A stretch of 64,000 bases of DNA, taken from Polyangia bacterium (GTDB taxonomy: Bacteria; Myxococcota_A; Polyangia; Polyangiales; JAUICN01). A model generated the notes under the pieces. It was not told the origin of the DNA. It was given only the letters and a program-made list of their open reading frames with translations, and made no database searches. The DNA is taken from contig JAUICN010000004.1 of the NCBI GenBank assembly GCA_030427835.1, positions 1 through 64,000 of the forward strand, in the 5' to 3' direction. Both the position numbers and the translations under genes were made by a program. Positions within the stretch are counted from its first letter, which is position 1, and every line of letters starts with the position of its first letter. This document shows, in pieces, positions 1-64,000 of the stretch.

Positions 1-177
1 GAGGAGGCGCGCGCAGGCGTAGCCAAAGCTACGGCGAGCACGTACGACGCGGCTCCAGGGCCAAAGATCAAGGTCAAAACTCGATCAGATCGAATGAGGT
101 GCGCAATAGACCGGATTTCGCAATGGGAGAGTCACCGTTGGTGACGCGGCCTCCGCCACCATGGTCACGGCCGGTCC
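1..177. other. left-edge non-coding stretch with two short hairpins
   Basis: No convincing gene is seen here. A perfect 6-bp inverted repeat, CGTAGC-caaa-GCTACG, lies at 18-33. A second one, GTCACC-gtt-GGTGAC, lies near 131-145, just past the uspA stop on the minus strand. It could help end uspA transcription, but no U-run follows. Frame 1 stays open from base 1 to a stop at 141 and could be the tail of a gene outside the window, but it has no recognisable domain. Confidence 0.3.
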
Positions 178-624
178 CTATTCTGTGTCTGGGGTGATCA
201 AGACCGGAATGTCTGTGTTGCGTATCACCTGTTCGGCCACGCTTCCGAGCACAAATCGCGCAATACCCGAACGGCCGTGGCTGCCCATGACAACCAAGTC
301 GGCTCCGATTTCCTTGGCCACCTCGAGCACCGTTCCGGCAATCGAATCTCGCCCCATCACCAAGCGAGTATTCAACTCCACTTCCCCGGTGGTGAGTTTG
401 TCTTTCAGCTGATCCAGGCTCCGCTGCAGTTCATCCGAGGTGTCGGAGAGCATGGTGGGCGTGGGGGCAACACCTCCGCTTGCCGTGGCGTAGATGGGCA
501 CAGCATGAACGTGCAGAAGAGTCACCGAGGCCCCCGTTTTTTGCGCGATCGAAACAGCGTTCCGCGCAGCCTTTTCCGTCAGGCTCCCAAAATCCACAGG
601 GCAAAGAATATGTTTCGTTTCCAC
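178..624 (-). CDS. universal stress protein, UspA family
   Basis: A single-domain Usp protein of 148 residues, the usual length for the family. These are cytoplasmic nucleotide-binding proteins linked to stress survival; the exact role of this copy cannot be told from sequence. The N-terminal strand KHILCPVDF is typical. The C-terminal half holds the ATP-binding signature G-x2-G-x9-G-S (GSHGRSG to LGS), so it probably belongs to the ATP-binding subgroup. The start is GTG at 624, chosen because AGGAGG sits a few bases upstream. It is a single gene, divergent from the OmpA-like lipoprotein gene across about 200 bp. Confidence 0.9.
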   Translation of the reverse strand: METKHILCPVDFGSLTEKAARNAVSIAQKTGASVTLLHVHAVPIYATASGGVAPTPTMLSDTSDELQRSLDQLKDKLTTGEVELNTRLVMGRDSIAGTVLEVAKEIGADLVVMGSHGRSGIARFVLGSVAEQVIRNTDIPVLITPDTE

Positions 625-790
625 AACTTCCTCCTCACGATGGACCTCCCACGGGATTCCACACTTCGCAAGTGGGATCTCGGTTCTCCCTCATTTTGGG
701 GTCTCTACACCCCATTGATACGCATCTGAGCTCCAAGGAAAGCCTGTTAAGCGATTGAAACTATTGAATTATGGACGAGTCCGGCCACGG

Positions 791-806
791 TGGCATGTAG
801 GTTGCT
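791..806 (+). promoter_or_regulatory. candidate sigma-54 promoter
   Basis: TGGCATG-TAGG-TTGCT matches the -24/-12 sigma-54 consensus (TGGCACG-N4-TTGCW) with one mismatch and the required GG-N10-GC spacing. The predicted start of transcription is near 817, leaving an 11-nt leader that still contains the AAGGAG ribosome-binding site of the lipoprotein gene at 828. The match is seen directly; promoter activity is inferred. Such sites occur by chance, and no activator site was identified. Confidence 0.45.
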
Positions 807-827
807 TATGGAACGGAAGGAGAAGCC

Positions 828-1892
828 ATGCAGTACAACCCACTCCATCGACAGTTACAGAGCGGCCTTCATCGGCTCCTTTTCATGTGCGTTGGTCTAC
901 TCCTATCCGCCTGCTCCGTTGCCACATCGTCTCCGACCGCAAAAGTGAATGATTCAACATTGTTCAATGTGGCTAGGTTACTCCGGTGGGAGGATGGCAA
1001 GGCCATGGAACGGGGAACCTGCGCGCGGCTTGAGCATTTGCTGAACCCAGAGCTTGTGACAAGCGACGTACGCGTGAAACCCGTTGAGAGCGGATGCCAG
1101 TTCCTTGGAGTTGAGGAGGGGCCCTACGAGGGCGCCACGGCAGTTGTACCCACCGGAGCGATCTACGATCATGCCTACTATTTTCCACAACGGCCTTCCA
1201 GGTCCGTGAAACGGGTATGGGTAAACGATGGGCAACCCGTGCGATGGACAAGGGGCGACAGCGAACCCACCGCCGTGCTCACCATGGGTGACGTTGGATT
1301 CCTCCGCTTCGAAATGCTCCCCAAGTTCAGCAGTGGTGAGCACGAGTTTACGGAGCAACTTGAATTTGTCGATCTCCATGGCCAATGGCACCTGCAGTAC
1401 CAAAACTACGTGGACGTTATTGTCAGCCGAATAGAATCGGATTCAACCCAACGGGATGGTTACCACTCCTACAAGATTCCTGACTATGAAACCTGGAGTG
1501 AACGGAACAACGGGAGCCCCAGAGCGTTGCAGAGCTACGAAAGTGCGGTGGAGCTTGTGGAATCCGTGAAATCACTGGGCCGGGCGTTGGAAGGCACCGG
1601 AAACATCGTTGCGGTGACCATCCAGGGATACGCATCCAACACCGGGGAGGACATCCAGCCCAATATCGAACTCGCTCAGAAACGAGCAGACAGCGCGAGA
1701 GTCGCCCTATTTGGAACCGCATCCTTACCGGGTGTGCGATTCGTTCGTTTTACCGCCAACGACAAGCACGTGCAGCCTGACCAACGAGTAGAGGTGGGTA
1801 GCGATCAAGCGCATCAATACCAACGTCTTACGTTGCGAATGGAGCTCAGGCCCGATCCCAACACGAGACACGCAACGATGGTCCAGAATTAG
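828..1892 (+). CDS. lipoprotein with OmpA-like C-terminal domain
   Basis: 354 residues. The N-terminus has a hydrophobic segment ending in the lipobox LLSAC, so it is a predicted lipoprotein with Ser at +2. The middle (about 40-220) matches no family I recognise. The C-terminal part (about 230-340) has the OmpA/MotB pattern: GYASNTG followed by N-x-x-L-x-x-x-RA, which in characterised members binds peptidoglycan. A role in tethering the outer membrane to the cell wall is inferred. The ATG at 828 is supported by GGAAGGAGAA directly upstream. The 3' end overlaps the convergent rhodanese gene by 4 bp. A sigma-54-like promoter lies immediately upstream. Confidence 0.75.
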   Translation: MQYNPLHRQLQSGLHRLLFMCVGLLLSACSVATSSPTAKVNDSTLFNVARLLRWEDGKAMERGTCARLEHLLNPELVTSDVRVKPVESGCQFLGVEEGPYEGATAVVPTGAIYDHAYYFPQRPSRSVKRVWVNDGQPVRWTRGDSEPTAVLTMGDVGFLRFEMLPKFSSGEHEFTEQLEFVDLHGQWHLQYQNYVDVIVSRIESDSTQRDGYHSYKIPDYETWSERNNGSPRALQSYESAVELVESVKSLGRALEGTGNIVAVTIQGYASNTGEDIQPNIELAQKRADSARVALFGTASLPGVRFVRFTANDKHVQPDQRVEVGSDQAHQYQRLTLRMELRPDPNTRHATMVQN

Positions 1893-2227
1893 ATAGAGTA
1901 GTTCGGTTTTTGAAGACCGTGCATTCCGTGGCACACCGAAGCGACCTTGGTGAAGCCCATGCCCATCAGTTGCAACGCGGCGGTGGCGGAACGCCGTCCA
2001 GATCGGCAGATCAAACACAATGGTGCATCGCGCGCCCATCGCTTCGCATGGGATTCAAGCCCATCCAGCGGAATGAGTTCCGCGTCACCCAGGTGTCCCA
2101 GTGGCCCGTCATATTCATCCGGTTCACGGACATCCACCAATCGAACGTCCTTGCGGTGTTTGGCGACCCACATCAACTCTACCTCCGGAACACCGTCCTC
2201 GCGCCATGTAATGGGTGCCCACGTCAC
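1889..2227 (-). CDS. rhodanese-like domain protein
   Basis: 112 residues, a single rhodanese domain close to the size of GlpE/PspE-type single-domain enzymes. The strand VRLVDVREPDEY and the active-site loop LICRSGRRS are present, so the catalytic cysteine is kept. Rhodaneses move sulfane sulfur between thiols; the acceptor is unknown. No signal peptide is seen, so it is probably cytoplasmic. It is transcribed alone, with a strong terminator just upstream separating it from the repeat lipoprotein, and it converges on the OmpA-domain gene. Confidence 0.85.
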   Translation of the reverse strand: MTWAPITWREDGVPEVELMWVAKHRKDVRLVDVREPDEYDGPLGHLGDAELIPLDGLESHAKRWARDAPLCLICRSGRRSATAALQLMGMGFTKVASVCHGMHGLQKPNYSI

Positions 2228-2242
2228 GTAGGAAAATGTACC

Positions 2243-2285
2243 ACAAAAAAAAGGCTACCCCGACAGTCGAGGTAGCCCTTTTTAA
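2243..2285 (-). terminator. Rho-independent terminator (works in both directions)
   Basis: GGCTACC (2253-2259) pairs with GGTAGCC (2271-2277). The hairpin is flanked by an A-run on one side and CTTTTT on the other, so a U-tract follows the stem on either strand. It lies 30-70 bp past the stop of the thrombospondin-repeat lipoprotein gene on the minus strand and is most likely its terminator. Confidence 0.85.
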
Positions 2286-2313
2286 CGCCCACCCGAGGGT
2301 AGGTTACCGGCGA

Positions 2314-3579
2314 TCAGTCCGCTTCGTTGTTGTCACGGTCGCTACTGCAATCCGCGTCATCCAGGTCCGTATCCCCGTCGTTGTCGTTGTCGACACCGTC
2401 AGAACATTGCGGATTGGCGCCCTCCACCGGGTCGGTCAGGCTCGCGCAGCCAGGGTCGTCCATATCCGTATCCCCGTCGCTGTCGTTGTCGACACCGTCG
2501 TTGCATTGGGGATCGGGGTTTTCGGTCACGTCACTACCGCTGTAGCAGCCCGGGTCGTCCGGAAAGTCGGTCTTGCCGTCCCCGTCGTTGTCCTCCCCGT
2601 CACTGCATGCGGGATCGGTGTGGTCTTCACCGCCCGATTCGTCTCCGTCGGTTTCGCTGGAACACTGCGGGTCCGCAGGGTAGTCGATGTGGTTGTCCCC
2701 ATCGTTGTCCACACCGTCCGAGCATGCAGGATCCGGCGCTTCAAAGGACGAAAAGCTAAAGGCACATCCGGGATCGTGAGGATAGTCCACCCTGCCGTCC
2801 CCGTCGTTGTCCAAGCCATCCGAGCACTCAGGTTCAAACTCGCTGCTGTCAAAGGCATCCAGGCACTGGGTGTCCTCCGGGAAGTCGACCAGGCCGTCGC
2901 CATCGTTGTCCACGCCATCGGAGCATTGAAATACGCTTAGCTGCTCGCCGTGTTCACTGTCGTCGGTGGGTGAAGAACAACCACGATCCTGGCCGTAGTC
3001 GATGGTGCCATCGCCATCGTTGTCGACGCCGTCGGAGCACTGGTGCCTGCCCGCGTATTCGCTTTGGTCCATGGGGCTGCTGCACTGCGGGTCGTCGGGG
3101 TAGTCGGTCTTGCCGTCCCCGTCGTTGTCCACCCCATCGCTGCATCGGTATTCGCCATCCTGTTCCGTGGTGTCGTAGGGGCTCGAGCAACCGATATCGT
3201 CGGGGTAGTCGATCTTGCCGTCCTCATCGTTGTCGAGTCCGTCACGGCACACCGTGTCGGGGGATTCGCTGTTGTCGGCCCGGCTATCGCAGCCCTTGTC
3301 GTCCGGAAAGTCGGTGTTGCCGTCTCCGTCGTTGTCCTTGCCGTCATTGCACTGGCCGGGGTCGCTGGCGCCACCTTCGGAAGTTCCTAGGGCAGCTCCC
3401 TCACAGCCCGGGTCTGCGGTGTCCACGAGACCATCGCCGTCGTTGTCCTTGCCATCCGAGCAGGCAAAGAAGCTCTTAAATTCATCCTCCGTGAGGCGAT
3501 CACAGCCCCCCAGGGTGGTGAGGCACGCCACAGCGAGTAGTGCCCCTAGTTTGATTCCTACCGTTTGTTTCCAATCCAT
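2314..3579 (-). CDS. lipoprotein with 11 thrombospondin-type-3-like Ca-binding repeats
   Basis: 421 residues. A signal peptide ends in lipobox TLGGC; Asp follows the cysteine, unlike every other lipoprotein in this window. The rest is 11 repeats of about 34 residues with the core C-S-D-G-V-D-N-D-G-D-G, then a D-x-P-x-C unit, each with two cysteines. Asp/Asn loops of this type bind calcium in thrombospondin-3 and OmpA-linked repeats. A calcium-stiffened extracellular stalk is inferred; no catalytic domain is visible. Repeats differ by 1-2 residues in the loop, and one carries DNDSDG in place of DNDGDG. It is monocistronic, with its own terminator. Confidence 0.8.
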   Translation of the reverse strand: MDWKQTVGIKLGALLAVACLTTLGGCDRLTEDEFKSFFACSDGKDNDGDGLVDTADPGCEGAALGTSEGGASDPGQCNDGKDNDGDGNTDFPDDKGCDSRADNSESPDTVCRDGLDNDEDGKIDYPDDIGCSSPYDTTEQDGEYRCSDGVDNDGDGKTDYPDDPQCSSPMDQSEYAGRHQCSDGVDNDGDGTIDYGQDRGCSSPTDDSEHGEQLSVFQCSDGVDNDGDGLVDFPEDTQCLDAFDSSEFEPECSDGLDNDGDGRVDYPHDPGCAFSFSSFEAPDPACSDGVDNDGDNHIDYPADPQCSSETDGDESGGEDHTDPACSDGEDNDGDGKTDFPDDPGCYSGSDVTENPDPQCNDGVDNDSDGDTDMDDPGCASLTDPVEGANPQCSDGVDNDNDGDTDLDDADCSSDRDNNEAD

Positions 3580-3703
3580 GGTCCCTCCAATGGTTGCGGG
3601 CTACCCTAGGTGTACAGGGGCCCATATTGCCGACCATCCAAACACATTCTCCCACCCTTGACCACCCCCAAACGGTGGAGCCCAGGCCCTTTGTAGGAAC
3701 ACC

Positions 3704-5338
3704 GTGAGCCCGATCACAGAAGCGTTTTCCCGACTTTCCTGGTGCACGGCGTTCACGGATGGCCTTCCGTTGGATCCTGATGCAGAAAACCACGGGGTCG
3801 CTCGCAACCGACAGGTGTTGGGCGCCGTGTACTCCCCCGCCCGTCCAGAGACAGCACCAAACCCTGAGCTGCTGGCCAGTTCCGCAGATCTGGCGGCAGA
3901 ATTGGGCCTAAACCTATCGCTAGATTCGCCGTCCGACATCCACCTCATCGCCCAGGTGTTTTCGGGGAATACTCCCCTGGCCCCCACCGTGCCCTACGCC
4001 ACCTGTTACGGCGGGCACCAGTTTGGCCATTGGGCGGGGCAGTTGGGGGACGGCCGTGCCATGACCCTGGGGCATCTGAGGGTGCCCGATGGTTCCACAC
4101 GGGAGATCCAACTCAAGGGTGCCGGCCGAACCCCCTATTCGCGCACCGCAGACGGGAAAGCCGTGTTGCGTTCATCCGTGCGGGAGTTCCTATGCAGCGA
4201 GGCCATGCACCATCTGGGCGTGCCCACGACCCGTGCGCTTACCCTCGTCACTACTGGGGAGTCGGTAGTTCGGGATCCGTTCTACGACGGTCACCCCAGG
4301 TACGAACCTGGAGCCATAGTCTGCCGCGTGGCGCCAAGCTTTCTACGCTTTGGCCACTATCAGATCCATGCCGCACGGGAAGATGGGAATACGCTTCAAA
4401 CGCTGGTGGACTTTACCCTCCAAAACTACTTTCCCACGGTGCATCAACATGCTCGCGACCGTGGCCTTCACCCCGTGGTGGTGTGGTTTGAAGAGGTGTG
4501 CCGCAGCACCGCGATTATGGTGGCCCATTGGATGCGGGTGGGTTTTGTTCACGGTGTGATGAACACCGACAACATGTCCATTCACGGGTTGACCATCGAC
4601 TACGGCCCCTACGGTTGGCTTGAGGGGTACGACCCCAACTGGACTCCGAATACCACCGATCTCCCTGGTCGCCGCTACAGTTTTGGTCGCCAACCCGCGG
4701 TGGCCGGGTGGAACCTGCAACGGTTTGCACAAGCCCTGTACCCACGGGTAGGCAAATCCGAGCCCTTGGACGCTGCCCTGCAAGTCTATGCGGACACCTT
4801 TGACCGGGAACACCGAAATATGGTGGCCGCCAAACTTGGTTTTCCCAATCTAGATACAGACGAGGATGTGGAGCTGGCCCGGGAAGCATTTGAAATCCTC
4901 GGTGACGTGGAAACCGACATGACACTCTTTTTTCGGCACCTGGCAGATGTTCCCCTGCAAGAGAATGTGCCTGTTTCAAATCGTGTCGCGCCATTGGAGG
5001 TGAGTTTCTACGAACCCCAGCATAGGACAGACGACAACCGAGCCCGTTTACAGCGATGGGTCACACGCTACACCTCCCGTTGCAAAGGCCTCCACCCAGA
5101 TGAAACAACCCGGGTGCAGGGCATGAACGCCACCAACCCCAAATACGTTCTGCGCAACTACCTGGTTCAGCAAGCCATCGACCTGGCAGAGCAGGGCGAT
5201 GCTTCGGGAATTCACGAACTGCTGGACGTGATGCGCCATCCCTACGACGAACAACCGGGCCGCGAGGGTTTTGCCAAAAAGCGCCCGGAATGGGCACGGA
5301 ACAAACCAGGGTGCTCCACGCTTTCTTGCAGTTCTTGA
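3704..5338 (+). CDS. selO: protein adenylyltransferase SelO (YdiU family)
   Basis: 544 residues. SelO is a pseudokinase-fold enzyme that transfers AMP from ATP to Ser/Thr/Tyr of target proteins and is linked to oxidative stress. The family landmarks are present in order: YGGHQFGHWAGQLGDGR, ELQLKG-like QLKGAGRTPYSR, SSVREFLCSEAMHHLG, the catalytic HGVMNTDN and the metal-binding IDYGP. The C-terminus is GCSTLSCSS: a Cys stands where eukaryotic SelO has selenocysteine three residues from the end. The start is GTG at 3704 with TAGGAAC just upstream. It is a single gene facing the convergent smr gene. Confidence 0.93.
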   Translation: MSPITEAFSRLSWCTAFTDGLPLDPDAENHGVARNRQVLGAVYSPARPETAPNPELLASSADLAAELGLNLSLDSPSDIHLIAQVFSGNTPLAPTVPYATCYGGHQFGHWAGQLGDGRAMTLGHLRVPDGSTREIQLKGAGRTPYSRTADGKAVLRSSVREFLCSEAMHHLGVPTTRALTLVTTGESVVRDPFYDGHPRYEPGAIVCRVAPSFLRFGHYQIHAAREDGNTLQTLVDFTLQNYFPTVHQHARDRGLHPVVVWFEEVCRSTAIMVAHWMRVGFVHGVMNTDNMSIHGLTIDYGPYGWLEGYDPNWTPNTTDLPGRRYSFGRQPAVAGWNLQRFAQALYPRVGKSEPLDAALQVYADTFDREHRNMVAAKLGFPNLDTDEDVELAREAFEILGDVETDMTLFFRHLADVPLQENVPVSNRVAPLEVSFYEPQHRTDDNRARLQRWVTRYTSRCKGLHPDETTRVQGMNATNPKYVLRNYLVQQAIDLAEQGDASGIHELLDVMRHPYDEQPGREGFAKKRPEWARNKPGCSTLSCSS

Positions 5339-5360
5339 GACAGGTAAGCGGCGAAATGGG

Positions 5361-5969
5361 TTAACCGCCGGTGGACGATCGCTTAGGTAATTGCATGCGC
5401 ACAAGAAGAGCGCCTCCTCCACCAAGCCTAGGAACCGCAGTACAGAACGCAGCAACTCGCGAACCCATAACTTCCTGCAAAATATGAAGCGTCAACGAGT
5501 GGAGTACGCCCTTGCCGTCGTTGGATCCGTGGCCTTTTCCATGGACCACCCGCACCACCTTGCGGCGTTCATGGGCCGCGGCACCCAGGAAATCGCACAG
5601 GGCGTCGATGGCGCGCTCCTGATCAAAACCATGCAGGTCCAGTGTGGCTTCCGGGGGCACGGCGCCGCCCTTGAGCTCCCGAAGGGGGCCCCGGCCCAGA
5701 TCCGTGCGAAAGGCTTCCACCCAGTGCTCCCCGTGGTGCTCCAGGGTAAACCCGTATCCGGCAGGTACGCTTACCGGGTCGTGCGACAGGCCTGTGCCAG
5801 AGCGCCGGCTGCTTTTTGAAGCAGGGCCTCGATTGGCTGGCGGCTGGGACGGGCGCACGGGCTGAGCCAGGCGTCGTTTCCCGCCCAGGGGCTCCGCATT
5901 CCCATAGGCCTCTTCCAACAGGCGTTTCCGTTCCGCTTCACTTCGCTCGTCCACGGCCCACCCTAACAT
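5361..5969 (-). CDS. Smr-domain protein
   Basis: About 202 residues from ATG 5969. The C-terminal half is an Smr domain: LDLHGFDQERAIDAL, then VVRVVHGKGHGS and a leading ...VLHSL helix, the pattern of the MutS2 C-terminus and stand-alone SmrA/SmrB. Stand-alone Smr proteins are nucleases or nucleic-acid-binding proteins, for example SmrB in ribosome rescue; which role applies here is not known. The N-terminal 90 residues are charged and look disordered. The frame stays open upstream to 6131, but those starts would overlap the preceding gene by about 100 bp, so the shorter form was chosen; the start is uncertain. Confidence 0.8.
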   Translation of the reverse strand: MLGWAVDERSEAERKRLLEEAYGNAEPLGGKRRLAQPVRPSQPPANRGPASKSSRRSGTGLSHDPVSVPAGYGFTLEHHGEHWVEAFRTDLGRGPLRELKGGAVPPEATLDLHGFDQERAIDALCDFLGAAAHERRKVVRVVHGKGHGSNDGKGVLHSLTLHILQEVMGSRVAAFCTAVPRLGGGGALLVRMQLPKRSSTGG

Positions 5970-6028
5970 GGCCGACGGATCGGGACCTTTAGGATCCGCC
6001 GTTTCCGGAAAACTCTTCAGGGATACCC

Positions 6029-7771
6029 CTACTCCGTACCAGGGTCCCGTTTGGATACGCAGGCGCCCCGCTGGCAAAGGTGGCCCTGGGGGCATTGCAC
6101 GGTACGTTGCGACGCGATGTTGTTTTCCCATTCGCAGGCGATAGGGTCACAGGTGAAGGTAGTCTCAGTGTAACCTGTGGAAGAGGCGCACACCTTTTCC
6201 TTTTTTGACGCGCCCTCTTCGCAACCTGCCCCGCACCCGGTGCTGCATGCGAGCGTCCAACTGCGTGAAGTCCATCCCCACCGCGGAACATGGCACGTGG
6301 CGCTACGGGGCCCCTCACAAAAGTACCCATCGTTGGGTACCCCATGCACGGTGTTTCCAGGTGAACGCATCACACATTGGTGGGGCGGCGCACAGGCCTT
6401 CCCGAAGAGCGTACCGTTGGATCCCATGACTGCCGTGCACGAATAACTCGCGCAATCCGAGTCCCGAGTACACGACTCCAGATCGGAAAGTGTGCGGCAT
6501 GTGGCCCCAGCCGATCCCTGGACACAGACCCCCGAAGGGCACGAATGACGTACACGGGAGACCGTTTCCGCGGAGCACGTGTCTCCACACTCCTGAACAC
6601 GTTCCTCATAGTCGTGCGTGGAAACACAGGTGTAAACGGTTTCAGAAAAACCACTGTTGCACTCCGCACCGCATTCCACCGAACAGGCCGCGTCGATCCA
6701 CTGGGCCGTGTCGTCCACCACCCTGCAGTACCGTTTTCTCGGGTTTCCCGTGCAGACGGAATACCCATCCCCCTGCAGCGACTTGTTCCCGGTGGCTGCC
6801 GTGGCGCACCGGTTTTCTGGCAAACAGTGCGGTTCCCCCCCGAGCGTTTCCGTACACGCGTAGTGAAGCGGGCACTCCCTGGAGTCTGAACATTTCACAA
6901 AGGACGTCAGTCCCTCCTCGATTCCATGTTTTGCTCCCCATCCGCGCCGTCCGGCCTTCATTCTGGGGAGGCGGCCGGGGTAGTCTTCCCCCAGCCAAAG
7001 ATTGTACGCGGCCCGTTCAAGGTTTTGACGCACGATCTTACAGTGGCCGGCCTCCTTGCCGAGAAAGGTGCTTTCAAACTTTTTCGATAGGCCCCACTCA
7101 AACTCGGTATCTGGATACCGGTCAAAGTCGTAGTCCCTGCAGTGTTCGACGATGTTCACCTTGGTTCCCCGTCGCGCTCCCCGTGTGCATAGGGGAGCCA
7201 ACCCTTCATAGGGCCCACCCGGGGATCCCATGGAACAGTCGTCCGAGTTGGCTTTGCTTTGCCGGTACACCCAAAGCTTTTTGATGTTGTCGGTCACCTC
7301 AAACCCTAGCCCGTGGCCGGGCTTGTAGGGATCAAACACCACCACGCGGTGCACAGTTCGGCGGGGTTCGGGTAGGTCATCGCGCTCGGAGAGAAGTCGC
7401 GCCACCTTGATGACATTCATGCCACCCCAACTGTGCCCCACCAGCCACACCTCCTTCGGGGTGTCCTGTTCATCGATGTCACCGTCGTCGTTGGTATCCA
7501 ACGCATCGATCAGCGCGCGGAAAGCGACGTTGGGGGCAGTTGCACGAAAATGGGATTTCCCATTGTGGCGAATCACACCCGGGAGCTGTTCACAAAAAGC
7601 CCCCAACGGTGTGCCGTTGTATTGCATGTACCCTGCCATGCAGAGCGACACCGTATTGTCGTCGTGATGGAGCCCAAGGGTGGACGCACCCACCGCGGTG
7701 GGTGGGTCCGAAGCACAGGAAAGGGAAAGCAAAGATAGAGCAACGAAGAAAGCGCAAATACAGCAACGCAT
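6029..7771 (-). CDS. lipase-like lipoprotein with Cys-rich C-terminus
   Basis: 580 residues. The signal peptide ends in lipobox LSLSC. Residues about 40-300 contain a serine-hydrolase nucleophile elbow, VGHSWGGMN, preceded by an EF-hand-like loop DTNDDGDIDEQD, and later DPYKPG with an Asp that could serve the triad. The remaining 280 residues hold many evenly spaced cysteines (for example CSDSRECPLHYAC and VECGAECNSGF) with no family I recognise, typical of disulfide-rich surface proteins. A secreted, membrane-anchored esterase or lipase is inferred; the triad His was not assigned. It ends 60 bp before the smr start and may be co-transcribed with it. Confidence 0.65.
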   Translation of the reverse strand: MRCCICAFFVALSLLSLSCASDPPTAVGASTLGLHHDDNTVSLCMAGYMQYNGTPLGAFCEQLPGVIRHNGKSHFRATAPNVAFRALIDALDTNDDGDIDEQDTPKEVWLVGHSWGGMNVIKVARLLSERDDLPEPRRTVHRVVVFDPYKPGHGLGFEVTDNIKKLWVYRQSKANSDDCSMGSPGGPYEGLAPLCTRGARRGTKVNIVEHCRDYDFDRYPDTEFEWGLSKKFESTFLGKEAGHCKIVRQNLERAAYNLWLGEDYPGRLPRMKAGRRGWGAKHGIEEGLTSFVKCSDSRECPLHYACTETLGGEPHCLPENRCATAATGNKSLQGDGYSVCTGNPRKRYCRVVDDTAQWIDAACSVECGAECNSGFSETVYTCVSTHDYEERVQECGDTCSAETVSRVRHSCPSGVCVQGSAGATCRTLSDLESCTRDSDCASYSCTAVMGSNGTLFGKACAPPHQCVMRSPGNTVHGVPNDGYFCEGPRSATCHVPRWGWTSRSWTLACSTGCGAGCEEGASKKEKVCASSTGYTETTFTCDPIACEWENNIASQRTVQCPQGHLCQRGACVSKRDPGTE

Positions 7772-7973
7772 GGATCCTGATCAAAGCAATCACCGTGCCA
7801 GTGGTGGTTTCACCGAGGTTGTGGAGTACAGTTGCCCCGCCAAAACGAGTTCTTGGTGACAACGTACCTCAGGGAACTGGGCCAACCCGTGCCGAATGAC
7901 GCACATGGTCAGCACATCAACAGGAAAAACAGCGATATGGCGCAGCGGGTCAACGTCGCCTATGTGCAGTGCC

Positions 7974-8867
7974 ATGGACGTACTGCGCACACCCGAGCAT
8001 TGCTTCGAGAACCTTTCGGGTTTTGATACTGCCCCCCACTACGTGGACGACCTACCCGGCTACGAGGGTTTGCGTTTGCACTACGTGGATGAAGGCCCAA
8101 GGGATGCCAAGGAAGTGTGGCTCTGTTTGCATGGGGAGCCCACCTGGTCCTACCTGTATCGAAAGTTTATTCCTCTCCTGACGGGCCGTGGCATTCGGGT
8201 GGTGGCACCTGATCTGTTTGGGTTTGGGCGTTCGGACAAACCGGCAGACAGGGGCGTGCACACCTTCACCTTCCATCGACGGGCGCTGTTGGAGTTTCTG
8301 GATCGCATGCAACTGCCACCGGTCACATTGGTGTGCCAGGACTGGGGCGGGATCCTTGGGCTTACGCTCCCCATGGAGTTGCCCGAGCAGTTTCGAAAAC
8401 TGGTCGTCATGAACACCGCACTACCCGCAGGACAGCCCCCAGGTCCAGGGTTCCTGGCCTGGCGCGCCTACGTAGAGGCGTTTCCGGATCTGGACGTGGC
8501 ACGCCTCATGAAACGGGCCTGCCCCGAACTGGACGAACGGGAGTGTGACGCCTACAACGCGCCATTTCCTGACGTAAAGTTCAAAACCGGTGTGCAACGG
8601 ATGCCACAAATCGTGCCCATCGAAGAGAGCATGGACGGCGCCAAACTCACGGCCCACGCAAAACAGTGGTGGGCAAGTACCTGGTCCGGCGAGTCCCAGA
8701 TGGTCATCGGCGCACAGGATCCCGTGCTGGGGCCCGAGATCATGCATGACCTACACAACCACATCAACGCCTGCCCCAAGCCCCTGCTACTCCCCAACGC
8801 CGGTCACTTCGTCCCAGAATCCGCCTCCGAGTTCCTCCCCCAAATCCTAGACCGGTTTGATGTTTAG
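7974..8867 (+). CDS. haloalkane dehalogenase, DhlA-like (HLD-I)
   Basis: 297 residues from ATG 7974, colinear with DhlA (310 aa) from its first residues (RTPEHCFENL versus RTPDQRFSNL in DhlA). It hydrolyses carbon-halogen bonds to give alcohol and halide. The catalytic set is complete: nucleophile Asp123 and halide-binding Trp124 in CQDWGG, cap-domain Trp163, acid Asp249 in GAQDPVLGPE, base His278 in NAGHFVPE; the oxyanion loop is HGEPTW. The cap is shorter than in DhlA around residues 150-165. No signal peptide is seen in this form; starts further upstream in frame add an unrelated 26 residues. No dehalogenation neighbours are present. The natural substrate cannot be predicted. Confidence 0.88.
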   Translation: MDVLRTPEHCFENLSGFDTAPHYVDDLPGYEGLRLHYVDEGPRDAKEVWLCLHGEPTWSYLYRKFIPLLTGRGIRVVAPDLFGFGRSDKPADRGVHTFTFHRRALLEFLDRMQLPPVTLVCQDWGGILGLTLPMELPEQFRKLVVMNTALPAGQPPGPGFLAWRAYVEAFPDLDVARLMKRACPELDERECDAYNAPFPDVKFKTGVQRMPQIVPIEESMDGAKLTAHAKQWWASTWSGESQMVIGAQDPVLGPEIMHDLHNHINACPKPLLLPNAGHFVPESASEFLPQILDRFDV

Positions 8868-8881
8868 CTGATTGAATGATC

Positions 8882-8899
8882 GAAGCTCAGCGGAGCTTC
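8882..8899. terminator. hairpin after the dehalogenase gene
   Basis: GAAGCTC-agcg-GAGCTTC is a perfect 7-bp stem with a 4-nt loop, 15 bp past the stop codon. No U-tract follows, so termination is likely but not certain. The rest of 8900-9083 shows nothing recognisable. Confidence 0.45.
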
Positions 8900-9083
8900 C
8901 AGGGCCTGACAATCGATGAGGCAATGCAGGGTATTGTTGAAGAGATTGGAAGGATATGGTGGTTTTGCTGGGCCTCGAGGGTCGATCAGAAAAATATCAA
9001 ACCGGTCTAGACAACTGGAACCTGTAAGCGCAGTCGCAAGCCACCTTGGGTTCAGTTGGTAATCCAAGGTCGGAACCTGGTGG

Positions 9084-9530
9084 CTAGTTGGCGAAGACTT
9101 GGGTCCAGACGGGGGAGCCATCGCATTCGATGTAGCCCACGCCAATACGGCCAAAGGTGTCCCGTAGAATGTTGGCGCGGTGTCCGGGGCTGTTCATCCA
9201 ACCCTCGTGTACCTGCGCTGGGGTGAGGTGCCCCTTGGCAATGTTCTCTCCGCCCGTGTTGTAGTCCACACCGCTTTCGTTCAAACGATCCGCAAGGGTT
9301 CGGCCGTCCGCCGAGGTGTGTGAAAAATAACCCTGGGTGCACATGTCCTCGCTGTGAAGGCGTGCCGCTTCCGTGAGGTCCTCGTCACAGGAAAGCGTAC
9401 CCAGACCTTCGTCATCACGTGCCCCATTGGCCAGGGCAATGGTGTCCAACTCAGTGGAATTGGAGCATAGGTCAGAAGAGCCGCAGCCCACGACCACAAC
9501 GGCGCAGACCATACAGGGTAAAAGACGCAC
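9084..9530 (-). CDS. CAP/SCP-domain lipoprotein
   Basis: 148 residues. The signal peptide ends in VVVGC (lipobox). The rest is one CAP (cysteine-rich secretory, antigen 5, PR-1) domain of the short bacterial type: LHSEDMCTQGYFSHTSADG, GGENIAKG, VHEGWMNSPGHRANIL and VGYIECDGSPVWTQVFA. The His and Glu residues lining the CAP cleft (SHTS, GENI, PGHR) are kept. The function of bacterial CAP proteins is poorly known. It lies 10 bp downstream of the lexA stop on the same strand and may be read through from lexA. Confidence 0.82.
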   Translation of the reverse strand: MRLLPCMVCAVVVVGCGSSDLCSNSTELDTIALANGARDDEGLGTLSCDEDLTEAARLHSEDMCTQGYFSHTSADGRTLADRLNESGVDYNTGGENIAKGHLTPAQVHEGWMNSPGHRANILRDTFGRIGVGYIECDGSPVWTQVFAN

Positions 9531-9540
9531 CCGGAGTGCC

Positions 9541-10266
9541 CTACTTCAGCTTGCGGTAAACCCCGACCACCACGCCCATGATCTGGGTGGTGCGCCAATC
9601 CTGCTTCGGCAGGAGAATCGGAGCCATCGTAGAGTTGGCAGGTTGCAAACGAATGTGGTCCCGCTCCGGGTAGTAGTACTTACAGGTGGCCTCGTCGCCC
9701 ACGAGCGCGATGACAATCTCACCCCGGTCTGCGCTGAGCTGCTTGCGGATGAACACGTAGTCCCCGTCGTGAATGCCCGCTTCGATCATGGAATCCCCAG
9801 AAATGCGGAGCCCAAACATGTCCCGGTTGCTTCCCACCAGCATGCGGTCCACGCGCACGGAATCCTGGGATTGCTCGATGGCTTCGGTTAACGCACCCGC
9901 AGCCACACGGCCCACAATGGGGATCTCCACCATGGAGTCCATGTCGTTGGCGGGCGGTACTGCGCTGAGCCCAAAACCCTGGGACGTGGCCTTTCGGGCA
10001 CTTTCAATGGGAGTGACGCCCGGAGGCGCTGAAGAGCGCGCCATTTCCGTGGGCCGTAAGGTGCGGGATTTCATGTCCTCCCGGGTCAGGTAACCCTTGC
10101 GTTCCAGGGCCCGAAGGTGGTCGTTGACCCCATTGGTGCTGCGAATACCCAGGTGGTTGCCAATCTCCCGAAGGGTCGGGGGGTAGCCCCGCTCGTCGAT
10201 GGAATGGGAGATAAAGTCCAGAACGGCGGCCTGACGTTCGGTGAGCTTTTCAATTTGCGGCTCCAT
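9541..10266 (-). CDS. lexA: SOS-response repressor LexA
   Basis: 241 residues from ATG 10266 (MEPQIEKLTERQ). It represses DNA-damage genes and cleaves itself when RecA is active. An N-terminal winged-helix domain (YPPTLREIGNHLGIRSTNGV) is followed by a peptidase-S24 domain with cleavage site Ala123-Gly124 (GRVAAGAL), nucleophile Ser159 (SGDSM) and general base Lys196 (DEATCK). The linker of about 35 residues between domains is longer than in E. coli LexA (202 aa). The 11 extra in-frame residues upstream do not fit the family. A perfect palindrome 63 bp upstream is the likely operator for autoregulation. Confidence 0.96.
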   Translation of the reverse strand: MEPQIEKLTERQAAVLDFISHSIDERGYPPTLREIGNHLGIRSTNGVNDHLRALERKGYLTREDMKSRTLRPTEMARSSAPPGVTPIESARKATSQGFGLSAVPPANDMDSMVEIPIVGRVAAGALTEAIEQSQDSVRVDRMLVGSNRDMFGLRISGDSMIEAGIHDGDYVFIRKQLSADRGEIVIALVGDEATCKYYYPERDHIRLQPANSTMAPILLPKQDWRTTQIMGVVVGVYRKLK

Positions 10267-10328
10267 GGGGACCTCTCTGGCGCTGTGCACACCTGGCAAC
10301 CGAGGGTCCGTTCCCTCGGATAAGCCAC

Positions 10329-10346
10329 CCTACAACAATTTGTAGG
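10329..10346. promoter_or_regulatory. candidate LexA operator
   Basis: CCTACAA-caat-TTGTAGG is a perfect 7-bp inverted repeat with a 4-nt spacer, centred about 70 bp upstream of the lexA start. LexA genes almost always repress themselves, and their operators are palindromes of this size. It differs from the E. coli (CTGT-N8-ACAG) and Gram-positive (GAAC-N4-GTTC) boxes, as is common in deltaproteobacterial groups. The palindrome is seen; LexA binding is inferred. Confidence 0.55.
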
Positions 10347-10379
10347 AACCTGCACAGGTGATCACTGGAACCCTGAGCA

Positions 10380-10408
10380 GGTAGGACAAAGTATGACACA
10401 GTCCTACC
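10380..10408. promoter_or_regulatory. second inverted repeat between lexA and the upstream lipoprotein gene
   Basis: GGTAGGAC (10380-10387) and GTCCTACC (10401-10408) are perfect 8-bp inverted copies 13 nt apart. They sit 40 bp past the stop of the upstream minus-strand lipoprotein gene and 35 bp upstream of the candidate LexA box. They could be the terminator of that gene (no U-run) or an operator. The sequence does not decide. Confidence 0.35.
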
Positions 10409-10447
10409 CACTCCCGTCAAGAACGCGACGAAAAACCGGAACTCAAC

Positions 10448-11197
10448 CTATTCCGTGGATATTTTCGTAATGATTCCAGTACCCAGTGCCAGGGAGTAGT
10501 TTCGGCTTCCATCCAAACCAACGGTCGCAGTGCCGTCCCCATTGAACGTGACCGTTGCCGTGACGCTAAAATCACCCTTCCGGGTACGCCGCCCACGCTT
10601 GACGGTACGTTCTGCATCAATTTGGTACACAATTTCGCCGCTCAGGGGGGTCTCGTCCGCGATCCGGAGGACCACATCGCTGTAGGTCGCCGCGTAGTCA
10701 AAGGACCAGGTGCGGGTTTCGTCCCGATAGAGCGCCATGAACTCGGAGTCTACGCTGAATGTACCCATTCCATTGAAGGTGGCGTTGTCCCCCTGCAGGC
10801 CCGTAAGGGACCACATTCCGGTGCGCGAAACGCTCGCAGCGTAGCGGTCCAGGGTCAGCTCTCCTGACCATTCCACGCTCAAACTGGCGGAGTCCGTTTC
10901 CGATCCACAAAGGGCCATGGAATCGCCCGAGGCATTGCTGCAGGCCACGGTGTAGCTGTACATCAATCCAAAACGTTCCCCAGAGACCGTGCCGGCGCCA
11001 CTGGCAGAAAGCCCCATGGGTGTGGTTCCCGCGGAGGTTTCAATACTGTCCGACATGGCTCCCACCTCCCCGCCGGAGTCGTTGGCCACCAGGGACCCAA
11101 CCCCCGCCGCCACGTCATCGTAGTCCGATTCCGCCGGCTCCCAGGCACAACCCCAGGTGAAAAATCCAAGTCCAAGTGTGATCGCCAGAATCCTCAT
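10448..11197 (-). CDS. predicted lipoprotein, unknown function
   Basis: 249 residues from ATG 11197, which has GGAGGACTGCA directly upstream. The signal peptide ends in lipobox FTWGC. The mature part is rich in Ser, Gly, Thr and alternating polar and hydrophobic residues, suggesting an all-beta secreted domain, with one Cys pair (VACSN, ALCGS). A basic stretch VKRGRRTRKGD near residue 210 is unusual in it. No family is recognised. It stands alone between lexA and the unknown gene at 11301. Confidence 0.65.
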   Translation of the reverse strand: MRILAITLGLGFFTWGCAWEPAESDYDDVAAGVGSLVANDSGGEVGAMSDSIETSAGTTPMGLSASGAGTVSGERFGLMYSYTVACSNASGDSMALCGSETDSASLSVEWSGELTLDRYAASVSRTGMWSLTGLQGDNATFNGMGTFSVDSEFMALYRDETRTWSFDYAATYSDVVLRIADETPLSGEIVYQIDAERTVKRGRRTRKGDFSVTATVTFNGDGTATVGLDGSRNYSLALGTGIITKISTE

Positions 11198-11300
11198 TGC
11201 AGTCCTCCACCACAATGCTCTCGCCTTCGGGCCTATTCTGTCAACCTACCGCAAGCCTGTAATCTGTCTGTGGCAGGGGCCAAACCCCGGCGATCAAGAC

Positions 11301-12323
11301 CTAGCCGTCCTGGGCGTCTCGACCCTGGCGCCATTGGCTCCAGATCTGAATGGGGTTGAAGCCCAGGATTTCGGTCACACTGGAGACGCTGGTGACCTGG
11401 GAGCGCAGTTCCCGCACCACAGGGCGAAGCAGCTTCAGCATGTCCAGCCCCCCTGCCCACTTGGCAGCGCGCCTGGCCGCACCGCCCACCGCATCCGCGC
11501 CTAGAACCACCATGGCGTAGGGGGGGGTAGGGTGAACAATGATATCCCGGGCGGCCACGTGTTTGGCCCAGGTGCCTGCGTGGGAGGTATGCAACAGGTG
11601 GTCCAGCACGCCCACATCGGTAAACGCACCAAAGTGTACCGGCGCCAAATGCGTGCTCACCGCGCGAACGATGTGCCGGTAGTCCCGACGAAAGTCTCCC
11701 CCAAGGGGGCCGGTCCACTGTCGAATCCGATCCGGGCCCACAACCGTGGCGATTTGCCCCCTGTGGCGGTGCACCACAAACGTGGTCCATAGATGCGTGC
11801 CCGACCACAGCGCCAACACCCAACAGTGATCGTCTGGCAACAGCATATCCAGCGCCCGTTGCAGTGTGGTCATGGCGGGGATTGGCACGCTCGCGAGCGG
11901 TCGGGGCCATACCCGCATCATCCCTGCGCTCTGGACCTCCCGAAGAATGCGCACACAGGAAAGCCATTGGCTTGCGTAGTCGTCTCCCGGTTGCAGGCGT
12001 ACCGCAAGGCGTTCCGCAATTTCTTCGGGCACGCCCTCGCGAATCACCACGCAGCGTTTGACCCCATGATCACGGGCCAAGAGCGGAAGGGATTCCGAGC
12101 CACCGTAACGAACCCCGGTGAGTGCTCCCCGTCCCGTGTGCAACGCCCGCAGGGTACGATCCTGGTCGTCCACAATCACCACGAGCGTGCCCTCCGGTCG
12201 GTTGGGCAACAACGCCTGCTCTGCGGACGTTTCCAGATCTGCCGGTGCGGTGGAAAACAGGGAGAGCAAACGCCCCCAGGATTGCGCGTCGAATCCCTCG
12301 ATACGGATGTCTGGCGAAATCAT
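11301..12323 (-). CDS. conserved-looking protein of unknown function, coupled to the beta-galactosidase gene
   Basis: 340 residues, no signal peptide, no membrane segment. Codon use and length support a real gene, but I recognise no domain. Visible parts: a strand-rich N-terminus (TLVVIVDDQDRTLRAL), a central region with many Trp/His, and a C-terminal part with PYAMVVLGADAVGGAARRAAKW. Its ATG lies inside the last codons of the upstream beta-galactosidase gene (ATGA overlap at 12320-12323), so the two are almost certainly co-transcribed and translationally coupled. A role alongside that enzyme is inferred from this coupling only. Confidence 0.6.
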   Translation of the reverse strand: MISPDIRIEGFDAQSWGRLLSLFSTAPADLETSAEQALLPNRPEGTLVVIVDDQDRTLRALHTGRGALTGVRYGGSESLPLLARDHGVKRCVVIREGVPEEIAERLAVRLQPGDDYASQWLSCVRILREVQSAGMMRVWPRPLASVPIPAMTTLQRALDMLLPDDHCWVLALWSGTHLWTTFVVHRHRGQIATVVGPDRIRQWTGPLGGDFRRDYRHIVRAVSTHLAPVHFGAFTDVGVLDHLLHTSHAGTWAKHVAARDIIVHPTPPYAMVVLGADAVGGAARRAAKWAGGLDMLKLLRPVVRELRSQVTSVSSVTEILGFNPIQIWSQWRQGRDAQDG

Positions 12324-14821
12324 GAGGGTCTCCTGGAACTACGTCTTGCACTGGGTCGCTGTATGCTGGGGCGCTGAATGTTGGGGAGCCGTGTGCTGGA
12401 GTGCTGTACACCGTGCGCGCCCATGGCGGGATCCCCGTCCGTGCGTTCAACCTTGTCACGATTCTCCTTGGCGGGAGAGTCGTGAACCGCGGCTTCAAGG
12501 GCGAACACACGGCAGGTGTGCCCAGGCACCTGCAGTGGCAGCGCGCGTACGTCCTCAAAATGATCGCCGAGCAATAGGTCAGTAACCCTAGTGCACCTGG
12601 GGATGTGCACAGTGCACCTGCGTGCATCTTCCACGGTGTTCATCACGTAAAGGGCTCGGGGTCCGGAAGCATCGCCGTGGAGTGTGGCTCGAACATCACC
12701 GGCCGGAGAAAGCCCTCGTTGCCACACAGGCCCCGTTTCCTGCACCCCCTCTTCTGAATCCTTACTTCGTATCGGCTCCTCACGGCCCGGCTCCTCACCG
12801 CTGTGATCCTCACTGCTGGGTTGAACCCATACTTCGGGTCGAAGTCCGAGGGTATCCAGTTGGGAGCGGACCAGCTCACCCACGGCAATACCGTCGACTT
12901 GGCAAACCCAGGAAGTGCCCTCCACGGAAGAACCGACGGGGAAAACCTCCGGCTGAAACCGGTCGTTCATCTGGGGTACTTCGGGCCCGGTGGCCAGGTG
13001 CATGCCCGTACCCGCCAATTGCTCCAGTCCCTTCCACCGGCGACGGTTGGCGTATTGGAACGTGGGCGAAAACAGCAAGCGGATCCCTTCATAGCGTTCC
13101 ATCCGTGCGTCGCTGTCCACCAGCACGTAGGGGATCTGCTCCGCTTCCAATGCCTGCACCACTTCCACAACCCAGGCGTGCCATTCCAATTGAACCGCGC
13201 GGCCCAGGTCGAGCGTGTCCTCCCGGCAGGCAAGCGCCGGCGATCCACCCAGGGCCTCAAACACCGAGGGAGTCACAATCCCCCCCAGGAGATGGGTGAG
13301 GCGCGTGAGGCGTCGATACTCGTGGGGTACCTGAATGGCCACCTCCACCTTCCGATGGAGGCTGGCGTGGTCCACGCGGTCGAGCGCATGGATGACGGAT
13401 TTCCATGACCGTGCTTCGGCGCGCGGTTGTCCGCGATCGTCCACCGGCGCGCCGTACCAACGATCCCGATCCACTGCCATGTAGAGGTTAAACCCGCGCA
13501 AGCCGTGGGCGCATGCGGTCAAAAACGAAAAGAGCGAATCCTGGTGGTCCAGTGGGGGAAACCAGGACGGCGCACCCACTCCCATTTCGGGCGCGTAGGG
13601 AATGGGTGTGCTTCCCGTCAAAAACAGGGTGCGCCAACGCACGGTCTCAAAATCCCGGGCCCGGTGGTAGTAGTCCAGTCCCACAAGCGGCACCGCATCC
13701 TGCAATGCAGACAGGTTCACCGGCTGCCCCGTTTCCCCAAGCGGAATATTGTGCACCGTGGGCACCCCCCCCAGGCCCACAGCCTCCAGGCTTCCACGGA
13801 ACCGATCCACGGAATCGGTGATCAGCACTTCCCGGAACTCCGCCCATTCCATGGCCCGACGGAGTTCCAAATGGGAACCGGGTGCGCTTGCCTGCCCGCC
13901 GATGGGCCCAGCGCTGGGCCCAGCACCCATCGGTTCGACACCCTTGCGCCGAGGTCCAAGCGCCTGACCATCAAAGGCCTGAACGTCAAAAGCCTGAACA
14001 TCAAAAGACAGGGGAGGTGTGACCTCGCGCCAGGTCTGGTGGGACGTGTGATATTCCTGATTGTAGCGATCCAGCGAGCGGTAGCGCTTGCGTAGGAACT
14101 GCCGGTAATCCGCCAGCGCGTCCTTGTGGTAATCCTGATCGTATTCGCCCGTACGAAAGTAGTAGGAGGCCTCGTTGTCCACCTGCAACAACACCACGGG
14201 GCCCTCGGGGTACATCCGTGCTCGAAGCACGTCCGCCACGGCCCGGTACCAGGATTGCGTGGCTGCCGCGAATGCGCGGCTTGCGTAGCTGGGGATGGGG
14301 AACATTTGCGGCGGGTAGGGTTGAATTACCGGGTTGCCCTTGGGCGAACGTGCCTGGTAAGCCCGGTTGTAGATCACGTGTTTGGGCAGGCCGAAGTAGG
14401 TCAGCTCGGCATTGATATGGGGGCCGGGGCGGGCAAACACCCAAAGGCCCAGTTCCGCGGCCATGTCCACAAACCGGCCCAAATCCAGCCGTGGATCCCG
14501 CTCCCCAAAATCCACATGGCCTTCGGTCACTTCGTGAACGCCCCAGGGCACATAGGTTTCCACCATGGGCAGACCCAACTGTTTCAGCGAAGTCAGGGCT
14601 TGCTTCCACAGGGAGGGATCGATGCGCCAGTAGTGCAGTGCCCCCGAATACAGCGGAATCCGCCGGGTCTGTAGCGCCCCGTTCCCAGAAAGGTCCGTTC
14701 CCGTCGGAGAACCACCCATCTGAGATACACCCAGCCGAAGGTGGTTGCCCTCCAGTTGAACAGGGGCAACGTCACTGCAAGTGGGGCGGGGGCGACGTGC
14801 TGAAAAGCGTTCTGATTTCAC
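12320..14821 (-). CDS. GH35-like (clan GH-A) beta-galactosidase family protein
   Basis: 833 residues with a GTG start. Residues about 55-430 form a TIM-barrel glycosidase domain of the GH35/GH42 type: YSGALHYWRIDPSLW, VETYVPWGVHE, RPGPHINAELTYFGLP, then the acid/base Glu217 in LLQVDNEASYYF. Glu412 in YAPEMGVG is a candidate nucleophile. Likely activity is removal of terminal beta-galactose or a related sugar; the substrate is not known. No signal peptide, so probably cytoplasmic. Two low-complexity inserts stand out: three FDVQAF-type repeats near 273-286 and an Arg/Pro/Ser tail with IQRPS repeats at the end. It overlaps the next gene by 4 bp. Confidence 0.75.
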   Translation of the reverse strand: MKSERFSARRPRPTCSDVAPVQLEGNHLRLGVSQMGGSPTGTDLSGNGALQTRRIPLYSGALHYWRIDPSLWKQALTSLKQLGLPMVETYVPWGVHEVTEGHVDFGERDPRLDLGRFVDMAAELGLWVFARPGPHINAELTYFGLPKHVIYNRAYQARSPKGNPVIQPYPPQMFPIPSYASRAFAAATQSWYRAVADVLRARMYPEGPVVLLQVDNEASYYFRTGEYDQDYHKDALADYRQFLRKRYRSLDRYNQEYHTSHQTWREVTPPLSFDVQAFDVQAFDGQALGPRRKGVEPMGAGPSAGPIGGQASAPGSHLELRRAMEWAEFREVLITDSVDRFRGSLEAVGLGGVPTVHNIPLGETGQPVNLSALQDAVPLVGLDYYHRARDFETVRWRTLFLTGSTPIPYAPEMGVGAPSWFPPLDHQDSLFSFLTACAHGLRGFNLYMAVDRDRWYGAPVDDRGQPRAEARSWKSVIHALDRVDHASLHRKVEVAIQVPHEYRRLTRLTHLLGGIVTPSVFEALGGSPALACREDTLDLGRAVQLEWHAWVVEVVQALEAEQIPYVLVDSDARMERYEGIRLLFSPTFQYANRRRWKGLEQLAGTGMHLATGPEVPQMNDRFQPEVFPVGSSVEGTSWVCQVDGIAVGELVRSQLDTLGLRPEVWVQPSSEDHSGEEPGREEPIRSKDSEEGVQETGPVWQRGLSPAGDVRATLHGDASGPRALYVMNTVEDARRCTVHIPRCTRVTDLLLGDHFEDVRALPLQVPGHTCRVFALEAAVHDSPAKENRDKVERTDGDPAMGAHGVQHSSTRLPNIQRPSIQRPSARRSSRRPS

Positions 14822-14905
14822 AAATGGATCCCAAAAAACTACGTTTGCGCAATGTAGGGTGTCTACACTGCCTTCACAAGCTCAGATGAAGAGAAGGACC
14901 ATACG

Positions 14906-15358
14906 TTGAACAGCCAAACATGGACAGGCCTTTGGGTGGCCCTTTGGGTCGGGCTCGGCGGTGGCCTGGGGAGTGTGCTTCGTTGGGGCACGGGCCTCGC
15001 GGTGGCCCACTTGCACCGCGGCGACCACGCCCAGGCGGTGGCCACCTGGACCGTCAACGTGGTGGGCTCCTTTGCCCTGGGCGCATTGCTGGATTTTCGC
15101 ACCGGGGTGAGCCCCGCAGCCCTCGCCACCTCGGCCGTGTCCGTCCCCTGGTCTGCGGTTCCCTGGCTGGCCATGCTCGGCACGGGCCTACTCGGCGGTT
15201 TCACCACCTACTCCACCTTCAACTACGAAGCCCTGAAACTCCTGCAAGCCCCCCAACCCTGGCGCGGGGTGCTCTACATTCTAGTCACCGTACTCGTCTG
15301 CCTCGCCGCCGGAGCCCTCGGCCGCCTCGCCGCCCAGCAGATTTCGCCGGCTTCCTAG
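14906..15358 (+). CDS. crcB: fluoride ion channel CrcB/Fluc
   Basis: 150 residues, four hydrophobic segments. CrcB forms dual-topology dimers that export fluoride. Family motifs are present: GLGGGLGSVLRWG at the N-terminus, NVVGSFALG in the middle and TGLLGGFTTYSTFNYE, where the Asn and Phe residues of the pore and the Na-binding turn lie. The start is TTG at 14906, chosen for AAGGA five to six bases upstream. A loop of about 20 residues between segments 2 and 3 is longer than usual. No fluoride riboswitch pattern was found upstream. It converges on the UbiB-family gene with 5 bp between stops. Confidence 0.9.
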   Translation: MNSQTWTGLWVALWVGLGGGLGSVLRWGTGLAVAHLHRGDHAQAVATWTVNVVGSFALGALLDFRTGVSPAALATSAVSVPWSAVPWLAMLGTGLLGGFTTYSTFNYEALKLLQAPQPWRGVLYILVTVLVCLAAGALGRLAAQQISPAS

Positions 15359-15363
15359 CCCCA

Positions 15364-17064
15364 TCAATCCTGGGAGCGGCGACCGAGCCACCATAGGTAG
15401 GCGCTGTAGGAGGTGGACCAGGCCATGGTTGCGCCAAACAGGCCCACGCCCATGAAAAAGTGATCCAGGCCCACGAGCAGTGCCGAGGCCAGGACCCCTG
15501 AGGCCGTGACCAGCCCCTGGAGCAACCGGTGCCCCCGTCGTTCCATGGCGGCGGCAAGCGCCAGATCCCGCGTCATGATCTGCACGCGGCCGGCCCGCAA
15601 ATCCTCCAGTACCTCGGCCGCCTGAACGGGCATATCCCCCGCGGTGGAGCTGAGTCGCAGGGCGGTCTGCAGCAGTTCGGCCCCCAACCTCTCAGGCGAG
15701 TAACGTTGCTTCACCAGGTCTAGAAAGTAGGGGGAAACCTCCTCCATGATGTCGAGCTGTGGGTAGATTTCCTTGCCCACGCCCTCCACGGTCATCATGG
15801 CCTTGCCCATCATGAGAAAGTCCGCTGGGATCTCGATGCCGTACTTTCGGGCCCCGTAGGCCAAGTCCCTCACCATCTGCGAGAAATCCAGATCCTGCAG
15901 TTGCTTGCCCAGGTACCGTTCAGAAAGCACCGCAACCTCAGTTTCAAAGGCCTCCCGATCCACCCGCCGCGTGGGCTTACCCATGGCGTAGAGCGCATCG
16001 GCAATGGCCCGTGCATCCTTGCGGGCACAACCCACCATCAGGTCCACCATGCGATCCCTCAGGCGCGGGGTGAGCCTTCCCACCAAACCCAAATCCACCA
16101 TGCCCAAAACGGGCGCCCCGGGGGTTCCCCCAATCAGCACATTTCCAGGGTGGGGGTCCGCGTGGAAGAAGCCATCCTCAAAAATCTGTTGCATCACCGT
16201 GTTCAGGGCGAGCCGGGCAATCTCTTCCCCGCTGAACCCGTCGTTCACGGCCGCGTAGACCTTCTTGCCCTCCAGGAACTCCATGGTGATCACCCGCCGG
16301 GCGCTGGCCTGGCGGTAGATCTTAGGAAACTTCACCCGGGGGTTGTCCGCAAAGTTGGCTGTAAACCGGTCGGCATTGTCGGCCTCCAGGGTGAAATCCA
16401 ACTCGGCTCGGATGGCCCGGTCAAACTCTTCCACCAACTTCATGGGCGAGTACATGCGCGATTCAGGAATCGAACGCTCCACCGCCCGCGCAAGCCAATG
16501 CAGTAGATCCAAGTCCCGTTCCACAATGGATTGAATGCCTGGCCGTTGAATCTTCACGGCCACCTTGATGGGTGCTGCGGGCTCGGCCTGTTCCCGCGCG
16601 TTGTCACCCGGTTCCTCCAAGGGGCTGGGCACCAGCATCGCCCGATGCACCTGACCCACCGACGCGCTGGCAATGCACTTTGGATCGAACTCCGCAAAAA
16701 CCTCCTCGATAGGCGCGCCCAGCTCGGCCTCCACAAGGGGCTTCAACTCCGCGAAGTCCACGGCCGGCACATTGTCCTGGAGTTTTTTCAGCTCAGAAAC
16801 AATGTCCTCGGGGATGACGTCCGGCCGCGTGGAAAGGATCTGGCCCAGTTTCACAAACGACGGCCCCAGATCCTGCAGCACCAGGCGCAGCCGGGTACCC
16901 CGGGCACTGGCCTGCCCAGAAGCTTCCGGACCCGGGTTAGTGCTTGGGCGCACCAGGGAACCAAGGCCCGCTCGCTGCACCACCTCACCAAACCCATGGC
17001 GCATCAGCACCACCACGATTTGCCGCAGCCGGTCCAGGTCCTTCACAGGTTTCAACAAGCCCAT
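15364..17064 (-). CDS. ABC1/UbiB-family atypical kinase
   Basis: 566 residues, the usual length for UbiB/AarF. Family signatures: the KxGQ motif in SFVKLGQILSTRPD, an Ala-rich loop variant SASVGQVHRA, VAVKIQRPG (the ATP-site lysine), FHADPHPGN (catalytic loop) and VDLGLVG (DFG equivalent). The C-terminus has one or two hydrophobic segments (LVTASGVLASALLVGLDHFFMG) that would anchor it in the inner membrane. Members support ubiquinone or other quinone/lipid pathways; no quinone synthesis gene is nearby. A Glu/Pro-rich insertion lies between the Ala-rich loop and the lysine strand. Confidence 0.9.
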   Translation of the reverse strand: MGLLKPVKDLDRLRQIVVVLMRHGFGEVVQRAGLGSLVRPSTNPGPEASGQASARGTRLRLVLQDLGPSFVKLGQILSTRPDVIPEDIVSELKKLQDNVPAVDFAELKPLVEAELGAPIEEVFAEFDPKCIASASVGQVHRAMLVPSPLEEPGDNAREQAEPAAPIKVAVKIQRPGIQSIVERDLDLLHWLARAVERSIPESRMYSPMKLVEEFDRAIRAELDFTLEADNADRFTANFADNPRVKFPKIYRQASARRVITMEFLEGKKVYAAVNDGFSGEEIARLALNTVMQQIFEDGFFHADPHPGNVLIGGTPGAPVLGMVDLGLVGRLTPRLRDRMVDLMVGCARKDARAIADALYAMGKPTRRVDREAFETEVAVLSERYLGKQLQDLDFSQMVRDLAYGARKYGIEIPADFLMMGKAMMTVEGVGKEIYPQLDIMEEVSPYFLDLVKQRYSPERLGAELLQTALRLSSTAGDMPVQAAEVLEDLRAGRVQIMTRDLALAAAMERRGHRLLQGLVTASGVLASALLVGLDHFFMGVGLFGATMAWSTSYSAYLWWLGRRSQD

Positions 17065-17123
17065 GGCACTACTTTACCCTGAAACACGATGGCTACAGTG
17101 AAAACACACGGACCCCAGAAACC

Positions 17124-18005
17124 CTAGGGGCAGTGTTGGGAGACTTGGATGCTGCGTGTGGTGTGGTTGAAGGGGCCGGGGGTGAGGGTTCCGTTGGTGT
17201 CCACCAGCTGCAGGGTGACTTCGTAGGTGGCCTCCTGCATGCCTTCAATCCAGTGGGGCACCCAGCGAGTGATTTCGCCTTGCAGGTTCTCCCCGCGATC
17301 GCTTCCAATGTGGTACCGGACCCGGTAGCCGTCCTCCGAAAGGGCCACGTTGGAGAGGTAGAAATCCAGCAACACAGACGTGCCTGGCGCGTAACAACCC
17401 TTGGGGCGGCTAAAGGTGAGCATGGGTTGGCTGGAGTCGGGCGTGGCCAACCCAGAGGCCTGCTCGGCCAATACCCCATAGTGGAAGGTACGCATCACAA
17501 ACGCCCCCGGCGCTTTCACAGACTCGTGCTGGTAGCGGCTAGGGAACAGGCGCACCGTGTGGGTGCCCTCGGCCAGGGGGTAGCCCAGTTTTTCCTCCAC
17601 CAGGGCATCCAAATCCAGGGGCTGGGTAAAATCTCGAATGGCAATGTAGGGGGCGTTGTCCACGATGACGTGCACATGTTTCCCGGGGGACGGGGCCAGC
17701 GGCCAACCTTCCACAGAAACGTCCAAGGTAGCCTCTCCCGCAGGGTAGGTGGCTCCCTGTTCAGGCACGCGAACGGTGAGCGAGGGGGCAGGGCCATCAA
17801 GGCCTGTCCGTGATCCGGGGCGAACCGTCATGGAACTCCCAACGCCCGCCAGGTAGCCGTCCATGGGGGCTTCATCTTCCAGGGTGGTGAGCGGAGGGTA
17901 CTCCACCGGTTTGGAAGCAGCCCGCCCCCCACAGCCCACAACCATCGTCGAGCCAGCCAAGATCGCCGCAGCTGCAAAGAACACCGGAAAAGCTTGAGTT
18001 CCCAT
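17124..18005 (-). CDS. predicted lipoprotein, beta-rich, unknown function
   Basis: 293 residues from ATG 18005, which has GGAGGTGGTG directly upstream; a longer in-frame extension to 18296 was rejected. The signal peptide ends in lipobox MVVGC. The mature part has an Ig-like or cadherin-like look: VPEQGATYPAG, LDVSVEGWPLAP, KHVHVIVDNAPYIAI, GTHTVRLFPSRYQHES, a layout seen in secreted proteins that start with a fibronectin-like segment. No enzyme motif is visible. It is monocistronic and divergent from glnB. Confidence 0.65.
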   Translation of the reverse strand: MGTQAFPVFFAAAAILAGSTMVVGCGGRAASKPVEYPPLTTLEDEAPMDGYLAGVGSSMTVRPGSRTGLDGPAPSLTVRVPEQGATYPAGEATLDVSVEGWPLAPSPGKHVHVIVDNAPYIAIRDFTQPLDLDALVEEKLGYPLAEGTHTVRLFPSRYQHESVKAPGAFVMRTFHYGVLAEQASGLATPDSSQPMLTFSRPKGCYAPGTSVLLDFYLSNVALSEDGYRVRYHIGSDRGENLQGEITRWVPHWIEGMQEATYEVTLQLVDTNGTLTPGPFNHTTRSIQVSQHCP

Positions 18006-18164
18006 CACCACCTCCAGGGGGCATCCTAGGCGCGTCCACCAGCCACGACAAGGACCCGCGCACCTGCACCTATTTACCCGGGTGAAACATCCAGGAAACA
18101 CCCACTCGTTAGGTTCCCCCTGTGGTTTTGGATAGAAGCGATTGGGCAGGTAGATGGCGGTTTG

Positions 18165-18186
18165 CGGTCGCCTCCACCTGCGACCG
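18165..18186. promoter_or_regulatory. inverted repeat upstream of glnB
   Basis: CGGTCGC-ctccacct-GCGACCG is a perfect 7-bp inverted repeat with an 8-nt spacer, about 100 bp upstream of glnB in the divergent promoter region. A regulator site is the simplest reading, but no known nitrogen-regulator consensus fits. Confidence 0.35.
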
Positions 18187-18193
18187 GTGTTAG

Positions 18194-18640
<447 letters not shown>

Positions 18641-18693
18641 CGGCCGCAGATCAAAGATATTCAGGTATTGAATCTAGGAAAGGTGGAGAGCAG

Positions 18694-20118
18694 ATGAGTG
18701 AGATCAAAACAATCAAGGATGCCATCGAGTTTGGGCGTGCCAAGGGAGCGGTCATGGCCGACCTTCGGTTTATCGATATGCCCGGAACCTGGCAGCACAC
18801 CAGTGTGCCCTTTGAACGCATTGACGAGCAAGCCTTTGAGGATGGATTCGGGTTTGACGGTTCCTCCATTCGAGGGTTCCAGCCCATCAATGCCTCCGAC
18901 ATGTTGATTGTGCCGGAACCGAGCACCGCGAAGATGGATCCGTTCATGCGCCATCCCACCGTGTCCTTTGTTTGCAAAATCCTGGACCCCATCACAAAGC
19001 AGCCCTACGAGCGGGACCCACGCTACGTCGCCCTGAAGGCCGAGTCCTTCCTACGCCAGACGGGCGTCGCGGATCAGGCCTTTTTTGGCCCAGAGGCGGA
19101 GTTCTTCGTATTCGACGACGTTCGGTACAGCACCTCCCCCAACCTGTCCTTCTTTGAAATCGACAGCGCAGAGGCCGCATGGAACACGGGCGCCGATGAG
19201 GGGCCCAACCTGGGGTACAAGGTTCGTCACAAGGGCGGTTATTTTCCCCTTTCCCCAACCGATACCCTGCAGGACCTGCGCACCGACATCGTGCAAGCTG
19301 TCCAGGGCCTAGGCTACGAGGTGGAGGTCAGTCACCACGAGGTCGCCACCGCCGGTCAGTGTGAAGTTGGAATGCGCTTCAACACCTTGACAGCCATGGC
19401 CGACCAGCTGCTGTGGTTCAAGTACGTGGTGAAAAATGTCGCCCTCCAGGCAGGCAAGTCCGCCACGTTCATGCCCAAGCCCATCGTGGGAGACAACGGC
19501 AACGGCATGCACATCCACCAGTCGCTTTGGAAGAACAACGATTCGCTCTTCGCCGGCGACGGGTACGCAGGCATGAGCGAAACCGCCATGCACTACATCG
19601 CTGGAATCCTAGCCCACGCGCCCGCCCTGTGTGCATTCTCCAACGCCACGGTCAACAGTTACCGGCGTTTGGTTCCCGGCTATGAGGCGCCCACCAACCT
19701 GGCCTACAGCGCCCGTAACCGGTCAGCCGCCGTGCGTATTCCCGCCTACTCCCCATCCAGCAAGGCGCGTCGAATTGAGGCCAGGTTCCCGGATTCCACC
19801 GGAAACCCCTACCTCACCTTCTCCGCCATGATGATGGCCGGGTTGGACGGGATTCAACGCAAGCTCGATCCCGGCGATCCCCTGGACAAGGACATCTACT
19901 CCCTGAGCCCAGAGGAGCTTCAGGGCGTGGCCCAGGTTCCCGGTAGCCTGGAAGCCAGCCTTGAGGCCCTGGCCAAGGATCACGAGTTCCTGCTCCAGGG
20001 GGATGTCTTCACAAAGGACATCATTGAGGAATGGACCCAATACAAGCAGTCCGAGGAAATCGACCCCGTGAAACTGCAGACCACGCCCAAGGAGTTTGAG
20101 CTCTACTACGACGTCTAG
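18694..20118 (+). CDS. glnA: glutamine synthetase type I
   Basis: 474 residues, the normal GSI length. It makes glutamine from glutamate, ammonia and ATP. Seen: the beta-grasp segment [12 protein letters not shown], the metal and glutamate-binding regions [13 protein letters not shown], the ATP signature [19 protein letters not shown], and the adenylylation site at Tyr402 in [10 protein letters not shown]. The last shows the GSI-beta subtype, so activity should be turned off by a GlnE-type adenylyltransferase encoded elsewhere. GGTGGAGAG precedes the ATG. It follows glnB in one operon, and a strong terminator lies 45 bp downstream. Confidence 0.97.
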
Positions 20119-20162
20119 GGACCGAATCACAGCGGTTTCGGGGGCCCAGGGCACCCGTCGCC

Positions 20163-20197
20163 AAAAAAGGCCTCGGATGTGAATCCGGGGCTTTTTT
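20163..20197 (+). terminator. Rho-independent terminator of glnB-glnA
   Basis: GCCTCGGAT pairs with ATCCGGGGC (one G-U pair) around a GTGA loop, with an A-run before and TTTTTT after the stem. It lies 45 bp past the glnA stop. Confidence 0.88.
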
Positions 20198-20284
20198 GTG
20201 GGATTTTGGGTGAGTCAGGGCAGGGCAAGTCTGCGTTTCGTTTGACGCCCCATTTCCACCTCGGATAGCATCGTCGGATGGTCC

Positions 20285-21301
20285 GTGTGCCCAGTGAGGC
20301 CTGTGGACCCGGGATTTCCCTTGAGTGATGTGTCGACCAAACTGCTTTCCCTTGGACTCCGTGCCGTGCCACGAAGTGCGGTCAGCCAGGTCATGGGAAA
20401 AATCGCCGCCTGGCAGGCGCCGCAACCCATGGTGCATCGAGCCATCGAGGCATTCCGGGGGATCTACGGCGTACAACTGGATGAGGCCGTGGTTCCGGCG
20501 GGTGGATTCGCCTCCTTTGACGCTTTTTTTACCCGGGCCCTGAAGCCAGGTGCCCGCCCCATTCAGCGTGGGGGCCAAGCCGTCTCGCCGGCCGACGGAA
20601 CCCTGGAGGCCCTGGGGCGAGTTCGAGAAGACACCTCGTTTCTGGTGAAGGGCAAGGAATACACCCTGCACGAGATGTTGCAGGACCCCCTGCTCGTGGA
20701 ACGGTTTTCGGGTGGAACCTACGCATTGATCTACCTGGCTCCCAGCAACTACCACCGGGTGCACGCCCCCGTCCGTGGCGCAGTGGAGCGCATCATCCAC
20801 ATTCCTGGCACGCTCTTTCCCGTCAATCGCATTGGCGAGCACATCCCAAAACTATTTGTGCGCAACGAGCGAGTGGTCATTCTCCAGCGCACCGGTGCCC
20901 ACGACAGTACGGGCAATGCCGACAGTACCGACAACCCCGAGCCCCAGGGAAAGCGTCCCGCCCGGGTGGCTTCCGGCGGGCGTGTCACCGCCACGGTCAT
21001 GGTGGGGGCCATGGGGGTAGGGCGAATTTCCCTGGCATTTGACGACCTACAAACCAACATGCCGGGGCGTCGTCAGCACGAGAGGGTCTACGATGATCTT
21101 CCTGAAATGGCGGCGGGAGACGAACTGGGCCGGTTTCACCTGGGTTCCACCGTGCTGGTGTTCTTCGAACAGGACGATCCAGCAACCCAGGCGTTTCGTC
21201 CAGGGGATCCACTCCGCGCCGGCACACCGGTGCAAATGGGCCGGCCCCTGTTTCCAACCAGCGCGGCACAGGCGCCGGCCTCCCCGGAAGGAAAACCCTG
21301 A
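20285..21301 (+). CDS. psd: phosphatidylserine decarboxylase proenzyme
   Basis: 338 residues. It turns phosphatidylserine into phosphatidylethanolamine at the inner membrane and cleaves itself at the LGST site to form a pyruvoyl group. Seen: FFTRALKPGARPI, SPADGTLE (catalytic Asp region), APSNYHRVHAP, PGTLFPVN and FHLGSTVLVFFE with Ser288 as the future pyruvoyl residue. An insertion of about 30 residues rich in Asp, Ser, Thr and Asn (about 205-232) lies between the LFVRNERVV strand and the ATVMVGAMGVG strand and is unusual. The start is GTG 20285 or a GTG slightly downstream; it is not certain. The stop is 2 bp from the methyltransferase start, so they form an operon. Confidence 0.93.
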   Translation: MCPVRPVDPGFPLSDVSTKLLSLGLRAVPRSAVSQVMGKIAAWQAPQPMVHRAIEAFRGIYGVQLDEAVVPAGGFASFDAFFTRALKPGARPIQRGGQAVSPADGTLEALGRVREDTSFLVKGKEYTLHEMLQDPLLVERFSGGTYALIYLAPSNYHRVHAPVRGAVERIIHIPGTLFPVNRIGEHIPKLFVRNERVVILQRTGAHDSTGNADSTDNPEPQGKRPARVASGGRVTATVMVGAMGVGRISLAFDDLQTNMPGRRQHERVYDDLPEMAAGDELGRFHLGSTVLVFFEQDDPATQAFRPGDPLRAGTPVQMGRPLFPTSAAQAPASPEGKP

Positions 21302-21303
21302 AT

Positions 21304-22680
21304 ATGGCGATTCCGCCTTCCGATCCCCCTGGCGACCCCAAGAGCGCTGACAACACGCTTTCTGCCCCTCCTCCTCTGAAAGCGCCCGCCAAAGCGGTCT
21401 CGAGCCTACCGCCACCCGCCCCACGGGTTTCAAGGCCGAGTTTGCCCCAGTCCCAGGGCACGGCCCCGCAGGCTCCCATGGCCGGTGACGAGCCTGGTGT
21501 GGACGCCCAGCTAGAAGCCGATTCTGGGCTGGCCGATTCTGGGCTGGCCGATTCTGGGCTGGCCGATTCTAGGCTGGCCGATCCTGAGCCCACAAAGATC
21601 GATGACGTGGATGCGTCCACTCCAGAGGACGAATCCTCCCCTGAGGACGCGCCCACCCTAGAAACGCGACCCGTGGAATCTCGTGCCGCCGAAGAGGTAA
21701 AGACGCCACCCAAGCCTCCACCCGTGGCAGCCAAAGAATCCGCCGCTTCCAAGCCCGTCAAGAAGCGCCCACCTCCCACCGATGAAACGCCCCTGGGTAG
21801 CCCCAACCAGGGCAAGGCCACCCAACAGCGTCGTTGGTTCGAGACCTTCTTTGATGAAGATTACTTTCGTACGGTGCCCACGCCTTCAGACGATTGGATT
21901 GCTCGCCAATGTGACTTTCTTGAACACGCGGTAAACCTGGAAGCCGGGCAGCGTATTCTGGATGTGGCCTGTGGCCAGGGGCGCCATTGCGCCGAGCTTG
22001 CGAACCGTGGCTATTCCGCAGTGGGTCTCGATCTTTCCCGGTCCATGCTTGCCCGCGCCTCGGCCAACTCCGAGCGGCGAAATGTGGACGTTAGTTTTCT
22101 ACATGGAGACATGCGTGTTCTGGATTTTCGTGAGTCCTTTGATGTGTTGAGCTGCTGGGGTACCTCGTTTGGCTACTTCGACGACGAAACCAACCGTGAT
22201 GTGCTGACCCGATTCCACCGGTCGCTGGTCCCCAATGGAAAACTATTGCTGGACATCGTGAACCGGGACTACGTCATGCGCGCCCAACCCAACCTGGTCT
22301 GGTTTGAGGGCGACCAATGCGTGTGCATGGAGGAAACCCACTTCAACCACATCAAGTCACGGCTCGAGGTGAAGCGCACCGCCATCTTTGAGGATGGCCA
22401 TCAACAGGAAAACCAGTACGCAGTGCGCCTATTTTCCATCCATGAACTGGGGCAACTCCTGTACCAACATGGGTTTCGTGTGCTTTCCATCAGCGCCCAC
22501 GAGACCATGCCCGGGGTATTCTTTGGATCGGACTCTCCCAGGATTCTGGTGGTGGCAGAACGCAAGCCCGGCGAATCCACCCGCACGAGCCTCTCAGGCC
22601 CACCGCCCACCGGCCGCCAATCCATGCCCCCCGACCGCGGCACCCAACGCATGCCCGGCATCCCCAGAAAACCCGTGTAG
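21304..22680 (+). CDS. class I SAM-dependent methyltransferase with long disordered N-terminus
   Basis: 458 residues in two parts. Residues 1-175 are Pro/Ser/Glu-rich, without predicted structure, and include five copies of the pentapeptide A-D-S-G-L. Residues about 180-430 form a Rossmann-type methyltransferase: motif I ILDVACGQGRH, GLDLSRSML (acidic loop), HGDMRVLDF, FDVLSCWGTSFGYF and the later PNGKLLLDIVN. The substrate is unknown. The position 2 bp after psd suggests a link to phospholipid head groups such as phosphatidylethanolamine N-methylation, but this is inference from neighbourhood. The disordered part may be a protein-interaction or localisation tail. Confidence 0.78.
   Translation: MAIPPSDPPGDPKSADNTLSAPPPLKAPAKAVSSLPPPAPRVSRPSLPQSQGTAPQAPMAGDEPGVDAQLEADSGLADSGLADSGLADSRLADPEPTKIDDVDASTPEDESSPEDAPTLETRPVESRAAEEVKTPPKPPPVAAKESAASKPVKKRPPPTDETPLGSPNQGKATQQRRWFETFFDEDYFRTVPTPSDDWIARQCDFLEHAVNLEAGQRILDVACGQGRHCAELANRGYSAVGLDLSRSMLARASANSERRNVDVSFLHGDMRVLDFRESFDVLSCWGTSFGYFDDETNRDVLTRFHRSLVPNGKLLLDIVNRDYVMRAQPNLVWFEGDQCVCMEETHFNHIKSRLEVKRTAIFEDGHQQENQYAVRLFSIHELGQLLYQHGFRVLSISAHETMPGVFFGSDSPRILVVAERKPGESTRTSLSGPPPTGRQSMPPDRGTQRMPGIPRKPV
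21517..21591 (+). repeat. 15-bp coding tandem repeat, five copies
   Basis: The unit GCCGATTCTGGGCTG is repeated five times in frame inside the methyltransferase N-terminus. Copies 1-3 are identical, copy 4 has one change and copy 5 four. It encodes A-D-S-G-L. In-frame repeats like this change copy number by slippage without a frameshift. Confidence 0.9.
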
Positions 22681-22698
22681 ACTACTCACCGCTCCTCT

Positions 22699-23167
22699 AG
22701 ACTCGGCGCGAAAGCGACGACGCGTAGCGGAGTCGGAGAGGGGCCCCGTCGGGTGCTTCGCACCCGTGGGGAGAGGGTTGCCCCAACCCTCTGGAAACTC
22801 AGTACCGTACGTCGAAGTTGATTCCGAAACCTGACCCAATTCCAACGACGGAGGAGGGACACCGAAGCGGTCCAGACTCGGCGCGAAAGCGACGACGCGT
22901 AGCGGAGTCGAAGAGGGGCCCCGTCGGGTGCTTCGCACCCGTGGGGAGAGGGTTGCCCCAACCCTCTAGAAACCCAGTACCGTACGTCGAAGTTGATTCC
23001 GAAACCTGACCCAATTCCAACGACGGAGGAGGGACACCGAAGCGGTCCAGACTCGGCGCGAAAGCGACGACGCGTAGCGGAGTCGGAGAGGGGCCCCGTC
23101 GGGTGCTTCGCACCCGTGGGGAGAGGGTTGCCCCAACCCTCTAGAGATTCAGTACCGTACGTCGAAG
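22699..23167. repeat. 175-bp tandem repeat array with strong hairpins, about 2.7 copies
   Basis: Units begin at about 22701, 22876 and 23051, exactly 175 bp apart and nearly identical. Each carries CGGGTGC-ttc-GCACCCG and, about 6 bp further, AGAGGGTTG-ccc-CAACCCTCT (22772-22792 in copy 1). A GACTC...GAGTC arm pair also lies at the unit start. The third copy runs 19 bp into the tonB 3' end (tonB stops at 23149). The array fills the gap between the convergent methyltransferase and tonB genes and probably ends transcription from both sides; no U-tracts follow the stems. No other gene is supported in it: open frames through it are by-products of the periodicity. Confidence 0.9.
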
Positions 23168-23991
23168 GAACAGGAGAAGGTGAGCTCGGTGGCCACGGGT
23201 TGCCCCTCGGGGCCGATGGCGGGGGACCAGTTCGGCGCTTGCTGCAGGGTTTGTACACAGGCCTGGCCAAATCCATTCCAGGTCTCGGTAACCACACGGA
23301 GTATGCGAACGCGGCCACTTGGCAACAGGCGAATTTTGACCCGTGCCTCCCCCTCAATGCCCTGTCGTTTCGCAGTTGCGGGGTAGTTGTCCTGAAGCAG
23401 TCCATTCAAGTTGGGCGGGGGGGTAGGGCGTCGTTCCAGATTGCCCAGGGGAACCACCGCGCCTGCCCCACGGCCTTGCCCGGTTCCCCCCACCGCCCCA
23501 TTGGGATCGCCTTCCCTCCTTCGGCCCGTGGCCACGCCGGGGGCTCCAATGGGGCTTATCCAATCCCGTCCGCTGGCCTGTTGGGTGGACCAACCCGAAC
23601 CGCTCGTCCCCTCGTTTGTCATCACCAGGCCGTCGAACTCAGCCAGGGTTTCTTCGGCCGGCGCCGGATCCGGATCCGGATCCGGCTTCGGATTGGGTTT
23701 TGCCACGGGCACGTCCCGGGGCTTGGGAACCACCGGGATCGGTTTGGGGGCGGGGGCTTCTTCCTCCGGGTCTTCCTCCACAGGCGGTTCTTCCGGATCG
23801 GGTGCAAGCGGTGGCAGTTCCAGTACCTCCACTTCCAACTCACCCAAACCCTGATCAAGGGCGGCTCGCGTCGGAAGCGCGGAGAGCCCCGCGTAGGAAA
23901 CCCCATGCACGAGGGTGCTCAGAGCGAGGCAACCGGTGATGACAACCCAGCCCCGGCGGTTCCAACCGCGCGCCGTCCAACCCTGTTCCAC
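23149..23991 (-). CDS. tonB: energy-transducing protein TonB
   Basis: 280 residues. TonB links the inner-membrane ExbB-ExbD motor to outer-membrane receptors. An N-terminal membrane anchor (WVVITGCLALSTLVHG) is followed by a Pro/Glu/Lys-rich periplasmic linker (about 50-110, with a run of DPDPDP-like units) and a C-terminal receptor-contact domain (about 195-275: NYPATAKRQGIEGEARVKIRLL, GRVRILRV). The protein ends SCSFDVRY. Its last codons are shared with the tandem repeat array downstream. It is last in exbB-exbD-tonB, 7 bp after exbD. A Gly-rich stretch at about 140-175 is unusual. Confidence 0.88.
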   Translation of the reverse strand: MEQGWTARGWNRRGWVVITGCLALSTLVHGVSYAGLSALPTRAALDQGLGELEVEVLELPPLAPDPEEPPVEEDPEEEAPAPKPIPVVPKPRDVPVAKPNPKPDPDPDPAPAEETLAEFDGLVMTNEGTSGSGWSTQQASGRDWISPIGAPGVATGRRREGDPNGAVGGTGQGRGAGAVVPLGNLERRPTPPPNLNGLLQDNYPATAKRQGIEGEARVKIRLLPSGRVRILRVVTETWNGFGQACVQTLQQAPNWSPAIGPEGQPVATELTFSCSFDVRY

Positions 23992-23998
23992 GTGCGGC

Positions 23999-24412
23999 CT
24001 ACTTCAGGTCCGAAGGTTTCACATTGATGGCGAACTTGGTGACCTGTTCCTGACGCAACAAATCGATGATTTGTACCACCGAAGCGTGGGGCACACGGCC
24101 GTCCGCGGCGATTACTGCCCGGACGTCGGCGTCCTTTTGACGGGCCTCCCTCACACGGGTTTGCAGTACCGCACGGGTAACCGGTTCCGCATCCAATGCC
24201 AGGGTGCCGTCCTGCCCGATGGACACGGAAAAGGTTTTCGGTGTGGATTCTCCGGTGGCGGCCTCAGGGAGTTCCATCGGAAGGGTTTTTGAAACAATGG
24301 CTGTGGCCGTGACCATCATGATGATCAGCAACACCAAAACAATGTCTACCAGGGGCGTGACGTTGATCGCGGTAATGGGCTCATCATCGCCGCCGTGAAT
24401 GCTGCCGGCCAT
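23999..24412 (-). CDS. exbD: biopolymer transport protein ExbD/TolR
   Basis: 137 residues from ATG 24412, which lies 2 bp past the exbB stop; a longer frame into exbB was rejected. One membrane helix (PLVDIVLVLLIIMMVTA) carries the proton-path Asp in the ITAINVTPLVD block that defines the family. The periplasmic domain follows: VRAVIAADGRVPHASVVQIIDLLRQEQVTKFAINV. It works with ExbB as the proton-driven motor of the TonB system. ExbD and TolR cannot be told apart by this alone; the tonB gene next to it favours ExbD. Confidence 0.92.
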   Translation of the reverse strand: MAGSIHGGDDEPITAINVTPLVDIVLVLLIIMMVTATAIVSKTLPMELPEAATGESTPKTFSVSIGQDGTLALDAEPVTRAVLQTRVREARQKDADVRAVIAADGRVPHASVVQIIDLLRQEQVTKFAINVKPSDLK

Positions 24413-24414
24413 GG

Positions 24415-25083
24415 CTACGGGGCTCCGGCGTCGGAGGTGTCCCGGGAGGATGTGTTTCCCCCATTCGCAGAACACCAGGCGAGTAGCGCGCGACCAAAAT
24501 CATCGGCCTGGGCAAGGCGAGATTTGATCATCCGTTGGAACAGGTTGAAAAAGGCGACTGCAGGAATCGCCACGAGAATACCAATGGCCGTGGCCACCAG
24601 GGCTTCACCGATTTCGCTCATGAGCGCGTCACTCACCTGTCCTTCGCTTTGCTCAAGGGCCGCAAAGGATCGAATCACCCCAATCACAGTCCCAAGCAAA
24701 CCCACGAACGGCGCGTTGTTGCCCACGGTGCCCAGGAAGGTGAGGTTGCGCTCCATATGTAGTTTGGCCATCTGCGATGCCCCCGCCAGGCGGTGTTCCA
24801 CAGCCTCAGTCCCGTCAGCGGATGCTTCCAAGCCAGCAGCCACCACCTGGGCCTCCACGGAACGGGATTGCTCCAGAAGTGCCGAAGCACCCTCCCTGTC
24901 GCCGGCCCGAAGTTTGTCCAGGAATCGATCCTTGAGGGTAAGTACGTCATCCCGGGTGGCGAAAAAGGCGTAGGCGCGCTCCAGCACAATGGCAAGACCC
25001 ACCACGGAAAGTCCCACCAATACCCACATGACCCACTCTGCGCCAAGCATGGCAAAAGCGGTTAATCGTTCCTGAATACCCAT
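24415..25083 (-). CDS. exbB: biopolymer transport protein ExbB/TolQ (MotA/TolQ/ExbB family)
   Basis: 222 residues with three membrane helices: one near the N-terminus (WVMWVLVGLSVVGLAIVLERAY), two in the C-terminal half (PFVGLLGTVIGVIRSF and ALVATAIGILVAIPAVAFFNLFQ). The family signature NAPFVGLLGTVIGV is present. It forms the channel of the ExbB-ExbD motor. It is the first gene of the exbB-exbD-tonB operon. The divergent space to the FG-GAP gene (25084-25274) should hold its promoter, but no clear box was found. Confidence 0.92.
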   Translation of the reverse strand: MGIQERLTAFAMLGAEWVMWVLVGLSVVGLAIVLERAYAFFATRDDVLTLKDRFLDKLRAGDREGASALLEQSRSVEAQVVAAGLEASADGTEAVEHRLAGASQMAKLHMERNLTFLGTVGNNAPFVGLLGTVIGVIRSFAALEQSEGQVSDALMSEIGEALVATAIGILVAIPAVAFFNLFQRMIKSRLAQADDFGRALLAWCSANGGNTSSRDTSDAGAP

Positions 25084-25274
25084 ATTCTATTGTTCCCATC
25101 GAGGGGAGCGAGCCCATGCCCCGGCCAACCCAGGTCGAGCCCTACTCCGAATCAAGCGAGACCTTATCTAAGCAATCTCGCGTTGGACCACAAGTGGGTT
25201 CGTGGTTCCTAGGAAAGATTGCGTTAAAAATAGAACTTTTCAAGAATACGGTACAGGCGTATCCTAGTTAGCGG

Positions 25275-28088
25275 ATGTTTGGAATACGTTCGCTTAGGGC
25301 GCGTTGGTTTTCGACGTTGACTCTCGTGACCGCAGCGGCCCTCGGAACCGGTTGCGGTCGTGTGGGCTACGATGCCAACCTCCAAAAACCCGCCCAACTG
25401 TACCTGGACGCAGGGCTCGGCGCCGATACGGGTCCGGCAGACGCAGGTCCATCCGATTCTGGGGCGGTTGACGCAAGCACAACCGACGCCACCCTCGCGG
25501 ACGCCGCCGAAGACGCAGCGATCGTCAACGAATGTGCGTCGGCAGCAGACGGCACCGCGTGCCAATCGGGCGCAGGTCAATGCCACGGCGGCAGCTGCTG
25601 TACGGGGTGCTTCAATGGGGCGACCTGTGAAACGGGTACCGTTCTTGCGGATTGCGGCACTGCTGGAGCCCTGTGCGCCACCTGCGTGGACGACGACCCC
25701 TGTACCACAGACACCTGCAGCGCAGGGGCGTGTTCCAACCCGGCCATCGGAGACTCCCAGGCCTGCGAAGGCATTTCCGGAACCTGCCAGTCAAGCATTT
25801 GCGTACTGGCCTGCACCTTTGACAACCCACGGGCCCTTGCGCCGACCCCGCACTACTACGGGGATGAGTTTGGGTTTGCCACCGACCTGGACGGAACGAC
25901 CTATGTGGTGTCCGCGCCCGAGCAGGAGCCAAGTGGAGCGGTGTACGTGTACACGGGCGCACCGAGCACGCTGGTGGAGCAGCAACGGATTACGCCATCC
26001 ATTGTATCGGAGGAGTACGGCGTATCCCTATCGGTGGACAACGACACCCTGGCCGTGGGCACCATCGACGACCGGGTGTTTGTGTACACCCGCACTGGCT
26101 CGGTGTGGACGGAGCAGCAAGTACTGGTGGGTTCGGACACCCTTGCCGACGATTACTTCGGATACCGAGTTTCCCTGCAAGGGGACCGGTTGGTGGTGTC
26201 GGCCCTACGCAACGCCGCAGGGGGAAACCAACGGGGTGCCGTGTACGTGTTTGAACGCAGCGGCATGGTGTGGACGGAAACGGCCAAACTGACACCCACC
26301 GCACCCATCGATGGGCAGAAATTTGGCAGCAGCGTGGCGCTGGATGGGGCATACGTGGCCGTGGGCGCCCAGTACAACGACGAAATGGGGCTCAGGCCGG
26401 GTGCCGCCTACATCTTCTTCCATGACGGCATGAACTGGGGGCAGCAGGCCAAGCTGTTTGACCCGGACCCCCAAACCTACGACCTCTTTGGAAGCGCGAT
26501 TGACCTGGACGGGAACACCGTGCTGGTAGGCGCCGATGGGGACGACGATCTGGGCGGTGCGAGTGGCAAGGCATTTGTGTTTACCCGAAGCGGGGTCACC
26601 TGGTCCCTTCAACAGGAGCTCGTGGGATCGGACCAAGGCCCACAGGACAACGTGGGCAACTACGTGAGCAATTCCCTTGCCATTGACGGAGAAACGGTGG
26701 TGTTGGGTGCTCCGGGGCACTCACTCCCAAACAAATCGGGGGCCGCCTGGGTATTCACCCGCACCGGCGTGACCTGGACCCAGGAAAAGAAGTTCGTTTC
26801 CCCAACCCCCAACAACTTTGGATCGTTTGCGGCGTCCGTGGCGCTGGACGGTGACAACGTCATCGTCGGAGCCCGCTACGAGGACAGCGAGGGTACACAC
26901 AACGGTCAGGCCTACGTGTTCAACAGATCCGGTACGTTCTGGTTTGACGGATCCGTGCTCTCCACCGGTGATCCCGACGCCTACGGAGACGAGTTTGGGC
27001 GTGACGTCGATGTGGATGGCGACACCTTGATTGTGGGAGCGCCTCTCACCGACGGTGCAAGTATTGGGTCTGGTGTCGCGTATCTGTGGAGGGACAGTGG
27101 GGGAGGGTCCTGGGCCCTCGAACAGGAACTAGCTGGGAGCGGCACGCTTGTGAGCAACGATGAGTTTGGAACCGCGGTTGCTGTGGATGCCGATAGGGCC
27201 CTGGTCGGTGCCCCCATGGCCGTGGTCGAAACGGTGGACGACGAATACGATGCTGCGGGCACCGTGTATGGGTTTTCTCGGACAGGATCCATCTGGGTGG
27301 AGTCCGACAGGCTCGTTGCATCTACCTTGGACGAAAACGACCACTTCGGAACGGCTGTGGACTTGGATGGCAACTACGCCGTGGTTGGGGCGCCTGACGA
27401 CACCGACACGGGTGTGGGCGCGGGTGTGGGATATGTCTTTTTCCACAATGGGAGCGCCTTCGTTGAGCAACAGAAAATCATTCCCGCTGACGGTGTTGCG
27501 GGCGACCGGTTTGCAACGGCAGTCGCCATCGCCGGAGACACGGCCCTGTTTGCGGCACCATTCAAGACCGAGTCGAGCCAAGCGAACGCCGGTGCAGTGT
27601 ACGTGTTTGTTCGTTCCGGTTCGTCCTGGAGCGAGCAGGCGAAGTTGACCGAGTCCACCCCGACTGCATCCGCAGAGTTTGGAAGCGTGGTGGCAGCCAC
27701 GACGGACACCATTGCGGTGAAGGGGCGCAACGGAGCAGTATCCCTGTTCACCCGTAGCGGCACCACGTGGACATTGGAGTCCGAGCTAAGCCACACGGAC
27801 GGCGCGGTGGGCTTCCAGATCGAGAGCCTTCGGTTTTTGGACACAGATACCCTGCTTGTGGGCGCGTCCGCTCCTGGTGTGGCCGTGGGCAGCGTGTACA
27901 TCCACAAGCGCGTGGGCGTGACCTGGGCCCAGAGCCAAAGGTTCGTGCCTTCGAGCGGGAGTGTCAACGACCGGTTTGGGTACTCCGCGGCCATCACATC
28001 CACCCAAATCGCCGCCGGTGCCTTCGGGGAAGATGGCATCGACCCGGGATCCGGCGCCACCCACCTCTACGACTGGTCCTGCCCCTAG
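25275..28088 (+). CDS. FG-GAP repeat lipoprotein
   Basis: 937 residues. The signal peptide ends in lipobox LGTGC, followed by an Asp/Ala-rich linker typical of myxococcal surface proteins. Residues about 85-180 are Cys-rich with a CATCVDDDPCTTDTC module. From about 195 to the end there are roughly a dozen FG-GAP-like repeats of about 55 residues. Each has FG at a turn, an A/S-V-D-L-D-G strand, a V-x-V-G-A strand, then a G-x-A-Y-V-F strand and W-x-Q/E. This is an integrin-alpha-like beta-propeller, likely calcium-binding and surface exposed; adhesion is inferred. It is monocistronic. Confidence 0.85.
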   Translation: MFGIRSLRARWFSTLTLVTAAALGTGCGRVGYDANLQKPAQLYLDAGLGADTGPADAGPSDSGAVDASTTDATLADAAEDAAIVNECASAADGTACQSGAGQCHGGSCCTGCFNGATCETGTVLADCGTAGALCATCVDDDPCTTDTCSAGACSNPAIGDSQACEGISGTCQSSICVLACTFDNPRALAPTPHYYGDEFGFATDLDGTTYVVSAPEQEPSGAVYVYTGAPSTLVEQQRITPSIVSEEYGVSLSVDNDTLAVGTIDDRVFVYTRTGSVWTEQQVLVGSDTLADDYFGYRVSLQGDRLVVSALRNAAGGNQRGAVYVFERSGMVWTETAKLTPTAPIDGQKFGSSVALDGAYVAVGAQYNDEMGLRPGAAYIFFHDGMNWGQQAKLFDPDPQTYDLFGSAIDLDGNTVLVGADGDDDLGGASGKAFVFTRSGVTWSLQQELVGSDQGPQDNVGNYVSNSLAIDGETVVLGAPGHSLPNKSGAAWVFTRTGVTWTQEKKFVSPTPNNFGSFAASVALDGDNVIVGARYEDSEGTHNGQAYVFNRSGTFWFDGSVLSTGDPDAYGDEFGRDVDVDGDTLIVGAPLTDGASIGSGVAYLWRDSGGGSWALEQELAGSGTLVSNDEFGTAVAVDADRALVGAPMAVVETVDDEYDAAGTVYGFSRTGSIWVESDRLVASTLDENDHFGTAVDLDGNYAVVGAPDDTDTGVGAGVGYVFFHNGSAFVEQQKIIPADGVAGDRFATAVAIAGDTALFAAPFKTESSQANAGAVYVFVRSGSSWSEQAKLTESTPTASAEFGSVVAATTDTIAVKGRNGAVSLFTRSGTTWTLESELSHTDGAVGFQIESLRFLDTDTLLVGASAPGVAVGSVYIHKRVGVTWAQSQRFVPSSGSVNDRFGYSAAITSTQIAAGAFGEDGIDPGSGATHLYDWSCP

Positions 28089-28168
28089 ACCACGGCAGAC
28101 ATCGGGCATGGAAGCCTCTTGCGTGGGGTGCGAGTTGCGCCGGGTGAGAGTGTCACGCAAGAACTGGG

Positions 28169-29272
28169 GTGACCGCAGCATCTCCGATTCCTCCGATTCC
28201 TCCGATAGCCTCCGTTCAACCCATCAACCGGCTGTTGCAAGTCCATCGGCCCGAAGTGCTGTTCCGTGCGGCCCCAGAAGATTTTCGGGTGGACGAAACC
28301 ATTCCCTACGCGCCGGAGGGGGAGGGCGAGCACCTGTTTGTGCACATTCGCAAGACCTGCCTCACCACCCGCCAGGCCCAACGCACCCTGGCGGAGGCGA
28401 TGGGCGCAGACGTGCGGGAATCCGGCTACGCGGGCATGAAGGATCGGCAGGCCGTGGCCACCCAGTGGTTGAGCTTTCACCTGGCGCCCACAAAAATCCC
28501 ATCGGACACCGCAATAGGCGCGCTGTCGGAACTGACCGCCGAAGGTCTCGAGATTTTGCAGTGCGTACCCCACCGCCACCGTTTGCGTATCGGTCATGTG
28601 CAAAGCAATCGATTCTCCATTCGGCTCCCTGGGCTTGCGCCCCACCACAGCCTATTGGCCAAGGGCTTGGCAGACCTCGAACGCCTGGGGTTCCCCAACT
28701 ATTTTGGCACCCAACGGTTTGGTCGCGGTCAGGGTTCGGAAAGCAACGTGGACCGTGCCCTGTCCTGGCTTGGCGGGCGCAAGGAGCGCAACCGTTTTCA
28801 ACGCAAAATGCTCGCATCGTCCATTCAAGCGGCCCTATTCAACGAAGTGTTGTCCCAGCGCATCGGTGCAGAACAGTTCGGCACGGCTGTGGCAGGTGAC
28901 CTCATGCGCAAGGAGGATTCCGGCGGTCTTTTCACCGATCCAGACACCGCGGCCCTGCAAGCGCGAATGGACACCTGGGAAATCAGCCCCACTGGACCCA
29001 TGTTTGGCTCGAAAATGCGCGACCCTGAGTCCGATGCCTTTGCTGCAGAGCAGGCGGTACTCGCACGCTGGGAACTGACCCCGGACCACCTTGCACGCAT
29101 GGGCCGCGACGGTCAGGGCACCCGCCGACCCATGCGCGTGCGCCCGCAGGACGCCGCACTCACCCAAGAAGGAGAAGATCTGCGCATTGAATTCACACTT
29201 CCGTCAGGCACGTACGCGACTACCCTCCTGTCCGAACTTGTTACGTTGAAAGACGCAGACGCAGACCACTAA
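28169..29272 (+). CDS. truD: tRNA pseudouridine(13) synthase TruD
   Basis: 367 residues. It converts U13 of tRNA(Glu) to pseudouridine. Seen: PEDFRVDE near the N-terminus, the catalytic loop SGYAGMKDRQAVATQW with Asp92, the NxxFSIRLPG strand, and FPNYFGTQRFGRG, the invariant TruD motif. The start is GTG 28169; the first 25 residues (a PIPPIPP stretch made by a repeated CTCCGATTC) are atypical, so a later start is possible. The 3' end overlaps the convergent recD2 gene by 32 bp. Confidence 0.93.
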   Translation: MTAASPIPPIPPIASVQPINRLLQVHRPEVLFRAAPEDFRVDETIPYAPEGEGEHLFVHIRKTCLTTRQAQRTLAEAMGADVRESGYAGMKDRQAVATQWLSFHLAPTKIPSDTAIGALSELTAEGLEILQCVPHRHRLRIGHVQSNRFSIRLPGLAPHHSLLAKGLADLERLGFPNYFGTQRFGRGQGSESNVDRALSWLGGRKERNRFQRKMLASSIQAALFNEVLSQRIGAEQFGTAVAGDLMRKEDSGGLFTDPDTAALQARMDTWEISPTGPMFGSKMRDPESDAFAAEQAVLARWELTPDHLARMGRDGQGTRRPMRVRPQDAALTQEGEDLRIEFTLPSGTYATTLLSELVTLKDADADH

Positions 29273-31679
29273 ACGCCACCCGTTCTTCCGCACGACCCAC
29301 GGCGCGCCGAAGTGCCGCGGGGTTGCCCACAAAAATCGCAAGCTTTCGGGCCCGTGTGACCGCGGTGTACATCAGGGAGCGGGTCAGCATGATGTGTTGT
29401 GCCGGGTCCACCACCACCACCACCGCCGGGAACTCGCTGCCCTGTACCTTGTGCACCGTACAGGCATAGGCCAAGGACAACGAGTGCAATGACCGGGCGT
29501 CGTACAGCACTTCTCGACCATCAAAGTGCACCGCCACCTCAGGCCCCACACGCGTCACTTCCCCCAGGTCCCCGTTGTACACGTCCCGGTCGTAATCGTT
29601 TCTGGTCTGCATGACCTTGTCACCCACCCGAAAATCAGCGCGGTCCGGTGGGGGCTCCCTAGGCGTCCCGGAAGTGCCTCCTGGGGTTCCCACAAACCAC
29701 TGTTGCAGCTGAGCATTCAGGGCGTCCGTTCCGGTTTTTCCCCGGCGCATGGCGCTCACCACCTGAATGTCCTGTTTGGGGTCGAGCCCGTACCGCTGTT
29801 GCACCCGGGTAAGTACCCGGGGCAGGGCCTCACACAGGGCTTCGGAGTCCCGGGCCTCCACGAAGTAGAGGTCTCCATCCCCCGTGGGTTCCGCCTGGGG
29901 AAACTCTGGGATGTTCCCCGCTAGAATGGCGTGGGCGCCCCGCACCACGGCGCTGTGTTCGGCCTGGCGAAACACCTGATCCAGCCGCGTGCACGGGATC
30001 TCCCCAGAACGGATCAGTTCCCGCAGCACTTGCCCGGCACCAATGGGGGGCAACTGGTCCACATCCCCCACCAGGATAAGCGAGGTGGTGGGAGCAAGGG
30101 CTTCCATGAGGCCGTCAAACAGGGTGAGGTCCACCATGGACGCCTCGTCCACCAACACGGCATCGGCCTCCAGGGGTCGATCCCTTCTGCGCTTGAATCC
30201 GCCCTCCATGGGGCTCCACTCCAAAAGCCGGTGCAGGGTAAGGGCTTCCCTTCCCGTGGTTTCCGACATGCGCTTGGCAGCCCTCCCCGTGGGGGCACAG
30301 AGCATCAGCTTTTGGTGTTTGGCTTCGAAGGCAGCCACGATGCCACGCACCGTGGTGGTCTTTCCCGTGCCGGGGCCTCCCGTCACAATCGATACCCGGT
30401 GGGAAAGGGCAGATTGCACCGCCGCTTGCTGTTGAGCGGTGAGGGGCTGGGAAGCATCAACGGCGGTTTTCGATTCTTTGGGTGGGGCGTGCGTGCGGTT
30501 GGGTTTGCTAGCCGGCGTGGCCTGGGGCCCCTTGCGAGCGTTCAGTGACAGTGCCACCGCCATCTCCGCACGGTGCATGGTTGGCAAATAAACAAGGGGC
30601 GGGCCACCCCCGAGCGTTTCCCGAACCAGTCGCTTCTTCTCCAGCAGGGCTTCCAGGGCTCCCTCCGCCTGCTGCACATCCAGGCCAAACAATTGCTCGC
30701 ACCGGCCGATGAGCTCCTCCTGGGGCAGGCACGTGTGTCCGTCGTCCTTCGCGGAACGCAGCGCGTGGGTCACAATTCCCCGCAACCTGCGCGGGTCGTC
30801 CTGGGCCAACCCCAATCGCTGCCCCATTTGGTCTGAGGTCTCAAATCCGATCCCGTGGACCAGCGTGGCCAAACGGTACGGGTCCTCGTGCACCCGCCGC
30901 ACGGTGTCGTCCCCCAGTCGCTCCACCACACGATGGGCCATGGCGGATCCCAAACCCAGGCCCATGAGAAACGACATGGTCTCCAGGGTTTTACGTCGCG
31001 ACCGGGCCGACTCCCCAATACGCTTGGCCGTTTGCTTTCCAATCCCAGAAATTTCCTGGAGTCGGGCGGACTCATGCTCGATCACATCCAGGGCCTTTTC
31101 TCCAAAGGTTCCAACAATGCGTTCCGCAATGGCAGGCCCCACCCCCGTGATGGCCCCCGAGCCCAGGTACTTCACCAGGCCCTGGCGGCTCTGGGGTAGG
31201 GTGGGCACGTAGTCCATCACACGAAGTTGCGTCCCGTGTTTGGTGTGGGTTTCCCAACGGCCACGCATCTGCACGCAGTCCCCAGGCTCCAGGGCCCCAA
31301 GGGCACCCACCGCCGTAAAAACACCCGGTTTGGGCGCAGCGTTCCGGTGCCGAGGGAAAGGCTTGCCCTTCCCACTGTGTAGGGGAGGAGGCGACGCTTT
31401 TGGAATCACGGCTCCCCTGGATTCCGATTGGGCCTGCAGCACACAATAGGCACCGTCCGCACTTCGAAACGTCACCCGAAGAACGCTTGCCGCGAGGCGC
31501 ACTTCACCCTCGGCCGGTGTGGTCGACGCGGCGGCTCCCAGTAGCTCAGCTCCCTGTAGCTCAGCTCCCAGTACGCCCGAACGAAACGGCAATCCCTCCT
31601 GCATCAAGGGTGATCCGCCCCTGGATGCAGAGGCCCCGCCAGCTGTGCTGGCACCGCCCTGTTGTTTCGTTTGGCCCAT
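29241..31679 (-). CDS. recD2: RecD2-type ATP-dependent DNA helicase
   Basis: 812 residues from ATG 31679. RecD2 is a 5'-3' helicase that works without RecBC. An N-terminal OB-like part is followed by helix-hairpin-helix pairs (GVGPAIAERIVGTFG; EISGIGKQTAKRI), Walker A VTGGPGTGKTTTV, Walker B/DExx AVLVDEASMVD, and C-terminal helicase motifs up to YAVTRARKLAIFVGN. The first 60 residues are low complexity (GAELQGAELLGA) from a repeated GTAGCTCAGCTCCC. The longer in-frame start at 31796 would overlap the upstream gene and was rejected. Downstream it overlaps convergent truD. Confidence 0.92.
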   Translation of the reverse strand: MGQTKQQGGASTAGGASASRGGSPLMQEGLPFRSGVLGAELQGAELLGAAASTTPAEGEVRLAASVLRVTFRSADGAYCVLQAQSESRGAVIPKASPPPLHSGKGKPFPRHRNAAPKPGVFTAVGALGALEPGDCVQMRGRWETHTKHGTQLRVMDYVPTLPQSRQGLVKYLGSGAITGVGPAIAERIVGTFGEKALDVIEHESARLQEISGIGKQTAKRIGESARSRRKTLETMSFLMGLGLGSAMAHRVVERLGDDTVRRVHEDPYRLATLVHGIGFETSDQMGQRLGLAQDDPRRLRGIVTHALRSAKDDGHTCLPQEELIGRCEQLFGLDVQQAEGALEALLEKKRLVRETLGGGPPLVYLPTMHRAEMAVALSLNARKGPQATPASKPNRTHAPPKESKTAVDASQPLTAQQQAAVQSALSHRVSIVTGGPGTGKTTTVRGIVAAFEAKHQKLMLCAPTGRAAKRMSETTGREALTLHRLLEWSPMEGGFKRRRDRPLEADAVLVDEASMVDLTLFDGLMEALAPTTSLILVGDVDQLPPIGAGQVLRELIRSGEIPCTRLDQVFRQAEHSAVVRGAHAILAGNIPEFPQAEPTGDGDLYFVEARDSEALCEALPRVLTRVQQRYGLDPKQDIQVVSAMRRGKTGTDALNAQLQQWFVGTPGGTSGTPREPPPDRADFRVGDKVMQTRNDYDRDVYNGDLGEVTRVGPEVAVHFDGREVLYDARSLHSLSLAYACTVHKVQGSEFPAVVVVVDPAQHIMLTRSLMYTAVTRARKLAIFVGNPAALRRAVGRAEERVAFSGLRLRLST

Positions 31680-31714
31680 GGTTCCCGGGTCAGGGTAGGC
31701 CCTCGGGCGCGGTG

Positions 31715-33448
31715 CTACCAGCCGGGCGTGCATGGTCCGTCCACCAGGGGTGTGTTTGTTGCGGGCAATGGGTGGGTTTCCGCCGGGCCCAGGCACAACC
31801 CATTGTCCGAGGCGGCGCCTTGCCAGGCGTGCAACCGGTGGCCATCCCCATCCCGCAGAATCACAGGTTCGCCCGCATTGGTCAGGCCCGAAGAGCCAAT
31901 GGAAGAGGTCAGCCGCAGCAATGGAACTCCCGCCGGCACCGCCACGTCCTTGGGGTGCGTCGGATCAAAGTCAGGGTCCACCACCAAAGCCCGTGCTCCT
32001 GCAGGCAGCACCAGGGGCGGTAGAAGATCTCCAGTACGCCCTGGGTCGTCGGTAATGCGCATTCCAAAAAGCGAGATGGGCGTGGTTCCTCCATTGAGAA
32101 TCTCCACGTACTCCTGGTCAGGCTCAGGGCCCGCCGGGTTGCTTCGCACCTCCGTAATGTACAGGGCAGGCAGTGGTGGCAACGTACGAATCGTGGTGAC
32201 CGTCGACGTTACCCGTTCGGCCATGTCCGTCACTTCCACGGTCACCCCGTAGTCGGTGTCTGGCGCCAATCCATCCAGAGAAAAACGAAACTCACCCCTG
32301 GGCGCCACATCCCTGAGGGTAGTCGTCCTGAACGCGGTCGTTGGAGCGTTCGGTGAGCCAGTTCCCACGGGTGCTACCCGAACGGTCACCCGTGCAGGGC
32401 CAGAAACGGCGGCTCGCAGGGCAAGGTCCACGTCTCGCACCAACGCACAGCCCACCTCCACATCGTTGCCGTCATCGTCTTCCACCATCAACGGGGTTTC
32501 GTCATCCGCGCAGGAGGGGGCCACCCAGTGCAGAGGTTCCCCCTTCGGGGTGGCTCCCGTTCGAAAGCGCACATCAAGCGGCCCCACCGGCGCGCCTGTG
32601 CCATCCAAAAGCGTTTCGTTCACCCGAACCGCGTGGTCCGTGGCGGGCCCGAGGGGTTGAGCGAACTCCAGGGCGACGCAATGCCCCCCGTTCCAGTTCC
32701 AGTCCACACAATCCACGGAATGCACGTGCGTGGGCACGGTGCGTTTGGTTTCGGTCCCGGTCGTTGTGAACTGGGTCACCTGAATCCCTGACGTGGAATC
32801 CCCCGGATCCTGGGGCAGTTCCAGGGGCCCCGTGAACTGCAACACCACCCGCTCCAGTTCCGTGGGTACCCCGGGCGCCAACTCCGGGGGCCAGCTGTCC
32901 ACCCATGTGCTGCCGGCCTTCTCATCTTCTGAAATATGTAGGGTTTGGGTCCAGGGCTCGCCCAGCACACTTCCATCCGTGAGCGGCAACCATTGGGCCA
33001 CTCCGAACACGTACGTCACGCCGGGTTTCAATCGGTGGTTTGGGCGCAACCGAAGCTTCCCGTCTTCGTGCATCACCGCCGAGTCCACCCGCAGCGCTTG
33101 ATGGGAAATGAGCACGGGAGTGCGCTGCAGGTCTGCATGGGCTGCGGATTGCTCCAAACCCTCGAACAAAAAAAGATGTTCCTGCAACACCCCATCGGCC
33201 GGCAGCAGTTGTGGGTCCCCGGACCATGGCATCTCGAGGGTGGGCCATTGGGGCGCAGCGGCCGCGGGCCACGGGTTTCCCCAGCCGTCCACCAAACGGA
33301 ACACTCCAAGGCCCGGGGCCTGCGGAATCTCCGAAGGGAGGCTTGGCTCGGGAGAGGAAAAACATCCCATCACCCCCCAGGGCGCACAAAGGGCCAGCGT
33401 GGAAACCGACCACCACTTCCATCGCTTTGAACGTAGTTGTTTCTTCAT
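31715..33448 (-). CDS. lipoprotein with Ig-like and lamin-tail domains
   Basis: 577 residues. The signal peptide is KR-rich and ends in lipobox VMGCF. The middle looks like several Ig/fibronectin-like domains (ELERVVLQFTGPLEL; LDGLAPDTDYGVTVEV). The C-terminal part, about 440-560, is a lamin-tail domain: LYITEVRSNPAGPEPDQEYVE, ILNGG, ISLFGMRITDD and VLPAGARALVV. In bacteria this domain occurs in secreted nucleases, phosphodiesterases and surface proteins; no enzyme domain is present here. A structural or adhesive surface role is inferred. It ends 35 bp before recD2 begins. Confidence 0.8.
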   Translation of the reverse strand: MKKQLRSKRWKWWSVSTLALCAPWGVMGCFSSPEPSLPSEIPQAPGLGVFRLVDGWGNPWPAAAAPQWPTLEMPWSGDPQLLPADGVLQEHLFLFEGLEQSAAHADLQRTPVLISHQALRVDSAVMHEDGKLRLRPNHRLKPGVTYVFGVAQWLPLTDGSVLGEPWTQTLHISEDEKAGSTWVDSWPPELAPGVPTELERVVLQFTGPLELPQDPGDSTSGIQVTQFTTTGTETKRTVPTHVHSVDCVDWNWNGGHCVALEFAQPLGPATDHAVRVNETLLDGTGAPVGPLDVRFRTGATPKGEPLHWVAPSCADDETPLMVEDDDGNDVEVGCALVRDVDLALRAAVSGPARVTVRVAPVGTGSPNAPTTAFRTTTLRDVAPRGEFRFSLDGLAPDTDYGVTVEVTDMAERVTSTVTTIRTLPPLPALYITEVRSNPAGPEPDQEYVEILNGGTTPISLFGMRITDDPGRTGDLLPPLVLPAGARALVVDPDFDPTHPKDVAVPAGVPLLRLTSSIGSSGLTNAGEPVILRDGDGHRLHAWQGAASDNGLCLGPAETHPLPATNTPLVDGPCTPGW

Positions 33449-33489
33449 GACCCGTTGTCGGCCAGTTTCCTATTCAGTTGCGTATTATT

Positions 33490-33528
33490 AATTCTGCACA
33501 TTATCTGCGCGGCAGAACGCGCAGAATT
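33490..33528. promoter_or_regulatory. nested inverted repeats in the divergent promoter region
   Basis: An outer pair, AATTCTGC (33490-33497) with GCAGAATT (33521-33528), encloses an inner pair, TCTGCGCG (33504-33511) with CGCGCAGA (33518-33525). Both are perfect. The region lies between the lamin-tail gene (minus) and the MinD-J-HTH operon (plus), with TATTAT just upstream. A regulator site or a cruciform is suggested. A 13-bp tandem direct repeat, GCCTGATCGCCCC, follows at 33558-33583. Confidence 0.45.
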
Positions 33529-33614
33529 TTGAGAAGCCCACCTGGGCCCGACGCTCAGCCTGATCGCCCCGCCTGATCGCCCCAGAACCCTGGTCGTGGT
33601 ACCACCCGTGGCCC

Positions 33615-35177
33615 ATGGAAAAGCCTCCCTCCCTGCGCCCCCAGGCCCACGACCCGCGCATCATCGCCGTGGCAGGTGCCAAGGGCGGCGTGGGCAAAAC
33701 CCTGTTGGCCACCAACCTCGCTGTGTACCTGGCTTCCATTGGTCGTCGCGTCCTGCTCATCGACGCCGACGGCCAGGGGGCCAACGCCCACACCCTGCTC
33801 CACGAAGAGCACCCCAAACGTGCCTGGGAATCCACCCACCGAACCCGTGTGGAAGAGGAGCTGCCCCAGGGCCCTGAGGTGTTCCACACACACATCCCTG
33901 GTCTCGATTTGCTTCACGCCGGAGTGGATGAACCTCACCTCGGTGCAAAACGCGCCCGTTCCCCCCGGGAGCTTTCGCGGCTGTACCCCCAGCTCGACCA
34001 CGAATACTTCGTGCTCGATTTGGGCAACGGATGTCGGGAGCCCCTGGTGAGCCAATGGCTCAACGCCGACCTGGGCCTGTTCATCACCATGCCCGAGCCC
34101 ACCTCCATGGAGAGCACCTACCGGTTTGTGCGTCATGCCTTCGCCCACCAGTTGCGAAGGTCCGCGGCCAACGCGCGCGAACGGCACAAAATCGTGACCC
34201 GCCTGCAGCAAATGCACGGCACACCCGCGCCCCGGGACTTGGCACGCCGCCTGGAAGCCGCCGGGGATCCCTTGACCGACGTGGTTCGCGAGCAGGCCAG
34301 GAACTTCACCTTTCGGTTCGTGGTCAACCAGGTGCGCGCCCGGGCCGACCTGGAACTGGGCGACGACATCCGGGTGGCCATGCGGCGTCGTTTCGGCATT
34401 CAACCCCAATACCTGGGCTACATCGACGACGACGACACGGTCTGGAACTGCGTGCGCGCCCGCAAACCCCTGTTGACCGAATCCCCCGGGTCCCGTGCCA
34501 GCAAGAGCATCGAAAAGATTGCCCGCCGCATGTTGGCTGCCGAAGCCGGAAAGTTACCGCCCGACCCACCGCCCAACGTTCCACCCGACAGCCACCATGA
34601 CGTGCTGGAAGTGGAGCGCGGTGCCACCGACGAGGACATCCGTCGCGCGTTCAAACGCCTCAAGAAAACCTACGCACCGGACTCTCTCTGTTGCTACGGC
34701 CTGTTCGATCCCCAGAGCATGCGTTCGCTCCAGGCGCGGCTCGAAGAGGCCTACGACATGCTCCTGGATCCGGCCCGCCGGCGCCCCTACGAGCTTTCGG
34801 TGTTTCCCGGAGAGGCCCCAGTGAGCAGCCAGCCCAGTGCCTCACCCGAGGATCGGCCACCCGCCCCTGCCCTTGAGCCCCAAACCGAATACACCGGCAG
34901 CCTATTGCAAGCCGTGCGCCAGTCCCGGGGGTTCACGCTTTCGGACATCTCCCAGCGCACAAAGATTGGAAAGGACTACCTGCAAGCCATCGAGGACGAA
35001 GCATTTGATCGCCTCCCCGCGGACGTGTACGTGCGGGGCTTCGTGGGGCAGGTGGCCAAGTGCCTGCAACTGCACAGCCCCCAGGTGGTGCAAACCTACA
35101 TGCGGCGTGTGGCCCAGGCCCACGCGTCCAAGGGAACCTCCGCCAAGGGAAACACCTCCAAAGGAAAAGACACGTGA
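33615..35177 (+). CDS. MinD/ParA-like ATPase fused to a J-like domain and a RodZ-type HTH
   Basis: 520 residues, three parts. Residues 14-310: deviant Walker ATPase of the MinD/FlhG/ParA class with [12 protein letters not shown] and [12 protein letters not shown], and [10 protein letters not shown] as the A'-type strand. Residues 326-395: a J-like module ([20 protein letters not shown]) in which the HPD triad reads APD (354-356), so Hsp70 stimulation is doubtful. Residues 425-487: a helix-turn-helix of the RodZ/YgfF type ([38 protein letters not shown]). No membrane helix follows, unlike RodZ. A spatial-organisation or assembly role is inferred. It is first in an operon; its TGA overlaps the maf GTG by 3 bases. 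Confidence 0.85.
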
Positions 35178-35839
35178 GTACCTCACCCCACCCCATGCCC
35201 AGCTCCGGAAAACAGAACACCACACTTTGGCTCGCGTCCCAGTCCCCACGGCGGTCCCAGCTTCTGCAACAGGTGGGCCTTGAGTTTCAGGTGCAACCTG
35301 CACACGTGGAAGAAAAACGCGCGCCCGACGAAACCCCCGACACCTACGTACGGCGCCTGGCCCAGGCCAAGGCCGCCCACGTGTTTCAACAAAAATACGA
35401 CGGGGCTCCCTTGGCTGTGATCGGTGCGGACACCGTCGTCGTTGTGGAGGGTGACGTGCTTGAAAAACCCAAGGACGTAAGCGACGCCGAAGCCATGTTG
35501 CAACGCCTTGCCGGAGGATCCCACACCGTGTGGACTGCAGTCGCACTGGCAAAGTCAGCGAACCCCGCACCCGACGAAACACTCCCACCTGCCAAGCCCA
35601 CCCTGGACACGGAACTCTGCGGGACCGAGGTATGGATGGCACCCCTGCATCCCGATCAAATCAAGGCCTACGTCGCCACGGGAGATCCCATGGACAAGGC
35701 CGGCGGCTACGGCATCCAGGGCCTGGGCGGCGGCTTTGTGGAGGGCATCCACGGGTGCTTTTTTAATGTCATGGGCCTGCCCCTTTCCAAGACCCTACAG
35801 CTGCTCTTTCGCAACGACGTCATTCAAGACTGGCCGTGA
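35174..35839 (+). CDS. maf: Maf/YhdE-family nucleotide pyrophosphatase
   Basis: 221 residues from GTG 35174. Maf enzymes hydrolyse non-canonical or normal NTPs to NMP plus pyrophosphate. Seen: [16 protein letters not shown] (substrate-binding loop), [21 protein letters not shown], the catalytic Asp in VIGADTVVV, and the late [10 protein letters not shown]. The GTG was chosen because AAGGAAAAG sits at 35161-35169 and it gives a 4-bp GTGA overlap with the gene before; ATG 35195 is the alternative. A loop of about 20 residues ([17 protein letters not shown]) between strands is longer than usual. Confidence 0.93.
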
Positions 35840-36510
35840 ATAATACCAGTAGCATCGCCGAACGGGTGCACCGCCTACGCGAAGAGGTCGGCGAACACTG
35901 CACCCGGGTAGGGCGGGATCCCCAGAGCGTCTCCATCCTCGCCGTGTCCAAACGGCATTCGGTCCAAGCCATCCGCCAAGCCATGGAAGCAGGCCTCACC
36001 GACTTCGGTGAAAACTACGCCCAGGAGTTGGTAGAGAAAGCCGAGCAACTACCGCAAGGTATTCGTTGGCATTACATCGGCCAGCTCCAAAAGAGCAAAA
36101 TCCGCCTGCTCGCCCCCCATGTCACCGTCCTGCAAACCGTGCCCTCCCTCAAACTCGCCCAAGCCCTCTCTAAGCGCATGGATGACCTCGGCCGCAACCT
36201 TGAAGTACATCTCCAAGTCAACCTCGCCAACGAACCCCAAAAAGCCGGCATGCCCGTGGACGCCCTGCCGCCCGCCGTACAAGAAGTCCACGCGCTACCC
36301 CACCTGTTGCTCACCGGCCTCATGGCCATCCCCCCCGTCACCGATGACCCCGAGGACAGCCGCCCCTGGTTCAAACAACTGCGCCAACTGGCAGACCTTC
36401 ACGGGCTTCCCAAATGCAGCATGGGCATGAGCGCCGACTGGCGCGTCGCCATTGAAGAAGGCGCCACCCAACTCCGCCTAGGCACCGCCATCTTCGGCCC
36501 ACGCGCGTAA
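35836..36510 (+). CDS. yggS: YggS/PLPBP-family pyridoxal-phosphate homeostasis protein
   Basis: 224 residues, typical length. It is a single-domain alanine-racemase-fold protein that binds PLP and keeps its free level in check; it is not known to be an enzyme. Lys39 in AVSKRH forms the Schiff base. ENYAQELVEK, WHYIGQLQKSK, LMAIPP and CSMGMSADWRVAIEEGATQLRLG are the family blocks. GTG start at 35836 overlaps the maf stop (GTGA). It is last of the minD-like/maf/yggS operon. Confidence 0.95.
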   Translation: MNNTSSIAERVHRLREEVGEHCTRVGRDPQSVSILAVSKRHSVQAIRQAMEAGLTDFGENYAQELVEKAEQLPQGIRWHYIGQLQKSKIRLLAPHVTVLQTVPSLKLAQALSKRMDDLGRNLEVHLQVNLANEPQKAGMPVDALPPAVQEVHALPHLLLTGLMAIPPVTDDPEDSRPWFKQLRQLADLHGLPKCSMGMSADWRVAIEEGATQLRLGTAIFGPRA

Positions 36511-36567
36511 ATATCAAATATTGTTACATTTTGAGGCACTTTCGCATGCATCTGTTGTGCTAAAGTA

Positions 36568-36578
36568 AAGTTTAACTT
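36568..36578. promoter_or_regulatory. candidate AbiEi operator
   Basis: AAGTT-T-AACTT is a perfect 5-bp inverted repeat, about 12 bp before the AbiEi start, in an AT-rich stretch. AbiEi antitoxins repress their own operon by binding inverted repeats; a role for this site is inferred from that. Confidence 0.4.
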
Positions 36579-36589
36579 AACATTGTCGC

Positions 36590-37216
36590 ATGGGATCCGT
36601 TCCAGAAGAGCCTTCCAGGGCAGATCGTCTTTACGCAGTCGCATCGGGGCAGGAGGGCCTCTTTACCTCCCAACAGGCCGTTGACTCCGGCCATTCACCG
36701 CAGTTGCTTTCCCACCACCAACGTAGCGGCAGGGTGCTCCGTGTACGTCGCGGAATCTACAGGCTGGCCCACTTCCCCGCCGGCGAGCATGAGGAACTTG
36801 TGGCTGCGTGGCTCTGGTCCAACCAGGAGGGGATCTTTTCTCACGCAACCGCGCTCCTGCTCCACGGCCTTTCGGACGCGCTCCCCGCCCGCGCCGACCT
36901 TACCCTGCCACCCCTGTGGAAAAACCGCCGCGTGCGCCCGCCAGAGGGCCTCGTGATCCACCACGGTGTCGTGCTTGAACAGGAACGTCGTTGGTACGGC
37001 GCCGTACCCATCACTTCCGTCCTGCGTACCCTGGAGGACTGCGCCCGTGCCCATCTGGATCCGCACCTGCTGCAACAGGCCACCCGGCAGGCCCTGCAAC
37101 GGGGTCTCGTGGCCGAACAGGATCTCCTGGAGGTACACACCGCGCTGCGCCCCTACGGCGGCACGGCCAATGGTGCCGACAATGGTGCAGGCACCGGCGA
37201 TGTAGCGGCGATGTAG
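36590..37216 (+). CDS. abiEi: AbiEi-type antitoxin (type IV TA system)
   Basis: 208 residues. An N-terminal winged helix (VASGQEGLFTSQQAVDSG; LSHHQRSGRVLRVRRGIYRL) is followed by a C-terminal part with SHATALLLHGLSDALP and IHHGV, the layout of the AbiEi/type IV antitoxin family. In characterised systems it represses the operon and counteracts the AbiEii nucleotidyltransferase without binding it. The last 20 residues are a Gly/Ala/Asn-rich tail. The partner gene begins 4 bp later, so they are one operon. Confidence 0.88.
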   Translation: MGSVPEEPSRADRLYAVASGQEGLFTSQQAVDSGHSPQLLSHHQRSGRVLRVRRGIYRLAHFPAGEHEELVAAWLWSNQEGIFSHATALLLHGLSDALPARADLTLPPLWKNRRVRPPEGLVIHHGVVLEQERRWYGAVPITSVLRTLEDCARAHLDPHLLQQATRQALQRGLVAEQDLLEVHTALRPYGGTANGADNGAGTGDVAAM

Positions 37217-37220
37217 CGGC

Positions 37221-38168
37221 GTGAACACGCCAATCTACCCAACACCCGTCGCCTACAAGCAAGCCCTCGAACAGCGGCTTCGCAACCGTACCCAGACGGG
37301 GCCAGGTCTTGCACGCATGCGCCAACTGCTCGTGTTCGATCGGTTCCTAGCCCGTGCAACCCACGTATTTCGTGATGCCATGGTGCTCAAGGGGGGCCTG
37401 GTGTTGGAACATCGCACCCACCTTGCCCGCGCCACACGCGACATCGATCTTCGCATCGAAGGTGCTCCCGAAACCGTACTCCAACGCCTGCAACAGGCGG
37501 CACGACTGGACCTGCAAGACCACCTCACCTTTGAAGTTCAAACCGATGGAAGGCTCCCTACCATCACCACCGCCAAGTACGAAGGCCGCCGCTACCGTGC
37601 CCAGGCAAAGCTCGCGGGCAAACCCTACGGGTACCCCTTTGGAATCGACGTGGCCCTTGGCGATCCCATGCACGGCACCCCCGACACCGTCACCCTGAAC
37701 GACACCCTCGACTTCATCGCAGTCCCGCCACCCACCGTGCAGTTGTATCCGGTGGCCACCCACATCGCAGAAAAGCTACACGCCTACACCATGCCCCGGC
37801 CCACCCCCAACACCCGCGTCAAGGACCTCCCCGACATCGCCCTGCTCGCCACCGTTGTGTCACCCGCCGCATCCAATTCCTGCCCACCTTCGACAGGCGG
37901 CGCACTCACCCTGGGCGACCTGCGCACCGCCCTGCAAAAAACCTTCGGCCACCGCGCCACCCACCCCATACCGCTCGAACTCCCCGCCCCCAACCCCGCC
38001 TGGAAAAACGCCTACGAAGTCATGGCCCATCAGGACAACCTCCCATGGCCCACCCTTGCGGAACTCACCACCGCCCTACAAACCTTCCTCAACCCCGCCC
38101 TCGATCCTCGTGTCAACAAGCCCCCAACCACCCCATGGAACCCCACCCCCTGGACCTGGCAAAGCTAG
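37221..38168 (+). CDS. abiEii: AbiEii/AbiGii nucleotidyltransferase toxin (type IV TA system)
   Basis: 315 residues. It is a nucleotidyltransferase-fold toxin (DUF1814); known members transfer nucleotides onto RNA acceptors and cause abortive phage infection. Motif I is MVLKGGLVLE (GG at 58-59) and motif II is RATRDIDLR with the two acidic residues Asp74 and Asp76. VATHIAEKLHAYT and RVKDLPDIALLA are typical later blocks. The start is GTG 37221, 4 bp after the antitoxin stop. The C-terminal 60 residues are Pro-rich and unlike the family. Phage defence is inferred from the family. Confidence 0.9.
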   Translation: MNTPIYPTPVAYKQALEQRLRNRTQTGPGLARMRQLLVFDRFLARATHVFRDAMVLKGGLVLEHRTHLARATRDIDLRIEGAPETVLQRLQQAARLDLQDHLTFEVQTDGRLPTITTAKYEGRRYRAQAKLAGKPYGYPFGIDVALGDPMHGTPDTVTLNDTLDFIAVPPPTVQLYPVATHIAEKLHAYTMPRPTPNTRVKDLPDIALLATVVSPAASNSCPPSTGGALTLGDLRTALQKTFGHRATHPIPLELPAPNPAWKNAYEVMAHQDNLPWPTLAELTTALQTFLNPALDPRVNKPPTTPWNPTPWTWQS

Positions 38169-38302
38169 CCAACCCATCGGTTCAGTGCACGGTGGCCCGC
38201 CGCTTGAAGTTGTGTAACGGCGACGAAGATCAAGAAAATATTCAACATGCACGCAACTCGTTCTCCGTCTGGCCGATAAGTGGGCACAAAGGAGAAGTCG
38301 TC

Positions 38303-38671
38303 ATGTTGAAAAAAGAAAAAGCACCCCAGAAAATCCTCATTCTGCTCGCCCTATTTGTCCTCATTGGGCTACTGCAACTGGCCACCCAGTCCTGGTTCTC
38401 GGGCGGCCTTCAGCTGCTCGCCACCTGGCTTGTGTGGCGAGGCAACGAAACGGCCATCCGCCTGGTCATCGGGTACTCCGTTGTGAGTCTAGTCTTCACC
38501 ACGATAGTCACGGCGTTGGCCTGGGCCACCGCACCGCTCCACCCCGTCGTGGTCGTCTGGAATGGCATCCAAATCGGAATCTGCGCCTTCTCCTTCTGGG
38601 TCCTCACCCGACCGGAGGTCAAACAATGGTCCGCACAGAAGTCCGTACCGACATGGGACGACCCTGCCTGA
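38303..38671 (+). CDS. small membrane protein, unknown function
   Basis: 122 residues from ATG 38303, which has AAAGGAGAA directly upstream; a longer frame from 38045 overlaps the toxin gene. Three hydrophobic helices are visible: ILILLALFVLIGLLQLA, IRLVIGYSVVSLVFTTIVTALAWAT in its middle section, and VVVVWNGIQIGICAFSFWVL. The N-terminus is Lys-rich, the C-terminus polar. No family is recognised. It lies within the accessory block, but no link to the toxin-antitoxin genes is shown. Confidence 0.65.
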   Translation: MLKKEKAPQKILILLALFVLIGLLQLATQSWFSGGLQLLATWLVWRGNETAIRLVIGYSVVSLVFTTIVTALAWATAPLHPVVVVWNGIQIGICAFSFWVLTRPEVKQWSAQKSVPTWDDPA

Positions 38672-38791
38672 CCTGCACGCAAGTCGTTCACCTAAGCCTA
38701 TGGATTTGCGAAGAGCATCTCCGCAGGAGGTAAGCAACCCCCTGTTAGGATCGTCAGTTATTCTTTGCAGTCGACACCTTGGAGAAATGAA

Positions 38792-39115
38792 ATGGAAATA
38801 AGTAAATACAGCTACCGGATCCAATGGTCGGAAGAGGGCGGGGAGTACATCGGCCTATGTGCGGAGTTTCCTTCGCTCAGCTGGTTGTCCAAGTCCCAGC
38901 AGGCGGCACTTCGGGGAATACAAAAGCTAGTAAGCGATGTGGTGAAGGATCTGCAGAAATCCGAGGAGCCCATTCCATCCCCGCTCTCCCTCCAAAACTA
39001 CAGTGGGAAATTTGTGGTGCGCGTCACCCCCCAGGTGCATCGCAAACTAAGCATCGAAGCCGCCGAAGCCGGAGTAAGCCTCAACCGAATCATCAGCCAG
39101 AAACTAGCCAGCTAA
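38792..39115 (+). CDS. HicB-like antitoxin-family protein, no HicA neighbour
   Basis: 107 residues from ATG 38792 with GGAGAAATGAA just before it. The N-terminal half is a HicB partial RNase-H-like fold (YSYRIQWSEEGGEYIGLCAEFPSLSW), the C-terminal half a ribbon-helix-helix (FVVRVTPQVHRKLSIEAAEAGVSLNRIISQKLA). HicB normally neutralises the HicA mRNA interferase, but no HicA-like frame is found within 250 bp on either side, so this looks like a solitary HicB. A repressor role is possible. Confidence 0.8.
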   Translation: MEISKYSYRIQWSEEGGEYIGLCAEFPSLSWLSKSQQAALRGIQKLVSDVVKDLQKSEEPIPSPLSLQNYSGKFVVRVTPQVHRKLSIEAAEAGVSLNRIISQKLAS

Positions 39116-39362
39116 CCCAGCTCCCGAAAACAGTCCGAACGGTCGATTCCTGAGCTGGCGCGCCCTTTGCCGCAAAAAGCTCAAATGTGGCGTAGCTGAC
39201 ACGCACTGCCCCGCTACCTCGTCACTCCTCAGTTTGAGGCCGTTCATGGGGTCTGGTGGCTCCAGGTGGACATTGTTAGATTCAGGAACCCGTTGTCCAG
39301 CCCTACTCGGGCAGGGAAATTGAGGGGGATTGAATGGCATACAACGTGCATAGTTTCCGGGT

Positions 39363-41114
39363 ATGGACTTACGGTTTCATGGTGCTTGGGGACATTTGAA
39401 CGGTTGCTTTTTGCGCTACCTCGCAGTGGGGATGTGGCTGCTGTTTGGCGGGTGCGCACCTGTTGGGACCCAGGGCGAGGTCACCGCAAAGTCGGTGATT
39501 GGTTTCCTCGGCGTTTCCGGGGTGGCGCATCTTGTCCATCGAACTGAGTTGGACAGCAACCCATGGGGGCTGGGACCGATCTCGCGGGTCCACTTCTTTG
39601 ATGACGGACGACAGTTCGTTGTGCAGGGTTACGAAGGGTACGCGGCCTACGAAGCGAAACTGACTCCAGCGAGCGTGGTATCCACAGGGTCGCTCGCGGG
39701 TCGGGGTTTGTCTGCGGGTACTCACTTGGCACCCCATCGTGGTACTGATGGCCGGCAGTACGGCGTTGCTGGGTTTACTGGCAGCGTGGTGCGTGACTGG
39801 CGAATCGAGAGTGGGCTCGCTGTAATGGACCGGCAATCGTACCTCAATCTGTTGTCGCACCGGTTTTGCCGGGTTCCTCTGAATGAGGGTGCTTTCGAGG
39901 TGCTTGAGAACACCTGCATCGATCTCCGGGCGGCTATTTCGACCCGTCTGGCTCCTGGGTCGATCCGTCGAAACCAATCCGGAAGTGGGCGCTATGCGAA
40001 TATTGACGACAACTCGTGGGTATCCATCTTGGGTGCTGTTGGGGACCGGGCGCTGCTGTCATTCGAGTTGGCTGATGGCCTCTCGGAGATCCAGCGGTGG
40101 GGGTACGTGGACTTCGGGCAGCAACCACCTTCATTCACGTGGCTTGATGAGGGGCCAACCCAACATGAGACACCGGCCGGTATGGTTGCGTCCTTCGAAG
40201 GACGCATCGTGACGCCGTTTCCTAATATTTTTGAAACCGACACAGAGATTGCCCGTGTTAACGCGCCTGGTATGTTTGTTATCGATCGTGAACTTGATTC
40301 GCTTGGCAAGGGCGTATTCACAAAGCAAGGCGAACAGATCCTTCAGTTTCAATTGCAAGGTGACGACGTGACGCTTGCGCCGGTGTTTTCGATTCCGGGT
40401 GCGCTCAAGGACGCCGAGGTCCGCATGGCATCGACCGGTGAGTTTTTCGCGAAGACCGAGGATGGCATTGTCTTCTTTTCGAAGAATGGTGCGCCCAGCT
40501 TTTTGCTCAAGGATCCCGGCATCTCCATCAATAGCTGGTTTGCGGTGGTGGATGACGAGTTCGTGGTTGTTGTGGGTAAGGAATGGCACGGCGACAGGTC
40601 GCCTTTTGTTCACTTGTATGAAATCGAGCGCCTTTCCCCACAGGCTCGGGCGCGTTGTAAGAGCGGCAACGGGCGTGAAATCGTTGTGGTGGAGGCCAAC
40701 CCCGTGACCTACGAGGACGGAGACAAGACCCGTGACGTGCCTTGGACGCAGGTCAAGGACTTGCCGCTACAAACCGTGCAAACGGTTTGGCAACGAGGGG
40801 GCAACGTCTTTGGCACGCTGCTCGACGCGCGCGGGGAACTGGATGTAATGGTGGGCCTTCTGCCTGAGGACGACGACAGCCAGTCTGAGGGAGATAAAAA
40901 GCCCTTGCTGCCACCGAGGCATTTCTATTCGGAGACCGGAGAAGTTCATAGTGATCTGGGCACGGTGATGATTGTAGCCAATGAACTGCCTGGCCCAGTG
41001 CCACCTGAGGCGAAGGTTTTTGTACGTTATCGGCGCCTGAGTTCCGAAGCCGACGAGCCCGTCGATCTGGAAGATCCCCCATTCGCTACCGCGTTGATTT
41101 GCACCAACAACTAG
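39363..41114 (+). CDS. large predicted lipoprotein, unknown function
   Basis: 583 residues. A hydrophobic segment ends in lipobox LFGGC. The mature part has many short beta-strand-like blocks with periodic aromatic and Gly residues (VHFFDDGRQFVVQGYEGYAAY; EFFAKTEDGIVFFSKNG; FVVVVGKEWHGDRSPFVHLYEI), which suggests a beta-propeller or a Kelch/WD-like secreted protein, but no family is recognised. The gene is visibly AT-richer than its surroundings and may be recently acquired. It follows 247 bp of non-coding DNA with no clear signal and converges on proC. Confidence 0.6.
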   Translation: MDLRFHGAWGHLNGCFLRYLAVGMWLLFGGCAPVGTQGEVTAKSVIGFLGVSGVAHLVHRTELDSNPWGLGPISRVHFFDDGRQFVVQGYEGYAAYEAKLTPASVVSTGSLAGRGLSAGTHLAPHRGTDGRQYGVAGFTGSVVRDWRIESGLAVMDRQSYLNLLSHRFCRVPLNEGAFEVLENTCIDLRAAISTRLAPGSIRRNQSGSGRYANIDDNSWVSILGAVGDRALLSFELADGLSEIQRWGYVDFGQQPPSFTWLDEGPTQHETPAGMVASFEGRIVTPFPNIFETDTEIARVNAPGMFVIDRELDSLGKGVFTKQGEQILQFQLQGDDVTLAPVFSIPGALKDAEVRMASTGEFFAKTEDGIVFFSKNGAPSFLLKDPGISINSWFAVVDDEFVVVVGKEWHGDRSPFVHLYEIERLSPQARARCKSGNGREIVVVEANPVTYEDGDKTRDVPWTQVKDLPLQTVQTVWQRGGNVFGTLLDARGELDVMVGLLPEDDDSQSEGDKKPLLPPRHFYSETGEVHSDLGTVMIVANELPGPVPPEAKVFVRYRRLSSEADEPVDLEDPPFATALICTNN

Positions 41115-41159
41115 AGAGGCCAACTAGGGTTGTTGAGGCCCCGGAGGAGCCCAATGAAC

Positions 41160-41957
41160 TTAGCCAAGCTCCTTCGAGCGCGTTGCGGCGGCACGCACCG
41201 CCGCACTTACGGCCTTGGTGATGTCAGCGTTTTCCAGCGCTTCTAGCCCCGCTTGGGTGGTGCCGCCGGGGCTGGTGACTCGGCGGCGTAGTTCGTCGGG
41301 TTCCACGTCGGAGGTGACCATGAGCTTTCCCATGCCCATCACGGTTTGCTTGGCCAACCGTAGCGCCACCTCCCGCGGCAGGCCTTCCTGTACGCCTGCG
41401 TCGGCGAGCACCTCCGTGAACCGCGCCACGTAGGCCGGCCCCGATCCGCTTACGGCGGTCACTGCGTCCATCTGGGATTCATCCACCCACAGCACGTCCC
41501 CCACGGCCGCAAAGGGCGCCTCTGCTGTGGACTTCAGGGTCTCCTCCACATCCCCGCACAGTGCGGTCATCCCCGCGCCGACCAGAGCGGGCGTGTTGGG
41601 CATGGCCCGCACCACGGGTTGGCCCTCTGCACAGGATCCTCGCAAGGTGGCGAGCGTCACTCCGGCGGCCACCGAAATCACCACCGCGTCCCCACGCAGT
41701 TTCGGCGAAAGCTCCCGGAGCACCGCCCCGATCTGATGGGGCTTCACCGCCACCACCACGCCGTCCCAAAGCCCAGCGTTCTCAGAGTTCACATCCTCCG
41801 GCGCCAGCACCTGTACTCCGTACCGCTCCCGTACCCCGGCCCGTTTTTCATCCGACGCATCCACCGCCCACACATCCGTTGCAGGGGTGCCCGAACGCAC
41901 CAGCCCCCCGATCAAGGCCTCACCCATATTCCCCGCACCCACAAAACCCCAACGCAT
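41160..41957 (-). CDS. proC: pyrroline-5-carboxylate reductase
   Basis: 265 residues, the family length. It catalyses the last step of proline synthesis with NAD(P)H. Seen: the Rossmann start WGFVGAGNMGEALIGGLV, VVVAVKPHQIG, RAMPNTPALVGAGMTALCG, and the active-site signature VSGSGPAYVARF with the late DELRRRVTSPGGTTQAGLEAL. It is monocistronic and divergent from pepP. Confidence 0.96.
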   Translation of the reverse strand: MRWGFVGAGNMGEALIGGLVRSGTPATDVWAVDASDEKRAGVRERYGVQVLAPEDVNSENAGLWDGVVVAVKPHQIGAVLRELSPKLRGDAVVISVAAGVTLATLRGSCAEGQPVVRAMPNTPALVGAGMTALCGDVEETLKSTAEAPFAAVGDVLWVDESQMDAVTAVSGSGPAYVARFTEVLADAGVQEGLPREVALRLAKQTVMGMGKLMVTSDVEPDELRRRVTSPGGTTQAGLEALENADITKAVSAAVRAAATRSKELG

Positions 41958-42073
41958 CCCCGCAACCTAGCCCGGATCGGCCCCCTGGGCAGGTTTCAGT
42001 CAACCCTTCCGCGGGAAGTCCAAACCGCGCGCCAAGGTTGAAAGGTCCACAACCCACCAGGAAGCACGCCGAA

Positions 42074-42154
42074 GACCGCGGACCGCGACGGGTGCGCCCA
42101 GAGGAAAAACAACCCAACTTTTGACGGCGGGCGTGCCCGTCGCGGTCCGCGGTC
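42074..42154. other. 26-bp near-perfect hairpin with a 29-nt loop
   Basis: The arm 42074-42099 pairs with 42129-42154: 19 perfect base pairs from the outer end, then two G-U pairs and five more, giving 26 pairs in all when read as RNA. The arms are almost pure GC and the loop is AT-rich. It lies between divergent proC (starts 41957) and pepP (starts 42256). No U-run flanks either end, so it is not a standard terminator. The remaining bases of this intergenic region show nothing else. Confidence 0.9.
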
Positions 42155-42255
42155 CCATCAGGCCAGCGAGAATACCCAACAGACCTGGTGAAGAGCTCTG
42201 CCCGTTGACAACAGTCCTTCAGGTCAACCCAGGCGCCTCGTGTTACCGTGCATCC

Positions 42256-43545
42256 ATGTCCGCTTCCCGCCGTGCCCGTGTGTTTGAACGTCTGGATGAT
42301 GCCGTGCTCATCGTTTTCGCGGCACCCGTGACCTACCGCAACAACGACGTGGAACACGACTACCGGCAGGACAGCGACTTTTTCTACCTTACCGGCTTTC
42401 ACGAGCCCGACGCCTCCGTGGTCCTACGCAAGGTTGGCGGTGAGACCTCTACCACACTCTTCTTGCGGCCTCTCGACCCCGAAAAAGAACGCTGGGATGG
42501 CCCCCGCCTGGGTGTGGAACGCGCGGTCACCCAACTGGGGGTAGACGAAGCATTCCCCATGGGCGAACTCTCCCAGCAGCTTCCAAAACTCCTGGAAGGG
42601 GCCCGCAAGATCCACCACGCACTCGGGAAGCAATCCACCCAGGACACCGAGGTACTCAACGCCCTCAAAGCCGTGAAACGCCGTGCCCGCCTGGGCTCCA
42701 CCGCACCTCACGCCATCGAAGGGTTGGACTCCACCCTCCATGAATGCCGCCTGCGCAAGACCGAAGACGATCTTGAGCCCATGCGCCGCGCCGCAACCAT
42801 CTCCTCTGAAGCCCACGTCCTGGCCATGGCGAAAGCCCAACCCGGTATGTTCGAATACGAAGTGGAAGCCGAACTGCTCGCCCATTTTCGACGATGCGGA
42901 AGCGATCGTGTGGCCTACGGGTCCATCGTGGGTTCCGGTGAAAACGCCACCGTGCTCCACTACCGGGGCAACAACCGCCAGATGCAAGCCGGGGAACTGC
43001 TGCTCATCGACGCCGGCTGCGAGTTTGGCCACCACGCCAGCGACATTACCCGCACCTTCCCCGTGTCCGGAACCTTCACGGGCGAACAGCGTGCACTCTA
43101 TGAGATTGTGCTCGAGGCCCAAAAACAGTCCATTCAAGCCACCAAGCCTGGCGCCACCGCAGAGGTGATCCACGACACATCGGTCCGTGTCATCACCCAG
43201 GGGTTGCTCGACCTGGGCCTTCTCACCGGCACCCTCGACCAGGCCCTGGAACAGAAGACCTACCGCAACTTCTACATGCATCGCACGGGGCACTGGATCG
43301 GAATGGACGTGCACGATGTGGGTGACTACACGGTTGACGGCGCCCCGCGCCCCCTTGAACCCGGCTTTGTGCTCACCGTGGAGCCCGGCATCTACGTCAC
43401 CGAACAGGTCAACGTCGATGCCCGCTGGAAAGGCATTGGCATCCGCATCGAAGACGACATCCTCGTCACCCCCACCGGCTTTGAGAACCTCACCGCCGCC
43501 ACCCCCAAGGAAATCACCGACATCGAAGCCGCCTGCCGCGGTTAA
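42256..43545 (+). CDS. pepP: Xaa-Pro aminopeptidase, M24B family
   Basis: 429 residues from ATG 42256. It removes N-terminal residues from X-Pro peptides using two metal ions. The N-terminal creatinase-like domain begins at once (ARVFERLDDAVLIVFA, NNDVEHDYRQDSDFFYLTGF). The pitta-bread domain holds the five ligands: Asp in LLIDAGCEFG, Asp in HASDITRTFP, His in GHWIGMDVHDVG, Glu in TVEPGIYV and Glu in IRIEDDILVT. The in-frame extension to 42121 runs through the hairpin region and is not believed. Downstream the gene converges on an unknown lipoprotein. Confidence 0.94.
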   Translation: MSASRRARVFERLDDAVLIVFAAPVTYRNNDVEHDYRQDSDFFYLTGFHEPDASVVLRKVGGETSTTLFLRPLDPEKERWDGPRLGVERAVTQLGVDEAFPMGELSQQLPKLLEGARKIHHALGKQSTQDTEVLNALKAVKRRARLGSTAPHAIEGLDSTLHECRLRKTEDDLEPMRRAATISSEAHVLAMAKAQPGMFEYEVEAELLAHFRRCGSDRVAYGSIVGSGENATVLHYRGNNRQMQAGELLLIDAGCEFGHHASDITRTFPVSGTFTGEQRALYEIVLEAQKQSIQATKPGATAEVIHDTSVRVITQGLLDLGLLTGTLDQALEQKTYRNFYMHRTGHWIGMDVHDVGDYTVDGAPRPLEPGFVLTVEPGIYVTEQVNVDARWKGIGIRIEDDILVTPTGFENLTAATPKEITDIEAACRG

Positions 43546-43559
43546 CCCAGTCGGGTCTT

Positions 43560-45716
43560 CTACTCTTCGACACAGGTGCGGAACGCCGTTCGTGCCCGAT
43601 CCACGCATGCAACGTGGTTGGGTGCTTCCGTCATGCAGGTTCCGTAGGTGTCGATCAAACCGTTCAAACAGGGGCGAATGGCCACCGGTGCCCCCTGAAT
43701 CTGTGCCTGAAAATCAGGGTTCTGACGTACATCTTCCCCAATGCGCAGCCACGCCTCAAAGGATTTCAGAAGGGGAGTTATGTCCACGGTGGACAAGGAA
43801 GCCTCCTCCTGCTCCAGGCCCACCAACGGGTCCTTGCCTCTTCGAAACGAGCGGCACAGGTGCCCGAAGACGGCGGAAAGTTCGATCGGAGCGATGCTCA
43901 GCCCTTCAATAGGCGCTGTGGGGCTGCAGTACCGTTCGTATTCGCGCGCCCCCACCCAGCCGTTGCGGTACCCGGATTCACATCGGTCGGTGATTCTTCT
44001 TGTGGCGATGCCACAACGGGTGCGGCCCATCGTGGCGTGGTAGGCAAAATGGCTCTGGGCGGTGCGACCGGTTGGAACCACCGTCTCAAGTGCAAGCTGT
44101 ACAAGGGCCTGTGCACCCGGCTTGGGGCCCAGTTTGGGTCGCCTATTCAGGTAGCCATGGACCCAACGGTTGTGGGCCTCAGTCCACGCCTGCGCCTCTA
44201 TCGCGTCAAAAAAATCCTTGAACCATTGGTCGGTCCCGAGCTGCCCCATGTACCACGCGTAGGCCTTCTCCTCCTGGGGTGTTCTTGCCTCGCGCCAAAG
44301 GGGCGGCATGTGTACAAACAGTTCGTCCAGAACTGCAGGCAGGCGTTGAACGGGGGCACGGGCTCCTGCAACACCATGCTGCCCGTTCAATAACTGGGTC
44401 GCATCCGCAGTGACCACAGTTCGGCCAAGGGTCCCAGGTGGTAAGCTACCACGGCAGGACGACTCCCGGGTCGGAGCATCCTGGAACAAACCCAAACTGA
44501 TCCGATTTTTGAAGCTTCCTTCATATCGAATCACATACCGCGACCAGGTTACCCCCTGTGTCGTAAACCATAGGGGAACCACAAGCGCCCTAGCAACGCG
44601 AGGGTTCTCCTGAGAAAGCGATGAATCCGTGCACTCGGAGACCACGTTTTCCGAGAAATCTGACACCGCGTTCTCAACGAGGGGAACGTATCCCAGGGTC
44701 TCATCTGGCGGTGGAAACTGCTGCCGGCAGTACCCCGCAGAAGCCGCATGAAACTCTGACGCGAGCGGCGGGTATCCGGCGTAGCCTTTTGGAGACTTTC
44801 CCAAACGATCGGTGAAAAGGTCGACACACTTTGCCTGGTGCTCCTTGCGAGACAGGAGCCCCATGGAAGTCGCGTGGTTGCAGAGCTTCTTGGTGAAGTA
44901 GGTGAAGACATGGCACTGGCCCCGGTGCCTGTGGTGCAGTCTGTGTCGAAGCGGTGACCCATACCGGGAGTCCGCCCACTGTAGTACCCCAGTAGGATCA
45001 CTGGTGGGGGAGTCCAGATCGACCTTCCCGAAGTACCGTTGCAGTACCACGAACGAGGCACTCAACCGAAAGGCGAGGGTGGCGGTGTCGCGAATATACC
45101 CTAGCTGTTCAAGGGTTTTCTCGCTCGATGCCCATTGAGGGTTGCCCTGTTGGCCGATGGCCGTCAGCGGAATCGATTCAAGTAGTCGCAGAACGGCAGT
45201 GGCAAACGGAGCGTAGTATGTGGCCTTGTTGGGGCTACGTTCGGCGAGAAGCAATTGCTTGAGTCCCCGGAGCACTCCCTTCGTAATACGCGGCAACACC
45301 CGGCCGTCGGAGAGAGGCGTGTTCACCGCCACACCCTTGCAATGATCGCCGTCGGTGGGTGGCTGTTCAAAGTACCCCATGCCGACGTGGTTTGTTTGGG
45401 ATCGATAGTCCATCAGCGACGGGTAAACCGCAAAGAGCGCGGTCACTTGGCCCTTGCGCCCCTCCACCTGGGCCGAAAACGACATCGTGAAAAGCGACGC
45501 GTCCCGTGTAACTTTTTCCCGGCGCGCATCGTGAAGGTAACAGGCAAAAGGTGTGGCGGTGAGAGTCACGTCAAGCACCGTCGGGAGATCAGGGTTGGGC
45601 GTCACCAAGCCCTTTCCCCGCTCCATGGCCGGAGCGCAGGCGCCAAGTAGCCCCAGTGCCACGGGCAACCACTGAGCAACGTGCAGCCATGGGGCCATAC
45701 TGTGACAACGCGCCAT
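43560..45716 (-). CDS. large predicted lipoprotein, unknown function
   Basis: 718 residues. A hydrophobic segment ends in lipobox LLGAC. The rest has no recognised domain, with alternating strands and helices and scattered Cys (CDSS, CRGSLPP, RCGIATRRITDRC). The C-terminal 60 residues carry C-x-x-G and MTEAPNHVACVDRARTAF, suggesting disulfides in an exported protein. It is monocistronic; the divergent space toward the LRR gene is 145 bp. Confidence 0.55.
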   Translation of the reverse strand: MARCHSMAPWLHVAQWLPVALGLLGACAPAMERGKGLVTPNPDLPTVLDVTLTATPFACYLHDARREKVTRDASLFTMSFSAQVEGRKGQVTALFAVYPSLMDYRSQTNHVGMGYFEQPPTDGDHCKGVAVNTPLSDGRVLPRITKGVLRGLKQLLLAERSPNKATYYAPFATAVLRLLESIPLTAIGQQGNPQWASSEKTLEQLGYIRDTATLAFRLSASFVVLQRYFGKVDLDSPTSDPTGVLQWADSRYGSPLRHRLHHRHRGQCHVFTYFTKKLCNHATSMGLLSRKEHQAKCVDLFTDRLGKSPKGYAGYPPLASEFHAASAGYCRQQFPPPDETLGYVPLVENAVSDFSENVVSECTDSSLSQENPRVARALVVPLWFTTQGVTWSRYVIRYEGSFKNRISLGLFQDAPTRESSCRGSLPPGTLGRTVVTADATQLLNGQHGVAGARAPVQRLPAVLDELFVHMPPLWREARTPQEEKAYAWYMGQLGTDQWFKDFFDAIEAQAWTEAHNRWVHGYLNRRPKLGPKPGAQALVQLALETVVPTGRTAQSHFAYHATMGRTRCGIATRRITDRCESGYRNGWVGAREYERYCSPTAPIEGLSIAPIELSAVFGHLCRSFRRGKDPLVGLEQEEASLSTVDITPLLKSFEAWLRIGEDVRQNPDFQAQIQGAPVAIRPCLNGLIDTYGTCMTEAPNHVACVDRARTAFRTCVEE

Positions 45717-45813
45717 CTATGAGTGCCTTGAGCAAACTTCGTGCCGCGGGAGACGGCTAGCACTAAAACGTCGCTACCAAAGTGATTGGTTGGCCTGGTT
45801 ATTGCAGTTTGTG

Positions 45814-45836
45814 GTCACATTACTAACGGATGTGAC
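45814..45836. promoter_or_regulatory. inverted repeat upstream of the LRR lipoprotein
   Basis: GTCACAT-tactaacgg-ATGTGAC is a perfect 7-bp inverted repeat with a 9-nt spacer, ending 25 bp before the start codon of the LRR gene. A repressor or activator site is suggested. It is not the CRP pattern, whose half-sites point the other way. Confidence 0.45.
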
Positions 45837-45861
45837 TTGCAGAGCAAGGGTGGGGGTGAAT

Positions 45862-47361
45862 ATGGACTTCAAAATACGGAAATGGGTTTGGGTACTGGCG
45901 AGTGTTGCGAGCTTCGCGGGAAGTGCCTGTACACTTTCGAGTGAGAACACAACCGTAAAGCAAAACTCAAGAAAAATAGACCGGTATTGCCGTAGTTTCA
46001 TGAACCCATCCGATGGTATGTCGGTTGCGGTTGAACGTCGTGGTGACGAGGTACTGTTGATGGGTGACGTAGGTTTTGTTCCTGGGGCAGCGCTGGGGAA
46101 AGACCGCCCCACAGGAGTGGTGAACGTTCTTCACCGGGTTTTTGAGCTCTCGAATTTGCTTTCCGTTCCTATGATGCCGCGGAGCCCAGGGGTGTCTCAA
46201 GTCCCACTGGAGGAATATGGTTTTTATGTTCGCCCACGCCACGTGGACTGGGTGTTTCGTACGGCGACCCCCCAAGGAATGCCTCCTGGGTCCGAAGGGT
46301 TTGTAGTGTTCCGATACCCTTACGTCGTCGAGATTGACGGAGGTCAAGTTGTGAACTCGCCTGAGGGAAGCTACGACGTTGTTCCTCCAACAGGCTTTTC
46401 ATCCCGTAGGGTTCCAACGGGGGAGTGGGCTATTCTGAGCATGGTGTTTGCCAGCGATCGTGTGGTTCGCGCCACCAGTTGTACGTCCCAAGGGCACTCC
46501 GGTTTTCTGAGCCAATACGCGGCGTCCAGTCTTGGATCTGGGCAGGAAGAGGCGCCTGGAATGGAAGTGTTTCGGGGTTGGTCTCTTGAGCAAGTCCTGA
46601 CCGTAGATTCATTAATTTATTCAGATGGAAACAATCCCGTACTCGGTTTTATACCTTCGCTTCTGTCCCTAGGTGAGCTTGTTGTGTCGAATACGGATGG
46701 GGTGATTGTTCCGCAGCTTCACGGACTGCCTAGTCTTCAAAAAATTGAAGTCTCGCGGAGCCGAAATGTCATATTTGAGGGTTTTAATGGCGGCTCCTAT
46801 CCTAGTCTTCAAGTGCTACGACTCAAGAACGTGGGCCTTTCAGATCTTTCCATCGTGTCCAACCTTGACGTTCCCAAAGGCAACCTGTCGCTAGACCTTA
46901 GTGAAAACTACATTCAGAATCTGGCCCCAATTGAAGGAGCGACATGGATCACAGATCTAGATCTGGCCTACAATTATTTCAATGACCTTTCTCCACTTGC
47001 CAATATGACGCAGCTGGTGCGCCTAAATGTCGGTTATCCTGGTAAGCTACCGTCCACACCGGAGAGACTCCGATCCCGTTTCAGCGGTTCTTTTCCGTCT
47101 GTTCTCGGCAATGCTAGTCTGGAGCATCTTCAAGCCTTGTCTGCCTTAGAGTTCCTTGGGTTGCAGCAGACTGCGGTCACCACATTGGGTCCGTTATTCG
47201 AAACCTTTAAGAACTCTCCAAGCAAGAAACCTATTACGGTCGACCTCACTGGAAGTAAATGGGACACGGGAAACCAACAAGAAATAGACAAGGTTTTAGA
47301 GGTACAACGCCTTACCGTGATTGTTCACATGAGGTCCCCTGTAGGAGCTCCGCAGAACTAG
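45862..47361 (+). CDS. leucine-rich-repeat lipoprotein
   Basis: 499 residues from ATG 45862, with GGGGGTGA just before it. The signal peptide ends in lipobox FAGSAC. The C-terminal half has leucine-rich repeats: VLRLKNVGLSDLSIVSNL, LSLDLSENYIQNLAPIEG, ITDLDLAYNYFNDLSPLANM and QLVRLNVGYPGKLP, similar to the SDS22/internalin type. The N-terminal half (40-250) is not recognised. It is AT-richer than its neighbours and may come from transfer. Protein-protein contact or adhesion is inferred. Confidence 0.75.
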   Translation: MDFKIRKWVWVLASVASFAGSACTLSSENTTVKQNSRKIDRYCRSFMNPSDGMSVAVERRGDEVLLMGDVGFVPGAALGKDRPTGVVNVLHRVFELSNLLSVPMMPRSPGVSQVPLEEYGFYVRPRHVDWVFRTATPQGMPPGSEGFVVFRYPYVVEIDGGQVVNSPEGSYDVVPPTGFSSRRVPTGEWAILSMVFASDRVVRATSCTSQGHSGFLSQYAASSLGSGQEEAPGMEVFRGWSLEQVLTVDSLIYSDGNNPVLGFIPSLLSLGELVVSNTDGVIVPQLHGLPSLQKIEVSRSRNVIFEGFNGGSYPSLQVLRLKNVGLSDLSIVSNLDVPKGNLSLDLSENYIQNLAPIEGATWITDLDLAYNYFNDLSPLANMTQLVRLNVGYPGKLPSTPERLRSRFSGSFPSVLGNASLEHLQALSALEFLGLQQTAVTTLGPLFETFKNSPSKKPITVDLTGSKWDTGNQQEIDKVLEVQRLTVIVHMRSPVGAPQN

Positions 47362-47409
47362 ACCGTGGCCCCACATAGCTTGTTTGGGTTACGCCACTAG
47401 CCACTCCAG

Positions 47410-49209
47410 CTAGTAGCGTGACCTCGCGGGATCGAATTCCCCCGCTTTGTACCGCTTCCAATAGGCGCGGAACGCGCGGTCCACCACACCTGAGAGCAGC
47501 ACCACGCCCAGGATATTGGGGAAGGCCATGCCCAGCTGCATCAGGTCCGCGAACCCTAGAACACTCGATAGTTCGATGACCGATCCAAGCACCACGGCCA
47601 CTAAAAAGAGCATTTTGTACATGTGGGACACCCGGGGGCGATGACCAAATAGGTGGGCCCAACAACGTTCCCCGTAGTAGCTCCAGGACAACATCGTCGA
47701 GAATGCAAACAGGAATGCGGCCCCCGCAAGCACCAGGGGAAACCACGGAAGCACCTGGGCAAAGGACCACGAGGTCATGGTAATGCCCACGAGCTTTGCG
47801 CCCTCCCCGTCGGTGGCATGGTGCCCGCCGGTGACCACCAACACCAGCCCCGTCATGGTGCACACGATCAGCGTATCCACAAAGGGCTCAAGCAGCGCAA
47901 CAATACCCTCACGTACGGGTTCATCGGTGGCCGCGGCAGCGTGGGCAATCGGCGCCGATCCCACCCCCGCTTCATTGGAAAAAGCCGCCCGTCGAAACCC
48001 CGTGATCAGGGCACCGGCAAACCCTCCGTAGCCCGCGGCCGGGGACCATGCCTCCCGCAGGATCTCCATAAGCGCTCCCGGCACGGCGCCTGCGTGCACC
48101 ACAAGAATGTAGGCGCCCGCCAGCACATAAATCCCGCACATCACAGGAACCACCACTCCGGCCACGGCTCCAATGCGCCGAATCCCGCCTAGAATCACCA
48201 CCCCGATCAGCACCGCAAGTCCGACGCCGTAGACCAACTTGCCCGCAGCGGTTCCAAAAAACGGGGCCAATACGGCCATCTGCTGCGCGGATTGGTTGGC
48301 CTGGAACATGTTGCCGCCGCCGAAACTTGCCCCGATGCACAGGATGGAGAACAGCCCCGCGAGCAGCCCCCCCATGCGCGCCCATTTCGGGTTTATCCCC
48401 CCAAGCCCTTCCTTCAGGTACCGCATGGGCCCGCCCAACACATGCCCGTCCGTGGATACCTGCCGGTACATCTGCCCCAGCGTGCATTCCGCAAACTTGG
48501 AACTCATGCCCAGGAACCCAGCCACAATCATCCAAAACACGGCGCCCGGCCCACCGATGCCCACGGCCACGGCCACCCCCGCAATATTGCCCAGGCCCAC
48601 GGTGGCGCTGAGCGCGGAAGCCAGGGCCTGAAAGTGGGTGACCTCACCGGGGGCATCCGGATGATCGTAGGTTCCGCGAATGACCTGAAATGCGTGCCCA
48701 AACGCCCAGAGATTGGCAAACCGAAACCGAAACGTGAAAAACAGGGCCCCAGCCACGAGCCACGCCACGATGAACGGCACCTCGGTACCTCGCAGCGCGT
48801 CCGTACAGAGGCCCGCCTCCTGGCCCGCTTGCTCACAGAGGGCCTGGGCCTCCTTGGGGTCCCCAGATTGGGCCATGGCCGAGGCCACGGCGTCTCCCAA
48901 CCCCAGTGCCTGGGCCCGCGTTAGAATCCCTGCGGAACCGTTGTCCCAAAAGTACAAATCGTAGAAAAACACCTTCGCCAGCGGGTCCACCACCAGATCG
49001 CCAAAGGCCCGGTCGATCTCGTCAATCGAATCGGCAAGGGAACGACCGCCGTCATCTGCCGGGCCTTGCAGGGGTGTCTCGGCCAGGGCGTGCCCTGGGC
49101 TGTACAGCCAGGCACCCAATCCAAGGGCTCCCAGGCACAGCAGACCGCCAAAAAACAGAACAAAACGTCGCCTAGGCCACGCCCCCCACATCCCCGTTTG
49201 CCTAGGCAT
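47410..49209 (-). CDS. alanine/glycine:cation symporter (AGCS family)
   Basis: About 599 residues from ATG 49209; a longer frame to 49452 would overlap nuoA. It imports alanine or glycine with sodium. Some eleven membrane helices are seen in the last 480 residues. Family motifs: GLGNIAGVAVAVGIGGPGAVFW, GGNMFQANQSAQQMA, and GFRRAAFSNEAGVGSAPIAHA. The N-terminus has an extra membrane segment and a periplasmic-looking stretch (about 30-150) not usual in AGCS. It is divergent from the nuo operon. Confidence 0.9.
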   Translation of the reverse strand: MPRQTGMWGAWPRRRFVLFFGGLLCLGALGLGAWLYSPGHALAETPLQGPADDGGRSLADSIDEIDRAFGDLVVDPLAKVFFYDLYFWDNGSAGILTRAQALGLGDAVASAMAQSGDPKEAQALCEQAGQEAGLCTDALRGTEVPFIVAWLVAGALFFTFRFRFANLWAFGHAFQVIRGTYDHPDAPGEVTHFQALASALSATVGLGNIAGVAVAVGIGGPGAVFWMIVAGFLGMSSKFAECTLGQMYRQVSTDGHVLGGPMRYLKEGLGGINPKWARMGGLLAGLFSILCIGASFGGGNMFQANQSAQQMAVLAPFFGTAAGKLVYGVGLAVLIGVVILGGIRRIGAVAGVVVPVMCGIYVLAGAYILVVHAGAVPGALMEILREAWSPAAGYGGFAGALITGFRRAAFSNEAGVGSAPIAHAAAATDEPVREGIVALLEPFVDTLIVCTMTGLVLVVTGGHHATDGEGAKLVGITMTSWSFAQVLPWFPLVLAGAAFLFAFSTMLSWSYYGERCWAHLFGHRPRVSHMYKMLFLVAVVLGSVIELSSVLGFADLMQLGMAFPNILGVVLLSGVVDRAFRAYWKRYKAGEFDPARSRY

Positions 49210-49394
49210 TCGGTTACCCGTACCACGTCTAGGGCGGTTGCCAAAACGGCACCGGGTGGTTTCGGCGCCGTTCCATGCTTCCCACAGAAACCGCTGTGGA
49301 CACCACGTACGTTGACATCCAAAAAGCCCACGACTACATGGTCGGTCACATCCGATGCCCACGGAACGGGTGATCGGGGTACACTCCAAAACCA

Positions 49395-49754
49395 ATGACC
49401 GAAGCCTATTTCCCAGTCTTTGCCATGCTCGCCGTAGCCCTGGTCGTGGCATTGGCCGTCTTCACACTGACGTCCCTACTTGGGCCTAAGAACATGACGG
49501 CCGAAAAGGCCATCCCCTACGAGAGTGGATCCGCCACCGTGGGCGGCAGTCACGTTCGACTCAGCGTGAAGTTCTACCTCACGGCCATTCTCTTTGTGGT
49601 GTTCGACATCGAAGCGGTGTTTCTCTACCCCTGGGCCAGCATGTTTCGGGATCTGGGCTGGTTTGGGTTCATGGAAATGGTCCTCTTCCTGGCCATTCTT
49701 GGGCTCACCCTCGTTTACGCATGGAAGAAGGGAGCGCTCGAATGGGAAAAGTAG
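49395..49754 (+). CDS. nuoA: NADH-quinone oxidoreductase subunit A
   Basis: 119 residues, three membrane helices. It is a small membrane subunit of complex I at the junction between the peripheral and membrane arms. PYESGSATVGGSHVRLSVKFYLTAILFVVFDIEAVFLYPWA is the family core, shown here in its two parts as PYESG and VKFYLTAILFVVFDIEA. It is first of the nuoABCD-GHI operon and overlaps nuoB by 13 bp. Confidence 0.96.
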   Translation: MTEAYFPVFAMLAVALVVALAVFTLTSLLGPKNMTAEKAIPYESGSATVGGSHVRLSVKFYLTAILFVVFDIEAVFLYPWASMFRDLGWFGFMEMVLFLAILGLTLVYAWKKGALEWEK

Positions 49755-50323
49755 CCACCATCGCGCCGGACCAAGACTCGTTTTTCACGACAAAGTTCGA
49801 CGACCTACTTGCCTGGGCCCGCAAGTACTCCCTATTCCAATATCCCTTCGCCACCGCCTGCTGCGGCATGGAGTTCTTCTCCGTGGCCTCCGCCCGGTAC
49901 GATATTGCCCGCTTTGGTGCCGAAGCCCCACGGTTTAGCCCCCGTCAGGCCGACGTATTGTGGATTGTGGGCACCATCAGCCAGCGCCAGGGCCCCGTGT
50001 TGAAGCGCATCTACGATCAAATGACCGATCCCAAGTGGGTCATTTCCTTTGGCACCTGCGCGGCCTGCGGTGGCTTTTACGACAACTACACCACCATTCC
50101 CGGCGCCGATAAGATCGTGCCCGTGGATATCTACATTCCCGGTTGCCCCCCACGCCCCGAAGCCGTGTTGGACGGCCTCATGCTGTTGCAGGAAAAGATC
50201 CAAAAGGGTGGCCGCGAGCCTGTCACCGTACTGCCGCGCGAGTTGCCCGAACGTCTCGTGAAGCTCCGCTCCCAGGAGCAGGCATCCACCCATGGCCTTG
50301 CCGTGGACGGGAGGCCCCAGTGA
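49742..50323 (+). CDS. nuoB: NADH-quinone oxidoreductase subunit B
   Basis: 193 residues from ATG 49742. It carries iron-sulfur cluster N2, the last electron carrier before quinone. The four ligands are seen: adjacent Cys40-Cys41 in TACCGMEFF, one in GTCAACGGFYDNY and one in PGCPPRPEA. The start overlaps nuoA by 13 bp and the stop overlaps the nuoC GTG (GTGA). Confidence 0.97.
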   Translation: MGKVATIAPDQDSFFTTKFDDLLAWARKYSLFQYPFATACCGMEFFSVASARYDIARFGAEAPRFSPRQADVLWIVGTISQRQGPVLKRIYDQMTDPKWVISFGTCAACGGFYDNYTTIPGADKIVPVDIYIPGCPPRPEAVLDGLMLLQEKIQKGGREPVTVLPRELPERLVKLRSQEQASTHGLAVDGRPQ

Positions 50324-51003
50324 GCGCCCAAGCCCTCGAGGCCCTCCAGGCCGAATTGGGCGACAAGATCCTGTCCGCCACTTCCCAACATGGGGACGAC
50401 ACCGCCCAGGTCGCCCCCGCGGATTGGGCCGCTGCAGCCACGTTTCTCCGGAATCAACTGGCCATGGATCACTTCGTGGATCTCACTGCCGTGGATTGGC
50501 CCGAACGGGCCGACGGCACCCGCTTTGACATTCGCCTTTCGGTACGTTCCTCCACCACCCGGGCCCGGGTTCACCTGAAAACCCAGATTCCAGAAGCTTC
50601 TGCGGTACCCACCCTCTGTGAGGTCTGGGCTGGCGCCAACTGGGCCGAGCGGGAGGTCTGGGACATGTTCGGCATTCGTTTCGAGGGCCACCCCGATCTG
50701 CGTCGCATTCTCATGTACGAGGAGTTTGAGGGGCACCCCCTGCGCAAGGACTACCCCATCGGGCGCACCCAGCCCCTGGTGCCCTACCGCGATGCCGACA
50801 ACATCCAGAAACTGGATCCCTTTGGACCCACCGAAGGGCAGCCCTTCGGCCGTGTGCAATGGCAAGACAGGTTGGAAGGCAACGACCAGCAGGTGTCCCC
50901 CTCCATCGCTCACCAATCCGGGCAACGCCCTCAGATCAACATTGAGAAGGCCACGCCATTGGCCGCCACTCCTGAGGGCAAGAGCCCTGAGAGGAAGAGC
51001 TAG
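50320..51003 (+). CDS. nuoC: NADH-quinone oxidoreductase subunit C
   Basis: 227 residues from GTG 50320, which overlaps the nuoB stop. It is a peripheral-arm subunit supporting NuoD and NuoB. Family signature: EREVWDMFGIRFEGHPDLRR, then ILMYEEFEGHPLRKDYP. The C-terminal 60 residues after PLVPYR are an extension rich in Gln and Pro. NuoC and NuoD are separate here, unlike the E. coli fusion. Confidence 0.95.
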   Translation: MSAQALEALQAELGDKILSATSQHGDDTAQVAPADWAAAATFLRNQLAMDHFVDLTAVDWPERADGTRFDIRLSVRSSTTRARVHLKTQIPEASAVPTLCEVWAGANWAEREVWDMFGIRFEGHPDLRRILMYEEFEGHPLRKDYPIGRTQPLVPYRDADNIQKLDPFGPTEGQPFGRVQWQDRLEGNDQQVSPSIAHQSGQRPQINIEKATPLAATPEGKSPERKS

Positions 51004-51008
51004 GCACC

Positions 51009-52223
51009 ATGGAAGCACTGCACGAGCACATCGACGAAGACAAGCTGGAGCTGCCCTCCGAGCCCATGCGTCTCAACATGGGGCCCTCCCACCCCGCCAT
51101 GCACGGCACCATTCGCATGGCCATGGATTTGGATGGCGAGACCATCATGAACGTGGATATCCAACCCGGGTACCTTCACCGTGGATTCGAGAAATCCTGT
51201 GAGCGCGGCACCTGGGGGCAAGTGTTCCCCTACGCAGATAGGCTCAACTACGTCTCCCCCATGCTCAACAATGTGGGCTTTGCATTGGCCGCAGAGAAAC
51301 TCGCCGGCCTCGAGGTTCCCGAACGGGGCCAGTACTACCGGGTGGTTCTGGGTGAACTGGCCCGCATGGCCGATCACCTCACCTGCAACGGGGCCGGCGC
51401 CATGGAGCTTGGGGCCTTCACCCCGTTCCTCTGGATGCTCAAAGCGCGCGAGTGGATCTGGGACGTGCTGGAACACGAAACCGGCGCCCGCATGACCCAC
51501 AGCTTTGGTCGCGTCGGCGGCATGGCGGCGCCCCCCACGGATCGCTTTGTGGAACTGGTCACGGATCTGCTGCCGCAGGTCATGGGCGTGGTGGACGAAT
51601 GCGCGGGCCTACTGCTCCACAACCGTATCTTTCTCGACCGCCTGCACGGCATCGGCAAGCTCTCCAAGGCACGGGCGCTCGAGATGGGCGTCACAGGCCC
51701 CATGCTCCGTTCCACCGGCGTGGAGTCCGACGTTCGTAAGGACAACCCCTATCTTGTGTACGACCGCCTGGACTTTGAAATCCCCGTGGGGCACCAGGGT
51801 GACAACTACGATCGCTTCATGGTGCGCCTGGAGGAAATGCGGCAGAGCTGTTCCATCATCGAGCAGTGCCTGAAGCAAATGCCCACCGACGGCCCCGTTT
51901 CCATCGACAACCCGCGGGTCACCATGCCCGAAAAGCGAAACGTCTACACCACCATTGAAGCCACCATCGCCCATTTCAAGTTGGTCATGGAAGGCATCAA
52001 AATCGCCCCCGGGGAGGCCTACGGCTACACCGAAGCGGGCAACGGAGAGCTCGGTTTCTATTTGGTGTCAGACGGCAGCGGCACGCCCTACCGAGTACGT
52101 GTGCGCCCCCCCTGTTGGTACAACCTGCAGGCCTGCCGGGAAATGATTATTGGCGGCATGATGGCCGACATCATTCCAACGTTTGGATCCGTAAACATGA
52201 TCGGCGGCGAGTGCGACAGGTAG
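51009..52223 (+). CDS. nuoD: NADH-quinone oxidoreductase subunit D
   Basis: 404 residues, typical. It is the 49-kDa-type subunit lining the quinone pocket with NuoB, derived from the large subunit of NiFe hydrogenase. MRLNMGPSHPAMHG, GYLHRGFEKSCE, YADRLNYVSPM, and the C-terminal GSVNMIGGECDR are the family blocks. Confidence 0.97.
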   Translation: MEALHEHIDEDKLELPSEPMRLNMGPSHPAMHGTIRMAMDLDGETIMNVDIQPGYLHRGFEKSCERGTWGQVFPYADRLNYVSPMLNNVGFALAAEKLAGLEVPERGQYYRVVLGELARMADHLTCNGAGAMELGAFTPFLWMLKAREWIWDVLEHETGARMTHSFGRVGGMAAPPTDRFVELVTDLLPQVMGVVDECAGLLLHNRIFLDRLHGIGKLSKARALEMGVTGPMLRSTGVESDVRKDNPYLVYDRLDFEIPVGHQGDNYDRFMVRLEEMRQSCSIIEQCLKQMPTDGPVSIDNPRVTMPEKRNVYTTIEATIAHFKLVMEGIKIAPGEAYGYTEAGNGELGFYLVSDGSGTPYRVRVRPPCWYNLQACREMIIGGMMADIIPTFGSVNMIGGECDR

Positions 52224-52248
52224 GGTTAGGGGAGAGAATTTAGGCACC

Positions 52249-53877
52249 ATGGCAACCATCACCATCGACGGCAAAGAGGTCCCCTTTGAACAGGGCGATA
52301 CCATCATTCGTGCAGCCCACCGGCAGGGGATGGAGATCCCCCACTACTGCTGGCATCCCGGCCTTTCCGTAGCCGCCAACTGCCGCATGTGCCTGGTGGA
52401 GATCCGCTCCGGCCGGCAAATGAACATGCCCATTCTCAAGTGGGATTCAGGGAAATCCAGCTTTGTTCCCGACACCAAGCCCAAGCTGCAGCCCGCCTGC
52501 CAAATGGCCGCCACCGAAGGCATGGAGGTGGTCACCAAGAGCGATCACGTCAAGGAGGCCCAGGCCTCCGTTCAGGAATTCCTACTCCTCAACCACCCGG
52601 TGGATTGCCCCATCTGTGACCAGGCCGGCGAATGCCGTTTGCAGGACTATTGGCTCGAGCACCAAACCACGCTCAAGCGCAAACAAAGCGAACCTGTCCA
52701 CAAGCCCAAGGCGGTGCGGTTCGGCCCCACCATCGTCTACGATGCGGAGCGCTGCATCATGTGCACGCGCTGCATTCGGGTGTGTGACGAGCTGGCAGGC
52801 GATCACGTGCTCGACATGCGCCAACGGGGCAACAAAAACGAAATCTTCGTCGCCCCGGGCCGAGAGCTGGATCACAACTACACGCTCATGACCGAGCACG
52901 TATGCCCGGTGGGAGCCCTCACCAGCAAGGACTTTCGCTTCAAGGCAAGGGTTTGGTTTTTGAAGACCAAAGACAGCGTCTGCTCCGGTTGCGCCACGGG
53001 CTGCAATTCCCACGTGGACTACGACCCCCGATACAACCAGGTGCAGCGCCTGCGTCCCCGGGACAATGAGCAGGTCAACAAGCATTGGATGTGTGACAAG
53101 GGCATGGTTTCCTACCACGAGGTCCACGAGGGAAGGGTGCTCATGCCGCTCAGTTCCGGCCAGGTCGGGGAGCGTACAGAAACCTCCTGGGCAAATGCCG
53201 AGTCCGCCGTGCTCAAAACCCTCAAGGGAGCGAACGGGGATCGGGTTGCGGTGGTTCTCAGCGCCCTACACTCCACGGAAGACAACTGGGGCCTGGCCCA
53301 ACTCGCCCAGGCCCTTGGGGCCAAACATTACCTTGCGGCCCGACCCGATTGGAAAGGGGACAACGTGCTCATGCACAACGACCACAACCCCAACCGACGT
53401 GGCGCCCAACATGTGGCGAACACCGTCCTGGGTGGTGAGTCCCAAAACGTGGCGACGCTTGTAAGAGCTCTGCAGGCCGGCGAAATCGATACGGTCGTTT
53501 CCCTGGGCCCCACCACCGAAGGGGAGGCCGAGCTTGCGCAATACCTCACCCAGCATCCCGGCAAGGCGACCCTGATCGCCCTTACCGCCAACCAGGGCCC
53601 CCTTTCGGACGCCGCCCAACATGTGATCCCAGTGGCTTCCTGGGCAGAAGCACCCGGCAGCTACATCAACGCCCAGGGGCTCAGCCAGAACTACCAGGCC
53701 GCCATCCCCGCCCAGGGCCAAATCCTACCCACCTGGCTGCGCTGCATGAACTGGCATGAGGCGATCAAGGGGGGGCGTCCCGCAGCCACCCTCGCGGACG
53801 TACGAAACGCACTCGGAACCCTGGGAACGGCCCCTCCCGTAAGCCCAGAACCCCAGGCCCAGGCGGGAGGTCTCTGA
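52249..53877 (+). CDS. nuoG: NADH-quinone oxidoreductase subunit G, short form
   Basis: 542 residues, shorter than most NuoG (about 680-900). Fe-S ligand motifs follow in order: the 2Fe-2S ferredoxin site (HYCWHPGL, CRMCLVEI), HPVDCPICDQAGECRLQ (N5-type, with a His ligand), CIMCTRCIRVC (4Fe-4S), and CSGCATGC with a distant Cys in HWMCDKG, which looks like the N7 site. The molybdopterin-oxidoreductase-like part after it is short and weak. nuoE and nuoF, which usually come before nuoG, are missing here. The stop shares one base with the nuoH start. Confidence 0.93.
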   Translation: MATITIDGKEVPFEQGDTIIRAAHRQGMEIPHYCWHPGLSVAANCRMCLVEIRSGRQMNMPILKWDSGKSSFVPDTKPKLQPACQMAATEGMEVVTKSDHVKEAQASVQEFLLLNHPVDCPICDQAGECRLQDYWLEHQTTLKRKQSEPVHKPKAVRFGPTIVYDAERCIMCTRCIRVCDELAGDHVLDMRQRGNKNEIFVAPGRELDHNYTLMTEHVCPVGALTSKDFRFKARVWFLKTKDSVCSGCATGCNSHVDYDPRYNQVQRLRPRDNEQVNKHWMCDKGMVSYHEVHEGRVLMPLSSGQVGERTETSWANAESAVLKTLKGANGDRVAVVLSALHSTEDNWGLAQLAQALGAKHYLAARPDWKGDNVLMHNDHNPNRRGAQHVANTVLGGESQNVATLVRALQAGEIDTVVSLGPTTEGEAELAQYLTQHPGKATLIALTANQGPLSDAAQHVIPVASWAEAPGSYINAQGLSQNYQAAIPAQGQILPTWLRCMNWHEAIKGGRPAATLADVRNALGTLGTAPPVSPEPQAQAGGL

Positions 53878-54998
53878 TGGATGCCCTGACCCTTACCCTG
53901 AGTACCTTGGCTAAGATCGTCTTCATCATGGTCATCATTCTGACCTTCGCACCCATCCTGGTGTGGGCAGAACGCAGGCAAAGCGCCATGATTCAGGATC
54001 GCATTGGCCCTGTTCGCGCGGGGGTAAAGATTTTCGGCTACAACATCACATTGCTCGGCCTTCTGCACCCCCTGGCCGATGCCCTGAAGTTCATCTTCAA
54101 GGAAGACTTTGTCCCCCCCAAGGCCGACAAGTTCCTCCATGCAATTGCGCCCATCCTTGTGGTGGCCACCGCCATTCTCGCCTTCGCGGTCATACCCTTT
54201 GCCGAACCCATGTACCTGGAGCACCTGGGCCAGGTACTTCCTGAAGCGGCCGCACGGGCAGGCGTGGTCATTCCCATGCAGGTGGCCTCCATCAACTCAG
54301 GAATTCTCTTCATCTTTGCCGTTGCCGGTACCGGTGTGGCCGGTGCGGCCCTGGCCGGATACGCCAGCGACAACAAATACTCCCTGATCGGAGGCATCCG
54401 CGCCGCCGGGCAAATGGTGAGCTACGAAGTCACACTCGGCTTGACCATCGTGGGCTGCTTTATGGTCTACAACACCTTGCTTTTGGAAGACATGGTGACC
54501 TGGCAGCGCGAGCACGTTTGGGGAATCGTGGCCCAGCCCGTGGCATTCATCCTCTTCATGACCTGCTCCATCGCGGAAACCAAGCGCATTCCCTTCGATA
54601 TTCCCGAGGGTGAAAGTGAAATCGTCGGTGGGTACCTCACCGAGTACTCCGGCATGAAGTTCGGCATGTTCTTCATGGGCGAGTTCATCGAAGTGGTCGC
54701 CCTGGCGGCCCTTGCGACCACCCTGTTTTTCGGTGGATACGATGTCCCTTTCCTGACTTCGAACGGCTTCAATGTCTTTGGGATGACAGCCAATCTTCCC
54801 CATGTAGCGGTGGTAGGCCTTCAGATCCTCACCTTTGTGGTGAAGCTTGCGGTCATGATCTGGTTTCAGCTCATGGTGCGCTGGACCTTGCCCCGCTTCC
54901 GGTACGACCAGATCATGGCCCTGTGCTGGAAGTACATTCTCCCCCTTTCCCTGTTGAATATTCTCGTAACCGGCGCGATCATCCTTCTGCTCTCCTAG
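53877..54998 (+). CDS. nuoH: NADH-quinone oxidoreductase subunit H
   Basis: 373 residues with eight membrane helices. It anchors the peripheral arm and forms part of the quinone channel. Seen: ERRQSAMIQDRIGPVRAG, LADALKFIFKEDFVP, and the IPFDIPEGESEIVGGYLTEYSG-type loop (IPFDIPEGESEIVGG) with the Glu cluster. ATG overlaps the nuoG stop by one base (TGATG). Confidence 0.97.
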   Translation: MDALTLTLSTLAKIVFIMVIILTFAPILVWAERRQSAMIQDRIGPVRAGVKIFGYNITLLGLLHPLADALKFIFKEDFVPPKADKFLHAIAPILVVATAILAFAVIPFAEPMYLEHLGQVLPEAAARAGVVIPMQVASINSGILFIFAVAGTGVAGAALAGYASDNKYSLIGGIRAAGQMVSYEVTLGLTIVGCFMVYNTLLLEDMVTWQREHVWGIVAQPVAFILFMTCSIAETKRIPFDIPEGESEIVGGYLTEYSGMKFGMFFMGEFIEVVALAALATTLFFGGYDVPFLTSNGFNVFGMTANLPHVAVVGLQILTFVVKLAVMIWFQLMVRWTLPRFRYDQIMALCWKYILPLSLLNILVTGAIILLLS

Positions 54999-55012
54999 CG
55001 ACCTAGAAAACC

Positions 55013-55588
55013 ATGGCCATACTCGTTCCCCAACCCAATCGAAGCCTTGCCGACCAGGCCTACGTTCCCGCCATTGCCAAGGGCCTTGGTCAGACCATGC
55101 GCAAGTTCTTCAAGAACACGCTGTCGTCTAAAAAGGACATCGTGACGCTCCGCTATCCCGAGGAAACCGTGGAATACCCGGAGCGGTTCCGCGGCGTGCA
55201 TCGGCTCACACAACGTGCGGACGGTTCCCCCCGTTGTGTGGCATGCCTATGCTGCAGCACCGCCTGCCCCGCCCAATGCATTCACATTGAAGCCGGCGAG
55301 TACGAACAGGGGGATCCGCGCCACGGCTACGAACGCTTTCCCAAGGTGTTTGTCATCGATGAACTCCGCTGCATCTTCTGTGGGTACTGCGTGGAGGCCT
55401 GCCCCTGCGATGCCATTCGCATGGATACCGGCATGCACATGCCCCCCTCCACCGATCGCAGTCATTTCATTTACGACCGCGAAACCCTCCTTTCCATCCC
55501 GGGTCGCGACGGTACCCATGAGTCTGCCAACCCCCGACATGAGCCCGGCGATCCCAGCCACCCCGGAATCGATCGCGACCGTCACTAA
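55013..55588 (+). CDS. nuoI: NADH-quinone oxidoreductase subunit I
   Basis: 191 residues. It carries the two 4Fe-4S clusters N6a and N6b: CVACLCCSTACPAQC and CIFCGYCVEACPCDAI, both complete CxxCxxCxxxC motifs. FHGVHRLTQRADGSPR-like context is typical. It is the last nuo gene here; J, K, L, M and N do not follow. Confidence 0.96.
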   Translation: MAILVPQPNRSLADQAYVPAIAKGLGQTMRKFFKNTLSSKKDIVTLRYPEETVEYPERFRGVHRLTQRADGSPRCVACLCCSTACPAQCIHIEAGEYEQGDPRHGYERFPKVFVIDELRCIFCGYCVEACPCDAIRMDTGMHMPPSTDRSHFIYDRETLLSIPGRDGTHESANPRHEPGDPSHPGIDRDRH

Positions 55589-55659
55589 GCAACTACCCTT
55601 GTCAGGCAACCACCCCTGGCCAGTTGGGTTTCGGGTGTTCCGGTCCCAATTCTTGAGGT

Positions 55660-56667
55660 ATGGATAGTTCCTTGAATCCCTTCGTAAAGACGCGCAGAGC
55701 CATCATTGGATGGGGCATTGAAGGCTGGGTCGAGGGGATGTCCCGAGCTGCACGCCGTCTGCCCGTGTCCGATCCTGCCCGTTACGGGGTGGAGGTCATT
55801 CGCGACGTTCCCTACAAGGACACAAACAGCCGTTGGCACCTGGCGGACATCTATCGCCCTCGCAACGTGCAGGGCCCCCTTGTTCCCCTGTTCTATGGCC
55901 ATGGGGGTGGGTTCGAATTTTTTTCAAAGGAGACCCATTGGCCGCTGGCCCTGAGCTTTGCCCGCCATGGATACCTCGTGTTCCTACCCAATTACCGCCT
56001 GGCCCCCCGGCACCCCTTTCCCGCCGCCCCCCAGGACCTCTTTGAGGCCTTTCTTTGGTTTTGCGATCATGCATCCCAATACCGGGCAGATCTGTCTCGC
56101 CTGATTCTCGCGGGCGACTCCGCGGGGGCCAATCTCGTTGCAGCTCTGCGTTGGTGCGCATCGACCCCCCGCCCGGAACCCTTTGCACGGGCCATTTACG
56201 AAAGGAACGTCCTCTCCCAGGTCACCATTTCCTTTTCCGGTTTACTGCAAGTAAGCGAGAGCCAACGGTTCTCCGATTCCGAACAACACCCCCAATGGAA
56301 GGCAGAGCGCGCAGCCGTCGTGGAGGGCGCCTACCTGCATGGGGCTCGATATGGAAGCGATGAACCCGCCCGCCCGGAACACGCCCTGGCGGATCCCCTG
56401 TTGTTCCTCGAGTCCGATCACATCCCCGAGCGCCCCCTGGGGGCCTGGTACGGATCCTCTGGAGACAACGATATTTTGCAGGAAGATACCCGGCGATTGC
56501 AGCGTGCCGTGGGCAAACGCGGCCTGGAGCACCAGATGGACTACTACCCGGGCCAGGGGCATGTGTTTCAGGCCCTCCTATGGAAAGAACTTGCCCGTAA
56601 ATCCTGGAAAGACTGTTTTGCCTTTCTTGACCGAGTGATCGGCTTGCCGCATGACAGCACCCCATGA
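55660..56667 (+). CDS. alpha/beta hydrolase, hormone-sensitive-lipase type (family IV)
   Basis: 335 residues, no signal peptide. The oxyanion motif HGGGFEFF and nucleophile elbow LAGDSAGAN define the HSL/family IV group. A candidate acid is Asp in GDNDILQ and a candidate base His in PGQGHVF. Likely an esterase for short or medium acyl chains; the natural substrate is not known. Its stop overlaps the next gene (ATGA), so the two are coupled. Confidence 0.88.
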   Translation: MDSSLNPFVKTRRAIIGWGIEGWVEGMSRAARRLPVSDPARYGVEVIRDVPYKDTNSRWHLADIYRPRNVQGPLVPLFYGHGGGFEFFSKETHWPLALSFARHGYLVFLPNYRLAPRHPFPAAPQDLFEAFLWFCDHASQYRADLSRLILAGDSAGANLVAALRWCASTPRPEPFARAIYERNVLSQVTISFSGLLQVSESQRFSDSEQHPQWKAERAAVVEGAYLHGARYGSDEPARPEHALADPLLFLESDHIPERPLGAWYGSSGDNDILQEDTRRLQRAVGKRGLEHQMDYYPGQGHVFQALLWKELARKSWKDCFAFLDRVIGLPHDSTP

Positions 56668-57884
56668 GCGAAACCACCCGCCATCCCCGATCACTGCCCC
56701 CCATGGAGGTGCAGGGTTACGGCCAGGACACCGTCGCGGTCCAGGGCGGTGAACCTCGCTCCTATCCCCACGATGCCCTAACGGCTCCCATTGTGCAGAC
56801 CGCCACCTACAGCTTTCGGGATACGGCTGAGCTTGTGCACTACATGGAGGGGCGGGCCGAACGGGAGGAGTACGGCCGCTACGGCAATCCTTCAGTGAAG
56901 CTAGTGGAACGGAAGTTGGCCGCCCTGGAAGGCACCGAAGACGCGGCCGCATTCTCCTGTGGCATGGCCGCCATTACCACCACCATCCTCGCGCTCGTCA
57001 AATCCGGCAGCCACGTGGTGCTCTTCAACGATTGCTACCGCCGCACCCGCCAGTTTGTCACCCAGTTCCTGTCCCGGTTTGGGGTGGAGTACACCCTGAT
57101 CCCCCCCGGGGACCTGCAGGCCCTACGCGACGCCATTCGCCCAGAAACACGGCTTGTGATTAGCGAAGTTCCCACCAACCCCTACCAAAACATCGTCGAT
57201 CTGGAGAAGCTCGCGGAAATCTGTCAGGCCCACAAAGTCAAAACGCTGATCGATTCCACCTTCGCGACACCCATCAACATGCAGCCTGCAGCCCACGGCA
57301 TGGATTTGATCGTGCATAGCGCCACAAAGTACCTGGCAGGGCACAACGACGTGCTCGGCGGCCTTGTGGCGGGCAATCGCGGCATCGTTTCCATGATTCG
57401 AGAGCTCAGGGACGTGCTTGGCGGCGTTTGCGATCCCCACAGCGCCTATTTGATCCAACGTGGCATGAAAACCCTGGGCCTACGTGTCCAGCGCCAGAAT
57501 GACACGGGCTTGCGTCTTGCCCGACGCCTGGAGGCCCATCCACGTATCAAACAGGTGTGGTATCCGGGTCTCGAATCCCACCCGCAGTACGCCGCAGCCG
57601 CCCGTCTCATGACCGGTTTTGGTGGTGTGGTCACTGTGGAACTCCACGGTACCCTCGAGCAAGCGGGCGCGTTTATCGACGCGTGCAAGCTTCCTCGCAT
57701 CGCCCCAAGCCTTGGCGGCGTGGAGTCTCTCATCGAACAACCTGCGCTCATGAGCTACTTCGAACTGAGCCCTGAGCAGAGAAAGGCCGTGGGAATAAGC
57801 GACACCCTGGTCCGCATTGCGGTGGGGGTGGAAGATCCTGAGGACGTGATCCAAGATATTCTACAGGCCCTGGACGCAGGTTAG
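56664..57884 (+). CDS. Cys/Met-metabolism PLP-dependent enzyme (trans-sulfuration family)
   Basis: 406 residues, family length. Members include cystathionine gamma-synthase, cystathionine beta- and gamma-lyase, methionine gamma-lyase and O-acylhomoserine sulfhydrylase; sequence reading alone does not separate them. Lys222 in HSATKYLAGHNDVLGG binds PLP; SCGMAAI, YRRTRQF and SLGGVESLIEQP are the other family blocks. ATG overlaps the esterase stop. A role in sulfur amino-acid metabolism is sure, the exact step is not. Confidence 0.93.
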   Translation: MSETTRHPRSLPPMEVQGYGQDTVAVQGGEPRSYPHDALTAPIVQTATYSFRDTAELVHYMEGRAEREEYGRYGNPSVKLVERKLAALEGTEDAAAFSCGMAAITTTILALVKSGSHVVLFNDCYRRTRQFVTQFLSRFGVEYTLIPPGDLQALRDAIRPETRLVISEVPTNPYQNIVDLEKLAEICQAHKVKTLIDSTFATPINMQPAAHGMDLIVHSATKYLAGHNDVLGGLVAGNRGIVSMIRELRDVLGGVCDPHSAYLIQRGMKTLGLRVQRQNDTGLRLARRLEAHPRIKQVWYPGLESHPQYAAAARLMTGFGGVVTVELHGTLEQAGAFIDACKLPRIAPSLGGVESLIEQPALMSYFELSPEQRKAVGISDTLVRIAVGVEDPEDVIQDILQALDAG

Positions 57885-57966
57885 ACGCAAACAAGAGGCA
57901 TGAACGCCTGGCAACGGCCGATACTCCCAAATAGGATTTACCCAGAAATTAGAATTCACAGCACAG

Positions 57967-57996
57967 TTGACGGCAACCTTGAACCCATTGCATAGT
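57967..57996 (+). promoter_or_regulatory. candidate sigma-70 promoter of ihfB
   Basis: TTGACG (57967-57972) and CATAGT (57991-57996) are spaced 18 bp apart, with TTG just before the second box. The start codon lies 38 bp further. This is the best -35/-10 pair in the 149-bp gap; activity is inferred. Confidence 0.45.
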
Positions 57997-58033
57997 TGCT
58001 GCACCCCACGTCATACCTTGCGCGACCAGCACC

Positions 58034-58387
58034 ATGACCAAATCCGAGCTTATCGAAGCCCTTGCGGAGCGGAACCATTTCACCAAGACCCGAGCGGAAC
58101 AGGTGGTGAACTGCGTGTTTGACACCATGATCCACGCACTGGAAAAAGGCGAGGGCATTGAAATTCGTGGTTTTGGAAGTTTCACCGTACGGAACTACAA
58201 GTCCTACGGCGGCCGCAACCCACGGACCGGTGAGGCCGTAAAAGTACCGGAGAAACGACTCCCGTTCTTTAAGGTGGGCAAGGAGCTGCGGGATCTCGTC
58301 AACGAAGGCCCCAAGGCCAAACGGGATGACGACTCCGTGGACATCGCCACCTGGAGTGCCGCTCCGCCTGCGCCCGACAAGAGCTAG
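58034..58387 (+). CDS. ihfB: integration host factor subunit, IHF-beta type (HU/IHF family)
   Basis: 117 residues. It bends DNA and helps transcription, replication and recombination, as a heterodimer with a partner encoded elsewhere. The start MTKSELIEALAERN, GFGSFTVRNY and the DNA-arm GGRNPRTGEAVKVPEKRLPFFKVGKELRDLVN are family blocks. The KSELIE start fits IHF-beta better than HU. A 25-residue acidic and Pro-rich tail after the core is longer than usual. Confidence 0.9.
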   Translation: MTKSELIEALAERNHFTKTRAEQVVNCVFDTMIHALEKGEGIEIRGFGSFTVRNYKSYGGRNPRTGEAVKVPEKRLPFFKVGKELRDLVNEGPKAKRDDDSVDIATWSAAPPAPDKS

Positions 58388-58488
58388 CCTGCGGCCCACT
58401 CTGCTGGTCCACACTGCCGCCCGCATTGGGACCACATCGTGCGAGAGGATGTACAGTGGGCCGATACGCGATAGGGTAGTGCTTCGCT

Positions 58489-59733
58489 ATGGCCAAGGGT
58501 TCCATCCACATTTCAGTCGACGAACAGATCCAGCAACTCTCCCACGGGGCCCAGGACATTCATTCCCTGGATGGCCTGAAAGAAAAGCTCGCCCTGGGGC
58601 GCCCCCTACGGGTGAAAGCGGGGTTCGACCCCACGCGGCCGGACCTGCACCTGGGTCACGTGGTTCTCCTACGGAAACTTCGCCAGTTTCAGGACCTGGG
58701 GCATCAGGTGGTGTTTCTGGTGGGAGACTTCACCGCCCAAATTGGCGACCCTTCAGGGCGCAACAGCACCCGCCCCGTTCCCACCCGCGAGGAAATCGAG
58801 CACGGGGCCCGCACCTACGCAGAGCAGGCGTTCAAGGTGCTCGACCCGGAGAAAACAGAGACGGTCCACAACTCCACCTGGCTCGAGGCCATGAACTTCA
58901 GTGATGTAATTCGCCTGGCCGGCAAGTACACCCTGGCCCGTATGATGGAACGGGATGACTTCCAGAACCGCTTTGCCCAACACCAGAGCATCTCCGTGCA
59001 CGAACTGTTGTACCCACTGGCCCAGGCCTATGATTCGGTGGCCATCGATGCGGACGTGGAGCTCGGCGGAACCGACCAACTGTTCAACCTGTTGGTGGGC
59101 CGCGAAATCATGCGTGACCACGGCAAGGCTCCCCAGATCGTCATGACCACTCCGATCCTGGAGGGCACCAACGCCCGGGAAGAAAACGGTAGAATCCTGG
59201 GCGACAAAATGAGCAAGTCCCTGGACAACTACGTCGGTGTTGCCGAGCCTCCCCTGGAACAGTTCGGTAAGCTCATGAGCATCGCCGATGGCGTGATGTG
59301 GCGCTACTACGATCTTCTGTCGGTCAAAAACGAAGCCGAAGTCAAGGCATTGAAAGCCAAATGCAGTGAGGGCGCAAACCCACGGGACGCCAAGCTTGCC
59401 CTGGCCCAGGAACTCGTCGCCCATTTTCACAGCGAAAGTGCAGCTCGGGATGCCCAGGAACAATGGATCGCCCAATTCTCCAACCGCCAGGTGCCCGAGA
59501 GCATGCCTGAGGTCACGGTGCCCTTGGAGCAAGAGGCCGGCATGTGGTTGGTGCGAGTGTTGAGCAAAGCGGGTTTGGCCAAAAGCAACGCCGACGCCCG
59601 CCGTCGGGTGGAGCAGGGTGCCGTGCATGTGGACGGCACCAAGGTCAGCGACCCCTCCCTGGAGTTGAATGCAGGAACCTACACCCTGCGTGCGGGAAAA
59701 CGGGCCTGGGCGAAAGTGACCCTAACGCCCTAA
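58489..59733 (+). CDS. tyrS: tyrosyl-tRNA synthetase
   Basis: 414 residues. It is a class I synthetase that charges tRNA(Tyr). HIGH motif as HLGH (54-57) in RPDLHLGHVVL; KMSKS motif as GDKMSKSLDNYVG; tyrosine-pocket block VELGGTDQLFNLLVGREIM. The C-terminal S4-type RNA-binding domain is seen in LVRVLSKAGLAKSNADARRRVEQGAV and VHVDG. It converges on gshA with a 20-bp gap. Confidence 0.96.
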   Translation: MAKGSIHISVDEQIQQLSHGAQDIHSLDGLKEKLALGRPLRVKAGFDPTRPDLHLGHVVLLRKLRQFQDLGHQVVFLVGDFTAQIGDPSGRNSTRPVPTREEIEHGARTYAEQAFKVLDPEKTETVHNSTWLEAMNFSDVIRLAGKYTLARMMERDDFQNRFAQHQSISVHELLYPLAQAYDSVAIDADVELGGTDQLFNLLVGREIMRDHGKAPQIVMTTPILEGTNAREENGRILGDKMSKSLDNYVGVAEPPLEQFGKLMSIADGVMWRYYDLLSVKNEAEVKALKAKCSEGANPRDAKLALAQELVAHFHSESAARDAQEQWIAQFSNRQVPESMPEVTVPLEQEAGMWLVRVLSKAGLAKSNADARRRVEQGAVHVDGTKVSDPSLELNAGTYTLRAGKRAWAKVTLTP

Positions 59734-59753
59734 CCAGGCTACAGCGCGCTGGT

Positions 59754-61148
59754 CTAGGATTGAAACGAACGCGCCTGCAGTAGTTCTGCAAGGGTAGGTG
59801 CCCGATGGCTACCCTGGAGTTCCTCCAGAAGTGCATCGGCAGGAGTTTGACCGTGCATCAACAGTGTTTGCATGGGTTCCAAAAAGCGGCGTTCGCTTTC
59901 AACGCCGGGTTCGGCTAGGCGGTCAAGCCCCCCCTGGGCGATTTCCAACAACGCCTGAGCCCGCTCGAGCGCAGGTTTCCCCATCAATGGTGTGCGCAGT
60001 CCCCTGGCGTGAATCCCTTTACGGAACGTTTCCGCCTCTTCCAAGCTCAAGGCATCGAAAAGTGTTTCGGCCTGTTCCAGGGCGGTGGAATCGTAGAAGA
60101 TGCCCTTCCAAAGTGCAGGTACGGCCAGCACACGGGTGCCCGATTGGGAATCGGCACCGCGCATTTCCAGGGTGCTTTTGAGTCGCGCCTCCGGAAAGAG
60201 GGTATTGAGATGTCCTATCCAATCTTCCTCTGTGGCCTGGGTACCGTCGTAACCATCTTTCATGAACTGCCGGAAGGTTTGACCCGTATTGTGAATCACC
60301 AGGGAACCCCGTCGCACCAAAAACATGGGCGCATCCAGGGCCCATTCCAGGTACGGATCGTAGGTTTGGGGAGCCGCGTCTGACCATAGGAACGGCAACA
60401 ACCCGCTCCGATCCGGATCCATGTTGAGCCACACCCGGGATCGCTCGCAGACGCCGCCTGCGGATTTTCCTTCGTACCAGGGGCTGTACGCAAACATGGC
60501 CGTGGCCAGGGGTTGCGCCTTCAACGCCAGGCGGAGTTTTCGCATGGCATCCACGGGGCACGAGAAATCAAAGTTCGCCTGCACCGTGGCGGTGCGTTGC
60601 ATCATGTCCAGCCCCCGTGAGCTACGCGTCGGTAGGTACTGGCGCATCACCGCATAGCGAGTCTTGGGCACCCAGGGAAGTTCTTCGGGCTGTGCCCATG
60701 GGTGAAACCCCAACCCCACCCAGTGCAAATCAAGGGGTTCCGACACTTCCCGAAGCTGAGCGTCGATGGATTGAATTTCTGCCGAGGCATCCTGGAGGTT
60801 TCCATGGGGTGCCCCAGAAATCTCCAATTGCCCTCCCGGCTCGAGGGTCAACGCCGCGGCCCCTTTGGTGAGGGCAATCACAGGCCCCCCGTCGAACTCC
60901 TGGGAAGGCGCCCAGCCGTGGTGGGCCACCAGTGACGAAAATAGTTCGGTGAGGCTGCCAGGGCCCTCGTAGGAAACCGGGCGACCGTTGCCGTACAGTC
61001 CAAAACGTTCCTGTTCCGTACCCACACGCCAAAGGGCCCGGGGCTTTTCCCCCTGTTGAAACACGCGGAGAAGCACCTCCCTATCCAACTGCTGGCTCAC
61101 TCCGTCACTTCCTGGGCAGTTCATAGCGCCCGGGATTGGAAACGCCAT
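59754..61148 (-). CDS. gshA: glutamate-cysteine ligase, plant/GCS2 type
   Basis: About 464 residues from ATG 61148; ATG 61124 is the alternative, and an upstream ATG at 61211 would overlap pyrE. It makes gamma-glutamylcysteine, the first step of glutathione synthesis. WRVGTEQERFG, LTLEPGGQLEISGAPH, MRQYLPTRSSRGLDMM, TATVQANFDFS and LEMRGADSQ match the plant/proteobacterial GCS2-like family rather than E. coli GshA. The EPGGQ block should bind metal and glutamate. It is divergent from pyrE. Confidence 0.9.
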   Translation of the reverse strand: MAFPIPGAMNCPGSDGVSQQLDREVLLRVFQQGEKPRALWRVGTEQERFGLYGNGRPVSYEGPGSLTELFSSLVAHHGWAPSQEFDGGPVIALTKGAAALTLEPGGQLEISGAPHGNLQDASAEIQSIDAQLREVSEPLDLHWVGLGFHPWAQPEELPWVPKTRYAVMRQYLPTRSSRGLDMMQRTATVQANFDFSCPVDAMRKLRLALKAQPLATAMFAYSPWYEGKSAGGVCERSRVWLNMDPDRSGLLPFLWSDAAPQTYDPYLEWALDAPMFLVRRGSLVIHNTGQTFRQFMKDGYDGTQATEEDWIGHLNTLFPEARLKSTLEMRGADSQSGTRVLAVPALWKGIFYDSTALEQAETLFDALSLEEAETFRKGIHARGLRTPLMGKPALERAQALLEIAQGGLDRLAEPGVESERRFLEPMQTLLMHGQTPADALLEELQGSHRAPTLAELLQARSFQS

Positions 61149-61209
61149 CCCCAGGGCACCCCATGGAAGGCTGGCCCATATGGCAGTTGGCACTACACTG
61201 CCGCAACCC

Positions 61210-61794
61210 ATGGACTCCCGTCACACGTTGCTTCAACTCTTGCATACCCACGCCCTGAAGGTGGGGAACGTTACCCTAAGCTCTGGCAAGGTCAGCGACT
61301 GGTTTGTGGATTGCAAACAAGCCGTGCTTCGCGCAGAGGGGCACCGCGCGGTGGGTCAGGCGATCTGGCACGCCATGGAACAGACCTTTGCTCGCCCGGA
61401 CGCGGTGGCAGGTGTGGCCCTCGGCGGATGCTCCCTCGCGTCTGCAACAGCCATGATCTCCCTGGAACACGGCGCCGCCGTGGACGCCGTGTATGTACGT
61501 AAGGAAAGCAAGGGGCATGGCTCCGATCGTCGTGTGGAAGGCCACAGCCACCTCCCCGCAGGGGCCTCGGTCGTGGTATTGGAGGATGTGGTGACCACCG
61601 GAGCGTCCACGCTGCGAGCGATTGAGGTACTGCGGGGCGCTGGGCTTCATGTCTGCGGGGTGGTGGCCATCGTGGATCGTGGTGAGGGTGCCCAACAGGC
61701 GTTTGATGCCCGTGATCTTCCCTGGACCTCTCTTTTTTCCCGGGCAGACTTTGTTCAACCAAACGATCCCAACCCGACAACGGAGACCCCATGA
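61210..61794 (+). CDS. pyrE: orotate phosphoribosyltransferase
   Basis: 194 residues from ATG 61210. It makes orotidine-5'-phosphate from orotate and PRPP in pyrimidine synthesis. KVGNVTLSSGKVSDWFVDCKQ is the orotate site; VVVLEDVVTTGASTL is the PRPP-binding signature; the YVRKESKGHG loop carries the catalytic Lys. A 4-bp overlap (ATGA) joins it to the lipoprotein gene that follows. Confidence 0.94.
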   Translation: MDSRHTLLQLLHTHALKVGNVTLSSGKVSDWFVDCKQAVLRAEGHRAVGQAIWHAMEQTFARPDAVAGVALGGCSLASATAMISLEHGAAVDAVYVRKESKGHGSDRRVEGHSHLPAGASVVVLEDVVTTGASTLRAIEVLRGAGLHVCGVVAIVDRGEGAQQAFDARDLPWTSLFSRADFVQPNDPNPTTETP

Positions 61795-62453
61795 AATCCA
61801 ACCCCCCATCGTTTCTATTCAGCCCAGTTGTCGGTGTGGTGTTGGCGATTGTGCTGACAGGTTGCGCGAGAGCTCCCGTGGTGGAGTACAAACCAACTCC
61901 CAAGGCCTACACGGCCCGGGACTATGACACCGTGTATCGCAGGTGGACCCGTGGCGAAAACGCGTTCTCCTACGGAAATCTGACGGACGTACTCAATGTC
62001 ACCGCCACCTTCGAATCCTGGGATTTCCGTTGGGCTTATATCGTTCGATACGCGTCCGATCATCACCTAACGGTGGAACAACGCGATGACATGCTTTCCG
62101 CCAGCTTGGAGGACGCGCGCCACTACCACCGGTTTTTTGTCACTCTTTCCGGTGACGAAGAGAGGGAAAACAACCTCACAGGGTCTTCCCCAGCCTGGCG
62201 CGTATTGCTAGTAGATGAAAAAGGCAATCAACATCCTCCCATTGAAATCCAGAGGATCCGTCGGCCCAACGCGGTGCAACGCACCTACTTTTCCTCAGTA
62301 TCTCCGTTCCGGCAGACCTTTCGCGTCACCTTTCCTGTGCAAAAGCAGGACGGTACCCCGCTGTTAGGGGAGATCCCCAGCTCGGCGCTTCTACGTTTCG
62401 CAGGCGCACTGGGCACCGTGGATCTCTCCTGGAAGTTCACCACCTCGCCATAG
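61791..62453 (+). CDS. small predicted lipoprotein, unknown function
   Basis: 220 residues. Signal peptide VVGVVLAIVLTGC ends in a lipobox. The mature part shows strands and helices (FESWDFRWAYIVRYASDHHL; RFFVTLSGDEERENN; WRVLLVDEKGNQHPP) with no family I recognise. It is co-transcribed with pyrE through an ATGA overlap, though a functional link is not evident. Confidence 0.65.
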   Translation: MKSNPPSFLFSPVVGVVLAIVLTGCARAPVVEYKPTPKAYTARDYDTVYRRWTRGENAFSYGNLTDVLNVTATFESWDFRWAYIVRYASDHHLTVEQRDDMLSASLEDARHYHRFFVTLSGDEERENNLTGSSPAWRVLLVDEKGNQHPPIEIQRIRRPNAVQRTYFSSVSPFRQTFRVTFPVQKQDGTPLLGEIPSSALLRFAGALGTVDLSWKFTTSP

Positions 62454-62652
62454 ACCGCCTTGGGCGTCTACGGGGCTCCTAACCCATCGGTCACATGCGG
62501 TGGGCGATAGCCCGTGTATCCGCCAAAAAAAGGCGGCCGCCGAAGACCAAAGGGGGGCAGCCCCCGACGACCGCCCTCCCATCATGGCAAGCACCATGCC
62601 AGGCGCGCAAGGAATGCATGAAGAAAAATGTTAATAAAACAAAATGCCGAAA

Positions 62653-62874
62653 TCATGAGTTTTTTTGGAATGAACTCTGTGCGAGACAATGCGCTATGAC
62701 ATTGGTGTCATGGCGAATGGGATTGCCGTTTGCTTGGGATTGTCGCGCTTGGCCGTCAAATGTGAGTGAGGTGTTTTCCGCACAAAGGATCCGACCCCTG
62801 TTGTCCCACAACGCCCACGCGACCCACGATTGTCGGTATTGAACAGGACCCGGGAACCGCATTGCGTTGCTCAT
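62653..62874 (-). CDS. possible small protein, 73 residues
   Basis: ATG 62874 is preceded by a strong GGGAGG site eight bases away, read on the minus strand, and the frame runs to a stop at 62653. The product is polar with several Trp and no recognised family. An AT-rich, T-rich stretch follows the stop. The frame is open further upstream through the antisense of the kinase start, which is a warning that it may be chance. Existence is uncertain. Confidence 0.28.
   Translation of the reverse strand: MSNAMRFPGPVQYRQSWVAWALWDNRGRILCAENTSLTFDGQARQSQANGNPIRHDTNVIAHCLAQSSFQKNS
62696..62711. promoter_or_regulatory. inverted repeat in the kinase upstream region
   Basis: ATGACA-ttgg-TGTCAT is a perfect 6-bp inverted repeat about 210 bp before the kinase start. 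A regulator site is possible. Confidence 0.25.
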
Positions 62875-62923
62875 TTTTTTCGCCTCCCGTAGCATCTTGA
62901 TGGCAGTCTGGTGGTCAACAACC

Positions 62924-64000
62924 ATGAGCGTCGAAGGATCCAATGTGACCGAGCAACCGAGCGAGCTGGAGCGTGCCTCCCACGGCTCCGACCCCCGAAT
63001 CGGCAAGTCCATCGAGGGATACGTCATCCAACGGGTGGTGGCCGACGGAGCCATGGGCCGTGTGTACGAAGCGACCCACCCGGATTCCCAGGAGCGGGTG
63101 GCCATCAAGGTACTCCATGACGAGGTGGCCAAGGACGAAGTGGCGGTGGAACGGTTCTCACGGGAGTTTGAAACCGCCCAGGAACTGGATCACCCCAACG
63201 TGGTTCATGTTCAGGACTACGGGGCCACCGATGACGGATCCTGGTACATGGTAATGGAATACCTGGAAGGTGAAGAACTTGGGGAGGTGATCCGTCGTGA
63301 CGGTGCCCTGCCGTTGGAACGCGTGGTGCGCATCGTGTCCCAGGCCGCGCGCGCCCTGGATCACGCGCACTCCTTTGGTGTGGTGCATCGGGATCTCAAG
63401 CCGGACAACATCTTTCTTTGCGCGACCGACGAAGGAGACCTCGTACGCCTGTTGGATTTTGGTTCCGTGAAGCTCCAGGTGGAAACCGGCCCGAAGCTCA
63501 CCGCATTCGGCACCACACTGGGTTCGCCCTATTACATGTCCCCAGAACAGGCCATGGGGAAACAGGACGTCGATCATCGCACGGACGTGTTCGCACTCAC
63601 GGCCATCCTCTTTGAGATGCTCACGGGTAAAATTGCATTCGAAGCTGGAAACGTGGCCCAAATCCTCATGAAAATCGTGAGTGAAGCGCGCCCATCGCCG
63701 AGCACCTTCAATGGGAGCGTTCCTCCTGCACTTGATGATGTGGTGGAAAAGGGACTGCGAAAAGAAAAGGAACGCCGCTACGAGAACGCCTCCGCCATGG
63801 CCCGTGCCCTCTGCGCCGGACTTGGCCTGGGTGAAACCGCAGAAGAGTGGGGCAACCGATCTCCGGATTTGATCCGAACCGCCTTACAAAACGCCACACC
63901 TGCAGAGCCGCGACCCTTTGGTGTACCGAGTCAAGCTCCGCCAGGAGAGCGCGCAACGCCCAAGGCGGCTTCAGTTCCCTCACCCTTTGGTCAGGGAACA
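62924..64000 (+). CDS. Ser/Thr protein kinase (Hanks type), cut by the right edge
   Basis: 359 residues visible, no stop before the window ends. The kinase domain spans about 25-300: glycine loop VVADGAMGRVYEA (variant of GxGxxG with Asp-Gly-Ala), ATP lysine in VAIKVL, HRDLKPDNIF catalytic loop, LDFGSVKL metal site, and GSPYYMSPEQ activation-segment end, all active-type. After it a linker with Pro, Ala and Gly begins, as in myxococcal kinases that carry a later sensor or scaffold. ATG 62924 was chosen; ATG 62900 is in frame and possible. No good ribosome site precedes either. Targets are unknown. Confidence 0.92.
   Translation, partial: MSVEGSNVTEQPSELERASHGSDPRIGKSIEGYVIQRVVADGAMGRVYEATHPDSQERVAIKVLHDEVAKDEVAVERFSREFETAQELDHPNVVHVQDYGATDDGSWYMVMEYLEGEELGEVIRRDGALPLERVVRIVSQAARALDHAHSFGVVHRDLKPDNIFLCATDEGDLVRLLDFGSVKLQVETGPKLTAFGTTLGSPYYMSPEQAMGKQDVDHRTDVFALTAILFEMLTGKIAFEAGNVAQILMKIVSEARPSPSTFNGSVPPALDDVVEKGLRKEKERRYENASAMARALCAGLGLGETAEEWGNRSPDLIRTALQNATPAEPRPFGVPSQAPPGERATPKAASVPSPFGQGT

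Follow-up and report, generated by a model that had tools for sequence, protein, structure and literature searches.

Tandem array at the end of tonB

The window analysed here is a stretch of 64,000 nucleotides of contig JAUICN010000004.1 from a Polyangia bacterium. Within it, the gap between a methyltransferase-domain gene on the plus strand and the convergent tonB gene on the minus strand is occupied by a tandem array, and tonB is followed by exbD and exbB, all on the minus strand (Table 1). The array was recognized by TRF as one repeat with a period of 175 bp and 2.7 copies (97% matches, 0% indels, score 903), whose units started at 22696, 22871, and 23046. Copies 1 and 2 were 98% identical over 175 bp, and the three copies varied at 6 positions within the 122 bp common to them. 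The edges of the array lay 18 bp and 6 bp from the two stop codons, and the exact 175-bp unit had no second site elsewhere in the genome. The TRF result confirmed the initial annotation, which had described about 2.7 units of 175 bp between convergent genes, and none of its coordinates or lengths needed correction. The assembly is a draft of 30 contigs, in which an array could be produced or mis-sized by assembly error or collapse; this explanation is very improbable, since the copies differed at the six positions, the unit boundaries were consistent, and similar arrays were present in independent assemblies. ExbB placed the lineage near MAGs of Sandaracinaceae/Myxococcales; a scan of named genomes with tonB gave no relatives. 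In the N-terminal part of the methyltransferase ORF, a separate 15-bp repeat with 4.7 copies (21517-21586 of the window) encoded an ADSGL-type peptide repeat.

Table 1. Positions of the genes, array, and unit parts in the window
Feature	Position	Strand	Basis or remark
Methyltransferase-domain gene, converging on tonB	21304-22680	+	Stop TAG, 18 bp before the array
Tandem array, 175-bp period, 2.7 copies	22699-23167		TRF, repeat search
Leading imperfect palindrome GACTC..GAGTC	22700-22734; also 22875-22909, 23050-23084	+	Sequence, fold
Hairpin A, CCCCGTCGGGTGCTTCGCACCCGTGGGG in copy 1	22744-22771; also 22919-22946, 23094-23121	+	Fold, covariation
Hairpin B, AGAGGGTTGCCCCAACCCTCT in copy 1	22772-22792; also 22947-22967, 23122-23142	+	Repeat search, hairpin scan, covariation
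Two-hairpin core, copy 1	22716-22792	+	cmsearch, R1 96.1 bits
Two-hairpin core, copy 2	22891-22967	+	cmsearch, R1 93.1 bits
Two-hairpin core, copy 3	23066-23142	+	cmsearch, R1 96.1 bits; 6 bp from tonB stop
tonB 3' end copy, FDVRY, stop TGA intact	22799-22817	-	Sequence comparison
tonB 3' end copy, FDVRY, stop changed to TGG	22974-22992	-	Sequence comparison
56-bp spacer	22818-22873 (copy 1); 22993-23048 (second copy)		Minus-strand reading gives an apparent GIGSGFGIN
tonB (TonB_C, PF03544)	23149-23991	-	Last 19 bp are the third gene-end copy
exbD (PF02472), largest ORF	23999-24475	-	Gene finder start at 24412
exbB (PF01618)	24415-25083	-	ORF and domain

Structure of the repeat unit

On the plus strand, each unit consisted of the GACTC..GAGTC palindrome, hairpin A, hairpin B, six bases, a copy of the tonB end, and a 56-bp spacer, in this order. 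The spacer was absent beside tonB and to the left of copy 1; with this left-hand spacer missing, the present order is not explained by a single simple duplication. The strong paired hairpins described previously were supported by folding, as the 96-nt hairpin block was more stable than its shuffles on both strands (z of -2.8 on the plus strand and -2.3 on the minus strand), while the z of the whole 175-nt unit was only about -1.6. No U-tract was found beside hairpins A and B on either strand, the consensus terminator scan gave no intrinsic terminator within 22699-23167, and Rfam gave no credible match in 22500-23400, even with E values up to 5.

The minus-strand motif CTTCGACGTACGGTACTG(A/G) occurred three times, once in each copy, with the third at 23149-23167 being the end of tonB itself; copies 1 and 3 have the stop TGA, and copy 2 has TGG in its place. 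The third copy thus runs into the last codons of tonB (FDVRY and stop), as the initial annotation had noted, and since the last array copy ends inside tonB, copies 1 and 2 carry the last five tonB codons. The initial annotation had also pointed out the coding string GIGSGFGINFDVRY, which is indeed readable in copies 1 and 2 with the stop intact in copy 1, and had noted its resemblance to the last strand of an outer-membrane barrel, so that the array may have grown from the end of such a gene (GFGINFDVRY), whose remainder would have been lost. This origin is extremely improbable, and it was rejected on the basis of protein and pattern searches in this genome and 183 relatives. No protein ending in GFGINFDVRY was found in either, no GFGxxFDVRY protein was present among the 183 other genomes of the order, the peptide PLRCPSSVVGIGSGFGINFDVRY matched array copies 1 and 2 only, and FDVRY-stop occurred nowhere in the genome outside the array. 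TonB homologues of the order natively end in F[E/D/R][V/I][R/G]Y, as in CNFRIRY, CGFEIRY, and CRFEVGY from other families, so that FDVRY is tonB's own ending. In addition, GC-rich DNA will by chance contain open stretches of about 19 codons. The “barrel strand” GIGSGFGIN is best read as a fortuitous open frame across the spacer, which is non-coding and adjoins the end of tonB. Growth from a gene-end fragment was right insofar as the array carries the end of tonB itself, but a source in an outer-membrane-barrel gene was not supported. Recombination between direct repeats is the natural route to 2.7 copies.

A dispersed family of two-hairpin elements

Sequence comparison assigned the hairpin block to an element family with dispersed copies, a point that the initial annotation had missed. 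A DNA search of 184 genomes of the order with the unit detected four sites in genome G074 with relatives of the hairpin block (E of 1.5e-9 to 4e-4), and their alignment displayed two hairpins side by side, with nine double-sided changes. What is conserved is a core of 77 positions that comprises these two hairpins. Five core loci were found in the own genome, namely the tonB array, C12, C17, C2, and a weaker one on C18. Two of them were reached via weaker unit matches: an 89-bp tandem array between convergent genes (C12:97936-98269) and a 160-bp tandem array at another gene end (C17:81236-81594).

A covariance model of the core, R1, was used for counting with a per-genome threshold of E <= 0.1. 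It gave 83 matches in G030, 62 in G001, 53 in G180, 37 in G029, 30 in G181, 22 in G183, 19 in G074, 18 each in G011 and G053, and 11 in the own genome; isolated matches at an E value of about 0.05, as seen in other genomes, are what chance would produce. At E <= 1e-5, R1 matched 7 of the 189 genomes sampled across the phylum, six of which belong to this order (the own genome included) and one to the same class. The 183 other genomes of the order served for comparison, and core matches occurred in some other families. It had been proposed that absence of the unit from relatives, together with RNA 3' ends that do not map to the hairpins, would speak for a neutral duplication; the exact unit is indeed absent from them, but the core is present.

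Pairing in the core was conserved. Among 73 distinct core copies, 92.7% of the cells were paired, 18 of the 21 pairs had changes on both sides (12.2 in shuffles), and 225 cells carried double changes as against 63 in shuffled alignments, with none of 500 shuffles as high, although these covariation counts lean toward R1 because the alignment was made with it. When the partners were slid, the pairing signal collapsed. Given the effect size and the slid-partner controls, a chance origin of the signal is unlikely. Literature searches, mostly of freely readable papers, yielded no similar hairpin elements in myxobacteria; the core family is apparently unlisted, and its novelty is provisional.

Tandem arrangement and placement at gene ends

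Tandem repetition was found to be a habit of the family. In G030, arrays with a period of 164-175 bp were present at 7 of 20 fetched loci, some of which had been selected because matches lay close together, and one further array had a period of 221 bp; G001 contained arrays with a 160-161-bp period. Four of the five core loci of the own genome were tandem, with spacings of 175 bp at tonB, 160 bp on C17, 89 bp on C12, and 254 bp on C18. The last of these, G000:C18:35196-35581 (within L065, 35150-35660), consisted of two segments with a weak core match and ended against tRNA-like sequence. The tandem statistics covered 584 kb of the own genome in stretches, 120 kb of which was picked around pattern hits, and in the unbiased sample (the window plus 400 kb) the tonB array was the only repeat with a period of at least 80 bp. 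Two shorter tandem arrays, of 15 bp and 32 bp, lay in divergent gaps (G000:C27:112156-112240 and C19:66859-67015).

Using home-made gene calls, 4 of the 5 own core loci lay between convergent genes, compared with 74 of 431 junctions (P 0.004), a figure that is not fully independent since two own loci went into the R1 model. Among the G030 core loci with both neighbours called, 7 of 13 were convergent (P 0.003) and none of 13 was divergent (P 0.09). Such placement at gene 3' ends fits a possible role at RNA 3' ends. A core was also seen near a tonB end in G030 (L209), and in G074 cores lay beside an apparent TonB-like gene end and between two ExbD-like genes (L082, L231); both observations are possibly due to chance.

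The initial annotation had suggested that the array may act as a bidirectional transcription barrier. In this reading, the array is a selected terminator or insulator, the extra copies of which are kept to stop read-through between the convergent genes. The location of the elements at gene 3' ends and the covariation of the core hairpins speak for it, as does the enrichment of perfect hairpins in the convergent gaps of the own genome (12 in 7.7 kb, 0.2 in shuffled sequence) versus the divergent ones (1 in 15.2 kb). However, a T-rich tail accompanied only 1 of the 12 convergent-gap hairpins and none of the core hairpins, the consensus scan gave no terminator in the array, and mobile DNA is expected to have the same placement, since insertion in convergent gaps does no harm. 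Intrinsic termination is doubtful because no U-tract follows the hairpins, and selection as a terminator or insulator is unlikely. Recurrent GAACCTGGGT(T/C)nnTTTT hairpins with a T tract were observed near other gene ends (G000:C2:17950-18020, C18:33062 and 33115), and these look like the true intrinsic terminators of this genome.

Duplicated gene ends around the elements

At three core loci of the own genome, the last 18-39 bases of the neighbouring gene were present in further copies, with synonymous-only differences at two of them. On C2 (18031-18215), a single element lay between two 27-bp gene-end copies, both reading CYARCCKF-stop, and on C17 three copies of QYAKQLGKVVLG-stop surrounded two elements. 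All six differences among the C2 and C17 copies were synonymous, for which P was about 0.001-0.007 with constraint on the real end only, and 0.007-0.03 when the stop loss at tonB was counted. Downstream gene-end copies scoring at least 14 were found at 4 of 433 gene ends, compared with 0 of 370 positions inside genes and 1 of 431 gene starts. Two 15-16-bp gene-end duplications just past the stop were observed without a core, at the C12a gene at 16136 (G000:C12:84136) and at the C18 gene ending at 128506.

The copies at these three loci may represent a target duplication on insertion or a duplication of the element together with its flank. By the former, the element would enter a few codons inside the 3' end of a gene, an 18-41-bp duplication would rebuild the last codons and the stop (gene-E-element-E), and recombination between the E repeats would multiply the element (E-U-E-U-E). 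The C2 and C17 arrangements, the threefold presence of FDVRY at tonB, the synonymous differences, and the excess at gene ends point in this direction. Against it, only three loci are involved, the stop is lost in copy 2 of the tonB end, the length of E varies, unlike that of most transposon target duplications, and no comparable gene-end duplication surrounded the examined elements in G030, G074, G001, and G181 except at L215 of G030, where a 38-bp flanking repeat consisted of element-type sequence. Target-duplicating insertion is unlikely as the origin of the array, and gene-end duplication as a general rule was rejected, as it was not seen outside the own genome.

Mobility and the G181 version

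In G181, the core lay inside a sharply bounded repeat of 171 bp (170 bp in one of five aligned copies), of which four copies were identical, one more was at least 98% identical, and further copies found by DNA search were 84-99% identical. Its borders were exact (CTAAACAG...CATGTGTAG) with unrelated flanks, and its CTA...TAG ends formed imperfect terminal inverted repeats (11/15 by eye) and were compatible with a TA target duplication. Some insertions turned the end of a gene into C-TAA, with the TAA of the element replacing the stop of the gene. Among the loci of this repeat (L217-L220, L223), the joined flanks at some sites resembled split hairpins (L218 GGTCCCTGCTAGAGGGACC, L223 GTGCTCCAAGCAC), as if the repeat inserts into hairpin loops. 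The flanks of G181 and G017 were too diverged for an empty-site comparison. With regard to the MITE hallmarks of terminal inverted repeats, a target-site duplication, and several near-identical copies, no terminal-repeat ends as in G181 were identified in the window copies, and the search gave no empty site. A CTAG/TA target as a general rule was rejected; it agrees with G181 and with some borders, but many of the elements elsewhere have ends other than CTAG.

Mobilisation by a RAYT was rejected as well, since Y1 transposases do not follow the element. Y1_Tnp (PF01797) was absent from G011 and G029 with their 18 and 37 core matches, a core was nearby at only 1 of 10 Y1 loci tested, and the single PF01797 gene of the own genome had no core within 2 kb. 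No transposase linked to the core family was found.

Comparison with known repeat families

REPs and REPINs are GTAG/CGTC palindromes (Di Nocera 2013, PMC3733652; Bertels and Rainey 2011, PMC3116915). Conv-REPs are no farther than 20 bp from either of the two flanking gene 3' ends, and REPs can provide stop codons and form tandem groups together with flanking DNA (PMC3733652); in Pseudomonas fluorescens SBW25, REPIN clusters are tandem, include the flanks, and have a spacing peak at 184 bp (PMC3116915). Like them, the core family consists of dispersed intergenic palindromes near 3' ends and in convergent gaps, as the placement in the own genome and G030 demonstrated, and it occurs in ordered tandem repetition with its flanks. 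By this 3'-end placement and flank-including clustering, the window array works like a REP/REPIN cluster. However, the core is 77 positions long and contains two neighbouring hairpins that differ from each other, with CGGAGTYGG as its conserved lead, and its units are head-to-tail and found in Myxococcota. The REP tag, a palindrome of 20-40 bp with unpaired GTAG or CGTC at one end, was not found in the core: no conserved GTAG/CGTC stood beside a stem in core consensus A5, and CGTC occurred only inside hairpin A of some copies. A RAYT in the same genome flanked by the repeats, as for REPINs, was not consistently linked to the core either. By its lack of tag and of RAYT association, the window array is no member of the REP/REPIN family.

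Enterobacterial RU/ERIC elements have units of 127, 168, and 103 bp, and RU elements are of similar size and touch gene ends (PMC2759123). Likened by description, they share with the core family a size of 160-171 bp, stable stem-loops, an intergenic position, and contact with gene ends or stop codons, and with the G181 version the CTA...TAG ends and imperfect terminal repeats; these repeats are seen in G181 alone and not in the window copies. Convergent bidirectional intrinsic terminators likewise place strong GC-rich stems between two stop codons, but the array has no U-tract on either strand and its copies are multiplied and dispersed. VNTR or minisatellite arrays in bacterial intergenic DNA consist of few, nearly identical head-to-tail copies. 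The array has this form too, but its unit holds a member of a dispersed structured family.

Discussion

We consider it quite probable that the array is a local cluster in which copies of a dispersed, REP-like hairpin element stand head to tail, the element having settled where two convergent genes meet. One element would have lain next to the tonB stop or inserted there. Duplication would then have taken in this element, the spacer flanking it, and ~18 bp of the tonB end, and slippage or unequal crossing over between the repeats would have given the 2.7 copies. The real tonB stayed intact because the duplicated stretch contains its last codons and stop.

The element is probably, in the main, mobile or selfish DNA that is tolerated at the tonB site. 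Its additional copies are likely to be close to neutral, and selection acting on the array as such is unlikely. A real role of the core at the RNA level has somewhat less than an even chance. Transcribed from either convergent gene, the hairpin pair would give the mRNA a structured 3' end, which would block 3'-5' decay, and it may help factor-dependent termination; protection of RNA 3' ends or assisted termination by the hairpins is possible.

With these results, the phylum gains a family of dispersed hairpin elements with conserved pairing that appears to be unlisted and for which literature searches gave no counterpart there. They indicate that tandem clusters with flanks, known for REPINs, also form where the GTAG tag and a consistent link to a RAYT are lacking. 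They also caution against taking any string that looks coding at a repeat junction for a gene relic, and they provide concrete cases of duplicated gene ends that keep their coding sense. A more speculative proposal, to which we give little credence as yet, is that Myxococcota hairpin elements enter genes a few codons before the stop and duplicate the gene end (18-41 bp, with preserved coding sense), which would restore the gene and supply direct repeats to feed tandem amplification. If true, the family would be comparable, in a short and protein-less form, to elements that rebuild the gene 3' ends into which they integrate.
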